This document shows, in pieces, positions 1 to 64,000 of a stretch of 64,000 nucleotides of DNA. The DNA lies in NCBI GenBank assembly GCA_015227615.1, contig JAALGZ010000010.1:620001-684000 (forward strand), given 5' to 3'. This DNA is from Labyrinthula sp. Ha (taxonomy: Eukaryota > Sar > Bigyra > Labyrinthulida > Labyrinthulaceae). Within the stretch, counting starts at the first letter, position 1, and every line of letters begins with the position of its first letter. A program made the position numbers and the translations under genes. Under the pieces are notes generated by a model. That model saw only the letters and a program-made list of their open reading frames with translations. It made no database searches and had not been told where the DNA came from.

Positions 1-2948
1 TGAAATTGATACGTATCCCATTCCGCCTAAACAACCTTCACAAGCATCTTGTTGATTAAGCCCTAAATATAGAAGTCCTCCAAAAAAGCTTAAACAGTAG
101 GAAGAATTAGTGTTAATTCCAGTGAAATGTTCTCTATAGTTATATCTCAAATACCAAGATAATGTAATCGGTAAAGAGTAGGTACCATAAGCATCATTAC
201 ACACATTGAAACTGCTCTCTCAAAGATGCTAGCAATACAAAACAAAAAAGGAAACAAATCAAGAGGTCAAGGAAGACAAATACTAGTTCAGAAACTGATA
301 GGAAAGGTGTCAGGGTTATGAAACTTTCTCCTCATACTGAAATCCACATCGGTCACTCGCAAACTCCAAATTACGTGAAAGAACAAATACCTTCAGGAGA
401 ACTCAACCTCCTTAAGTATTAGCATCAATAACCGATAACTGCTAACTAACTATCTTCGAGCCTAAGAATCGCTTTTTTGAACAAACTTGAGCATCATCTA
501 GAATACCAGCTCTATCCCCTTTTCACCATCACAAACTATCCATTTAAATGCCACTTGATCAACTTCCCATGAGCAGACATCGTTGAAACTTGGCATATAT
601 CTTTGCTGGAATATAATTGGATGACATTTAAAATATTTGGATCTTTAAAGGTTCATGGGCGTTTATATGGGCTTGTTTCTTAGGTTTCTATCTTATTTCC
701 TCATTTTGACATTTTTGGAATACTCATAAACTAAAAATAATCAAAATTTGGGATATATTACGGCATGGGTTTTTACATCAGACCAGCTTTCGAAATAATG
801 ACCTTGTTAATATTGCCAAAGATAAGAGAAACAGCAAAATTAAAAAGCCAAGACAGCAAGAAGCTGGGCCGGGCAAGGGGAATAAATACAATTCAAACAT
901 TTATATCACCAGAAATAAATCACGGAGAAATTCAAGATTCTAATAGAAGAATTCTATAAATAAGTAGCTAGCCAGTAACAAAATAACATAGTGAGAATTA
1001 GGCGGGATTAATGACTAGGACTGTGTCACTTAACTCTCAATTAATTATAAACTGGGAAGCATGCAAAGGTACCATAAAAATTATCTACAATTTTCACTGA
1101 GATATAACGGTTTAAGAATATCATGTCCACTCAACTAACTAATTTTGGTGTTTTGATTGTTTGACAATAATCGCCATATGGAGTGCCACAATATTTTTCT
1201 TATTTAAATAATGAATTATGTGCTAAAATAAGTTAGTTTTGTTCTTGTATATAGAAGGAGCTGATGTTCTGGCCTCTAGTAAGCGAAATATAAAGATAAA
1301 AATGGATTGAGTAGGTGAGGTATAGCCGAAACTTTGTTGAGAGCCAAGCGGAGCTCTTGTGGGTGATAGAGGCTGGTGTAAATCTGATATTTGATAGAAT
1401 GCAGTTATTCTTAGAAAAAAATGATATTAGAAATTGTTGTTAAGATTAATGGTAATGACATATTGGAATGTAAATGAATAGTAAAAAGTGATAACGTGTT
1501 ATAGTGAAATACTGTTATAAAAATGATCGAACATGGACTGTAGTTTGTTGACTATTGTTTTTTCATAAGTTTTTTAAGGCATAAGTAATTGATAGAAGAA
1601 CTAAGAAAGAAGTGTTAGAAAACAAGAATAAAAGAGAAGTTAATAAGAATAAGAAGCTTAATTGAGAATTAGAGGTACTCGATATAAGACTCTATTTCTC
1701 TGTACTCTTTATATCAAGAATTTAAATCTTGACTAAAAGTTATTAAAGCTATACTATACAAACTTTTAATGGCTATCTCATTCATGGCTTCAAACAGTGG
1801 GCTCTATTACTATACTACAAATTTTTGGTAAAGTAGATATATATTCAGAGTTACATGCCAAAGTTGTGCGCTAAAACAACAACATTGAACAACAAACATA
1901 TTCTTTTTAAAACAAGATTCACATCTCTCGTTTTCTAATTGGCGAGTTAAGAATAACTTTCAGTCCAATTAGAATCTCCGAACGCAGGTCACACAACTGA
2001 GGTAATGTCGAAGTTTTTGAAGGTGTTCGTGTACTGGTAGAAAGCATCGCCACCTCACTGAGTTTATCTTAGTCTAAGTTTTGAAGTTAAATTTAGTTAA
2101 ATGAAGGTGGGATTTTGTCAAAATGCAAAAATAGTTTGAAAGATAGATTATCCCATTACACCTTTTAAACTGTTCGAAGCTTATGGTGGAAACAGTTATT
2201 TGAAAGTATATTCATTAGGATTTTTTCAAGAAAATTTTTGGTTTTACTGATTATGTTGAATTTCGCGTTACTACATTAATATAAGCTTGGCTCAAATGCA
2301 AAGGAACTTTTGATCTAGTTTGGTAGTACTTTGGTATATAAACACTTACACCGTTTTAGGAAAACTTTTTTTTCATATACCGATAAATTTTATTAAAAAA
2401 ATTTACGCACAAGTTGCTTAAGCAGTAAATTACTTAAAATAAATTCTTATGCAAAGAATGTATTAAATTGATTTGGATCCTTTTGGCTCTTCTTACGATA
2501 TAAAACAGTTTATTACTCGACTTCATAATACCTTCTTGCATATTTGTAAATACTCACTCACACAAAGGCCTATACACACCTTCTCTAAAAAAGAAACAGG
2601 ACAAAAAACTCAATTTTTTATGACAGCGGCAGAACATCCAAATAATTAATTTTTTAACAATAAAAGGATCTTCAAGAAGCAATAACTAAGGTAAACAAGA
2701 TATTAAAACAAGAAAAAATTGATTTAGAGTGTTAATTGAAAGTCCAGTTTATATTTACCTTATTTTACCTTCTTTAGTGAAACCTACAAAGTTGCACTAA
2801 AAATATAATTCTAAGTTAAGAAAAAAAATATAATAATTTGGGATTTATATTCAAGAAAAATAAAATATCCATTAACACCTGCAATAAAATCAATAGAAAA
2901 GAAATACTTGATGTTGAAGTCTTTCTTCTACTGAAACTTTGAAATCAA
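1..2948. other. Intergenic, AT-rich, no gene recognised
   Basis: No reading frame here has a recognisable domain, and the longest open stretch (765-959, 64 codons) has no protein-like features. I saw no tRNA boxes, tandem repeats or element ends. Short A/T runs are common throughout. Confidence 0.6.
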
Positions 2949-4082
2949 TTAGTAAGAATATAACATATAGAGAATCAACAAAGAAACAAAATTAACTCTT
3001 GATGACCAACTTCCCACTTTCTGTGCAGATCCACATTGGAGATCACAATTGTAATATTCTAATTCTACTGCTTCACACTCTCCTTCTTTGTCTTTGGTTT
3101 TACTATTGGCTGTAATAGAAGAACTAGACTGTATATTTGCTAAAGTTGAAAGTTTTCCTGGTCCTTGTTGGTTACTGTCAATCCCCCAAGCAGATTTATA
3201 GTATTCTTTAAGTATCTCATTATGTTCCTCTTTCCAATAATAAATTTCCCTCCTATAGAATCCTAGATTCCAGTCAAAACAACTTTCACCTTGAATTTGA
3301 TTATCTATTGAGCCCACTTTCTTAAATGTATATGTTACTGCGTTAGCTAAGTTTCTTAAATCCTTAAAATTTAAAACAGTTAAGATATAAGAATCGAGTT
3401 TGACAAGGTTCATTGCAAACTGGTTATCGGACGGTATAGTCGTTGTGTACATCTTAAGATTGCCATCATCTGCAGGTAGTTTAATCTGAAATGAAATACC
3501 ACGAGAATAACAATATTGAAATCTGTACCAGTTTATGTGAATAATCAAGAGAGATGCAGGATGGTTTTTCATGAACATATGGTCTAGAAAGTGTGTCACA
3601 TAATTAAACTCACTGATCTTCCTCTTGTTTATTGGTTTGAGGTTTTCCAAATGTGAACACTCATCAATGTACCTTGAATATCTACCTTTGTTTGTCCACT
3701 GCATAACACAACCTAAAAAGTCAGTTAGTGCATTTGGATGATCTGAGTAAGTTACATAGTGACCGTAAATAGCATTGACTCCAGCAGACCATGAAGGACA
3801 ATATCTTTTAGGTTCTATCCTGTAGATATCAAGGACTTTTTTTAAGCATGCTAATTCAGCTTCTTTAAAAGGTTGCGGTTTCAAGTCTTCACGTTTACCA
3901 AGTGGACCCAACTCCGTAGAGCAAAAGTCTCTGACTTCACACTCACTATTAAATCTAAATGCTGTTCTGCAAGCTGCCTGTTCTTCATGTACCAAATCAT
4001 CATATAAAAGTCCTGCATTTACACAAGAAGTTGTAAGAAACAAGAATAAAATCGCAATACGGCTTATACTCTAAAGCTTCAT
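2949..4082 (-). CDS. Secreted Cys-rich protein, GPI-anchor candidate; start interrupted
   Basis: Function not recognised. The frame encodes about 370 residues. It opens with a hydrophobic, signal-peptide-like stretch (SISRIAILFLFLTTSCVNA), followed by a body with many cysteines, clustered near the N-terminus (AACRTAF, SECEVRDFC) and again near the C-terminus (GECEAVE, YNCDLQCG). The last 15 residues are hydrophobic and end the protein without a charged tail (FVSLLILYMLYSY), the usual shape of a GPI-attachment signal. This suggests a secreted or surface-anchored protein; that is inference. The only nearby in-frame ATG (4082-4080) reads Met-Lys-Leu and then TAG (4073-4071) before the signal peptide. 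So either the start is mutated, or a short intron supplies the first codons, or this is a young pseudogene. The body of about 1.1 kb is open, which argues for recent or ongoing function. It lies 8 bases downstream of the stop of the next minus-strand gene. TAA stop. Confidence 0.6.
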
Positions 4083-4089
4083 GCTCAAC

Positions 4090-5001
4090 CTAAGCATAGA
4101 TAACACGAACTCCATACATGTCTCTCCTTCCTCTATGTAAGTTAGCAGTTCCTTCGTACATAGCTCTAGTATCTTCATTGGCATCAGGAACTCTTTTTTA
4201 CCTTTGGGCAAACATACTCTGGAAGTATTCTTCGCCAATCTTCATGATATGGAGTCCCTTCGAGTAATAACTCAAGAAACAACTCCTTAAACTCATCATA
4301 ACTTTCAGCATCATCAGTTAAACCAAAATGACGTAAAAGAAACAAACTGTGTTGAGATATTTCTGGATATCCACTGTCAGTAACATAGAACACAAACTCC
4401 TCAAAAGATACTTTCCTATGCTTATGTCTAGGAATTCGACCATCTTCATCATATCTGAGCTTTTTTTCCCATTCGCTGTATGAAGGGCGTCCTTCAAGTC
4501 TGGCTTCCTGCCAAGATCTCTCTATTGCCGCCACCATACAAGGAGTTTGCTGAAAATTCCAGAAGCCCTTTGTAGGATCACATCTAGGTTTCTTTCGTTC
4601 TCTTTTTTCGGCTTTTGTTCTCTCTTCTTTCCTTTTTTTTCATGTCTTCTGTGCTTTCTGTGAACCAGTCCCAGAATTGGTTCTCCTCCAAAAACTTTGT
4701 ATAGTTGTCTGGCAACCTCTCACGAACTGTTTCAAGTGGATAGATAGGAAATAATCTATCTTTGTTATTAACTTTATTGTTATAAATTAATTTGTTTGGT
4801 GTAAGTTCGATATAAACACCAGGAGATGTTGTTCTTGTCTTTTCTGTATTCTTATCGCTCGTATATGTTATTTCAATAAAACTGAGTATTCCACAATATT
4901 TCCAATAACATCTAAGCTAGAAACAAACACAAAACTCAACCTATATCAATTAAAAAATACAATACATCTTTCTATTAACTTACGTTATATATAAAAGACA
5001 T
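4090..5001 (-). CDS. Unknown gene, multi-exon or frameshifted
   Basis: Function not recognised. Three protein-like segments lie in order on the minus strand. The first contains YIELTPNKLIYNNK, PIYPLETVRERLPDNYTKF and FWDWFTESTEDM. The second begins with a Lys/Arg-rich stretch (ERKKPRC), continues with SWQEARLEGRPSYSEWEKKL and has acidic helices (DDAESYDEFKELFLELLLEG). The last ends VPDANEDTRAMYEG...MYGVRVIYA and a TAG stop. A plausible start is ATG at 5001 (MSFIYN), followed by a 67-nt GT-AG intron at 4917-4983 (GTAAGT donor, T-rich tract ending TTTCTAG) that joins in phase. The first frame change falls at a run of eight A (minus strand, near 4632-4639). The second could be a 25-nt GTATGT...AAG intron next to a six-A run (4194-4199). 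Homopolymer errors, real mutations or tiny introns are all possible. Confidence 0.45.
4917..4983 (-). other. Candidate 67-nt spliceosomal intron
   Basis: On the minus strand the donor is GTAAGT and the acceptor is preceded by a T/G-rich tract ending TTTCTAG. Removing it joins ATG TCT TTT ATA TAT AAC to CTT AGA TGT in phase, giving the otherwise ATG-less frame of the gene at 4090-5001 a start. No transcript evidence is available. Confidence 0.4.
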
Positions 5002-7059
5002 TTGCAGAATAATATATGTCTATCGAAGTCATTTACTTAAATATGATATTGATTTCAATAACGGGAAATGAAGTATTTTTCGGGAAATATAGCAAGATTG
5101 GTTTAGTTTAGGAAAATTCTTGAGACTATTTAATGAAACGAGAAACTTAACAAAGGATATTTCTTGAATATCCCGAAGATAATTTGCCCAAAACCTAGAA
5201 TTTTGAGAACCAAACAAAACACATTGAAAAAGATACATCTAAAACAAAAAGAATGAACGAAAACTTATAGAAGTTGAAAATCACAGTTTTTTCTAGTTTT
5301 CCGTGATTTCTAACAAATAGAAGTCCTTCGATAGCAGAATATCGTTGAAATGCAAAATGTACAAGTGTGCCTAACTCAAATTGAATAATCATCTAAAGAG
5401 CAGTGTGGTAAATATACAAGAAGGCTTTATTTAACTAAAGTATTATGTCAATAACCAATTACCGTATTTTTTCAGCCTAATTTTTTTGTCCACATTCATG
5501 GCTAATGTTTAATTTCACTTAGCAAGAAAAATAAAATTTTGAAACAGTACTCAAACTGCTAATTTCGAATAACACAGTCCAGGGGCTCTCCATAATCATC
5601 AAAAATCACCTAATTAGTAATTGCATGCTTTACCTTGTGTGTTCTCCAATCAGCAAAGAAAACAGTTCACATAATTAGTTTTACTTCGTTAGTACTGTTT
5701 TGTGTAAGCAGTACAAAAATGCTCGAGAATATGCTGAAGTGTTCGTAATGCAGCAAGACAGTAAATTTTGAAAGCTGGATGAATGGAAATGAAAACGGTA
5801 TTTGGCTTGGGACTTAATTTCGTTTTTGTAGAACTTCAAAGCTGATTTTAACCATATCCAACACATATATAACTAGATTCAATAAATGCTATATATCTAA
5901 TGGGTTTTATTCCAAGCCAGCATAGAAAAACTAAATTGGTTTCATTTATAGATATCCAACTAATTGTAGAATGTTACTCTTGTATCAATAAGATAATTTT
6001 TAAAATTTTGAATATTCAATTTTCAAAGAAGAGTAGACTAAAACTTTATCGGATTCTAAAATAAATAAATAACTTTAAAACAGAAAAAAATACATTTAAA
6101 TATATTCATCATGGGCGCTCTGCACGTAACACAATTATAAAAAGCCATAAAAGCTATTAACATCAAGTTCCTGTTTTAACTCTTGTATTAATAACTCCTA
6201 GCAGGTCAAGAACAGCATTTTGACATCCTTGTATTTTCCTGTGGGGAGAGTTTAAATGAATTTTGTATCCACAAAATTTTCAAGCTTTCATCTGGAGTAT
6301 CGTTTCTTTTCGCTGATTGGTTTTTTCTATTTATCAAGGCTGATATATAAGTTAAAGTTACCGTCAGCAGATATATACTTGGGTCCAATATAGATTCCTT
6401 TAAGCGTTATTTGAATATTTGTATCAGGATATCTCTTTGTTCCTGGATCATGTAATGTTTCAATAGTTACTGAGACACTGTCATTTTATGTGCATCTCTA
6501 CAGAATTAATTAACCTTATGAACCAACAAAGTCCTATATCTCCCTGGTTTCTATTTAACTTTTTGTGAGCTATGTAATACAAAACACAGTTTTTGAAAGT
6601 TTTTTCAAATATCTTTCTAGCTGTATAAGATAATATACGATATGAAAAGAATAAATTCATGCAGGACACTGAATACCACAAAAATATAGCTCATTCATTT
6701 TATATCGATCAGAAAACAATGAATAAAAGGTTAAACCATCTCTATAAACTGTGAAGGTTGGCTCTTATATATTAGTTAAGCCTAGTCGTAAACAATATTG
6801 ATTTATTATTTTTTTTCGGGGTATTAAAAACCTTATCAACAATTTTTTTTCAAAAATGTAGTATAATGACCATATAATCAACTATGCCATTTCCACTCTT
6901 CTACAAAGCTCAAAACACACTGCAAACATAACCTTACACTTATTGACATAAATATTGAAAGGATTAAGGCAATATAAAGCATAAAAAACACGATTACAGA
7001 AAATAACGTATAAAGTATTTGTTAGTTTTTGTCACGAAATCTTCCTCAGATATAATATT
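5002..7059. other. Intergenic, no gene recognised
   Basis: Several minus-strand open stretches of 60-70 codons occur (for example 5029-5392 and 5681-5866). They are low-complexity, F/S/K-rich and show no domain or signal, as expected by chance at this base composition. No RNA gene or repeat was recognised. Confidence 0.55.
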
Positions 7060-8000
7060 ATCACCCAAAATGTGTTTTACATTAAAAAAACTTTCCGACC
7101 ATGTGTTTAATCAAAGTATTCGATAAGGATGAGTACTTTAAACTCTAAAAAAGGCTAATTTTAAGGGTCCTTTTCACTAAGTTTGCAGATCTCTAAGAAA
7201 AACATGCATTCAAACGTAATATCAAGAAGAACAACTCTATAGATGATCTGATTCCTCTCAAACCCTAGAAATTAGCCATGTCTAACTTTTCAAAACATTT
7301 CTCATCATTTTTCTGCTCTATTTAATGTTAACTGAGCTAAACTTCACTGAGAAAAGTCAAATGTTGAAAATCTGCACATCTGAAAATACGAAGTCTCTCA
7401 GAATTACTATAATCCCCTAAATTTTTGTACTAGGGAGCCTCCAACAGCTAAAAACATGACCTATAACCTATAATCCTATTTTTTCAGAAAATTTTTAATG
7501 TTTTTTTAAGAAAAGTCGATATTGGGCTAAAATGTTGTTTTTATAAAATTCAGTTCGTGTAATACCTCCAGAAATAGTCGTCTAGAGCTCAAACAGACCT
7601 CACCAGTCAAAGGAATAGATAAATTTAGGTATAGAAGCAACTTTATTTGAGAAATAAAGTATTCTGTATAGACTTCCTAACAATGTATCCTATTTCCAAG
7701 ATCTCGGAAGCTCTGAAAAAGGATACTCTTCAATGTCAAATGTTCCTGAATGAAAGATAATTAACATCGGAACACTCTAATAAGTGGTATTGGCCTTGAG
7801 CTGATGGCAATTTAGGATTCCTACAAGGTTGGTCCCAGAAAACTCGAAGAGCTTAACTAATAACCACAACAATAGTTATTTGGATTAATTTAACTTCGTT
7901 TCAAACTCTACTCTTAAACAGCCAAAACCATACTTTCAAGAATTCTAATTCAGTGAAACTGGATTCTATCATTATCTGGAGACACTTTCAACCAACTTAG
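7060..8000 (+). repeat. Dispersed noncoding repeat, copy 1
   Basis: About 0.94 kb that aligns by eye, with small indels, to 32040-32990 in the same orientation. Landmarks in both copies are GATAAGGATGAGTACTTTAAA, AATCCCCTAAATTTTTGTAC, AAAAGTCGATATTGGGCTAA and ACAATGTATCCTATTTCCAA. Identity is roughly 75-80%, so the copies are old. I see no open frame, terminal repeat or poly(A) tail. It could be the body of a non-autonomous transposon, an old segmental duplication, or a noncoding RNA family. Confidence 0.7.
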
Positions 8001-8832
8001 AAAAGAAAAATATATTTGTATAAGATGTTTTCATTCTTAATTATACAAATCTATGTTACGTTCTTGCAAACCTTGTGTAAATAAATATGTTTTTTAGGTT
8101 TTGACCCTGATAATGTACCCAAGCATTTTAATAAGTTTGTACCAAAATTTTCTTATCAGCTAAAGAAGATCCTAGTCTTTAGTTTAAAAAAATGAATTGT
8201 TTTCGTTTTTCTGACTTATTTAACCAAGAAAGCCGGACTTTTATTTTCAGATATTGTGTAACTTAACTTACACTAAGTAAGCCTATCACTCTTCACTCAA
8301 AAATAATGTTTCTGTTAATATATAGGCTATAAGCACATTATAAGCAGAAGTTACCTATTCAGTTATATATCTTGCAGTCAAAACACAATCTTCAAGTACT
8401 CAAATGTACAATAAATGAATAAAATATTCTTTTTTCAGGTTTTAAAATAATTTCTATATCTATTGACACCACTTTTTTATTCACACAAGGTGTTGTTATC
8501 TCAATTTGTTAGGTTTTGGCTTTACGCAGAAAGACAAAATTTTGAATTTCGTAAATTTCCAAGAATAGTACACGTACCATTACCTTACGGTAATTAATGG
8601 CATGCCATGGTAAAACAGTAACTTGCCCTCACTGTAATGCTACTGTATTAAGCTGCTATAATGTTTCGTTAAGAAAAACTGATTCCATTTACTATATTAC
8701 ACTAATTGTTCTTTTTTGATTGGTCATCTTGTATATATTTAACCAATAAAAAGATCATATTTTTTCAATAATAATCGATTAGTCTTTCAAATTACAATAG
8801 AAGTTGAAAGTACTCAAAGAGTGTTCAAAATA
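8001..8832. other. Intergenic upstream of the split kinase gene
   Basis: AT-rich sequence with no recognised gene or element. The last few hundred bases would contain the promoter of the kinase gene that starts at 8833, but no motif can be named with confidence. Confidence 0.5.
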
Positions 8833-8982
8833 ATGGGAAAAGAGGTAGAATACACACCAATAAATTCACAAGTCCTTAATCGGTTCTTATATTCAACGAA
8901 TTTAAAGAGGGGTAAATCGATTGCAGGAAATTTTGCTAATCTTTACGTTGTAGAAGATTTGTCTTCTAGAGCAAAAGTGCTT
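8833..8982 (+). pseudogene. Protein kinase gene, 5' piece (split by LTR element)
   Basis: From ATG at 8833 about 50 codons encode MGKEVEYTPINS... and then GKSIAGNFANLYVVEDLS, a glycine-rich ATP-loop with beta1-beta2 of a kinase N-lobe (G-x-x-x-x-G-x-F-x-x-x-x-V pattern). The frame stops being kinase-like exactly at the LTR boundary (8982/8983). The continuation, starting with the VMK lysine of beta3, is found after the 3' LTR at 18849. Dropping the element and one copy of the 4-bp duplication makes the host frame read AKVL-LVMKC without a shift. So this is a host kinase gene interrupted by a retrotransposon, in the same orientation as the gene. Confidence 0.75.
8979..8982 (+). repeat. Target-site duplication, left (GCTT)
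   Basis: The four bases before the 5' LTR are GCTT, and those after the 3' LTR (18845-18848) are GCTC. One mismatch is compatible with an aged insertion. A 4-bp duplication is also the size that keeps the kinase reading frame continuous. Confidence 0.55.
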
Positions 8983-9375
8983 TGTGTGAACCCTGTTTTG
9001 TCCAGTTTTTGACGTTTAACGTTATTAGTATAAGTAGTTGATATTATAATATTGGATTACCCATAGTTTCCTAGGGTAAAAATAGGTAGTTTAAAATAGT
9101 GGCCAATCCAGCCAATTTAAGAATTAAAAATAACCAATAAAGAAAACAATTCGATTGTTGTATTAGTTTCGCCTAATATCTTGAGAACAATCTTATTATT
9201 GACTTTAAAAACATTCGGAATATTTGTATCTTGTTTGAACTTGGTGATCTAGTTTCTCCTAGGTCTGTTCAATAGTAGTTTAGTTAATCTTTGAGCTTGG
9301 ATTAGTGACCATATCGTGAGTCACTTTTCTTGGGCAATTTGTGTTAGGGCTATCAGTCACTCGTCGACCGATAAA
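8983..9375 (+). repeat. 5' LTR
   Basis: 393 bp starting TGTGTGAACCCTG and ending CGACCGATAAA, aligned without indels to 18452-18844 with about 16 substitutions. It begins with the usual TG. The 3' boundary is set by the end of shared sequence and does not show the usual CA. Confidence 0.9.
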
Positions 9376-9549
9376 TTATTTAAACAATTGAAAACCGAAA
9401 CACGATTGAATCTAAGGTAACTTTGAAAAAGGGTTCCCCTCGAGTTACTCGCTCAGGCAAACAACTTGCTCGATCGAGTGACGAGGAGCCTACTTCGGAT
9501 TTAGGTGGGGACAACTCAAAAATAGGACTTCATCTGTAGATACGGCTGG

Positions 9550-11185
9550 GGGGAGAACGAAATTATACCGTCTTCCGATCAGCCTACGCAGATATCGTTA
9601 TTTGGAAAGGATGATCCTTCTGTAGGAGGTGAATCAAGAACTAAGAAAAAGGGATTGTCGCTGAAGGTTAAGTTAAAAACCCCAGTGGCAAAATCGAAGA
9701 GGAAAGCGACTGTAAAGGCTATGAAGCCGGTCGCTAAGAAGTCTAAGCCTGCAAAGGCGAAGGCTATTGATTTGATCGATGAAGGGAATCCTTCATCGAA
9801 GTTAATAGAATTGGATATCCTAAAGAGGAAACCTTCTGCGGCATATTTTAAGCCCAAGGAAGTTCCTAAAAGCTCGGATCCTAGGGAGACGCAAGTCCTG
9901 GATGCGGAAACGACTAGTGGTCCGAGTGGGGATGAGATCGAAGAGGTCGATGTTATAGACCAAACGATCGCCAATCAAGAAAGAACTATTGGTAATTTGG
10001 GTTATGAGCCTGATTTGGATGCCTTGAGCGATGATGAACAAAGAGATTTGGTATATCGCAAGTATAGGTTGAAGAAAGGGCAAACAATTAGAAAGAGAGG
10101 CACTTCAGAAGAATCCCTAGTTTATGGGGCGGGAGCTGGAGTGACCTTGATTGGGAGACCAGCAACTTCCGTGAAGAATGCTGAATCGAATGACGAACTT
10201 TATAAGGAAGTCACTAGGAAATTAAACGATCCTACCCGCGGGAATGCGGCTGGATCCCTTATTGAGAAAAAAAGTTATGGAGAGGGATTTGCTGGAGTTT
10301 GATTCTCTGAATCATCAGGAGAAGAGGAAAGTTTTTGCTAAGTTGAGAGTGCAATATGAAAGGGCGCGTATTCAGAATAATACAACCCTAGCGGCACTAA
10401 GGAGCAAGAATGCTGAGAATCAACCTGTTGGTCTTCCCGAACACCAAGAATGGCCTGAAAAGGTTGGTGGGGAAGAATTGAATATGGAAGCGGCTGGTCT
10501 TGCGACCAACGTGGACATTGCTATGTTTGACGCTATCCAACCTTCGGATCCTAATGCCGATGAGTTGAAAAGATACGTCATCATTAACTATGTGAACTCG
10601 CAAGCAGTGTCGACCTACTTGCCGTGTCTAGCCTCTCATGTTAGTTCAAATCAGGAAAAACTGCAAGGGGAAATTGAAAAGAGGAGATTTAGGAATAGGG
10701 AAATCCATCAAATGATTGGAGACGCGAGAGGTCATGTTGATGCTCTTCGCGTAGATATTGATAAAAAGATGATTGACTCGAAGGTGCATATCGATAAGCT
10801 TAGAGCTGTGATTCACTCTTTGAGAGTTGCTGTTAATGAACTATCTCAATCAAAGGCTGCTCCTCTAGTGTCCGCCACTAGAGTGAAGCATATGTTGCCT
10901 AAAATGGACGTGTTGGAGACCTTGCAAATGGAAAAGCTTGGTCAATGGCTGAATGTTGTGGGTGAGTTATTGACGTTGGATCCAACGTTTCAACCTCGCT
11001 GCTTAGTTCATGAGAAATTATTGGAAAAGTTCTGTAGAACTAATGAGGATAGGGATGTTGTTTACTTTTCCTTAAAGGATTATTATGAAAGAGGTACGGC
11101 TGAAAATCGCCAGGATCCCATGCGTCTCCTTAAGGAGGTTAAGTACCCTACTTCGGGTGACAGCAGGGAACGATTTCAGACTTAA
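9550..11185 (+). mobile_element. Gag-like region of the Ty3/gypsy element
   Basis: The first part is rich in Lys/Ala (repeated KKSKPAKAKA-like composition) and then acidic. The second part is a long helical, probably coiled region (YERARIQNN, KRRFRNREIHQM, DKKMIDSKVHIDKLRAVIHSLRVAV). The position directly after the 5' LTR and ahead of protease fits Gag. No capsid fold can be named from sequence alone. Fossil, broken. Confidence 0.5.
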
Positions 11186-11232
11186 ATGATGAACGTAAGT
11201 TCAAAAATTGAAACTGGGTATACGGATAGGAT

Positions 11233-12462
11233 ATGGGGGAAGCATTGATTGAGTTACTAAATGAGATAACGAGAAAAGTGCCCTCCAGCTTTAGTTTGTC
11301 AAAGGAGGCGATTCGAAGTAAGGTTAAAAACCTCGAGGATCCCCTTCGTTCGGTGGAGATGCTTCAAACCCTTTTGGAAGCCCAACGTCAATTTGCGTTG
11401 GACAGGGGTGTGGATGCATCTAATGGTCAGGTTCCAGAGTCGGAATCTAAGATTAAGGAAAGGAAATCGAGAACCCCCTCGGTAAATAGAATAGTTACAC
11501 CTAGAGTTAATAAGGTGGTTAGTTTTGTGCCATTTCCCATGGCAGCGGGTCCGATGCCTGTTAATATCACAGGTTCATCGATTGATGTTTTGGATAAAGA
11601 GAAGAAGTTCCACGAAACGCGGTATTCGGAGATTCCCTGGAATCATCATAGGACGTATGCTTATTGTAAGCATCACGGGCATGGTATGCACGATTGTGTT
11701 ACTTTTGCCGTAAATGTTTTGAGAAAGGATGATGATAGGAAATTGAGATCGGTAGAGGGGAATACTTTGAAAACCCGTCAGGTGCAGGAGTTCATCAATC
11801 GGGCGTTTAGCCATCAGATGCAGAGTCCTGGTGGTAAGTCTAATTACCAAACACCTAGGGGTATGACCTCTTTAAAGTATTCGATGATCGTTAAGGCTCG
11901 AATGATGATGGGAGGGAAGGAATCACCTAATGATTTGCGCCCGCAATCGGGGTTTAGGGAAAGTAAAGCACTTGCCCTAGCCGTTCCATCCGGACAAAAG
12001 GAGCTTGATCAATTGAAGGCTTTAGTGCCTGATAACTATGACTTGATGATTGAGGGTACTAAGGAGTATTCAACATTGGAAGTACATGTCGGGGAGGTAT
12101 CCCAATTTCATAATTTTGGTGAAGGTTATGAGCTTTGCACTAAGTCAGGAGATGTGATTGGCGATGCTAAGTTTGATAGCGGAGCTGAAGTCACAGTCAG
12201 AAGTTGGTGGAAGCACAAGGATTTGCTAGAAAGCTATTCGAGTGCAAGTGGCAACGTTCATGTTGCAAATGATGCCCCGGTTAAGATTTTAGCCGTAGGT
12301 TATGTGGGACTTGTTGTTAAAGTCCATGGTTTAGAAAGTAGGGCTTGCCCAAGGGCCAAAGTTGTATTGGTTCAATCGCAAGATTGGCCAAGCTTTCTAA
12401 TTGGGAGACCCGAATTGAGGAGGATGGGTTTAGATCCCGCTCAAAACTTGGGACTCGGGTAG
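11233..12462 (+). mobile_element. Nucleocapsid-like zinc knuckle and aspartic protease region
   Basis: A Cys/His motif (YCKHHGHGMHDC, near 11660-11697) resembles the knuckles of plant- and fungal-type gypsy Gag. Further on, KFDSGAEVTVRS (about 12170-12205) has the retropepsin DSGA active site, followed by the hydrophobic flap-like VGLVVKVHGLE and FLIGRPELRRMGLDP, the ILG-like segment that closes retropepsins. The role in the family is cleavage of the Gag-Pol polyprotein. Part of the broken element. Confidence 0.75.
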
Positions 12463-13399
12463 GGAATCGGCAGCCAGGCTAACCACCTGGTGGGCCAAAT
12501 ACAAGAAAAGATCTCAACTCTCGTTGTTTATAGATATGTTAATAGTGTCTTGTGGTTAGAGGGTAGATTGGAGATCTATAATTGGCCTAGTGTGATATTT
12601 GTATGTACTATTTCGGTTAAGCTTAAAGTGATTATGAATTATTTGACATCGAAAGGGTATAAGCTACTTGAAGTAGTTCGATTATTGCACTGGGCACCTA
12701 ATAAATTGGTTAACTCGGTGAGGAGGTATATGGTTTTTGAAAGGGGTATTTGCCAGTCTCGCGTTAGTAGACAAAAGCACAAGAATGTGCTGATTGAACC
12801 CCATGGTACGGTCGGGGGGTGGCTCGGTTGATGCTGATGGCTAAATCGCTGCAGGATGGCGCCATTTCAGTTTACCATCAAATCTCGGTCGGCAACGTAC
12901 CAAAAACCTTAATGAATCTTGATGGATATGTCGAGGTCCGATTCATTAAGGCGAGGCAATCACTCAGTGAAAACCTCACCTTGGGTAGACGCCTATCTAA
13001 CGAGGACGCTCGGAGATGTTCTACAGCGGCCTTATATGCCACATGGGAAAGAGTCTTGGATGACGGACTAGGGGATAAACCCAGATCATTTAACGTCGAC
13101 TCATGGATTGAACCTATACAACTGACAAGGATTTATGCCTCTATTGGTAGTCTCGATTTGTTTGAGCGCATAAATTCAGGGAATTTTGAAGGGATTGATT
13201 TTGGAGAAATTATAAAATTGCGTCGTCATGTCGAGGACATCGCTGATGACGATTTGGGAGATAACCTTCTTCCTGATGTAGGAGAAGGTTTGAGTTTGGA
13301 GGATGAGGAACCTTTGATCAAGAAAGCCATCAATGAGATGGTAGATCGTTCGGAAGCCTCACTGGAAATGAAAAAATTACTTAGGAAATTGTGTTTGAG

Positions 13400-14060
13400 C
13401 TTTTGGGATGTTTTTGCCACGGACCACACTCAGACTAAGATTAGTGGGATGTCACCAATGCCGGTGTATCCTTTGGAAAATTTTGAGTTTGCTTACCCCA
13501 GGGTTAGGCCAATGTCTTCGGAAAAATCGAACTTTATAACTGATAAGCTGCTAAGTATGGCAGAAAGAGGATTGGTTATCAAGGTTAAGTCTGCTGAGTT
13601 TGGCTCAGTGGTATTTGCGGTACCAAAGAAAGGAAATAAACTAAGAATGGTGGTCGATCTTGTTGATGTTAACAAGATTTTGAGAAGGGATGTTAACCAA
13701 CTCCCTCACTTAGAGACATGTTTTGATAATCTTGCGGGTAGCAAGTATTATGGTAGTTTTGATGTTGTTTCTGGTTTTGATCAGTTAGGAATAACCGAGG
13801 AAGCAAAGAAATATTTTAACATTGTATCGGAGCATGGCACTTTCCAGCTTCAATTTGCACCTATGGGATATCATAGTACCCCAGTATTCTTCCATCAGAG
13901 GATGGTTGATGAAGTGGTGGGGGAAAGATTGGTAAATCGTCCTAGGAATGGAGTCATTCAATGGATTGATGATAGTCTGCTTTATACAGATGACTTTGGA
14001 GAATACTTAAAATTGTTAGAGATATTATTTTTGAGCTTAAGGAAAGCTAAGGTTCGTATT
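13400..14060 (+). mobile_element. Reverse transcriptase domain (Ty3/gypsy)
   Basis: Motifs in order are LRMVVDLVDVNKI (R-x-x-x-D-x-R/N-x-x-N type), GSFDVVSGFDQLGI (catalytic Asp of motif A), FQLQFAPMGYHSTPVFFHQRM (motif B, usually GLxNAPATFQ) and WIDDSLLYT (motif C, x-x-D-D). Copies the element RNA into DNA. The motif spelling is somewhat unusual for the family (APMGYHSTP in place of PFGLTNAP). Fossil. Confidence 0.85.
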
Positions 14061-14429
14061 AGCCTATTCTAGTCAATAATTTTGGCAAAGGAAATTGTGT
14101 ATTGTGGCCGTAAGGTCGCAAATGGCAAATGGAATTTTAAGGAAGAATATTATTCTCGGATCTTGGATGAACCTAGACCAGAATACGTTTATCAATTGGC
14201 ATCAATGATGCTTTTGTCACAGTAGTTATCTCTGGTAATCCTGGAGTTAGCTGAGCTAAGGAGTGTTATCATGGAATTTTACCCTGAGATGAGAGGTAAA
14301 AAATCGGAATTAAGGAGGAAAAATGAGAGGGTTCATTGGTCCACTGAGTTAACAGGGGCCTTTGAAAGATTTCTTAAGACGATTAGTATTGCGGCAAAGC
14401 AGAAATTGAGCCTGTATGATAGAACCCAG

Positions 14430-14860
14430 GATCTGTTGTTAATAACAGATGCATCTGGCATGTTCTTCAGTTCGATTCTGATGCAAGCCGATACTTCTCA
14501 AAGAAATCGAAAACTATTGGAAAAACGGGTGGTTCCCATGATGTTCTTTTCGGGGAAATTTCAAGATACCCAAACTAGATGGGGCATTGTACACAAGGAA
14601 TTATACCCAATTGTGAAAACTTTTATCAGGTTGTCGTATCTGTTACCTTTTCATCCTACGCCGATTCAGGTGTATACGGATCATTTGAATTTGAGGGCCA
14701 TTATAAAAGGGGGATCTAAGATCAACCATGGCCATTTGAATAGGTTGCAACGATGGGTTTTGACCCTGCAACAAGCGGATGTAGAGTTACATCATATTAA
14801 GGGGGAGGATAATGTCTTTGCTGATATGCTTTCGCGTTGGGCGGCTACGCCAGAGCGAGA
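14430..14860 (+). mobile_element. RNase H domain
   Basis: LLLITDASGMFFSSILMQ carries the first catalytic Asp, WGIVHKELYPIVKTF the Glu, and IQVYTDHLNLRAI the second Asp, the typical Ty3/gypsy order. It ends with the conserved DVELHHIKGEDNVFADMLSR (usual form: ...GxxNxxADxLSR). Degrades RNA in RNA-DNA hybrids during reverse transcription. Fossil. Confidence 0.85.
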
Positions 14861-15689
14861 GAAGCAGAGAGTTGCCTCCGTTAGGATAATGAGAGTGGCG
14901 ATTCGTTGTGATCGAAGGGAATCGGATGCGTCTCTGTGACCTCAACTTTCGTTGACATCTAGAGAACGTAAGTACTTTAGGAGGATGTTCAAGCATCCAT
15001 CGGAGATCGACGATGGTCTGGATCGGTGGGTTCCGTTGAAGGATAGACACCCCGATTCTGATTCTGAGTCGTCGGTGACGGAATTCTCGAACCCTTGGTA
15101 TGAGAGTGATGGGGTAAACCATGGCCTTAGGCCGGATGGTGGTTTAGAGATAAAGATTGAGAAACCGAGTCTGGAAGAGGAGTACAGTCGGTTAGCTCTG
15201 GTGGATACGGAATCTGCCGTATCCCTAGACGAAATCGGTACATGGGTTTCGTCCCTGATGGCAAAATCGGGGATTTCTTCTGATGAAGAAGTCAAACTTG
15301 AAGTTCCTAGAGTAGGACTTGATGTGATTGTTTCTGAGCTGAGATTGTCTCCAAAGAAGCAAAAGGAAAAATCAGCTTATGAGAGGATGCGAGCCTTGGA
15401 TAAGGATCGTATTTCCTGTTTGAATCCGTATTACCAAGGTGATTAGAAACGGATTTCGGAAAAGAAACTCTTGGACGCCCAAAAGCAGGAAGCTTTGGGT
15501 GATGGTATAAAAACTTCTGAGGAGGAGGAAGGATTATCATTCCCAAATCATTGTTTGTAGCGCCAACTTGTTCACATTCATTTGGCCAATAGACACGGCT
15601 CTAGAATCCAAGATATGGCAGAGGTTAGGCTGTTCAAATGGAAGGTACCTTCGAGTTATGGTACGAAGGTATCAGCGGAAACAGTGATG

Positions 15690-16230
15690 CTTGGACTGAG
15701 GTCTAACTGCATCCATTGTAATAGGACACCGAAATTGATGAAAACAAATTTGATATTGATAACGGAGGCTAGAAGACCTAAGGAAGTTCTTGTAGCCGAC
15801 TTTTTGTATGTTAATGCTAAAGGTTATATTTTGGTTATAACTGATGCGTTTTCTCGATTTTGCTTTCTTCATTATGCTCCTAAGACTGATGCAAGAACTG
15901 CAGTTAGAGCTCTAAGTAAGTTTCATACTTATTGGAGATTGGAAGTGGAGTTTACCCTTGTGACGGACAGGGGCTCCCATTTTGCGAACCAACTACTTGA
16001 ACTGTTACAAAAGGAGGTCCGATTTACCCATAACTACGCAGTGAGTTATGCTAGTTGGACCAATGGGGAAGTAGAAATTGTCCATAGGAAAGTTCTGAGC
16101 TTCTTGCGAAGTTTGGTTTCAGAACTTAGATTACAATGGGATCAGTGGCCGGACGTTGTCGAGTCAGTAATGACTGCGGTAAATGAGGTTCCTTTGCCTA
16201 GTAGGAAGCTTCCGGGTATGAACGATGCTC
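15690..16230 (+). mobile_element. Integrase core
   Basis: CIHC near 15710 resembles the end of the HHCC zinc-binding region. EVLVADFLYVNAKGYILVITDAFSRF gives the first Asp, TLVTDRGSHFANQLLE the second (TDxGxxF), and SYASWTNGEVEIVHRKV the Glu, forming the D,D-35-E triad. Inserts the cDNA copy. Fossil. Confidence 0.85.
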
Positions 16231-16739
16231 CGAGTGCTAATCTGTTGTTTTAAATACGGATCCATCTAAGGAATATATCGAAACGGAAGCTTTTCCCAAA
16301 GTCATTTTTCGGAAAATAGGGGGAAGAGAGGGTGCGATTAGGGTTGATAAGGATATCCTGTATCGTCTGTCGATGGAGTTCCGACGTGAGCTGGATGAGA
16401 TGCATAGTCAGGTGGCTGATTACGTCTCGCTCATGAAGCGGAGAAGAAATGAATATTGGAATAAGCGCCAGAAAAGGGTTGATAAGGCTTGCATTCAATA
16501 TGTGCCTGGCGACTGGTGCTTAAGTAGTACAAAGAATACTCCTAGGGAAGGCAATAAAATCAAGTTAATCTGGTCAGGGCCGGTTAACGTGATTGAATTG
16601 CTTTCATCAAATGTGTATAGAGTCAGATTATTAAATGGGGAAACCCAGAATGTGCATGAAAGTCGATTGTACTTCTATGAGCCTGATGGTTTCGTTCCAG
16701 ATGACTCGATGAGGAAAGTTTTTATTAATAATTGGGGTG

Positions 16740-16890
16740 AACTTGAAGCTCAGAAGTTCTTATATATTAGGTACTCAAAAGGAGAATACTTCTTAAGAGT
16801 TAGATGGAGGGGTTTCAAACCCATAGACGATACATGGGAGCCGTTGCTTACCATGTATAGGGATGTAAAGGAGCTTACTCTTAAATTTTT
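16740..16890 (+). mobile_element. Chromodomain at the integrase C-terminus
   Basis: KFLYIRYSKGEYFLRVRWRGF...DDTWEPLLTM matches the chromodomain pattern (hydrophobic strand, V-x-W-x-G-[FY], D-x-T-W-E-P). It is preceded by an SH3-like integrase tail (GPVNVIELLSSNVYRVRLLNG). Such domains direct chromovirus integration to particular chromatin. Fossil. Confidence 0.85.
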
Positions 16891-17166
16891 GGGAGAAAAG
16901 CGAATTTCTAATAGGAAAAAATTGGTTAGGAAACAGGCGCAAGCCTGGTTGGATAGGAAATTTGCTTTAGATGTGTCGGCAGCTTGGGTTGGGAGACTCC
17001 GCCCTAGCTTGCTGCATTATTTAAAAGATAAGGAGGATCTTAGTGTTTGGGAGAGGCTCCCCGGACGAAAAGATTTTGCATCAGGTTGGAAGACTTTTGA
17101 TCATAAATTGATTAGGAATCTTATTTTGAAATTTGGAATGGGTAATTTGAGCAATTTACGCGATAC

Positions 17167-17772
17167 ATGCCTTATAAATCGAAGGCGATGATGTATTCGT
17201 ATTTGCAAAGAAAGTTAGGAAGGATGGATTTGGCTCCATTGAGGGGTCAGTTCATCGATATTGATAAGGGGATGGAAACCTCGGAGAGGTTTTCTTTGGA
17301 TAGTTTAGAATTTAATAGGAGATTTGATACGCTGGAGACAGCTAAGTCATTTCTAATGGAGACTTGTCCGGGTGGAGTAAGTCAAACGTACAGGAACGCT
17401 TTCGAACGAAAGAGGAAAGAGGTTGAGACGATGGTTAAAATTTGTGAAGATCGTTTCATTAAACTTTATCAAAGTCGGGTGTCGAGAGCTGGGATGAAAT
17501 GTTCGTATCTCTTATGCTCACTAGAGCTAAGTCGTAATAGATACCTACACGAAGTCTTGGACAAAGATTATCCTAAAGAGTTAGTTTCGAAAATCGAAGA
17601 TATACTTGTTGCTCCAGTTGAGTGCGAGTTATCTGGGGGAAGTCCTGTCATAGGATTTGAGCATGTACAAACTTTTACGCTTAAACATCTTTGTGGCAAT
17701 TTATATTTGGTTGGCTTTGAAGGAAGTCCATTTTGGACAAGAATTTGTGCCCCGCCTCGGGATAAACTTTGA
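17167..17772 (+). mobile_element. Region of unknown function between chromodomain and methyltransferase
   Basis: About 200 residues, mixed charged and probably helical in the first half (FLMETCPGGVSQTYRN, ERKRKEVETMVKICEDRFIKLYQ). A second half with possible strands (FEHVQTFTLKHLCGNLYLVGFEG) runs directly into the methyltransferase region. It is not a standard part of Ty3/gypsy elements. It may be the N-terminal part of the captured methyltransferase protein. No family recognised. Fossil. Confidence 0.5.
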
Positions 17773-17799
17773 TTTACCGCGGACTTATACGAGTCGGCA

Positions 17800-18370
17800 A
17801 TTTTGACTGAGTGGCCTGGAGACAAGGTGGACTTGTTATTAATGGATCCACCTTGGGCAATAGGTCAGGCGAATCCTATTAGAGGATTGAGGGTTCCGTA
17901 TGCGCGGAAACCCGATTCGCAAGTTTTGAATTTGAATTTTGAAACCTTGAAGGCTTCCTTCCTTGCTATTTGGGTAATTGATCGGACTTGGGAATTGAAT
18001 TTAAATGAAATGTTTGATAGGGGATATGAACTTGTTCATGTCATTGAATGGGTGAAGCTCGCGCCGAATGGTAGAATTAGAACATCATTAGGGTATTACT
18101 ACCAACACTCCACGGAAGCTTTGTTAATTTTCGTTCGGAAACTGGAGCGCTTGGTGACAAGTGTTGTATAGAAAATTGAATTATTGCGAAAGGAGAAGGT
18201 AATCTTTGCAGATCGGTTGATTGAAGGTGTTAAACCTCGGAAAACCTATGAATTGTTTGAAAAAATATTTTTGAAGAGACATCTTAAAGTCGAGCTGTTT
18301 GCAAGATGTGCAAATTGGAAATCTGGTTGGATTCAAATTGGATTAGAAGTGGATCCTAGAATTTCTGATT
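17800..18370 (+). mobile_element. MT-A70 (METTL3-like) adenine N6-methyltransferase domain carried by the retroelement
   Basis: DKVDLLLMDPPWAIG contains the DPPW catalytic motif (codons 17845-17856) at the end of a hydrophobic strand, as in METTL3/METTL14/MTA1 enzymes. Next come WVIDRTWELNLNEMFDRGYELVHVIEWVKL (METTL3: F-L-W-V...L-x-x-W-G-Y...I-x-W-V-K), RIRTSLGYYYQHSTEALLIFVRK (METTL3: RTGxxGHWLNHGKEHCLVGVKG) and VELFARCANWKSGWIQIGLEVD (METTL3: IELFGRxxNxxxNWxxLGNxLDG). All the family's landmark blocks are present in order. In the family this is an S-adenosylmethionine-dependent methylation of adenine N6 in RNA or DNA. Which substrate applied here cannot be told. The domain lies between the chromodomain and the polypurine tract, so it is inside the element. 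Fossil, broken. Confidence 0.85.
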
Positions 18371-18432
18371 TAGTTTTCGGGTGTTACAGACCTGAAAAAT
18401 CTCTGGCAGAAAAGACTAGTGAATAGTCTTTT

Positions 18433-18451
18433 AGAAAGAAGAGAAGAGGGA
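18433..18451 (+). other. Polypurine tract
   Basis: AGAAAGAAGAGAAGAGGGA sits immediately before the 3' LTR, the expected site and composition for the plus-strand primer of an LTR retrotransposon. Confidence 0.85.
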
Positions 18452-18844
18452 TGTGTGAACCCTGTTTTGTTCAGTTTGTGAAGTTTAACGTTATTAGTAT
18501 AAGTAGTTGAAATTATAATATTGGATTACCCATAGTTTCCTAGGGTAAAAATAGGTAGTTTAAAATAGTGGCCAATCCAGCCAATTTAAGAATTAATAAT
18601 AACCAATAAAGAAAACAATTTGATTGCTGTATTAGTTTCGCCTAATATCTTGAAAACAATCTTATTATTGACTTTAAAAACATTCGGAATATTTGTATCT
18701 TGTTTGAACTTGGTGATCTAGTTTCTCCTAGGTCTGTTCAATAGTAGTTTAGTTAATCTTTGAGCTTGAATTAGTGACCCTTTAGTGAGTGACTTTTCTT
18801 GGGCAATTTGTGTTACAGCTATCAGTAACTCGTCGACCGATAAA
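18452..18844 (+). repeat. 3' LTR
   Basis: 393 bp, same ends as the 5' LTR (TGTGTGAACCCTG to CGACCGATAAA), directly preceded by the polypurine tract and followed by the kinase gene remainder. Confidence 0.9.
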
Positions 18845-19913
18845 GCTCCTTGTTATGAAGTGTCTTTCTGTTGAAGAAGTAATTGAATCAACTTGTTTGG
18901 ATTATATGAATGTGCTTAAAATGATGCATAACCCAGACTATGATAAGATTCTGGAAGTACAACTTCCAGATGTTAGAAGCAGACTTAAAAATCTGTGGAA
19001 AGAACTCGAGATTATGAAGCAAATTCAAGGAAATCGTTTCATTATCAGTTTTATAGATGGAAAAATATGGGATGATCACTGTGTTATTCTTATGGAACGT
19101 TGTGTATTTAGTATTAGCAAGTTTTCAGATATTCAATTTATTCTAGACGAAGAGAAAAATGTAACAAAAAGTCTTGTTTCAAGAGAAATTGCTTTTTATA
19201 TAGCTTCAGGAATACTTTTGGGAGTTGAGCATCTTCATTTGAAAAATTTTATTCATAGAGATATAGAACCAGATAACATATTATTGTCAAAAGATTTAGT
19301 ACCAAAAATAGCAGATTTTGGAGATACTATATTAAGAACTGGTAAAACAGTTGATCATAAAGTAAAAGGAACAGAAGGCTTTGTGGCACCTGAATTTTTT
19401 CTTTCGCCTTATGTTGAGGATTTTAAAAGAGATATTTTTAGCTTTGGTGTTACAATATTGTATTTGATTGAAGGTGTGTATCCTAGTGACTGGTGACCCT
19501 TTGATACACATCTAATAATGCAGTATCCAAGAGAGCGTAGTGCTGAAGATGCTGAAAAGTATGAAAATTTACCAAACTTGTATGTAAGGTATAATAACTC
19601 GTGGAATGAAAAAAATACAGAATCAATTAAAGAGTCTCTTGGTGACTTAAAAAAGCTCGATTTGGATGGTCAAGTTGCTAACTTGTTGAACCAGTGTGTT
19701 CTTTTTGATGCGGAGAAGAGATGGAGTGTATATGACTGCCTTGACTCTATCTTAATGAAAGAAGTGAGAAATTTTTGGAGAGTTAAACGAGAACAAAACT
19801 TTGCACATAATCTGCTAGAAAGTACTTTTGTGACTGGTAGAAAACAAACAAAGGAATTAGTTTGTGCTTTTCAAGAAGATCCTGATAAATACCTGAAGTA
19901 CTGGGTTTATTAG
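18845..19913 (+). pseudogene. Protein kinase gene, 3' piece
   Basis: The first four bases (GCTC) are the right target duplication. Then LLVMKCL gives the beta3 lysine, KNLWKELEIMKQI the alphaC glutamate region, CVILMERC the hinge, FIHRDIEPDNILL the catalytic loop, KIADFGDT the Mg-binding DFG, GTEGFVAPEFF the activation segment and FSFGVTILYLIEG the alphaF region. The C-terminal part reads YPRERSAEDAEKYENL...DAEKRWSVYDCLDSI (the conserved Arg of subdomain XI) and ends KYLKYWVY, TAG. Family role: Ser/Thr-type phosphorylation. The catalytic-loop lysine is replaced by Glu (HRDIEPDN instead of HRDLKPxN). An in-frame TGA at 19494-19496 lies after PSDW. A 48-nt GT-AG interval (19476-19523) would remove it and keep frame, giving LIEG-YPRER. 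The gene cannot be made whole from this allele because of the LTR element. Confidence 0.8.
19476..19523 (+). other. Candidate 48-nt intron in the kinase gene
   Basis: GTGTAT donor, CTAATAATGCAG acceptor with a possible CTAAT branch point. Its length is a multiple of three, and removing it deletes the in-frame TGA and leaves a kinase-like join. The alternative is simply a stop mutation in an already interrupted gene. Confidence 0.35.
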
Positions 19914-20466
19914 ATTTTCTGTTTTAAGTGGCCTTAGTTTGTTTTATAGTGTTCGTATCATATAGTTCTGTCAGGTATAAACATTGAAGACAAACCTTCT
20001 TTAAGCATGGAGAAATAATGGAAGATACTTGGTTATTCAAATGTGATTACTCTCCCTAGATGACGAAACTTTAAGCTGTTGTTTAGTAGTTTGGAAGGTA
20101 AAGTTATGTGTTTCAAAAGAATTTTTTCTTTTTATCTGGAAAAACTTTCCTTACTTGATCAATTAAAACAAGCATTGACTTCAATACCCCTAAAAGTTTC
20201 TTCGGTATCAAACTAGGGTATTGTCTATATATTTTCTAACTATTTATAGGTATTGATATAGACAAGAATAAAAGTTTCATACTAGCTAGTACTATAGAGC
20301 TGCATTTACTCTAATTACAGACTATAGACTAATCGAAGTCGTGATCCTTGTACCTACAAGTGACTCGAAACAAGTCATATGCATCGATAGAACTCAATTT
20401 ATGCGCTAAATTACGCTTTTCTACTTGCTGCTTAAATTTTTTACTCAATGCTCAATCGGGCTGAAG
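19914..20466. other. Intergenic, nothing recognised
   Basis: AT-rich 3' flank of the kinase gene. No RNA gene, repeat or open frame of note. Confidence 0.5.
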
Positions 20467-21318
20467 CTATTCCCTTGGTCCTTCTAATTTCTTACGCAGA
20501 TATGGTTGAAGCCTTAAGACTCTCTGATTACTTCTACCCAATTGGCCATTTCTGATGATACACCATAGAATATTACGTCGTAGAATGGTACTTGCTGTAC
20601 TCCTCACTGAGCTCAGTACTGAGCCAGCCTCTCTTGTGAACTGGCTAGGAAGCATGGCATGATCATAAGCAATTGCCTCGAAGGTTCTCAAAAAGTCATA
20701 AAGGTACCCAAATAACCTGCTTCTTTCATTCTTTTCTTGCAAATTGTTTGATGAAGTATTCGTTTCCAGGCCTTGGCACAATTCAATGTAGTGCATGTTT
20801 ATGATAGTCAGATATTGATCTAACAATCCAGCAGCAACAGCTTTGTCTACATAGTCGCGTTGACATCATTACTGTCAGAAAAACTACTGCCTTCCTTTGA
20901 CAATGATCTTCATGGAATTTCTCAGGATAGTTAAAGATATCTCCTTGATTTTGCATTAGTGTTAAGTTGCAAAGTGATTTTACAAATGTCTGAGCAGCCA
21001 GCTGCTGAATGCAAGTTGGTAGCGTCTTAGCAATAGAGGCATTGATATATGCAGTATCCACCGAGGGTAAAGCAGTGCAATAATATTCTTGTTGAGATCA
21101 TTGTATTTTATTTATTGGCGTTTGAGGAATTTTCTGTGCGAAGAGAAAAGTAATGACATAATTGATATATTCCGAGTTCCATTCGTGCATGTTCTTGTAG
21201 GGTCTCCAAAAAAGTAACTGACAAAATTGTGCTTCTTTATGTCATCGAAGTCAAGATAATGTGGAGCGTACTGGGCAACTTCATCAAGTGAATGTAAAGG
21301 CGTTTGTGTGTTATTCAT
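20467..21318 (-). pseudogene. Unknown gene with at least two frame interruptions
   Basis: Three minus-strand segments in order look like one protein. They begin MNNTQTPLHSLDEVAQYAPHYLDFDDIKKHNF...YFFGDP, continue TAYINASIAKTLPTCIQQLAAQTFVKSL...YPEKFHEDHCQRKAVVFLTV, and end LLDQYLTIINMHYIELCQGLETN...YDFLRTFEAIAYDHAMLPSQFTREAGSVLSSVRST...LQPYLRKKLEGPRE. The composition is that of a soluble, mostly helical protein. The changes of frame lie near 21110 and near 20850. No simple GT-AG interval repairs both, so a decayed host gene is the simplest reading. I do not recognise the family. Confidence 0.45.
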
Positions 21319-21707
21319 TTTCCTCGTTTGCTTATTAGTTTTGGTATATAGATATGAAACAGTTTTCAGGTATTTGTGGACAGTGTCTGTCGTAGCATTG
21401 TAAGTTTTTCAAAACGAGAACCTTATCTACACATACAAAGGTGTTCTCCCAAAATAAAATCTGTATTCTCAGCTGCATTTTCTTTCAATTTGGTTTTTAT
21501 GGGGACAAGCTTTTGCAAATCTCGCAAGAATCCTTCGTTTTGAAATATGGGAACCCGGAAACTTAAACAGTATCCTGGAAATGTGCGTGTTTATTCTATT
21601 ATTTACATTTGGTTGGTATTTAATACACTGTTATATTACACAAGTTGGTGAATAGAAATATCTCGGACTTATTATTTGCTTCGTACCAAAAGCAAGCATA
21701 ATTTGAA
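21319..21707. other. Short intergenic region between divergent genes
   Basis: Lies between the minus-strand gene ending at 21318 and the plus-strand gene starting at 21708, so it may hold both promoters. No specific motif recognised. Confidence 0.4.
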
Positions 21708-22265
21708 ATGGATAACGGGTAAGAAGAAAGGAGGTGCATACAAAGGGAAAACTACGAGAAACGAAAGAAACAAGCTCAGAGGGAGAACATACTTAGGAAA
21801 CATGATATTGGTTTTGGTAAAGCCTGGGAAGAACTAGAAGCAAACTTTCCCGGTTTCACTACGACATTGTATGCATTTATTTTTGATCCAAGATATGTTC
21901 AAATGGGGAGAAACATATTTTCAATGGGATTCTGTGGGGAACAATTCGGCTTAATTCGCATGCTAGGGTTAATTAAAACCTCGCCACAATACAAAGACAT
22001 GCTACTCAGAGATGTTATATTTCGTTTTCCGGACTCAAACGACCCTGAAGCTTTGAACATTACTGGGGCAAAAAAGAGTGAGATTCAAAATTTGAGCTTG
22101 ACTCCAAATAGTAATCAACCGAAGCCGGCAGAGGAGTTAATAGAAGAAATGTATAATCTAGATGTTAGACCGCTATTTCTTAATCGTCATGAGGAATTTA
22201 AGTCGCCTCAATATTCAATAGCAATGGGAACTGAGCAAGAGGTTGCTATGAACTATTTCATTTGA
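21708..22265 (+). CDS. Unknown protein of about 176 residues, probable short intron near the start
   Basis: The main open frame reads YEKRKKQAQRENILRKHDIGFGKAWEELEANFPGF and then YAFIFDPRYVQMGRNIFSMGFCGEQFGLIRMLGLIKTSPQYKDMLLRD, ending MNYFI and TGA. The basic, Arg/Lys/Gln-rich start resembles a bZIP basic region, but no leucine zipper follows, so I do not claim one. The nearest ATG (21708) gives MDNG and then an in-frame TAA that is part of a GTAAGA donor-like sequence. Removing 27 nt (21719-21745, ending ACAAAG) keeps frame and gives MDNGENYEKRKK. If that is not an intron, the gene carries a stop at codon 5. Family not recognised. Confidence 0.5.
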
Positions 22266-25200
22266 ATCTTCTTATCGTAGCAGTTATAATTGAACGTCTT
22301 AAGCAAAAAAAAAACAGGAATAGTATTCTTTTTCTCAAGCAAGGTTTTTCTGCCATAATTATACTTTAATATTTATCTACTCTGGCTTAGTACATGAACT
22401 CTGTTAGTTGACCATGAACTTTAGGTTAGATTTCAACAGACCTAGATTTTCTCTCGTTATAGAAGTATTAAGTTTGAATTGATTGTACGCTTTAGCATTC
22501 CCAGTTTATAACATCTTTCTCGTCTTCAAAAAAAATCACTAAATAATAAGGCAACTAAGCTACCAAAATGCATTGTATTAATAATGCGCTTCATATTCAT
22601 GGCTCTACTTGTTATGTAATTAGCCACTAGTAGTAGTGGCATTCGAATGGCAGATTTAGTATTTCATGTCTTTGCAACTTATTAACATCTTCAGATTTTC
22701 AAGTAGGTATCTGTATTTCATGACGAGTTCATTTTAGAATTCATTTGTTTTCAATATATATACTATGCTCCAAAGTATACAACAAACATGTAGCAAATAT
22801 GGATTCGCTATTTTTTCTCGATTACTCTCTATACAGGTACTGGTCTCAAATGTCTTGAGATACTGTGTGCTTTAGGATTTAAAGAAAAACTGAGAAGAGG
22901 AGAGAAATTTTTGTTATATTATTTTCAAAATAGTGAAGTTTTAATTGTTGACGTTTTTTAGTTCTGTCCCAGTAATAACAAGCCTAGAAAAATATTTTGT
23001 AGAAAGGAACATATATTCCTGAAAACAGGGAATATATAACTGTATGAATATTGTGAAGGCGCATCCAGGTGTTACTGCAGAAAAATTCTAACTTTGAACA
23101 AACTTCTTAGGTGACCCAGCCTGTCTACATACCACCTTAAATGAGCAATGATGCTTTCAGCGAAAAATTTTTAATGGGTAAATCGTTGAATTTTATTGAG
23201 TGAAGAATGGGAACCTAGTTAAGCATTGATTAAGAATTTTCCAGTTTCGCATAGACAGTTTTAGGTCTAAAGACTGGGTTTGAGGCTCCTTAAGCTTTCA
23301 AAACTCTGCTTAGAGTTGCTTTTTGGTTACGAATCTTAAACTCTTTATTGAGGGATCTTATTCCTTCTGCAACCCTAGAGAAAACGACTTGAGTATATCA
23401 GTTACATCCATTGAACCGGTTCTTGTATTTTGTTTGGCATATTCCACCTCAATTTCGTTGACTATGTTAGACGGTAATCTACCAGAGCAAGTAATTGCTC
23501 TGGATAAGAGATGTTAAGGGAAGCCCGTGATCATATTCAAGTTCTTAGGTGTGTTAGTTGCTCTATTTTGATGAGCCTAGCAGCAGATGTCTAACTACAA
23601 TTGAAAGCTACATATTCTAATACTAAGCTTATCAGGGTTATTGATTATAGTCTTTATGTCATGTTCCATCTCAACATTGACTTCGGTTTTGGTACTCTGC
23701 AGTGTTTCATGAAACTGACTGGTCAAACTACGAGTCCAGGTTCAATTTCACAAACCTCTAAAATGTAGTTCGAGATCTCATAACCCAGATTAAAATTAAG
23801 AAAGGAAAGATGGCAAAAGAATACGAAATATTCCAAAATGTATCCATTTGAAGCGATAGAGTTGTTCTTGCTTCCAAGCTACTGTTCTTCTCTGCTCCCG
23901 GGTATTTCCTGTCCATGTTTCGCGTAGAGGTGATATTATGTTCACCTCTCAATAGAATTCATTACCTCTATAAGAAGGAAAATATCACAATGTTTTAAAC
24001 AACTCCCAGCATAGCCTTAAATGAAGAACATTCTCAACCAAAAGATCCATGTCGTTGTAGTTTTTTATTGTTTTTAGATGTGATAATTGTTTTCTGCAGG
24101 ATTTTATGGATTTTTGCTTTTCGTAACTGGTAGCATAAGATCTCCAGTAATTAACTCAATGTTGTACTCATGGGCATAACAAAATTTGGTTTTCTTGACG
24201 TCGTAGTACTAATTCGTTGAACCGATATATCGTCTCTGTATTTCAAAGCCCTGCTTTGGTCATACCTATACTACACTAGCTGCAAGACAGTAAGTGCAAA
24301 CTTTTATGCTTCCTGAATTTGGTTTCTATTGAGATTTAAATAAAAAATCTGTTTCCCGTTGGCATAGCTTTTTTTAATTATTTACAAAGTTTTTATTCTT
24401 ATAGACGATAATTTCGTGTTCTCAGACCTTCCTATTCATGGAAGTGCTAAAGAATTCTTATAATAGATGCTTAAACATTGCTTGAAACTTAAAATAGACC
24501 TAAGCCATTTAGACGTTCAAACAGCTCCAATTAAAATGATTGACATCCGATGACTAATAGAACAAACCCATGTCTTACCATTGATTGAGCGACTCTTCAT
24601 TCCTGCTTAATTCCAACCGTCTATGGAACTCAAAAACTATCATCTATTCTAGAACAAAACTTCATACCAGAATTTTCCTGAACATCCTTGAATTTTTGAG
24701 GAAAATATGTATTTAGTGGCAAACGTATTCTGGCCAATATGAACAATATACCATAGAAAACAGAATTCCACATTGTTTTTGGCATATGATATACTTCAAT
24801 ATACTTTGATTGAGCAAAATCTATATGATATATCATGCATGCACTCAATGTACCTGGGAAAAAGACAGACAAGAAGGATGAAAAACAACTTCTTTATTGG
24901 AATACCAAGGCTCAACCAATTAAGTGCTGGCTTAAGTGTGGAATACTGTAACTATTTTTTTTGAGAAAAATGATTAATATAATTATATATATATATTATA
25001 CTTAAAAGTTTTTTATCTTTGGTCTTTCTATTTTTGTGGAAGGTTGTGTTTGCTTATTAGTCATCTGACTGCGCAATTCTATATTTCTACTCGTATATTC
25101 CAAATAATTCTCAAACATATTTTTTTGAAAAGTTAGATAATAAAAAAAAACATAACTTAACAAACTATTCGGTGTATTTAAATTTTATGCGACTTTGTAA

Positions 25201-25307
25201 GCATTTGGTTCTCATTGTAATAATGTTATACGGTGTGCCTATTTGACATATTAATAAAACCACAGTATGACATTACCACATACTACTGATTCGAGGAAAG
25301 AACAGAA
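22266..25307. other. Intergenic, 3 kb, no gene recognised
   Basis: AT-rich sequence with only chance-length open frames (for example 23323-23517, 23758-23952, 24630-24872). A short (TA)n tract lies near 24982-24998. The last 200 bases before 25308 presumably hold the HMBS promoter. Confidence 0.5.
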
Positions 25308-26519
25308 ATGCAAAGCGCAGCATTCATCATTGGTTCTTTAGGATTATTCCTCTACTTCAAGAAAACAAAATCTACAGCCACAAATTCCCTACCAAAACGC
25401 AATGCCAACACACTTTACCTCGGCACACGTAGATCTGACCTTGCTATGATACAAACACACCACGTTGCAGACCTGCTAAAGAAAAGCAATCCCAACCTCA
25501 ACATAGAAATCGTTCGACCCATGGATACAATAGGAGATAAAATTCTAAACCAGCACTTAAAGTCTTTATCTCTTCAAATCCCTGGACTATTCACAAAAGA
25601 TCTAGAAGAAGGTTTACTACTTGGTCACTTTGATGCAGTTGTTCATTCCTTAAAAGACATGCCAACAAGTTTACCTCCTGGATTAATCCTTGCTGCAATA
25701 ACAACTCGACAAGATCCTTTGGATGTAGCAATAATACATCAAAAACATCTAACAAAATGCAGAACTCTTGAAGAACTTCCACACGGATCTGTAATTGGAA
25801 CAAGTGCAATACGAAGAGAAGCTGAATTAAGACGAAGATATAAACATAAACACTTTATATATAAAATAATCCGTGGAAACGTAAACTCTAGATTAAGCAA
25901 ACTAGATAATGGTGAATATGATGCTATTATATTAGCAGCTGCTGGATTAAAACGTCTTGGACGTAAATTTGAAGCTAGAATAACAGAATTTTTATCTCCT
26001 CCTAATATTTTATATGGAGTAAGTCAAGGAGCTCTTGGATTAGAATGTAGAGAAGGTGATGAAAGAGTTAAAAATATTCTTGTGAAAGCTTGTGAAGATT
26101 GGGAAAGTAGTTTAGTTTGTCTTGCAGAACGTGCGCTATTGAGAAGTTTAGAAGGTGGATGTCAATTACCTTTAGGAGTTGAAAGTAGAGTTGAACCGGT
26201 TGAAGGACATTCAAGTGCTATGAGATTAGATCTACGAGGTAGAATTTTAGATGAGAAAGGAGAGAAAGTTGTTGAAGATAGTTTAAGTCGGATGGTTTGG
26301 AATTTTAAAGAAGCGGAGTGGATTGGAGAAGAATTAGGAAAGAAATTGTTGGAAAAGGGTGGAGAGGATATTTTAAAAGAGTTGAGAGATGGTGGAGTTT
26401 TAGAGGGTGAAGGAAGAGATGTTAGTATTGATCCAAAAAAACATAGACGAAATAGCAGTGTTGAGTTAAGTTATGGATCTGCAGAAACTCCTCATTTACA
26501 CTGGAAAGAAAGAATTTGA
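25308..26519 (+). CDS. HMBS: Hydroxymethylbilane synthase (porphobilinogen deaminase), N-terminally membrane-anchored
   Basis: Condenses four porphobilinogens into hydroxymethylbilane, the third step of heme synthesis after ALA. 403 residues, starting at ATG with a clean frame to TGA. Landmarks: LGTRRSDLAMIQT (39-50), TIGDKIL (74-80), FTKDLEEGLL (95-104), VVHSLKDMPT (111-120, with catalytic Asp117), GTSAIRREAELR (164-175), IRGNVNSRLSKL (188-199), LAAAGLKRLG (209-218) and LEGGCQLPLGV (281-291, with Cys285, the dipyrromethane-cofactor cysteine). All key residues are present. Odd: residues 5-17 (AFIIGSLGLFLYF) form a membrane segment followed by KKTKS, unlike the soluble family norm, and there is a charged C-terminal extension beyond about residue 345. 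The sequence style is closer to the opisthokont/cytosolic enzymes than to bacterial hemC. Convergent with the CENP-C gene, 148 bases apart. Confidence 0.95.
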   Translation: MQSAAFIIGSLGLFLYFKKTKSTATNSLPKRNANTLYLGTRRSDLAMIQTHHVADLLKKSNPNLNIEIVRPMDTIGDKILNQHLKSLSLQIPGLFTKDLEEGLLLGHFDAVVHSLKDMPTSLPPGLILAAITTRQDPLDVAIIHQKHLTKCRTLEELPHGSVIGTSAIRREAELRRRYKHKHFIYKIIRGNVNSRLSKLDNGEYDAIILAAAGLKRLGRKFEARITEFLSPPNILYGVSQGALGLECREGDERVKNILVKACEDWESSLVCLAERALLRSLEGGCQLPLGVESRVEPVEGHSSAMRLDLRGRILDEKGEKVVEDSLSRMVWNFKEAEWIGEELGKKLLEKGGEDILKELRDGGVLEGEGRDVSIDPKKHRRNSSVELSYGSAETPHLHWKERI

Positions 26520-26552
26520 TGTTTCTAAACTATGTTTGTTCTATTTATTAAG

Positions 26553-26558
26553 AATAAA
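26553..26558 (+). promoter_or_regulatory. Possible polyadenylation signal AATAAA
   Basis: AATAAA 33 bases past the HMBS stop, a suitable distance for the 3' end of that transcript before the convergent CENP-C gene. Such hexamers are frequent in AT-rich DNA. Confidence 0.4.
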
Positions 26559-26667
26559 CTTTTTGAACTTCGTTGAAGAAAATATATTTCTCGAAAGTTT
26601 TCTAATATTTTACTGATGTATATTATAGTACTTGTATGATATTTATTTTTCAGTTATTTTACTATAT

Positions 26668-28852
26668 TCAAAGAGTTGAACTTATTTCACTAAAATCATC
26701 AGAGAAATAGTCTTCTTCTCCTCTTTCAATTATTTCTTCAAAAACTATTGTAGCAATACATTTACTACTCAAATTGAAAAACGAAAAAACTAAATCTTTA
26801 TTCGCAGAGTACTTGAAGCCTGTTTCAACCGGAAACCTCTTATTACCCATCATACTGAACACCAAAGATCCAGGTTGACAACTGCTCACTCTAATCGATG
26901 TTCCTCTTCTGACTTCAACAGCTGCTCTCATCCCTTTGGGCTGAATATTAAGTTGATATACTAGAGAAGTATCAGTTCTTAAAAGAGTAGCCAGCTCGCA
27001 AGGAATTGACCTTCTGACTTTTTTTTTCACCTCAAATATATCTTTCTCACCCTCAAGGTTGGCATTATATGCTTTATTTCTAACCTTTCGCACTTTAAAA
27101 ATATCATGTTCAACTTCAACAACTTGATCATGCCTTTCATCAAAAAAAGAAGTTTTTCCAAGGAGCGGTTTATCTTTTTCGCTAACATTTACTTTTATTC
27201 TAGCCAAAGCAGTTGGTTTGCATAATTTTCTTCGTTTTCTTGGTTGTTCAGGTGTTTGAATAAACGTAGTTTTTGAATATCCCTTACATTCAAAAACAGG
27301 AGGAGGAATTTCAGATGGAGTAGTATCTTCACAAGTATTCTTTCCACTAACTGCTCTCTCACCTAGCCAGAACTTTACTGGTTTCATTCTTCTTCTCGTT
27401 GATCTCCTTTTCCCTGGGGTTTTCTCTTTCTCTGGTTCTGGAATAAGGGGTATTTCTAGACCTCTCGCAAGTTTTGGTTTGTATTTCACAACTTGTAAAC
27501 TTGTTTCAGATGAAAAACTGGACTCTACATTTGACTTCATTGTATCAGCCACTGTCCCATGAACGTTTCCAGATGAGCTTGCAGAACTCATTGTTTCTTT
27601 CAAATTCATTACGTCTGCGTCAACAGATTCTGAACCTGGAGTCAGATTATTTTCAGAATCACTTGATAATATTGTTTGAACTTTGTCCCTATCAGGTTCT
27701 AATGAATCTTCTGAAGCATCAAATTCCACATTTACATCAAGATCAAGGTTATTTTCGTCTCTGAAGCTTCCTAACTTCGAAGAGATACTTCGCTGTTCGG
27801 ATCGAAAGGTAGATAAGGTATCACTCATTCCGTTTCTGTTATGCTGCGCAAGGATTTCTGGAAGGGAAGTCTCCAAAGGTTCAAAATCTTCATTCAAGCT
27901 ATTAGTCTTCTCGTTTTCATTGTTGCTTAGATTTCCAACTGAGCCTTCATCACCAAATACCAATGTTCGAGCACCAAAGGTACTTCTTCCTGACATGTTA
28001 ATTCTCTCTGCAACATTTGGTCTATTTGAAAGAGAGGTTTCAGTTTCAACTTCCAAGGAATCATCCATCTCATCAACTCCAGAGGTCGATCTGCTTTCAT
28101 CAATGCTAAGTCTATTATTTGAAGCATGGCTTATGAGCTCAGATCTAAGAGTTGAACTTCCATCGGTCATGCTTCTCACCTCCATGTCCATGGGACTCTG
28201 CACAAATGATCTTCGATCTCTTCTTGCTCTTACTCTATTCCTTCCACCGAAGAAATTTGATATACTTTCCTTGAACTGACTTAATCTCTTAAGCGCTTTG
28301 CTTTCAAATTGTTCTTTTTCTACTTTCTTTTCTTTCTCATAAGGGGAAAAAACAACTCTTGGTGGTATTTTTTGTGCTTGTGTTTTCTTCTTACTGATTT
28401 GGTTTCTTCCAGTATCTTGGCTTTTATTCACAGATTTTTTCCTTGCTCTTAGCTCTTTACGTTTCTTTCTTTGTTTATATGTTTCCCATTTTTGCACTAA
28501 ATGTAAATAAAACAACAGAAATACTAAATTTCTTGGTTTCTTCCTCTTCTCTCCGTTTCTCCGCAAGTTTTATATCTAGGAGGTTTTCTTCATTTGAACT
28601 TCTTAACTCTGATAAATTGTCCTTAAAAGGCTCGAATCTCAATCTTCTTCTGGTCTTGGCTTCTCTAACATTTGAACCGAGTGCGTTCAACTCATATGTA
28701 TTACTTCCTTGACGCTGCTTTGAAACCGTTTTTTTGCGCTGTTTACTATGAAAATTGTTTAAGTTTTCTCCAAATACACCAGATAGTTTTATTTGATTGA
28801 TTCGTCTAAAGTCAGATCCGCTGAACGAATTTGATTTCAGTCTTCCGTCCAT
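26668..28852 (-). CDS. CENPC: Centromere protein C (CENP-C/Mif2)
   Basis: Inner-kinetochore protein that binds the CENP-A nucleosome and links it to the outer kinetochore. Two exons (28852-28525 and 28496-26668) give about 718 residues. Evidence: KRRSTRRRMKPVKFWLGE (about residues 471-488) is the CENP-C motif, with the conserved Arg residues, the Pro and the [FYW]-W pair. The C-terminal 110 residues (IPCELATLLRTDTSLVYQLNIQPKGMRA...GNKRFPVETGF...FFNLSS) fit the Mif2/CENP-C cupin dimerisation domain. The middle is acidic, Ser-rich and disordered. The N-terminus is basic (LKSNSFSGSDFRRINQ; RKKTVSKQRQG), as expected for regions contacting the Mis12 complex and nucleosomes. I chose the ATG at 28852 (MDGRLKSNSF). 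An upstream in-frame ATG at 28924 would add 24 hydrophobic residues and is less likely. TGA stop. Confidence 0.88.
28497..28524 (-). other. 28-nt spliceosomal intron in the CENP-C gene
   Basis: On the minus strand it starts GTATTT, is T-rich and ends TTTACATTTAG. Removing exactly 28 nt joins AAA TTT A to TG CAA AAA TGG, restoring one continuous frame (ETKKF-MQKWETYKQRKKRKE) between the N-terminal part and the long C-terminal part. Without removal the frame ends shortly after at TAA. This is one of the shortest spliceosomal intron sizes known. Confidence 0.7.
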
Positions 28853-31800
28853 GAGAAAATCTTCTGTTTTACAAATGAGTAGTTTCAATAAGAATATGAT
28901 TTTGGGAGATTCCCGTAAATACATTTTGATAAACTCGAAGAAGTACCGAATTAGTTGAGGTGTTTCAATGGATTCCAAAATAAAAACTATAAAGCAACTA
29001 CATATATATTTTCAATTATCAATTTTATCTTATAAAGTTAGCCAATCTATCTACCTTTTTGGGTCAGTTTATCTGATTACATGGAATTAGAGTTTTCGTT
29101 TTTCATTATCGACCATGGATTTAATTTTTTATAGTTGAGAGCCACCTTTTTCTGCTAGATATATTACAAAAAACATCTTAGTATTGAATGGAAATATGTT
29201 CAAAAGTAAAATATAAGACATCATTACTCGTAAGCTAATAATTCTTAGATACTTTCAAATAATCTCCAAACTTTGAGAATAATATCATAATCTAGAAAAG
29301 TTGATCCCTAATTAGATAATACTGAGCATATGATCCCAGATGATATTTACTTTGCGATTATTCCCGTAATGGTACTCTCTCTCCGATATAACGAAGCTTG
29401 ACTTCAACTAGCTCCTTTTCCTTTAAAAAGCATAAAGGGCCCGGTTTTGCACCCTTAACTGATGCTTTATTAAGTACAGTTATGCTTCATGAAAATGCAA
29501 ACTATGAAATATATGATTTTAATCTATAGTTTTCTGCATTTTACTCTTAAAATGAGACTGGTAGCAGTATCATTCGACTCTTGTGTTCAAATCACGGATT
29601 ATTAAAAAATAATTCTTGTTGTAGAAAAAGCAAGTAGTGTTCTATGACACAATATGAGAAATCTTCGATAACTTCAAACATTTAATTGAAACTTACCCTT
29701 AGTTGTTAGGTTTTTAATATACTAGATTCATAGTTCATAAAAGGTCTTCAAAGTTTGCTTAAGTAGATTTTAACCTTGAAAATTTTCCAGAAACTTGTAC
29801 AGAACAAGACTGTGTGAACTAGATTAGTATAACTTTAACTTTCAAATGATATGGTACAAATTTCGCCACAAATTTTCGGTCCAGCTAACTAGGACTTTTT
29901 GACTTAGTATTCATGTAAACTGTTTCGAAGAGCAGGTTATCTTTCATATCTTCTAATTCATCATACCTAATTTTTTCAGACATCATAGTTGCTACTTCAT
30001 TTAATATTTTAAAGATTTGATTGCTGAGAAGAATCTTTTACATATCTGTTCCTCATGACAGAAGCGAAAATCATAGAAATGTTCACATATGTAAGTCAAT
30101 AATGTAGAAAGAAGTTTTCGAAACCTTCTTAACCACGGGCAAATGCATCTACTCTGCTTTTATTGAGGCCTAAGCTAGAAGTGGTACTTTAAATCATCCA
30201 AAGAATCATGTTTATTCTAGTGGAATCTTTTAAATTTTGGGTTAAAGCAAGGGATTCTTAACCTTCAATGAGAAGTTTCTACAGAAGATGCGCACAATAA
30301 GAATAAATACGCTAGATGTTAAGAATAACTTGAAAAAGTTAAGAAACTTCTTTATTATTTAGGTAGTAGCTTTATTATAGAGCAGTAAATGCACTTGAAA
30401 AATATGGGGTTTGCCGTTCCAATCACTTATTAGTTCTCATTAATCTCTAAATATGCAAATTAGTCGTACAACTATGAATAAATAACTCTACTTGTTTTCT
30501 CATTATAATACTTTCAAAGATTTAATTTTATTCTTAGTAACAGAAACTGTCAAACGATTGTGTACATATGTATATTATCTTCAAGTATTTAAAGATATAA
30601 GACAATTATCACGACTAGAAGAATGCTAGAATTCTCTTATATTTAGTTTTACAGACTCAGACATAAATTATGAGACTCCTAGTCCTTAAAATGTAAGGCA
30701 TAACTCGTTACATTTAATAAAATTTAAATAATTCATTTTTTAACCAATGGAACCATTTTCAAACGTTTTATTGACTTTCAAGAGCCTCATTTTATATTAA
30801 TTTGAGTGGCTAAGCAATAAAATCCCAGCTCATGTTATATGAGCAACTTATCTTTATCAATTGAAGCATTTCTCTATTGCTTGCATTAATCTAATTGGAG
30901 CAACCCGTTCTTAGTAGCCTAGATTCTTTTACCATTGGAGTTCGATGAAACGGCCAACTACACCCATTGTTTACGTGGAATTTAGCGTAACTCTTTCTAT
31001 ATTTAGAATTCCGTGTGCTTTCCCAATATGGTTACGCACCGACATCCCTTCCCTTCTTAATATATACAAAACTACTAAGATTCAGTTGCAATAATATAAC
31101 TTAAACCATCTAAAACCGGAAAACAAAACACCTCACAATAGCAATTGGTTCTATTGTTATACGTTGAATGGGCGATCGTGTTAACGGCAACTAGCAGAGC
31201 TTAAATTTGTGAAATTCGTATTACCTTTGTTCTCGCTAAGACATCTCCTAAATAATCGTGAATTGACGGGAAAGGTGGCAACTGCTATGACTCGATTAAT
31301 TTTCTGTAGTTCCAACATAGTTCTTCGATGGGAAATTTGAGGTGATAGTTTATTTTCATAGAATAGCTCTCAGTTGTCATGCCAACCTAATTATTCTACT
31401 TTAAGCTATCTAGTACAGAGATCTCGCAGCATTTGCCTTATTTTTTAATGTTCAAGTACCCTGTATTACCTTAATATTTTTTTCTTTCTAGGTTAAGCAG
31501 TATTTCGGGTGAAAATCTTTAAAATAATAAGGCTGTTTTCAGCGGATGTTCTTGGAGAGCTAAATATAAGACATGATATTTAAGAATTTATTGAATATAC
31601 TTTATATAACTAAAGCAACCCAGAATTTCAAATATTCACTGTTATGTAGAACATTAAACACTACCAAATTTAAGCAATTCAACAATACACCAACAAGGAA
31701 ACACTAAACAAAAGGGCTCATTCAATCTCTAGAATGTTAGATATGGCTCTTGTATTGACCTTAGCATTCTTAGTAAAAAATCATCTTCTGTTGTCTTTCT

Positions 31801-32039
31801 TGTTACATAGTGCTTTTAACTTTATCGAAAATAACGACAAGAACGCTTTAAAATTCCCAAGGAATACAAGCCACTTGCAAAATTGCTCTGCTGAAGTGAA
31901 TTCATATTGAGAATTCATCCAAACATTACCTAGTATTAAATTTTATGGAAATGAATCAATATAAACAAAAAACATAATTTCTGAAACTGACGCAAGTACT
32001 GTTTCCTGCTTTCAGTCGTGAATTTTTTCACAAATGCAA
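28853..32039. other. Intergenic, about 3.2 kb, nothing recognised
   Basis: AT-rich, no open frame of note, no tRNA or element ends seen. The first few hundred bases would contain the CENP-C promoter. Confidence 0.5.
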
Positions 32040-32990
32040 CTTTGTCACCTACAAAGTATTTCACATTAAGAAAATAACTCTAACCATGTGTCTTGCTAAA
32101 GTATTTGATAAGGATGAGTACTTTAAACCCTAGAAAAGGCAAATTTTAAGGATCTTCTTCACTAAGTTTACACATCTCTAAAAGGAAATACATTCAAATT
32201 TAAAATCACGAACAACAACTTTGTAGATGAACTGATTCCTGTCATACCCTAGGGATTCACTATGTACAACTTCTTAACCCAGTACTTAAGTTTTCTCTTC
32301 TCTGGTTGACTGTAACTGAGCTTAACTTCTCTCAGAAAAATCAAATGTTGAAAATCTGCACAGCTGAAAACACGAAATCACTCAGTTTTGCTATAATCCC
32401 CTAAATTTTTGTACTAGGTAGCCCCAAACAACTGAAAAACACGAACTGTAACCTTTAATTCTGTGTTTTAGGACATTTCTAATATTTTTTTAAAGAAAAG
32501 TCGATATTGGGCTAAAATGCTGTTTTCATCAACTTCAATCCGTGTAATACCTCGAGAAATACTCGTCTAGAGTCTAAATAATTCTCACCAGTCAAAAGAT
32601 TGGGTAAACTTAGGTCTAGAAACATCTTTGTTTGAGAATTGGAGCAACGTATATAGACTTCGTAACAATGTATCCTATTTCCAAGATCTCAGAAACTCTG
32701 AAAAAGGATGCCCTTGAATGTCAAATATTCCTGAATGGGTGATACCAAATACCGAAAGATTCTGAAGAATAATATCCACTTTGAGCAACTGGTAACTTAG
32801 GGTTTTCTACAAGCTTGATTCCAGAAAACTCGAAGATTGTCCCTATTTACCGCAGCAACAGTTATTTGGCCTAGTTTAATGTAGTTTCAAATTCTACTTT
32901 AAAATTGCCTAAGCTGAACTTCCAATTAGTAAAATGCGACAAATTTAGGCTCTAACATTATCTAGAACCAGTTTAGAATAACTTAGAACT
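32040..32990 (+). repeat. Dispersed noncoding repeat, copy 2
   Basis: Second copy of the repeat at 7060-8000, same orientation. The shared anchors and rough identity are given there. Neither copy has open frames or clear terminal repeats. Confidence 0.7.
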
Positions 32991-33761
32991 CAATTATATG
33001 AGTTCCAGTTTTGAATCCTTGCAAGTAGTGGTTGTTCAGTGTTGTGACAATCGCATTTCAGTTATTTCTAAGTCCAATTTTTCATTCACAAAAAATTATC
33101 CCAGGCTATTGGCAGAACTCATTTTATTTTGCATATAGGAAGAAAAACAAAGTTTAAAGCTTAGGGAATCTCCTAAAGTACAGAAATGTACAGCTAGTTC
33201 TTGTGCTTCCCACGTTTCCAAACAGTTTTCTTCAGATTCAGCGTGACTCTAATTTGTGAAGTTTACTTGTTGGTTTTATTATCATACCCTTTAACCAGGA
33301 ATGAAATGGATTTTCCTTTTATGCACAATGTGACAAGAAATCCTAAGTATGTCATAATATAATTAAGTTCTTCCAAACTGATAAAGTGGTTCTATATAAA
33401 GTGTGTTCTAAAATGAGAACCCTAAATTCACAATGAAATGAAACAAGTAGAGAATAAGTAAAATACTTGAAAAATTTCCCTGATCAAACTGTTTAATATA
33501 TATTCGCTCAGAAAGGGCTTATTCAAGAAGTTGAGCAAGATCTTTAAATAGAATTTTTCAGCTTTTTTAAAGTTGCTGGAAAGTTCTCGACACGAATGAG
33601 AATTTTTCTGTATAGATTTTTTATGATAAAGTAATGATAGAAATAATGTTCAACAAAAACGTGAATTTTTTCCGGAAACAAAAGTTTATCCTAAGCAAAA
33701 ATTAAAATTCTTAATTAATACAGATGAGATATAAGAAAGATAGTTGTTGACTTCTAATGTT
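32991..33761. other. Intergenic, nothing recognised
   Basis: AT-rich flank between the repeat and the decayed frame at 33762. No feature recognised. Confidence 0.45.
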
Positions 33762-34169
33762 ATGAAGAAAAAGATAGAGACGAAAGATGCGAAGCGTCAA
33801 GAAGTGGTTCACCCTATAATTGACCGTAATGAACCCGCTGAGAGAGCTTTTGAAGAGTTAGGGAAGTAGAAGAAAACCAATTTTTCTACTCAAAGTAACC
33901 TTGATGTTTTTGATATAGCTGTAAAGAAGAGATAAGAAAAGAGATGGACAAGGAAGGAAGGTGGATTAGAAAGACTAAGATGGCTGACTTGCTCTGAAGG
34001 CATGATCTTATCCAATCTCATCTAAATACTGGAAAACGAAAAGAACAGAAAAAAGATGGTAGATCTTAGATTAAGGGAAAAGTTATGTTTACAATTAGCT
34101 GCTGGATGGGATAACTGTCTCCTACATGCTAAAAAACCATTTCTTCACTATCCAAAAGCTCTCCTTTAA
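33762..34169 (+). pseudogene. Small decayed or unusually interrupted reading frame
   Basis: From ATG at 33762 a single frame of 136 codons has protein-like composition, markedly less AT-rich than its surroundings. It reads MKKKIETKDAKRQEVVHPII, NEPAERAFEELGK, SNLDVFDIAVKKR, LERLRWLTCSEGMIL, MVDLRLREKLCLQLAAGWDN and FLHYPKALL. It is interrupted by three in-frame stops (TAG at 33867-33869, TAA and TAA further on), all of the TAR class. The first could lie in a 30-nt GT-AG interval (33866-33895) that keeps frame. A second reading frame also looks gene-like near the middle (DKEGRWIRKTKMADLL, stop at 33997). Family unknown. A decayed gene is the simplest view. Confidence 0.35.
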
Positions 34170-34837
34170 ACTCTTCGCAATAAGATTTATGTATAAAACT
34201 ATCAAGGGCAACATGCCTCCATAGTTTTGTTTGCCAACTATTGAACCATATCTGGATGCTAATTATGGTGAACGAAACGTTATTAAGTATAATATGCTCC
34301 AATATAAGATTTATATCCTGTATATCTAACTCATAATTTCTGTTTATTCCTATTGATTTTGTTTTCAGTTCTTAAGACATGACACGCTATTGTTGTTATC
34401 TGGAGATAAAAACTTCAATTCTATTTTAGATCTGGTGTTACTCATAATAAAGTTTCACTGGATTAAGAGTCATGAGATTATTTTTCTATACTTTTTCTTT
34501 CTATAGCAATCGAATATTGACGCAATAAAGCACAAATTGCGGAATATTATTGTGGTTCAGGATAAACACGTACTCGTTATTTATAGTCAAGAACGTACAT
34601 ATTGCCCAAGGTACAAGAGAAACTACTTAATGCAGATTTATGGAAGACTTCCAACTTCTGGATAGGTACAAACAAATAAAGGTGTACTGAAAATTCAAAA
34701 TTTGGTCTACATGCGTTTATTTATAATAAAGACAAGTGATTAACAAAGATACCTCTGTGCAAATTGTATCATTGTTGCTTGTATATCAATAAAGATGTCT
34801 TGGAAGAGGACCAAAGTAAAAGGACGTTTGTAAAAGA
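34170..34837. other. Intergenic, nothing recognised
   Basis: AT-rich 3' flank of the minus-strand ankyrin gene. No RNA gene or repeat recognised. Confidence 0.45.
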
Positions 34838-37054
34838 CTATGTATTCTTTGGTCCAACTTTTCCCCAACCGAAGTCAACCAACACATTTCTCATTTCTTC
34901 GTCTACTTCGTCAAATATCTCGGACTCACCTTCTGGATTAGCTTCAGCTCCATATCTCAAGAGTAACTTAACAATCTCCAGGTTTCCACCTTTTACAGCT
35001 TTAAATAGAGCTGATTCACCGTCTTTGTGAACTGCGTCAACATCATCACTCTTACGTAGAATACAATCGAGAACTCCTTGAAGATCATCCTTCTCGATGC
35101 AGTCGAAAATACTCTTCTTTTTTGTAAAGAAACCTCCTCCTTTTTTATTCTTGTGTATTTTCTTAGGACGTTCTGTTTGTATATCTAATCTCTGGATCCC
35201 TTTTTGTTTTCTAAATGGACCATATTTAATTGTATATGTCGCAGGCTCAGTAAACTCAACAACTTTTCCTTTCTTAAACTTTTTTCCATCTGCAAAATCT
35301 ACAGCCCATACAGTTTTTCCTATTGGGATTGGTTCTCCTAAGGTAATTTGTCTTTCTGCATCATATTGTATACCAAACATTGGTTCGGGTCCTTCATCCT
35401 CTTCTTCAACTTGATCCCCACCTTCTTCCCCAGCAGCTTCCGCTTCCTCTTCAGCAGCTTTTTCAGCCGCATCTTGTTCTTCAGCTTCCTTTTTTAATTC
35501 AGAAAGTCTTTCTCTTCGTCTTTGTGTACTAGATTTTTTCAAGGCTGGCAGTTTTTTCTGCACGTTCTTATGATTTTTTCCTATAAAAAGTGCTTCAGAA
35601 CCATCCGATTCACCATCAGATTTCATCTCTTCTTCTTCATCTGATTCCTTCATCGAGAGATCATCCATATCTAAGACAGATGCAATAGAGTCCTTTACTT
35701 CTTCCTCTTGAACCTCATCTTCTGTTTCAGATTCAATCACCACTTTTTTTTTCTTTTTCTTTGCTTTTTTCTTTTTATTTCTCTTTTTCTCTTTCTTGGA
35801 TTTCTTTGATTTCTTGTCTTTTTTCAATTTCTCTTTTTCTCTTCCAAACGAAATAACAACTTCTTCACTTTCTTCATCAGCTATATCAGCTGAGTCTTTA
35901 TCTTCCAGCTCAGGTTTGATTTCAACTTTTTCTTTCTTTGCTTCCTCGTTGATTCCAACTTCCTTTTTTTCATTCTCTTCCGTAAAGTTCAGAATCTCCT
36001 CTTCTTTAGCGTCGATTTCAGTTTTCTTATTTGATGGTTCAATTTCAAGTTTCTTGTTCACAGCTTTTTCATCCTTGACTTTAAATTTAATCAACTCACT
36101 CAAAATCTTATCCTCTTCCTTTTCTTTCCTCTTTTCCTTTTTCATACTTTTCTCTTGCTGTCTAAGAACTTCATAATCATCCATTAAGGCGTCTAAACTA
36201 TCATCCGTTTCATATCCTTCATGAATGCCTTCTTCCTCCTCAACTTCCTCACCAATCCGGTATGCATCCTTCCACACCCTATCCTTTTCCTCCAAATATC
36301 CAAATAAATAGTCTGTCGAGCGAACATTCAAACGTCCAAACAAACTATTAAATCTATGATAGCTATTTTCTATTATTCGAGCAGGTTCTACATCAGACAA
36401 CTTGCTGTGCTTTTTTGAAATGTGGTGCTTCGAAAAAACATTCTGTTTTTTAGCCGTTAAGCTTCTCCTCGGGTTAGGATCACGTTGAAACTTTAAAGTA
36501 TCCGTTAGAGTTCCAAAATTTGTTGAATATTGAGCCGTTGAGAATATATTTTGTTGACCTTGGTTAACGGTCGAATTTAGTTGTGTGGATGATTCAAAAG
36601 TGACAGATTTGGGAATATTTTTATTAAAATTTGTATTTTCTTCAGTTTGTTTAATGAGCTCAATGTGTTTTTCTGCTTCAGATTCCGTGTCACCTGGAGG
36701 CAGGGTAACATCTTCGGCCGAGGTTTGAGGTTTTTCTGATTTTCGTTTCTTGTTCTTTTTCTTTCTTTTCTTAGGACTAGAGTCCTCAGAAGATAGTTGA
36801 GGTTGAGTTTCTGCAGCTGATTCTGGTTCTGCAGAAACTAGTGAACTAAGAAATTGGAAGATTTTATTTGGTGTTGAAGTAGGTCTTTCTTCTGTTTCTC
36901 TCTTGTTTGTATCTCGTCCCATAGATTCTCGTTTAGATTTTTTTTCATTAAAAGGCTTTGATCTATCCATTTCTACTTTATTTGCAGAGTTTGATAAATC
37001 TTGGCTCTCTATAGTGGAAGAATCAGGACTCCCTTCTGATTGCTTCTCTGCCAT
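34838..37054 (-). CDS. Large Lys/Glu-rich protein with C-terminal ankyrin repeats, probably nuclear
   Basis: 738 residues from ATG at 37054 (MAEKQSEGSP) to TAG; the open frame extends a little upstream without ATG. The first two thirds are disordered: Ser/Glu-rich with basic clusters (PKKRKKKNKKRKSEK), a short folded-looking motif (DYLFGYLEEKDRVWKDAYRIGEEV), then long Lys/Glu tracts with strings of KK and EE. Around residues 558-645 a compact segment (IPIGKTVWAVDFADGKKFKKGKVVEF...YTIKYGPF) resembles a Tudor/SH3-like barrel of the kind that reads modified chromatin proteins. Residues 645-738 hold about three ankyrin repeats (DDLQGVLDCILRK, GESALFKAVKGGNLEIVKLLLRYGAEAN). Nuclear localisation and a chromatin or ribosome-biogenesis role are inference from composition. 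Family not identified. Confidence 0.8.
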   Translation of the reverse strand: MAEKQSEGSPDSSTIESQDLSNSANKVEMDRSKPFNEKKSKRESMGRDTNKRETEERPTSTPNKIFQFLSSLVSAEPESAAETQPQLSSEDSSPKKRKKKNKKRKSEKPQTSAEDVTLPPGDTESEAEKHIELIKQTEENTNFNKNIPKSVTFESSTQLNSTVNQGQQNIFSTAQYSTNFGTLTDTLKFQRDPNPRRSLTAKKQNVFSKHHISKKHSKLSDVEPARIIENSYHRFNSLFGRLNVRSTDYLFGYLEEKDRVWKDAYRIGEEVEEEEGIHEGYETDDSLDALMDDYEVLRQQEKSMKKEKRKEKEEDKILSELIKFKVKDEKAVNKKLEIEPSNKKTEIDAKEEEILNFTEENEKKEVGINEEAKKEKVEIKPELEDKDSADIADEESEEVVISFGREKEKLKKDKKSKKSKKEKKRNKKKKAKKKKKKVVIESETEDEVQEEEVKDSIASVLDMDDLSMKESDEEEEMKSDGESDGSEALFIGKNHKNVQKKLPALKKSSTQRRRERLSELKKEAEEQDAAEKAAEEEAEAAGEEGGDQVEEEDEGPEPMFGIQYDAERQITLGEPIPIGKTVWAVDFADGKKFKKGKVVEFTEPATYTIKYGPFRKQKGIQRLDIQTERPKKIHKNKKGGGFFTKKKSIFDCIEKDDLQGVLDCILRKSDDVDAVHKDGESALFKAVKGGNLEIVKLLLRYGAEANPEGESEIFDEVDEEMRNVLVDFGWGKVGPKNT

Positions 37055-37579
37055 CTTCAATTGCACTTTTTCTCGAGGGTGTCCAAATAGGACAGATTAA
37101 TATTTGCAATTAGTCGACGTGGCAAAATTAAAGAAATCCAATACGAATGAAAAACGAACACTGGGCTTTGAATACTTATTCCTGTTTTTATGTTTCTCAA
37201 GAGGTTTCGTTTTTTATATTGATATTTTATTAAGAAAATAAGAGTTTTTCGTTGTTTTGTTGCAGTTTATTTTATTCTTAGGTGCAAATTAGCATCATTT
37301 TGTGCTTTGTATGGGATGCTACAGTGTAACGAGGCCTAATTGTACTATCGGAAGTAGTTTATCTAAAAGTAGGGATTCAGAATAACAAGACTTCGATACT
37401 GTAGTGAAAAACCAGTAATTCGACTGTATGTTTTCGTTATCTCTGAGTTTCATTTCAATCGATTAAAGATATCGAAGCTGTGAACGAATGATGTATATTA
37501 TTGGTAAAAACAGAGTTTGTTCTAGGTTTGTAGTTCTAATTTTATGACATATCATATAGAAATTCCCCAACTCGTCAAG
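37055..37579. other. Upstream region of the ankyrin gene
   Basis: Promoter-side flank; no motif recognised. It ends at the tRNA-related element. Confidence 0.4.
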
Positions 37580-37790
37580 GCCTTATGGGTAAGGTACTTA
37601 GCTTTGAATGATTGGCTCCGTGTAGTATGAGTGATTCAAGTTTTCTGTGCCATGGCAAGAAAACGTGCCTGAGGGTTGGTTTAGTGGGTTCAAGTCCCAC
37701 ACGACGCAAGAAATGACTTTGGGTCAGTTATGCCCTCCTTGTAAGAGAGAAGGGTTCCCAACCTCCGAGTAGCCCCCCCCAAAAAAAATC
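37580..37790 (+). repeat. tRNA-related SINE-like element
   Basis: TATGGGTAAGGTACTTAGC (from 37585) resembles a tRNA D-arm/A-box. GTGGGTTCAAGTCCCAC (37684-37700) is a perfect T-arm, with a 5-bp stem and 7-base loop, and a good B-box. The spacing between the boxes is too long for a plain tRNA, and the 5' and 3' acceptor strands do not pair convincingly. A unique tail (TGGGTCAGTTATGCCCTCC) follows and ends in a run of C then A (37773-37788). That architecture, tRNA head plus unrelated body plus A-rich end, is that of a SINE. Confidence 0.45.
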
Positions 37791-40700
37791 ATATGGAAAT
37801 TACAAACATTTTGCTTAGAATTTATCTTATTTTCGAGCTGTTTCAGCCTGCCAAAACTTAGGACAGCATATCACACCTTGAACCTACAGTATGAATATAA
37901 TTTGTAATGGAAATACAAGATTGAGTAGAAAGACAAATTGGATACGATTTTCACTGGAAGTTACGGAAATTAATAGAAAATAGCCAATTGATTTAAAAGT
38001 CTGAAGAGAGCAAGTTAGAGTTCTATTGCTATTGGGGAGACTTTGGAAACTCAAAAGGAAAATAATAGCTGAACACAAGCCGGACAAGAAATGATGATGC
38101 CGGTATTAATGAAGGCTTGAGTATATAAGATTTCAATAGTAAGCTTCCGTTATTCACAATATCACCCATGAATATCTTTCAATCAGAACACAACAACACT
38201 TTATATTACTAATTCGAGGTGCCGACGTGGCCATTAGTATCTTGGAAGCTAATTCTGAGAACATGTAGACCGAGCATTTATATACTGAATTAAATGAATA
38301 TTTCAGTAATGTTTAGAAGCAATATAAAATTTTACATTATTTTCTCAGGTCTCTAGATGTGTGCTTCTGTTTTAACTTGGTACGAACTAAATTAGCATCA
38401 AGCTGCGAGTCTTAAGTATGAAGAAAACTAATTGCTTCTATAGAAGATGGTATACTACGAGACAGTGTAGGTTTCGATTGTCAATTGTTTCATTAAATGA
38501 GCATAGAAAGTAGACAAAGTTTATGGTATTGTATTTATTTCAACTGACATAAGTTCGGATACACTATCCTCTACATAAAGTAATCGCAGTTGGTCTGTGA
38601 TCAAGATCTGGTTCAACATAGTACATTTTACATTAAAGCACACAAGATAACAAAGTTTTAGCTATATTATATATATATATGAAAATATTATATATACAAA
38701 CAAAAATATAGACCATTTAAGTCTTAAAATAGGTAGTTAAGCTCTGCTCATTAGCGTAAATAGTTTTAGACAGACCTTTGGATTATCCTAGAATTGTGTA
38801 GACTGCATTCTAAGATTACTATACCTGGCATTGAAATTATAGTTAAGTATATTTATCTTGATATAAACAAAAATAAGCAGAATAGGGAATACGGAGCTCA
38901 AGATGCCCTAGAGTTAATTTTCTTAAGTGCGGTTTGTCCACCTGATATATTTTTCCTTGGGAAAGCAGTAGACTGGCTACAATTAGAACTAGTTCTAACA
39001 GTTATGCAAAGGGTACAAGGGTATTATGCTTAACAGTTCTCTTGAAAAATCATAAAATATGTCAAAAAATTATCCCAGTCATTATCTATAGTAAATGCTA
39101 TTTCCCTTGGATTTGTCTTGGTTTGCCGCTATTTAAAATGCTATGGAATATATCTAGAACTAAACATTAGTCTTAATATTAATCAAAATTTGCTACTCCA
39201 TATCTTGGCCAAGAATAGTAGTCAGATTTTATTTTACAGAGGTATCTTAGTTTATTATAAACCAAACAAAATAATAGATTTATGGAAACATCAGTGCTTT
39301 CGAGGTATTCTCTTTTTTCGTAATATCTCTTTATTCTCTCTATTATATTTTTTGTATTGTTTTATAACTCAACATCACTAATTAGCTTTTTTAGACAGTG
39401 GTGTAAGAATCTTCCAACTTTTCCGCAGTATGTTTCACATTAAGATTGGAATTTTTATTGTTCTAGCTAGTAAACATGTATGTATATATATATATGTGGG
39501 CTGCAAAGATAGGGTAATTTTCAGCTATATGAAATATATGTTAAAGGTATAATTTCGCATTACATTTAAATTATAGACATTTAACTTGCAAAATTTGCCC
39601 CTATACTGATTTTAGCATTTTCTGTCAGTGCAAAATTCATCTTTTATTATATACTGACTGGAATTAATAATCAGAGTTCCGGTGTATGTCTCGGATATAT
39701 TGAAATTTTAAGAAATAAATATCCAAAATATAATCTTTATTCAAATGTACAATTAGAATAAACTAGGTATCTACTGCACCAATGAAGTAATACCAAATTT
39801 TGTTTCCATATCAAGGTTTCTGTGTCTATTCCACAGTATATTATCTGGTATTTCAATTATTAATCCGACTTTATAGAATAGCAATAATTTAGGACTACAA
39901 GAAAGGTAATATTACTTTGTTATTTTCATAAGAAGGTAAGTGCAAAAGTAAGAGTATCGTATAATAAGAGATGCTATAGGTAAAGAGAAGTATACAGTAA
40001 AATGATAATCCAATTAAAAATGTTTTCGTAGACACTTTTAAAACCTTTTCTTTAACCTGGAAAAGTTTAATAATAATTGTAAGAAATATTCAAACAATAA
40101 GATAAGATAAATGATCCTAAGTATTCAAACAATGAGCTAGTATTAGGACAAACTATATGAAACTTATAGCTTTGATAATAATTTTTGCAAAAAGAGAGAG
40201 TTGATCTTATTCTGTATACTATTATCTATGATTTTGCACCTAGTAGTCAGGGCGTGATAATCAAATTTGAAGCCAGCTGAGAAGATGTAAATATAAGCAA
40301 CTTAATATTATTGATAAAACTATTCATCGTTGGTGGGAATATTGCTATCTCGATTACCAAAAAAAAATCTTTGTAAATAGATTCAAGTCTAGAGAAATAT
40401 CACATCTTTCAAAGCATAATAACCATCTGGTGATTTATGTATATTTTATTCTCAAAGTTAAACTTATCGAAGTACAAAAATGCTCAAATACTTTCAGCAT
40501 ATATTTAATTCTTTGTCTGAATCCATAAAAGCGAGAGATTATATATATATATATATAGTTTGGTACTAGACATTGCAAACTTAGATAATACATAGAAGTT
40601 AAGATTGTCAAAGTGAATATAATGTCAGTAAAATTGCTTCACTAAGTCAAGGGTAATGAAATGGCGTCAATAGACATAATGGGTTTATAATATTGTGATA

Positions 40701-41999
40701 ATGAAGTACCATGCAGTTCAATAATATAGTCGATATAACCAGGACAAATCAATTTTATAATCAACTTTTAAATTCTAGAAAGGAGATATTGGATCAATAA
40801 TTTAGCTTCAAATCAATATCAAGGGTAATAAATATCTCTAACTCTGCTTTGAACTTATTCATAATGTAATTGATGAAAAGTTGTAACAGTAACCACGGTA
40901 GTTAGATCAAAATGAATTAATGGGTTGAAGCCTTAGCTTTCAGACCATATATAAGGACAAACACCAGTTTATCCAGTTTCAAGGAACAGTTCTTCAAGAA
41001 TTTATTATAAGGTAAAATACAACAAATTAAGTTTAAGGTAGATAAAGTCAAACACACGTTTAGAATAATAAATAGTATATATATATGTTCAATTACTGGA
41101 GGAATCTAAAATCCTAACATCTCTTGATCAATTATGTAGCAAGGATACCTCAATCTAAAGCTTCAATATTCATGATATTTTATTAAATTATTTCATGGCA
41201 ACGGTCAATAGTATATCTGAATATCAAATTTAGAGTGTGACTTAATAATATTTTCACGAAGTTAACATATCATAACAATCAAAATTGTCTAATTGTTTCA
41301 GCTACTCTTGAGAATCTAAGTTATGTATTTAAGGGATTATAAAAATAGATTTTATCATTGATATTGGATGTGTTATGGTTCTTTCTATAACAAAGAAGTG
41401 ATTCTGATAGAAGAAAAATCAATACTCAAAGAGAATATCACAGTTTCAGCTATTTGCTGAAATTAGTAAATTTTTAGTTTCTAATTTGCAAAACCAAATC
41501 TAAATTTATAAGTTTATTGGATTATTTTATAAAGCCAATATTATCACCAACTTTTTGTGGAGAACTATGTTTACCCACTATGAGCTATTGTAAAAGAATC
41601 TTTCATAACGGTATACCTACAAAGCTTATATATACAGTGAAACGAGTATGCGACATATTACCGTAAAATTTTCCTTTCTTATGTTCAATACATGCAAAAA
41701 ATGTACTGACTTTAGAATTAAATAATATATAGATTGACAAACAATAAAGCAAATTTTGGGAACGTGAAGATGTTACAACGAACTATTCAGAGAAAGTCCA
41801 CGAGTATAAACGCTACTATAGCGCCCCAGAGTCTTAGAGCCTTGGCAAAACCTAAATAATCTAAGTTTTTCTAATTAACGCATATTATCTTACTCAAAAA
41901 CAAGTGGAAAATCTAGAGGAACCACTTTTCTCAATATCTTCTCCAACCATTTTCTGATCCAATAAGCCGGAACAAAAGGACTGGAAAGAAACAAAGAAA
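37791..41999. other. Gene-poor AT-rich stretch with short (TA)n runs
   Basis: No convincing gene. (TA)n runs occur near 38666, 39484 and 40541. Two longer open frames (38794-39033, 39118-39381) have no domain, signal or codon character that sets them apart from chance. Confidence 0.45.
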
Positions 42000-43250
42000 G
42001 ATGCGAAAATGTTAGCCAGGAAAAGAGAGTAAAATAAATCCTCATGTGACTCACCGAAGGATCTACTGACGTAGCTGCTTTGGTTACATACCGACCTTTT
42101 TGAAACCTAAGTTCTGTCTACGGAGTTAATGATAGAATCCATGTGACCAAAATTTCATTTTGAAAGCGAAAAAAACCTAGCTTTGGTGAGCATCTACAAC
42201 CCATACTTAGGACATAGTGCTGTGAAGTATAAAATATCTCTACAGCAACTGGAAGCTGAGGTACTAAAACCGTTGAACAAGGGACGAAAGTTAGTGTTAA
42301 TGGGTACTTTAATGCCCAAGTAAATAGAAATCCAAAGACTACCGAATGCAACCCCAGCCTGTTTAATATCAGCAACGATAATTGAAAGCTGATAGGGGGA
42401 ACGCTGGGTCAATTCAGGTCATATATATATCTAATTATTGCTTCGCAACAGAAAGAAGTTGGTCAAGAAAGCATATAAGATACCCCCGAAAGAAGGTACC
42501 AACAAAGGGCCGGGATTAATCTTATCATAAGGAATAACTTTGGATTGAAAGGAACTTCAACCTAAAAAGGAATATGAGCCGAAGATTATACCATAAAGGG
42601 TGTTATCATCGAACCGGAATAGAAAATATGCTCATTGAAAGCTACAGAGTTCCCATGTGAAAACGACCTTCAAGTGAACCATAATAATTCAAAAGCAGCG
42701 AAAATAGAAGAAAGTAAACATCAGAGTGTCGATACCAAAAGAAATCATCGACCAAGTTATGAGAGGATTCTACTATAAGTATCACAATTGAAGTTTCATG
42801 AAGAAATTCGAATACGACTGCTGCAAGGGATCCAGATTTTTTTTACGACAGTAAAATCGGTCGGGAAAATCTACAAGAGCCGTCATATATATATATATAT
42901 ATACTGGAAACAAACTCGTAGAACGCTCAGGGTAGCTGTTACAAGAATTCACCTGGAATAAGAGAAAACCAAAGAACTATATTCTTTCAAATACCTAGGA
43001 TTTTCATATGCTTACCAGGAAGATATCAGAAGCAGCTGTGCTGAATAAATTACAACAGGTAAAAGATAGACTGGTACATTACCGTAATTCATCTAGATAG
43101 GTTAATAAAACGATATATGAAACTCAACATAGTGAGGTCGCTGGCTCTGGTACAATCTCCATATAGTGTAGATAACTTTTACTTAACTAGAAAGATAAAA
43201 ATGCGGCTGAAGCAGTTTTTGAAATAAGTAAATAAGTATATGAAAACATT
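42000..43250 (+). mobile_element. Non-LTR retrotransposon (LINE) relic, endonuclease and RT-end fragments
   Basis: Near 42170-42320 one plus frame reads LALVSIYNPYLGHSAVKYK...LQQLEAEVLKPLN...LVLMG, followed after a one-base deletion by TFNAQVNR. This is the block order of an APE-type endonuclease (lvxIYnP...L...vilmGDFNA), with the Asp of GDFNA lost by the deletion. About 0.65 kb on, near 42980, LYSFKYLGF matches the end of the LINE reverse-transcriptase domain (K-Y-L-G), followed by a basic helical stretch near 43115 containing LNIVRSLALV. Many stops and indels separate the blocks, so it is inactive. No poly(A) tail or target duplication was found. Confidence 0.55.
42883..42902. repeat. (AT)n microsatellite
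   Basis: About nine AT/TA units within the LINE relic. Similar short (TA)n runs occur near 45020 and 45120. Confidence 0.7.
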
Positions 43251-46200
43251 AGCCACAATATGTACTCAGTGAGTGAAAATAATCTGCAGATAAATAAGAT
43301 TGCGAAGGAAATTGTCTCCAAATACAACCCATAACTGCTCAGCAGCGGATATTAAATTCTCTGCAGTGACAAGAAACATCTCCAGTATCCAACGTAGTTC
43401 CAAGAAAGTTGTAATAAGGAAAGCGCCGGAAACACTGGAATTTGGAGATAGTCTGTATGAGTCAATATCTCCAACCCTGCTACCTCCTGGCTATGAAGTT
43501 CAAGTATCCCATCCAACCATCAACCCTCCCAGAACACACAAGTATTATCAGTCCAAGATCCCCACCTTCTAAGAAACACTCGAGCATTGACAAGAACCCT
43601 GAGAACCAGCACGATGGGTTCAATTATACAAGTTGCTTATTAATGTCTGGAAAACTTTGATTATGGAACCAGAAATGGGAAAAATTCAATCCCTGCAAAC
43701 TTGAACTTAAACCTTTGAATCTCAACAACCTGACTTGTCACTTTGATGTCTAGAACACGTCCAAAAAAGGAGATTAGATAATAGTAAACCATGTAAGAAG
43801 AAACCCCTCCAAGCAACCTTCATAAAGCACAAACAGCAGCGAAAAAAAGAATACAAGTAAGATGAGAACCAGGAACAGAAATATCAACATCTCAGCCATA
43901 CGAAAGCGACCAATTTTCTTCTGTGGTAATAGGATCATCAATATGCATATAAGAATCGTCAGAAACATAATTAAAGTTAATTTGAATAGCAGAATCGTGG
44001 AAATGAACTAGGAACCCAAATTAATAGCACCTGAGAATCATAATAAACCATACGGAACTCACAGCTGAGACTTTCGAGCTGAAGGAGCCACCTTTTGCGA
44101 GCCTTCGCTATTTTTCAGACCATTGTAAATATTAATTAATTAGATTAAAATCATTAAATACTCAGAATTTTGAAAACATGTGCTAGGGGATATTTGGTGA
44201 GAAGAACCTGTCGTATCGTGATTTCGATACTGGGAACCGGGAACCAGAATCCCAGAAAAGAGTCAAGGATTAAGACAACACGAGGTAGGGAGAAGGTGGA
44301 AAGAGTAAAGGTAACAAATCTAGTATGATTAGAGAGTATATCGGTATTGAGTGATACCTGTGACTCATAAGAGTTAGGAAACCAGTCTCAACTGGCAATA
44401 GAATGGAATCCATTAATAAAAAAATAAGTCAACATAACCGCAGCGGGCACTAGCAACATATGGATATACATCTCCGCTTAGAATATTTCTCTCTTATCAA
44501 GAACAACTAAGGATAAATAATTAGCACCTGAATAATACATAATGTGAACTTCTGCTTCCTCAGTCATAATTTGATGATCCTTCTCCTCAAAATCACATGA
44601 AAGACTAAATTTTGACAAATAAATATAGTGATAATGTAAGTTCTTTCATTTTCACTTAGTCGTATACGCCTCTAGTACGAATACTGTAATACATTGGATT
44701 TGCTTTATTTGGTTTAGATGTTTTTCATTAAAACTAATTGATAACTGAGGTTAGATTTAAAATCCATAGAGTTGTCTAATTCTTTTGAAATTTTTACGTC
44801 GCTAACCAAGTAAATTTCAACATGCTAAAAATTAAGAACCACTCTGTCGTTGTTCCTATTAAACCTCAGTTAACATATGAATGCCAAGCAGTTTACAGCA
44901 TAAGTTAATCCCCATGATAAGCAGTTTAGTAGCATCGCCAATATAATCGAATCAAACCCAAGTTCCCATATTTAGGAATGATAAAATAATAAAATGTAGG
45001 ATCAAACTAAGGGGGAAGATATATATATATATTAGCATCCATATGTGACTAAGAGGCTATATAGCGGCCATGAGAAGCAGAAGTAATACAAGATGCATAC
45101 TTTTTCAACATAATAACATATATATATATTAAAGAATTAAAGGTTATAAACTAGAATGGTTACATAAGATATTAAAAAATATAATATCTTAATTTAAACA
45201 TGATTATCTCTTCAAATGGAACCAAAATATCTAGATTGTGCTTATGTCTACTGTTATAAATAAGAGCATGAAATAAAAACTTATTGTTTGTGTTCCATTT
45301 CCATATAGAGCAGTCATGAAAATCATAGACAACACTGACCAACAATGGGGTATTAAACAATCTGAGAAAAGATAATGTGCAGCAGACTGGGAAGTAATTA
45401 TTGGAAGAACATGCCTGTCATCTAATTGGTATTAGGCAATAGATAAAATTTTCTAAAAAATTTGATCAAATAACTTTATTGATAAAATATTTTGCTCAAG
45501 ATAACTAAAGGAGAACGAAAAAACAGATTAAGAAGGTATTATATATAGATATCCTGAAATGTGGTGCTATTACTTCTAAAATTTAGTTATATGAGTAGTA
45601 GAGAGGGCATGCTTCAACTTGGGAAATCTTGTAAAAAAAGTTTTGTATTTAAATTAAGTAGCAAAGTAATGGATAATTGGCTAAGAAATTAATATACAGT
45701 AGAAATTCTGGACGCAACTTGAAAAATAAATATGAGAACATAGTATTACAACAAATAAGAATTACAGTTTCTTAAGAAAGATAATTTAAACTTAAGGGAT
45801 TCTATTACTAAATACAGAAACAGCAAATTTTATTACAATCTATCCAAGAATAGTTATTTAGGTTGATAAACTCCATATTTTTATAAATTTGACCAGATAA
45901 TCTAAGAGTCAACTAAGTAAGATGACAAGAGCAATATAATAAGTATTAGGTGAGATAAAAACATTCTTATATTAGCAGGGGCATAAATTTGGGAAAAATC
46001 AATAACTACTAAAGAAAAGGACTAAGAATTAAAAAAAGCATATGACAAAGCAACTACATACTTCAACCAACTATAATTAATTATTTAGACTTTGGTCAAA
46101 AATTTTCAGGAAATTTTTGAACTTTCAAAACTTTTAGTTTGAAGTAAAAAGTATTCTACCAACTGAAAAGAGCAGAACACCATCTCAAATGCAAAGGAGA

Positions 46201-48463
46201 CTAAAATATGGTAAGCAATTCAATAAAGGACGAGAAAAGGTGGAATCAATCGTGGAAATGGGCTGAAAATATGAACATAGCTACGAAAACTATTGGTGTG
46301 ATTACCTGAACAGTAAGAAATTGATGCAAGAGCAATGATGTAGAGCAGGATCGGGAACTCACGAAAAAATGACGGAGACATGCTAGCTCGTGGGTTCTTA
46401 TTAAGGTTTATATATGCTTTCTTCAAGTAGAACTTAAAGCATATCCCTAGATATACAACCTTCATAGTTAGATTCAAATGGTTTTCTGAATTTAATCTTG
46501 ATCCTATTATAGCCACAATAATCAGAAAATTATTTTCATTACATGGTCAAGAAGGTCTTTTAAGACCATAATAAAAACTCAGCGGTGAAGTAGAGTAGGA
46601 TAAACTTGCGTTTATGAAAATAAAATTTTAAATGGGTTGGGAAAGACGACATCTTTATTGATAAAACAAAATGCAATGCATATTTCTTCAGAGCCAAAGA
46701 ATGGTCAATAGATGGGTACAAGACTACCTGGAAACAGATTAATTCAAGCAAAGTAACTTTGCTGATTTTAGGTGCCATCAATGAAGATGTTGAATTATTG
46801 ATGCTTACTACCCATCTCAAAGCTGAGAATAAGGAACATTATAACACGTGGGTTACAAGTGTCATTTGCGAACCAGAGCAAAACAGAACTTCAATAATAT
46901 AATTTGGTAATGGACCTAGATACCAAACATTCGCCAGGCAGTTTTGAGCTCAACTTGCTTGGAGAAGTTGATTCTGGGTATTTTTCCGTAGATTAGTAGC
47001 CTGTAATCCGGTTCTCAGTTGAATGGCGGTAACAGGGAGTATAATTAAGGCCTCCATAAAGAAAAGCGACTGTAGGCTCTCTGTTTGAAGTCATTCTTGA
47101 CCTGATGATAGCTGAGCTTAACTAGGAGTGAAGTCCACAATGTCCTATGGAGAGTTAAGAAAATATTTTCAGCTATGTTTCAGAGTATTTCCAAGAGAAA
47201 TCATTCTAGTCCTCTAGACTGCTACCAATATTAAGACCTTCGATCTTGTAGAACCACTAGTGTAGAGTTTTTCCACTATGTACTAAAATGCAATAACTCT
47301 TAAAACTTACTTCTGCATATATTAATATTTTTCATTCCTTTTTGCAAAAGGTTGATTATGTATATAGTTTACTTTTAATGCCCAATATAGTGTTATTGTT
47401 TCCGCCCAAAACTCAAAACTTTTGGAGTTTCGAAAATAATATATCCCCCGAAATCTAGGTCATCAGTTCTAGGTGATAGAAATCTATATCTGGTGCAATA
47501 GAAATATGTGAAACGGGCTAAAGATTTTAACCGAGGGAATATATAAGAACTGTGGATGAAGAAAAAAAATCAATGATATAGTAAACCATGATTAGATTCT
47601 TATTTCATAGTAACAGAACGCACTGGTGAAGCAGGATATGAAAGAAGCACACAATCTGTGGAAAATTCTAGACTAAGTGCATTAGAACTAGATGTATTAT
47701 ATTTCAAATAGCTGGTACATTGCTTTGAACTCTCAGATGTAGAAGATGCTAGTTATCTTGATACTAAGCAAATGAATCTCAAGACTAATTTTTGTAAGTG
47801 TTGAGATGATAATTAATTTGATAACAGCAATAACGGATACTAAGATAAGAAGTTAATAATAAAACAGATAGCTCATAGAAAAGTTCCTACATATGCTTAA
47901 TAAAGTCAAGAGTTCATTATAGGTGGAAAAGCAATGCCGCATAGGACTTGAGCAAGGAAAGAAAAGTAAAATAAGATATTGCCAAGGGAAATAAATATTC
48001 AACACAATCAGTAGAGTAATTAAAGTAATTAGAGCAACTGTTAAATGCCCTGTACTCCAGAAAACAAATATTCGCTTTAGGTTATATCTTAAAATGCTTA
48101 AGAATAGAGATTACATAGTATACTGCATCCACTGCAGCGTAGTAGAAGAGCATGATATAATCAGAATAGTTTAAACTGGAGACGTAATAAGGGTAAGAAA
48201 GTTTTTAGATTACTACTTCAATCACTCTCATCAAGTCCTCTATTATTTAAGTTGGGATACCATAGACACTTGAAAATGATAACATCACTGGTATGACTTC
48301 AGTAATTGAAACATTCAAGATATTGATGAGCCTAAGGGGAAAATAACTCATTCCTAGAAGTAATTGATAAGAATGGGTGCTAAAATGAGCTTTGATTTCT
48401 TTAGTAAGGTGCTCAAATATGTCTACTGGTTGGTATTTGTCCATGATGTTTATTGTTTTTTTT
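43251..48463. other. Gene-poor stretch, probably eroded repeats
   Basis: No intact gene recognised. A plus-strand frame near 46690-46890 (EWSIDGYKTTWKQINSSKVTLLILGAINEDVELL) has the look of an old retroelement Gag but is too weak to call. The open frames at 43300-43660, 43774-43968 and 46220-46516 show no domain. Confidence 0.35.
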
Positions 48464-48484
48464 GTAAGTAAGTAAGTAAGTAAA
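48464..48484 (+). repeat. (GTAA)n microsatellite
   Basis: Five perfect GTAA units and one extra base, 145 bases past the 3' end of the hydrolase gene. Confidence 0.8.
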
Positions 48485-48628
48485 TACTTTGGGTATTTAA
48501 GAATTTTCATCGGTAAAGATTTCACTCTGCTATAAAGGCAACTAAAAACTTACTTAAGCATATTAGCACCAAAAAGATACACGTTTTTGGGACTGGCTAG
48601 AAAAGATTTATACAATATATTTCATTCA

Positions 48629-50605
48629 TCAAATGGAATCCTTTACATAAACAGGATTTTTCGTAGTTGGTTTTTCTTGTTCTGCTTTCGACTTTGACAT
48701 CAACTTCACTGTCACTACAACTAATAATACGATCATCAATAAAAGAGCAAACTGAAGAAACTCTACATTTTCGAACAGATTATCTTCGTCTTCATCTTCG
48801 CCCTCATCATTACTCGTTGTGTTTGTCAGAATAAATTCAATATCGTCGTTATTGTTTCCAAAATCATAGTCTCCAAGTCCAAAACTTTGAGTGATGAAAT
48901 CAAGCGAAGGAATAGTTTCATCAAAGAAATCAGGACCACCATGTCCATTATCTGGAACTAATCTTACAATAAGCTCTTCAGTTTCATCGTGTTCTTCAAG
49001 TGCTGTAAACATCCGTAGAGTTTGTAAAGGAGAAACATTTGGATCAGCAGTTCCATGCACCAACATAAAGTCACAAGTTTTTTCTCCTTTTTCTAATGTT
49101 TGCACAGTATAAACAGGACTTGCTTCATCAAATGCTTGTTTATTTTCTTCTGTTTGACTTAGATTAAGTAATCGTTCTGTTGGTATTCCAGTTTGAGGAT
49201 CATCTGCTGGTACAAAAACTATTCCATCTGGTTGAGGAACTAAATCATTAAAAAAGTCATCAACTAACTCAAACAAAGCAGTAATTGCAAACCAAGAAAC
49301 AGTTGAAGATATTTCTAGATGAGAATTAGTTAATTTCTCTGCAAGTAAACCTCCCATTAAAGCCATATGTGCTCCTGAACTCTGACCCCAAATGGCAACT
49401 TTTTCCATATCTAAATTATATTCTTCACTATTTGCATCAAGAAAATTCAAAGCATCTATAATATCTTCTAATTGAGCAGGCCAAGAATCTGTTGAACTGT
49501 ATCTCCAGTTCATTGCAGCAACCGTAAAACCTCGCCCAGTTATTTCATTCGCTCTGTTATAATCTAAAACTTGCGCATTACTTCCTCTAAACCAAGATCC
49601 CCCATGAATATATAGAACTAAAGGATTAGCATCTAAACCAGTTGGAGTTTCTCTTGGAAAATAAATATTCATATTTTGTCTTTCTGGAGGACCATATTGA
49701 ATATCAGAAACAAGATTATAATTTGGTTCTTGACTTCCTAAAACTTCAGATAAAAATATTAAAGCAGGAAGAGTTTCCGCATCAAACTCAACACCACCAT
49801 GACCAGCATCTTCAACCTGTCTAAATACAACTTTTCGTGCTCCATCTTGATCTTCCAGTGCTTGAACAAATCTTTCACTCTGAAGTGGTGAAACAATTGG
49901 ATCCTCAGTTCCATGAACAACAAGAAAGTTTTCTACAAACAGTTTTACTCGATCTCCAGTATTGTTGATTATATTCAAAGGACTAGCCGCATCAAAATCT
50001 GCTTTATTTCCTTCAGTTCTTTCTAATCCAAGTAAAGCTTCCTCTGCTTCTGCAGAAACTGCCAGACCATCCACATCATCATTTAATCTATCCGAAAACA
50101 GTTGAAATAAATCACTTGGAGCATAATAAGAAATTACTGCCTTAATTTGAACTTCTACTTCAGATAATAAACCTCCCATCAAAGCAATATATCCACCTGC
50201 ATCATCTCCCCACAAAATAAACCTATCTACGTCCAATCCATATGTTGTTATGGTATCGTCTTCCGAAAGAAAGTTTAAAGCACTATACAAGTCGTCCAAT
50301 TGTGCTTCCCAGATATTTGTGGTAGATAACCTATAGTTCATAGAAGCAACTGCAAGTCCATTGGAAGTTAAAGCATTCACTCTATTATATAAAGTTACAT
50401 CTGACTTATCACCAGCTGACCAGTTTCCACCGTGTAAGAATACAACCAAAGGGTATGGTGGTGTAAAAGAGATTGAGGAAGGTATGTAGAGATCAAGTTG
50501 GTTTCTAGTTTCATTTCCATATGATAAGTCAAGGGCTTCTGTATACTGAGAATAAACAGTATAAAAGAAATTTAAAGCAGTGAAATGTAGTATTTGTATT
50601 TTCAT
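48629..50605 (-). CDS. Tandem alpha/beta-hydrolase (carboxylesterase-like), type I membrane protein
   Basis: 658 residues. A signal-like N-terminus (MKIQILHFTALNFFYTVYSQ) is followed by two homologous alpha/beta-hydrolase domains (about 30-290 and 300-575), an acidic linker (DEGEDEDEDN), one membrane helix (about 615-635) and a short basic tail. Each domain has the HGG oxyanion motif (58-60; 334-336), an Asp (235; 521) and a His (269; 555). The nucleophile elbow is GQSSG in domain 2 (Ser409, intact triad) but GDDAG in domain 1, where Asp135 replaces the catalytic Ser. By family, domain 2 hydrolyses ester bonds of unknown substrates outside the cell or in a vesicle lumen, while domain 1 is a predicted pseudoenzyme. 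The closest families are BD-FAE/esterase-lipase types. Single open frame from ATG, no intron needed. TGA stop. A near-identical copy starts at 63105. Confidence 0.9.
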   Translation of the reverse strand: MKIQILHFTALNFFYTVYSQYTEALDLSYGNETRNQLDLYIPSSISFTPPYPLVVFLHGGNWSAGDKSDVTLYNRVNALTSNGLAVASMNYRLSTTNIWEAQLDDLYSALNFLSEDDTITTYGLDVDRFILWGDDAGGYIALMGGLLSEVEVQIKAVISYYAPSDLFQLFSDRLNDDVDGLAVSAEAEEALLGLERTEGNKADFDAASPLNIINNTGDRVKLFVENFLVVHGTEDPIVSPLQSERFVQALEDQDGARKVVFRQVEDAGHGGVEFDAETLPALIFLSEVLGSQEPNYNLVSDIQYGPPERQNMNIYFPRETPTGLDANPLVLYIHGGSWFRGSNAQVLDYNRANEITGRGFTVAAMNWRYSSTDSWPAQLEDIIDALNFLDANSEEYNLDMEKVAIWGQSSGAHMALMGGLLAEKLTNSHLEISSTVSWFAITALFELVDDFFNDLVPQPDGIVFVPADDPQTGIPTERLLNLSQTEENKQAFDEASPVYTVQTLEKGEKTCDFMLVHGTADPNVSPLQTLRMFTALEEHDETEELIVRLVPDNGHGGPDFFDETIPSLDFITQSFGLGDYDFGNNNDDIEFILTNTTSNDEGEDEDEDNLFENVEFLQFALLLMIVLLVVVTVKLMSKSKAEQEKPTTKNPVYVKDSI

Positions 50606-50799
50606 GTTTCGTTTTAGTTTTGGTCACCCTTGTTTTCTTAATACGTAAAATACTGCAAATACGGTGAATAAGCACGTTTAGGCAGTATTTCTAAAAAAAG
50701 TGCTATTTAGAAAGAGGTGGTTTTAAAGAAGCAAGAATAGACTTGTATAAGTATTCGATATGATATTATTTCTATATAATCTCAATAATCTATTAACTT

Positions 50800-51057
50800 T
50801 TATTTGCGTATAGTTTTTTTCGAGCACGTGCTTTGCTGGTTACTTTTGTACCCAAATCCAGTATTATATGTTCCAAATCTTTGAATATTAACGGTAATAG
50901 AATCGTATTGGGATATTTTTGCTCCTGTTAGATTCCTACCATATGGACTAGAGTAATGAACCATTGAACGTTTCTTTAGAAACAGTTCTCTTGCAGAAAA
51001 TTTGCAGCACAGGTTATTCTTGCAACAAGTCAAAGACTTAATACAAAACCTGAGCAT
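50800..51057 (-). CDS. Small open frame, 85 codons, uncertain
   Basis: ATG at 51057 to TAA. Starts MLRFCIKSLTCCKNNLCCKF, then a basic stretch and SSPYGRNLTGAKISQYDSIT. Slightly less AT-rich than the flanks and divided from the hydrolase start by about 195 bases. No family recognised; it could be chance or the remnant of a longer gene. Confidence 0.25.
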   Translation of the reverse strand: MLRFCIKSLTCCKNNLCCKFSARELFLKKRSMVHYSSPYGRNLTGAKISQYDSITVNIQRFGTYNTGFGYKSNQQSTCSKKTIRK

Positions 51058-54000
51058 TGTTAACTAGAGCTGGAAAAAGATCTTGAAAGAGTTTTAAAGT
51101 ACACTCAAGCAGTGTCAACTTGTTTATGTACTAAGTTCTTGAGGATAGACCAGCATAGGGTTATTAACTATTATTATTATTATGCTTGAACCATTGACTG
51201 AATTCAGATAGGTTACATTTTTTGAGTTCTTGTTAATTGATTATGTCTAAGTAATTGACCTTTGTCTGTTCACATTCGTTAAATACTTAAGCGAGAGCAA
51301 ACTGCACCATCACCATGAAGTCCATAAAGATCCATAGTTCATAAGGCAACATTGAGCTTTAGATTTTTGCCAAGTTTATGATTTTGGCTGATGTCGGAAT
51401 TGTGTTTTCCTGTTTCAAATGATCATCCGGGAAGAAATTGTACTCCATCAAAAACCCCTTCTGATCCGGTTAAAAATTTATTTTCGGTCTGCCATGTGTG
51501 TAGGCAACCAGTGGCATGATATTTGTATGAGAAATCAGAGGTAATAGAAGTCGTTGATTTTTCTTTGTAGTTTCTAGTGGTAAAAAATTCGAAAACTCTT
51601 TTATGGTAGCTGTTGGGAGATAGGTTAAACATCCTTATATTGTTCAGTCAAGGAAACAATGCTCATTTGTAAAAGACAAAGATTAAGTATAAATGCTATC
51701 TAACTTCATCCTGTTGTGCAAATTGAAAAATATGATTTAAATAGAGCAGCAGCAAAGTTGCAAAAGGTGGATGGGGATATTTTCTGCAAAATATAATTAA
51801 TTTTTCTCTTTTATCTAAAATGATTAATAGCCAGTTCAAACAACGCTTTAAAAAACAATGGGCCAAAGCATGTAATATTTATGTCATTTGATACAATAAT
51901 AACTTTGTTTATCTAATGCGTAGTTAAAATTGATGAGCATAAAGCTTCAACCAAAGTCAGAGAAGAGTTTCATGACGAAATCTGAAATCATGAATGTTTT
52001 CCTGTTACCTCTTCTCCAGATGGTAAAGAAATTGCGGAGATCAATTCAGGTTTAATTGCAGTATAACTGAAATAAATGCCGATTAGTCTTAGAATTTTAT
52101 TTATTAGAAGTTAGAGGGTGTCTTTGGATATCCATTGGAAGATATCATGATATTCAAGTATTTTTGAGATTTTTCTTTGTAAGATAATTTTGTGATAATT
52201 AGAGTTTGTATAAATTGAATATCGTGGCCAGACTAAGCTTAGATTCATTTTATTTGAGTCACAAAGTCAACGTAAAATATAAGTATTTTCAGCAGAAACC
52301 TCTGCTAAGATTGATATTCAAGCATTCTGACACTGGAAACCATTATTTTAGCCCATCTAAAAACTTATTATAAACACATTCCCAACTCTAAACTCCAATC
52401 AGACGGACTATTTAAGCTCCTTGATTTAATTATATAGTTAAACCAGGCTATTCATGAGTAGGGATGCTTCAAATATACACCCACTCCTTAACATTCAGCA
52501 CAAGGCAAAGCTTGACATCTCTAAGATTTAATAACACTAGCAAGTTAGCATTCAGAACAAACTTCCAATTCGTAAAGATTCTTAGCAAGATTGATAGTAC
52601 CCATATTAAAGTAGATTTTTTCTTAGTTAGATCATAATTTTCTATTACTTAGAAAAAATATATATCAACTTTTTATTTTATGATAGTGGTAGTGGTTCGA
52701 GTTTTTTTACTGCTAGGGGGTATTAATTATAAATATGTTTCTGATGATTCAAAGGAGGCAATAATTACAACAAGATATTCTTCATAGTTTCAATCATTGG
52801 AGTGTAAAAGGGTTGGCTCATCGCGGTCAGAGTTTGGAACTATTATATATGAAATAAAAATTGAACTATCAAGATCTTAAATCTTTCTCCAAGAAATTAT
52901 TAACGACCTGAGATGTATAAATATGCTCTACTTGTAGGGTGTAAAAATTTTAAAAATGAGAATTATTGGATTGTTTATGGTTTACTGTTACAGCCTCTCT
53001 TAATTAAATCTATATAAAATCTTGATTTACTGCTTCAGCTACATTCTGACTCCACTCCAAATTATGAATTAACACTTAATTAACATCTTGGAAATTAATT
53101 TTAGCTATATCTCAGGCCATTTCCTTTATAAATTTTTTATGGATAGATGATTTGAATGGAATCAGTAGGATAACTAGTACCTATTAGGAAACATATACAC
53201 GTGTGAATCTGTATTATATACACCTTTTTCATGATTCAAGAGGGCATTTTACATATAAAAGGTAACAATCCATAGTCTTAAGCAAAAGTTATAACAACGT
53301 TCTTAACATTCTAATTATCAAATCAAACACTGCCCTTGAAGTTACTAGAAATACAATGCAGTGATGAGGTGAAATTCCATTAGGGCTAATATGCCGATTT
53401 CTTAAAAGCTTAGGATGCATCAATGAAAGTAATCTAAAAGATATATTCATTATTATGATAAATTGATTAACCCTAGTTTTCCGATATTGGGGATTGTCTG
53501 ATCTCAATGCATGGAAACGGTAAGGTATAAGATTTGTAAAAATTGAGGCCTTAATCCTTACATAAATTCGTTGCCAATTTTCACAGCAAGTATCTACCAC
53601 ATTAGAAGAAATGATGTAAGTCGCTATATATTTTTAAGAGGGATCTGTTAAAAAACTTGTTTGAATAGAAGCTATATCCTAAATTTTCGCCCACCTTCTT
53701 ATATTCTCAACATCAGGATAAATGAACATTCTCTATCACACTTTGGAAAACCTTTCGGTTATATTTCCTAATTATCTAAAATTCATGTGCTAGAACTCTT
53801 GATAGTGTTTCTTCTTGATATATATTTATTATTTTGAACAACAAAAAGAAACAACTCGCAGATAAAAATTATATTAGTCATAATAAATTTCAGCTTTTCG
53901 TATTATCAATTACAAAATTTGCCAAAGATATGAAATGGAACATTAATACTATAGATGAGGTCTTGCAAAAAAACCATAAGATGAAATAATATGTGAACCA

Positions 54001-54867
54001 GTAACATAAATTTTTGTGGAGTTTCTTATCTCTTCAAAACAAATGACAGATATATTGTGTACTAAGAGTTTGCAAACTCAAATTTTTCAACCTTAAGTTG
54101 TTCAACAACCGGGTCTTCTACAGTCAAATTTGCTGTCATGTTATTCATCTCGAATTATCTTGAACTTATTAATATTCTCTTATGAAATGTATTTGTGCGA
54201 GTCTCGATAAAAATGGTTCTGAGCAGAAAATTTAATCTTAAATCACATCTTAATGGTTAAATAGTATTGACTCTTTTTTATGACTTTTTGAGATACTTAA
54301 AAAGTTAAAATGTACTTGCTTTATTTATTGTATCCAAAACTGTTAGAAAATTAAACAATAGCAAGATGTTCAGAATATTTTGATAGCTCTATAAAGAGTA
54401 TTGAAATTGTACAGAAAAAATAACAATAAATCGTTTTTAGTACCCGGGTTAACATTTTTGGGTGAACTCTTTATAGTTCTATGTATACATTCGATTTCAG
54501 TGAAAAATATACTAGATTATGACATGTTACCCAAGATGGACATATGTTTTAATTTTATGAAAAGAGCAACCTGGTTAAAATGATATCTTTTTAAAACAAT
54601 TTGATCCCATGAACAGATTTTGCATAACTATCCTTAAATTAGCTTTGCTACCGGTATACAATGAAATCCAAGGGATTTATTGCAAATTACTATACTTAAA
54701 AACACACTACCATATAGGAATATATTTTCCTGAATATATAAAATCAGTGAATCATGGTAACCTAATTTTATGTCAAATATGGGATACTTTCACAAATAAT
54801 TAAAAAAAGATAGAAATAGGATATAATATTTTACAAGATAATAATCATTTAAGAAATTATTTGTACT
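51058..54867. other. Intergenic, 3.8 kb, nothing recognised
   Basis: Open frames here (51423-51632, 53289-53600, 54401-54803) show no domain. No RNA gene or clear repeat seen. Confidence 0.45.
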
Positions 54868-56174
54868 GAGTCAGGCACTAAGCAGTCGAGTGTACGGCTC
54901 CCTCCATACTGACTGTTTACACTTTACAAAGTTATAATACAATATTACATTATCGCACAACTGGTGCAACTTTACATAATACATTTTTACTAATACATAA
55001 GCACTGGAAACAACTGAGGTACTTGGAGCATCAAAAGGGATCAAACCTGAATTGTCATACTGAAGTACAGCTTGTGCCACTTCACTCATGTAATCCTTTA
55101 ATGGTAGATCTTTTGAATCCAAATTGTTGACGACTGTAAAAATTTTCTGATTGTTGTTTCTTTTGAAGAGAATCTTAATTTGGAAAAGTGTAAGTAAATC
55201 AGAGTCATTTTGCATCATCTTGATCTGATTAGTCTGTTGTACCAAAAAATCAAAGCGTTTAACGAAGTCTTTAATGGGTTCTGATTCCTTCCAACAGCTG
55301 TAAATCAAGTTTCCAAAGTTAATTCTTTTTCTGGTTTGTGTAGGTAAGAATGTAACAGCCCCGATGCGTCGCAGGATTTTTCAAAAACGATGTGGGGTTT
55401 GGATTGTTCGTAAGAAAACAACATCTTTTTTCCAAAGAGAAATGATTTGATCTGAAACTTCTTCTTAAATTTCTTCCTCTAGAATGTAGTTAGATTTTTG
55501 AGTAAGCGGATTGTAAGATTCTAACAGCTCATCAATGATGCTGCGATCATGAGATTTAAAGAATTTGCGTAGAGATGTTCCATTAATTTGTAATTTTAAG
55601 GCAAGCAGGTACATCTCAACACCTTGTTTCAGAAGTTCGAATTGGTTTTGATCAGTTTTTGATCGTAAAAGGTTTTCCAATCTTTTTCGTCCTTTTTTGT
55701 AGAATTCTTCGTTCATTGCTTCATTTGTAATTTCTAGCTTTGTAAGTGTTCTAGTTGAAGCAGGAAAGTTTTGTAAATGAGTTTCCTCTTGGGTCAAGTT
55801 GGAGTTTTCACTCCGTGCTGTTCGTTCTTCCACGGGATCGTTCTGATTTTCGTTTACTTCCATCGCAACCAAGTTAGACAAGTAATTGTCCGTATCGTCT
55901 ATATGTGTATGAGGATACGTATATTAAATTAAATTAACTGAAAGAGCTTTAAGAGAGCTTTAAAATGATATAAGTAACGTCTTTTAACTCCCGGTAGTTG
56001 TTGAGATATTGAGGTTTTACGATCTGTTGTTTCCGGTGCTTATGTATTAGTAAAAATGTATTATGTAAAGTTGCACCAATTGTGCAGTAATGTAATATTG
56101 TATTATAACTATGTAAAGTGTAAACAGTCAGTATGGAGAGAGTCGTACACTCGACTGCTTAGTGTCTGACTTAC
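54868..56174 (-). mobile_element. LTR-retroelement fragment with Gag-like region and inverted LTR-like arms (fossil)
   Basis: On the minus strand 55881-55020 encodes a hydrophilic Gag-like protein (KGRKRLENLLRSKTDQNQ, then WKESEPIKDFVKRFDFLVQQ, a typical Gag helix pattern). It runs straight into an LTR-like sequence at 55014-54868. The same sequence, starting TGTTGTTTCCGGTGCTTATG, lies in the opposite orientation at 56025-56174. The arms are about 93% identical by eye over 147 bases. Polymerase domains are absent. It is a rearranged, truncated piece, broken, with at least two interruptions. Confidence 0.55.
56025..56174 (+). repeat. LTR-like arm, plus orientation
   Basis: Starts TGTTGTTTCCGG and is inverted relative to 54868-55014. 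The LTR may extend to about 56280, where an AATAAA occurs; the limit is not fixed because the other copy is truncated. Confidence 0.5.
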
Positions 56175-56282
56175 TGTAAATAGACGCCTATAGAGATGAT
56201 AACCTTACAACAACAGCTGTCAAATTAATAAGGTGTTACTGTTAAGAAGTTTTACGTAATTATTAGAAATAAACACATATCA

Positions 56283-57719
56283 ATGAAATCGAAATTAAAC
56301 TTTTCTTATCTATGATCCTTGAATTATATAACTATGGTGGTTCAGATCTTAGAAAATAATTATTATATATCTCTTACTTTATCAACGCCAAAAGTATAAG
56401 CTGAAACTATGTATCCCCTGTCGTTAATAGTTGATAACTCTTTTTTTATATGACATAATACCGAATATTGAGTGCATAAATACAGTAGCCTAAAATTTAG
56501 ATTGTACAGTTGGTTTGTATAAATAGGAAATAAGATTGGAGGTAGCATTTGATAGGCGAAAAATGTAATTATAAGATGCTAACTGGGTACCTTATATATG
56601 ATCTCAAAATCTAGAATAGACACAGTTCTCTTATTATTTAGGAAAGTAAAAAATAAAGCAATGATATTACTAATTCTGTTTAAAGTCTTTAAATAAGCTT
56701 GAAAATATCGATTAATTTCTTACATATAACGAGCGTATCTTGAAACCTGTTTCCCTTCGCATTTGCGGGACATAGGGAATTGTTTCTATGCATATTTTGT
56801 TAAAGAAACAAAAAGTAAGGAACAACTTAAGTAATGTCGTTTAATGTAAACTACTAGCACGGAGAAAAAAAGGACTGAAAATAAACAAAATAAAACAAAG
56901 CGGAAATGGGCAAGAAAAATACTTTGGGTTCAAAATTCCAATGTTAGTGGCAACACAATATTTTGTTGCAGTAGTTGATCAAGCAATGAACTAAGGCCGG
57001 ACAACAAGATGCCCGTGTCATACTTATAAATAATCTACCTCATCGACGAATTAGTTAAGTTACCACAGTTGTTACCCCATTGAGAGTTTTCAGCCGAACG
57101 CTACATAGTAGGAGTAACATCAATTTGTTAGAAGACATTCGTGCGCTGAAACGAAAAGTGCGAGTGTTTTTAGAGGAAAATTGAAAAAAATGAATGAAAG
57201 CTAGCCTAGACCAATGATATTAAGTTCTTAGTTATAAAAAATTGTCAAAAATGGTTTCAGGGTACGGAAACTAGTATTTCTAGCAATATTTATCTGGGGT
57301 ATTTCTTTTTTCTATTCGACCCATCATTATCGAATAAATAATTGTTTCCAATATGTACAAATGAAGGCTGTACTGCAAAATTTTCATTTTTATTAATAAG
57401 AAATTTCTGATTTTGTTGCGACACTATTTTATTTTACAATTACTTGCAACATTAGCACAAATAATTTTTCATACTTTCATACTTAATGATAGGGTAATGA
57501 TTAACCTATTTATTTAGTCATTTTTAAGAATGTAGTTTTGAACAAAACATGGGCTTCAGTTTATTATTAAATTTCAGGTTTCTTAATTTTCTTTGAGAAT
57601 GTAGTGTCTTTGAGTTGATTTTCTACAAATTTTAAGTGAAGAAGTAGAACCTACCTGAGTATACGAGATCTTGAAGATCATTTAGGATTGAGTGAGAATC
57701 CCGGAGCTCATCAAAGATA
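56283..57719. other. Intergenic, nothing recognised
   Basis: AT-rich sequence, no gene, RNA gene or repeat recognised. Confidence 0.4.
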
Positions 57720-60700
57720 GATTTATTTTCTTTTTATTCAATATATTAGAATACAATACGAAAACAACAGTATTTATGCTGAAACTGCTGTATTTTTAAT
57801 ATATCGATACTTCTTTGCCTCTTATTTCTTTTCTTCTCCTTATCCCAAATCATAATTCCAAAATAACCATTCGAATAATTTCTTCAAATGAACTCCAATA
57901 GTTGGTCTGGTGAAGATATCAGTCAAGGTACCTATTTCTTTAATACACTTAGATGCCATCTGGTATCATCCAGTATTTTTTATTAAAAATATCTTAACTA
58001 CACGTACCTGAAAGTTTTCCTTGATTTTCTTTTTGCAACAAGTTGGCCATTATTTGGTTGTCAATATAACTTATTATCTACACATCTTCTCTGTTGATAA
58101 GTTTTGAAATATTCATTACTCATATTGAAATAAATAATTATTTAGTGTAGCCAAACAATTCTGTCTCGTCGTTTGACTTGGAAGCATCTGATTTTTTTCT
58201 CCTTCCAAGATTTTCCGTTTAGCTCCATTCGGTTCCAAATTCTTCGACTATGGTTGTTGAATCAAAAATATTTCCCCCACTGGAATCAAGGAAAAATCCA
58301 AAAATATACTATTTTGTTTTTATAACTAAAAATAAAATATCTGTGACTTAACAAATATTTCGAAACCGTCTTTTCTATTCAAAAACCTTTAACAATAAGA
58401 CTATGAAGAGTTATAGTGTTATGGTTCAGAATAAATGATAGATCAGGTTCTATAACTCTGGATATATGCAGTAACGGGTCTATTATAATTTTACATATTG
58501 TTTCTTAATCTATCCACCAATTAGAGCATGGTTGTATCCTGGTTAATACGTATTGTATGTTTGGTTCTATATTGAAGAATCGTATGTATCCATTACTTGT
58601 TTATATACTTTGATGCCGATAACTTTTTATCGTCGTTCACTTGCTAGTTACTGAAATGCTCAAACTATGTAATCTTTATCTGTGGATTTGAATAGATAAA
58701 TTCTCTAAATTTTATCAAATATTACCTTACCATATTCCTCGCTTATTAAAAAAAGGAGTAAGATATAAACATTAACAATTATTAACGTTATGACGTTTCT
58801 TTACCTCTGCAATTTATATATATTATTTTCTGCTATGTAGCATATTAAGCTAAATAATATCAATGTTATATCAAATTACCTATACCAGTGAGATGATGAT
58901 TTTTCCATACCGTACAATACCTTTTTTGAAGTTGTTTTTCCTTCATTACAAAACTTCAAAGCCAAATGAAAATAGCTTTTCAAAGGCAATGAAGTATTTA
59001 AAGAATCGTTTCAGATGTCAAGTCGTCAGGTGCGAATGCTGAACTAAGCATTAAGAGCAATCAAGATACATATGGATATGAGGTTTTAAGCAAGTGAAAA
59101 CACCAGAGTTTGATAAGTGTTTCTTGCCGTTCGCTGCCATGCTACTCTATAGATATGCTTGGAGGGGGGGGTCAAGTTTAAGTTTATCAAGAATATTTCA
59201 ATCAATCAATATATTTTTTGTTCTGGTTGTATGTTGTTCACAGGTTTTTGACACTCCCATATAAAACGAAACTTTGAATTTCAATAGAATAAGATGCCGC
59301 ATATGTAATATGCTCATAGAATTTCTTGTTTCAAAATAGTTTGACATACTGTTTCAATTTTGAATACCTTTGTATTGAATGTATCATAAAACTGGGTTAG
59401 TTGATGTTTATTTGCTCTAACCATATTAAAGTTCTTCGTTATTAGAGATGGTAAAATTTCGGATTTTTTTCTTGTTAAGAATGTTACGAAATCTGCCTTT
59501 GCAACTTTTTATTAATTCTTTATTTCCCTGCATCTAATATTCTCAAACCAATGTCTTATGACTTTGGTATTGCAATATTTTCTTATTCTCTTTTTAAATC
59601 TTCGATTTTACTCGCTCTGTTAATAAAAGATATTTTTGAGTTTTTCCACTATTCCTAATTAAGAAGAAGGCTCTTACTTAGCTACCCCAAACCATTTTTT
59701 CTATGGAATCTCAAAACTGAGCACGGTATCCAGGAGAGCTACTTTTTTGATCAGATATATGAAGCTTTTTATCTGACAAAAAATATTTTTTCAAAGAGGT
59801 GTTCATTGTTAAACTCGTATATCATATCAAGAACAATTTGTTTGCAAATTTTGTATTTTCTACAGAAACTGCTCTATTTAGATACTGCCTCTATGATCTA
59901 TAAGGTAACTACATCGTTTCAGAAGGAGCTTTGCTTGCCCAAAAAATAATATGTTTACCACCAATATTGTCATATTACCGCGTAAAACTGTTTCATTCTC
60001 TTGCGGTGTATGTTTAGCTGAATATATGTTTCTATGCATGTTGAAGGAAGACGTTTTCTATGTTTGAATTAGCAAACTTGCTGCATTAATCAACATAAAA
60101 GAGCATTTTACCTTAATTTAAGAACTCCGTTCTAACTTTTTAAAGAACTTAATAAAAGTGACAAAACATTCTTTATCTTGAAAATAGTACGTACTATTCA
60201 AAATCTTATTTGAGCACAGGGAACCATATGTTACTCCAATTTTCTATTTCTTTTTAAGTATTAAATCTAGACTATCACCTTAGCCTATACCAAGTGGATC
60301 TTTAGGTTGAACTTAATTGTTTATTCCCTATAGGCTTTCTTATTTGATTCATTTTTGTGCCAATTTTACAGTCGAAGCTTTTGGGAATAATCACAAGCGA
60401 CATTTTCTAATATTCTAGTTTCTTGTTAGGGTTTTGGTCAAGCAGTAATCCCCCCCAACGCTGCCAGTCTTGAAGCTCAACTATACTATGTTTACAGATT
60501 TTACCCTGTCTAACAAAGAATAAGTCGTTTTTTTCTGCGTAGGATGAGTTTTAGACATTTGTATTTGTTGTATATGTTGCGCATATTATTTTGAATTCTA
60601 CTTATTAACTTTTTCAGAGAGTTGTATTACTGATAGAAGTGCTACACCTTTGCTATTGTTTTGAATATAGTAGTTTTTGATCTCTACATTTACTTTTTAT

Positions 60701-62080
60701 GATTAGTCAATTGAAAATTGTTAATTTTGTTTGCTGTTGTATATCTACTGACAGTTTTACTAATTTTGCTTGGAATGTCGATGATTTCTGCCATGAATTT
60801 AATAAATTACCTAGATACAATATGTATTGTTGGAACAGGGTTAAGAATGATATTTTCTGAGTTCAAGTTAAAAATTTACTTCTGAAAAGTGTTGGTGTTT
60901 TTTTTTGAAGAAAAGTATGTATTTTTGTCTTTCTTAAACTTTAGGTGGTTTTGCCTCCCTTGGGTAAACAATACAATATATATATCGACTCTGTGACTTC
61001 TATTTATATAACGCTAGTTAGAGGAAAACGGAAAAAACTCTAAGACGTTTCCCATATCTAACTATTCTCAATGGACATAAAATATGGTGAATAGGTCGTG
61101 TTTCTTCGTCTCCAGCACGTTTATCTCTGTTCCAGATATGACACCACGGTTCTCTAGCATTATTATCGAGAGTGTGCCAATGAAAAGGTTTGGCTACAGC
61201 TTGTCCGTATCTTTTCTTCCAAATGAGTTGCATGACACTTCGCATATTGATGAACTTTGTAACTATCTGGGCTACATATATTAATAAACGCTATACTGTA
61301 TTATGATTATTCATTTTATGGTAAGAACCGTATTTCTTTTTTTTTTGAGAGATTTGCTCTTATTGGTGTTGATTTTTACTGGACAAAGCTGATCTTGATC
61401 CTTCGCCATTGAAAGAACCTTCTTGAAGATATATTCATAATTAAACTTCCCTGGATTTAGTTTTCTGGAAAGTCTTGATATATTTATTATGTTATTAAGT
61501 ATTATAGTTAGAAGCTGTTCAATCTTCTCAGGTTCAGTTGTCGAACCATTTAATTTTATGAAAACTGCATTTTTTGTTACCTACTTTAGGTTTACAGGAC
61601 TCTCCTGTTGATCTGCCCAAGAGTTTTTCTGTAGTAACTCTTCTTTGGAGTTATGCTAGAATAGTGAATGGAGCTTATTCGAAAGTTCTCCAGAAGTCTC
61701 CAGGTCAAAAATGCTTTCCAGGAGGTCGCTGCCTATATGAACCTATTGTATGTATTTTTCTTTAACTTTTAAAGTAGTTCTATTCCTAGTTTGAGTCGAA
61801 ATTTGTAAACTACTCAAATTAGATCCCTGGTGAGTTATATATCTATTGCTATTTAAAATTGGAGATAGGTCAATGAGGTACCAAAGACCCTTATGTCTCA
61901 ATAAGGAATTTATTGTAAGTTTCAAAGGAACCCACTCTTGTTTTTTAACAAGCTTCCAATTGTTTTCTTGAGTGTTTTTTTCTTATTGAGCGCTGTTAAA
62001 AACTTTTTTCCTTTTTTAATATAACAAAATACAATATCTCAACTATGCTATTTGTAATGAAACTACTGTATTTGTAATAA
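57720..62080 (-). mobile_element. Ty1/copia-type retrotransposon relic (fossil)
   Basis: Near 57840-57960 the minus strand reads KCIKEIGTLTDIFTRP followed by HLKKLFEWLF, the hallmark end of copia RNase H (usual form: I-x-T-x-x-x-x-A-D-I-F-T-K-P-L...F...L). Upstream on the same strand are DNQ...MANLLQKENQGK-like remnants. Related short sequences with the pattern ATACAATA...GAAACT-CTGTATTT occur at about 57750 and about 62030 and could be what is left of the two LTRs. Heavily eroded, many breaks; the borders are approximate. Confidence 0.45.
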
Positions 62081-63081
62081 TTGGCCCTTTTGATACATTA
62101 TATTCATCCTTAGCCTTTAGCAGTTTGTGGTATTCAATCTAAGTTTATTTAACATTCGTACGCCATATCTAAAGAAACTACCTCTTTTTTCTGGGACCAT
62201 TTCCTATCGCGCTATTGTTTTCAACTTCAGGTCATATGCTATTTGTTCTGTGTGCTTCTCCCTATAGTGCCATGTTCAAAGAAAACATGTACAAGTACTC
62301 AAGGTAAAACTTACTTTTGTAACTATATTACTTTAGTCTTATGATTGATTTGTCTTCTTAAGCGTTCTTGTGAGGAAGTCTTATAAAGTTGAGGGTTAAT
62401 GTAACCCTACACAAACTGGTTTGCGGATAGCTTTGTATTAGGATCTTGAATTCCTCAAAATGGTTTTTTATTCAGTTGGAACCGACTGCTAATTTAACCC
62501 GTTTGTCTTCTCTCTAAGATATCTCAGGTTTCTCGTCATGGGCAACCATGTAAGCTGCTGCTTTTATTATAACTTTAAATGTTTATTAATATTTCCCACT
62601 AAGGAAAATGAATATTTCGTAGAAATCTATATATTCTTAAGTTAGACCAAAAACCTGCTTAATAGACAATTCATAGACAAACTTGAATATTTTTAAAAAA
62701 CCTTTTATATATTAAATCCATACTACTAAGTTACTAGATAACAACAGCAAACTATCTCTAATACTATTCGCTACTCAAGGAAAAAATATTTAGTATTTCC
62801 CAGTAGGAAATTGATATAACAATAGGAAAGTGAAAGTAAGCATTTCGGGTTCCCAGTATATCTATAAAAGTACCATCATTTTGAGCGGTACAATTATAAC
62901 AGAACAAGTTAATAGTCTTTACCGGACCACTGTATTAGTTGCCGGGAAAATGAAATATCGGTTTTGCACAACAAGTTTTTGTTCAACTTCTCTTGTGTAC
63001 ACTTTTTCTTGCCAGTACTATCTCGGAAATATGCACAAAATATTCTTATTCCTGGAATTGTCGAATTATTTCTTTGAACTA
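62081..63081. other. Intergenic, upstream of the second hydrolase copy
   Basis: No gene recognised. Unrelated to the region upstream of the first hydrolase copy, so the duplicated block begins at 63082. Confidence 0.5.
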
Positions 63082-64000
63082 GGTGACCAAAACTAAAACG
63101 AAACATGAAAATACAAATACTACATTTCACTGCTTTAAATTTCTTTTATACTGTTTATTCTCAGTATACAGAAGCCCTTGACTTATCATATGGAAATGAA
63201 ACTAGAAACCAACTTGATCTCTACATACCTTCCTCAATCTCTTTTACACCACCATACCCTTTGGTTGTATTCTTACACGGTGGAAACTGGTCAGCTGGTG
63301 ATAAGTCAGATGTAACTTTATATAATAGATTGAATGCTTTAACTTCCAATGGACTTGCAGTTGCTTCTATGAACTATAGGCTATCTACCACAAATATCTG
63401 GGAAGCACAGTTGGACGACTTGTATAGTGCTTTAAACTTTCTTTCGGAAGACGATACCATAACAACATATGGATTGGACGTAGATAGGTTTATTTTGTGG
63501 GGAGATGATGCAGGTGGATATATTGCTTTGATGGGAGGTTTATTATCTGAAGTAGAAGTTCAAATTAAGGCAGTAATTTCTTATTATGCTCCAAGTGATT
63601 TATTTCAACTGTTTTCGGATAGATTAAATGATGATGTGGATGGTCTGGCAGTTTCTGCAGAAGCAGAGGAAGCTTTACTTGGATTAGAAAGAACTGAAGG
63701 AAATAAAGCAGAATTTGATGCGGCTAGTCCTTTGAACATAATCAACAATACTGGAGATCGAGTAAAACTGTTTGTAGAAAACTTCCTTGTTGTTCATGGA
63801 ACTGAAGATCCGATTGTTTCACCACTTCAGAGTGAAAGATTTGTTCAAGCACTGGAAGATCAAGATGGAGCAAGAAAAGTTGTATTTAGACAGGTTGAAG
63901 ATGCTGGTCATGGTGGTGTTGAGTTTGATGCGGAAACTCTTCCTGCTTTAATATTTTTATCTGAAGTTTTAGGAAGTCAAGAACCAAATTATAATCTTGT
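63082..64000 (+). repeat. Inverted duplicate of 49710-50628
   Basis: Identical to the reverse complement of 50628-49710 except for 9 substitutions, with no indels. On the outer side homology stops 23 bases before the ATG; on the inner side it continues to the window edge. Confidence 0.95.
63105..64000 (+). CDS. Tandem alpha/beta-hydrolase, second copy (partial, runs off the window)
   Basis: Encodes the first 298 residues of a protein almost identical to the one at 48629-50605, in opposite orientation. Only two residues differ (Val76 to Leu, Asp203 to Glu); the other seven of nine nucleotide differences are silent. It keeps HGG (58-60), Asp235 and His269, and also keeps Asp135 in place of the nucleophile Ser (GDDAG). 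The second, presumably active domain would lie beyond the window. The frame is open with a clear ATG. The 5' flank is not shared beyond 23 bases, so the promoters differ. Confidence 0.92.
   Translation, partial: MKIQILHFTALNFFYTVYSQYTEALDLSYGNETRNQLDLYIPSSISFTPPYPLVVFLHGGNWSAGDKSDVTLYNRLNALTSNGLAVASMNYRLSTTNIWEAQLDDLYSALNFLSEDDTITTYGLDVDRFILWGDDAGGYIALMGGLLSEVEVQIKAVISYYAPSDLFQLFSDRLNDDVDGLAVSAEAEEALLGLERTEGNKAEFDAASPLNIINNTGDRVKLFVENFLVVHGTEDPIVSPLQSERFVQALEDQDGARKVVFRQVEDAGHGGVEFDAETLPALIFLSEVLGSQEPNYNL

Follow-up and report, generated by a model that had tools for sequence, protein, structure and literature searches.

We report that a 9.86-kb LTR retrotransposon at 8983–18844 of a 64 000-nucleotide window from the Labyrinthula sp. 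Ha genome (the window being the whole stretch of DNA analysed, G000:C2:620001-684000) combines a Ty3/gypsy chromovirus build with a pol that ends in an MT-A70 adenine methyltransferase domain. As judged from sequence, this decayed copy belongs to a large and diverse Ty3/gypsy chromovirus group, part of it young, in its host (50.84 Mb in 153 contigs). The reading that we favor, and consider probable, is that Pol in these elements ends in a p1-like Myb domain followed by an AMT1/MTA1-like MT-A70 domain, and that the elements mark their own DNA with N6-methyladenine (6mA). Captured methyltransferases of the cytosine or Dam type are already known from retrotransposons; here, relatives of a eukaryotic DNA 6mA system, both catalytic and DNA-binding, appear to be standard in an abundant, partly young LTR group. 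The features of the window copy are as follows.

8979..8982, no strand: presumed left target-site duplication, GCTT; its right partner, 18845–18848, is GCTC (3/4 alike)
8983..9375, + strand: 5′ LTR, a 393-bp direct repeat 95.9% identical to 18452–18844
9374..9389, + strand: LTR/internal junction, where the primer-binding site is expected; the palindrome is imperfect here and perfect in relatives
9526..11185, + strand: gag region (frames 9526–10302 and 10226–11185), placed by tblastn to the longer frames of relatives; no Pfam match in this region
11230..12462, + strand: gag end, with a Cys/His motif (11662–11697) and a retropepsin-like DSGA motif (12166–12198), both named by eye where Pfam gives no match, closed by UAG at 12460–12462
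12798..14072, + strand: reverse transcriptase (RVT_1, E 7.4e-10)
14226..14939, + strand: RNase H (RT_RNaseH, E 1.6e-16)
15561..16253, + strand: integrase core (rve, E 1.7e-11)
16757..16846, + strand: chromodomain (PF00385, E 0.0017, 18.7 bits, under the cut-off of 25.1)
17042..17316, + strand: p1-like Myb domain, its frame broken near 17146, assigned through relatives’ matches to p1
17830..18348, + strand: MT-A70 (AMT1-like) adenine methyltransferase domain (PF05063, E 1.1e-10 and 1.9e-4)
18433..18451, + strand: polypurine tract, AGAAAGAAGAGAAGAGGGA, immediately 5′ of the 3′ LTR
18452..18844, + strand: 3′ LTR, the repeat partner of 8983–9375

The initial annotation, made from the letters of the window, had placed the landmark blocks of an MT-A70 methyltransferase between chromodomain and polypurine tract, inside both LTRs of a Ty3/gypsy element. 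The blocks from DPPW to ELFARC are found there (LLLMDPPW 17833–17856, NPIRG 17872–17886, YQHSTEAL 18100–18123, ELFARCANW 18292–18318), and profile search against Pfam MT-A70 (PF05063) confirms the family: the piece at 17773–18171 matches with 42.1 bits (E 1.1e-10; cut-off 23.9), and that at 18172–18426 with 21.9 bits (E 1.9e-4), slightly below the cut-off. Both pieces share one frame, separated by TAG at 18169–18171, with TGA upstream at 17770–17772. By Pfam, the domain order in the window is reverse transcriptase, RNase H, integrase and chromodomain, with MT-A70 last, which bears out the Ty3/gypsy assignment; the chromodomain, weak here and likewise below cut-off in copies L014, L026 and L032, exceeds it in L031 (28.7 bits) and L059 (31.2 bits). 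A DNMT- or Dam-type enzyme was considered and rejected, PF05063 being the sole methyltransferase family that Pfam finds in the window, with none in the other element parts scanned. The copy is the fossil it had been taken for, with 16 mismatches over the 393 positions of its LTR pair, several stops and frame changes, and a gag-pol spread over many frames; yet the family has young, open copies.

The surroundings of the element are a eukaryotic gene landscape, with a protein kinase (18789–19496) whose frame overlaps the end of the 3′ LTR, a porphobilinogen deaminase (25290–26519) and an esterase-like gene (48629–50623); Rfam has no match anywhere in the window. The window also contains an inverted repeat (49710–50628 and 63082–64000; 919 nt, 99% complementary, 12.5 kb apart) that reaches the window end, and a pair of direct repeats (7204–7749 and 32188–32734) that are ∼80% alike and 25 kb apart.

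That the domain characterizes a family had been anticipated, and genome searches together with 20 fetched copies did recover it in the same place within other LTR pairs. Because these copies carry the domain inside their own LTRs, its capture into Ty3/gypsy is a family trait and not a nested insertion. Across the host genome, the best 150 of 354 candidates for Pfam MT-A70 were scored and all 150 lie above cut-off, 19 of them in open frames of at least 2000 codons (one of these with a stop within the match). Merging the Pfam matches with those of three protein queries (window, host AMT1 and METTL3) lists at least 260 MT-A70 places in the 50.8-Mb genome, a count in which host AMT1 is included and a split copy may figure twice; the genome probably holds more copies than are listed. 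The window LTR has 33 matches in the genome, some as pairs that bracket other MT copies.

Twenty 10-kb stretches (L013–L032) were picked around MT-A70 matches and are thus selected for the domain; all 20 have reverse transcriptase, RNase H and integrase upstream of it, in order. A direct-repeat pair is present in 19, the second LTR of L017 lying beyond its stretch. Identity within pairs ranges from 85 to 100%, with identical repeats in L020 (253 bp), L029 (491 bp) and L031 (443 bp), and three copies are single open frames (L030, 2333 codons; L031, 2363; L032, 2660). Target-site duplications were readable in 10 of the 20 copies; by eye, exact 4-bp duplications were seen in L016, L027, L028 and L031 and one that is a base off in L029, and none was recognized in L026, L030 or L032. 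Halves are swapped between two copies, L013 (C132:78750-88749) and L015 (C24:191560-201559): their 5′ and 3′ LTRs agree crosswise from one copy to the other (99.5% and 100% identity, as against 85% within each copy), and their 4-bp flanks, AGAT and GCAC, also pair crosswise. The swap may reflect recombination between two elements that lie on different contigs, or a misassembly.

A search that starts from RNase H, without regard to the MT domain, gives a similar picture. Of the best 150 RNase H places (379 candidates), 110 have a downstream MT-A70 on the same strand; with a shorter MT-A70 list, 106 of the 150 had one at 2.9–3.7 kb, as against 2, 1 and 0 in controls. Seven of the 44 places unmatched with the shorter list were fetched: three have MT-A70 after all (L056, L057 and L058), L059 leaves its contig, and L053, L054 and L055 show no MT-A70 in the 5.4 kb fetched. 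Pfam matches make the last three Ty3/gypsy-like (RNase H in each, the integrase zinc-binding domain in two), so that gypsy elements without the domain seem to coexist with those that bear it. An RNase H tree splits 14 MT-bearing rows and L059 from the three MT-less rows (100/99), with long branches that urge caution. Among 28 MT domains outside the 10-kb copies, 24 are preceded by a listed RNase H or p1-like place; for L043, L048, L049 and L051 no such listed place lies upstream, and their membership in elements is putative.

At the 5′ LTR/internal junction, all 14 copies read among L013–L032 have a perfect palindrome of 14–18 bp (e.g. AATTGTTTAAACAATT and TATTGAATTCAATA), which stands in the place of a tRNA-type primer-binding site. 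Some known gypsy elements prime without tRNA, so its absence does not exclude these copies from Ty3/gypsy. Self-priming from the LTR was also considered and rejected: in 10 of 10 copies tested, the LTR has no complement to the junction longer than expected by chance. Between gag and pol, an in-frame UAG followed by G is conserved in two lineages, in 12 of 15 copies scanned (L013–L016, L020, L021, L023 and L025–L029) and in the window copy (12460–12462); L030–L032 are one uninterrupted frame. The conserved UAG looks like a site of programmed readthrough. We take TAG as a stop because the host’s own AMT1 gene ends in TAG exactly where MTA1 ends; on the same ground, a reading of UAG codons as sense was rejected.

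Overlooked by the initial annotation was the Myb-like domain that lies between chromodomain and MT-A70 (17042–17316 in the window). A block of this kind is present in 22 of 25 copies searched, the other three being cut short by stops or breaks. Taken singly, the match of the window lineage to p1 of the Tetrahymena MTA1 complex is weak: searched against the whole PDB (E up to 10), the domain of L014 retrieves three p1 chains of the complex at E 0.009–0.012 and, besides these, one unrelated chain at E 0.72. The match is strong only as a profile. Profile A2, built from ten copies, matches p1 at E 4.6e-19 over 80 residues (p1 residues 21–100), followed by SNAPC4 (2.9e-8) and c-Myb (9.4e-6) over ∼46–50 residues each; it also matches a chain named AMTP2, which we take to be p2, at E 6e-5. 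Pfam Myb scores 27.4 bits in L032 (over the cut-off of 24.4) and 20.7 bits in L001 (under it), and is not listed in the other four copies scanned. Conversely, when Tetrahymena p1 was searched against the host genome, 127 of the best 150 places (316 candidates) had an MT-A70 on the same strand 0.7–1.5 kb downstream (controls 1, 0 and 0), and 23 had no listed MT-A70. The top two p1-like places, at 45–46% identity (C100:136075 and C1:1284467), have no listed MT-A70 nearby and are taken as candidates for host p1. By these similarities, the elements carry both a catalytic and a DNA-binding part related to a 6mA writer. In L001, L004, L031 and L032, a retropepsin-like domain (DSG motif) follows the Myb-like domain, just 5′ of MT-A70, instead of lying in its usual place before the reverse transcriptase; the Pfam RVP match is over cut-off in L032 (22.6 bits) and below it in L001, L004 and L031.

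All 48 MT domains examined (host AMT1 excluded) have D-P-[P/A]-[W/Y] followed by P-x-R-G, the latter being the block for which the script searched, with no locus failing, and in 43 of them the segment read is free of stops. Selection was gauged by pairwise Nei-Gojobori dN/dS using only pairs with dS of 0.02–1.5, values that are descriptive, since the pairs have ancestry in common and decayed copies are among them. The median for the MT domain is 0.077 in the window lineage (44/55 pairs), 0.113 in group B (10/10) and 0.150 in C (22/36); D and G contribute one pair each (1/1; 0.047 and 0.068), and three small groups have no pair in range. The corresponding medians in A and B are 0.136 and 0.102 for reverse transcriptase, 0.065 and 0.140 for RNase H, 0.068 and 0.144 for integrase, and 0.207 and 0.121 for the linker; the highest single-pair value is 0.61 for the MT domain and 1.19 for integrase. 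The MT domain thus appears to be under constraint comparable to that on the replication enzymes. These data bear on an alternative, in which the Myb–MT module, with the chromodomain, would steer integrase to chromatin or DNA of the AMT1 type, catalysis being secondary or lost in some lineages. Its position behind integrase and chromodomain suits such a role, as do the nine domains with DPAW in the catalytic motif; the DPAW and DPPY loci (L001–L007, L033, L034 and L046, L049, L050) may include some that are inactive or altered. However, DPPW is kept in 36 of the 48 (the window copy included) and three more have DPPY, and the low dN/dS holds for the whole MT domain, so we regard targeting as unlikely to be the main role.

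Which MT-A70 enzyme the elements resemble bears on whether DNA or RNA is the substrate. The initial annotation had labeled the domain METTL3-type; the motif blocks of the family are indeed present, but its scores place the enzyme closer to AMT1/MTA1, a writer of DNA 6mA, than to METTL3. The window domain scores 87.1 bits with MTA1 versus 39.9 with METTL3. Searched against the PDB, L014, which belongs to the window lineage, matches Tetrahymena MTA1 at 93.8 bits, METTL3 at 42.4 and 7cv6 (labeled methyltransferase-like protein 2, and presumably of the METTL4 type) at 29.3, and METTL14 is not listed among its matches; MTA1 also leads METTL3 in L032 (129.5 versus 85.1 bits) and L001 (136.9 versus 112.8), with a near tie in L031 (113.5 versus 112). 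In 27 of 27 element domains, several of them from one lineage, AMT1 outscores METTL3, METTL14 and prokaryotic MT-A70, in a comparison against two AMT1, one METTL3, one METTL14 and five prokaryotic sequences in which the METTL3 segment is 163 residues and that of MTA1 184, a slight bias toward AMT1. Moreover, the P-x-R-G block is present in MTA1 and host AMT1 and absent from METTL3 and METTL14. A plain METTL3 label is rejected by scores, though not by the tree; a bacterial origin is likewise disfavored by scores, the prokaryotic ones being under AMT1 in all 27 domains, though here too the tree does not reject the grouping (p-AU 0.37).

The tree of 36 MT domains is compatible with several origins of the element enzyme. 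The grouping of elements with AMT1 has the best likelihood found (p-AU 0.611), its constrained tree exceeding that of the free search by 2.3 log units; elements with METTL3/14 (p-AU 0.162; window lineage with METTL3/14, 0.09), elements with prokaryotes and elements alone (0.237) are all unrejected. Scans of viral contigs and one of prokaryotic contigs, made with single-protein queries that reach close relatives only, returned no relatives of the element proteins. AMT1 depends on a partner subunit (MTA9/AMT7), and scans of element parts reported no further domain that is MT-A70-like.

The host has its own AMT1 (L008, C91:220662), which scores 248 bits with MTA1 and 126.6 with METTL3. With this gene as query, the other 149 of the best 150 places (449 candidates) are only 29–43% identical to it, so the capture looks old. 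Human METTL3 as query (best 150 of 348 candidates) has host AMT1 as its best match, at 43% identity; the host may have no RNA m6A writer, or introns may hide one. This last result bears on whether the element marks RNA or DNA, which the initial annotation had left as alternatives. On the former, METTL3-like reading, the domain would write m6A on the element’s own RNA and act on its stability, packaging or translation. METTL3 does belong to the MT-A70 family, L031 scores METTL3 and MTA1 alike, and the METTL3/14 groupings are among those that the tree leaves standing. Against this are the AMT1-ward scores of all 27 domains (with the slight segment-length bias), the P-x-R-G block shared with AMT1, the possible absence of a host RNA writer among the matches listed and, in particular, a companion domain that is p1-like and favors DNA marking over RNA marking. 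We accordingly give RNA marking little credence and take DNA as the likely substrate, with the enzyme’s activity and purpose, including self-marking, being what we infer. Finally, nothing was found in favor of a single, isolated capture of a host gene, or of a nested insertion into one, and either is hardly credible given the at least 260 MT-A70 places, the LTR-flanked copies at separate sites, and the in-frame fusion in open frames of more than 2000 codons.

For marking of the element’s own DNA with 6mA, we propose the following course. Being synthesized within Pol, the MT domain would enter the particle together with reverse transcriptase and integrase. DNA would be held by the p1-like domain: in the Tetrahymena complex, MTA1 and MTA9 are described as being without a nucleic-acid-binding domain, p1 and p2 are required for activity, p1 is implicated in DNA binding, and charge reversals in MTA1, MTA9 or p1 reduce activity (PMC9852454). 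The MT domain would then methylate adenine, probably in ApT, in the new double-stranded cDNA or the fresh insertion. In eukaryotes that bear AMT1, 6mA is reported to follow transcription and not to be enriched at transposons (PMC12695648); the mark could therefore disguise a new copy, passing it off as active host DNA. Host AMT1, present here, could keep the mark through replication. What this mechanism chiefly lacks is an MTA9-like partner; the element enzyme may act as a homodimer or use the partner supplied by the host. More tentatively, we suggest that the module could be a self-contained 6mA writer that acts de novo on ApT in cDNA and leaves maintenance to host AMT1, so that copies are born with the label of an active gene. 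If so, the epigenetic label of an active host gene would be inherited without further help from the element.

The family may also serve as a natural test of the role of 6mA: if elements profit from writing it, the mark would be an active and permissive one that parasites can forge. It also supplies numerous diverged AMT1-like domains, some of which depart from the usual catalytic motif, and the occurrence of p1-like and AMT1-like domains in one chain supports their working together.

Among the papers listed in searches of open-licence literature, none is listed as describing an MT-A70 domain in an LTR retrotransposon. Four kinds of known system come close, as far as the cited parts of the respective papers describe them. 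KnitGypsy-Dnmt3, from the charophyte alga Klebsormidium nitens, is alike in having Gypsy domain composition and a captured DNA methyltransferase in its Pol polyprotein, and its purifying selection (Ka/Ks < 0.2) is a further likeness to the present elements (PMC5890265). It differs in that its enzyme has another fold and is of the cytosine-5 type, its repeats have been called DIRS-like, and the part of its description cited here does not mention a p1-like partner (PMC5890265). SymbioLINE-Dnmt, SymbioDIRS-Dnmt3 and the DIRS elements with Dam-like enzymes are likewise retrotransposons with captured DNA methyltransferases, which in some DIRS elements are adenine enzymes; unlike ours, they are LINE or tyrosine-recombinase elements, and their enzymes are Dam-like or DNMT and not MT-A70 (PMC5890265). 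The Tetrahymena AMT1/MTA1 complex MTA1–MTA9–p1–p2 (PDB 7f4l, 7f4r and 7yi8) shares an MT-A70 enzyme with P-x-R-G and a homeobox/Myb-like p1, whereas its components are separate subunits of a cellular enzyme and include an inactive MTA9 and p2, neither of which was recognized in the element parts scanned (PMC9852454, PMC12695648). The orchid Ty3/gypsy elements with an AlkB m6A demethylase are also gypsy elements with a captured N6-methyladenine enzyme; theirs, however, is an eraser, shown to be active on RNA and encoded in a separate ORF (PMC9289625).
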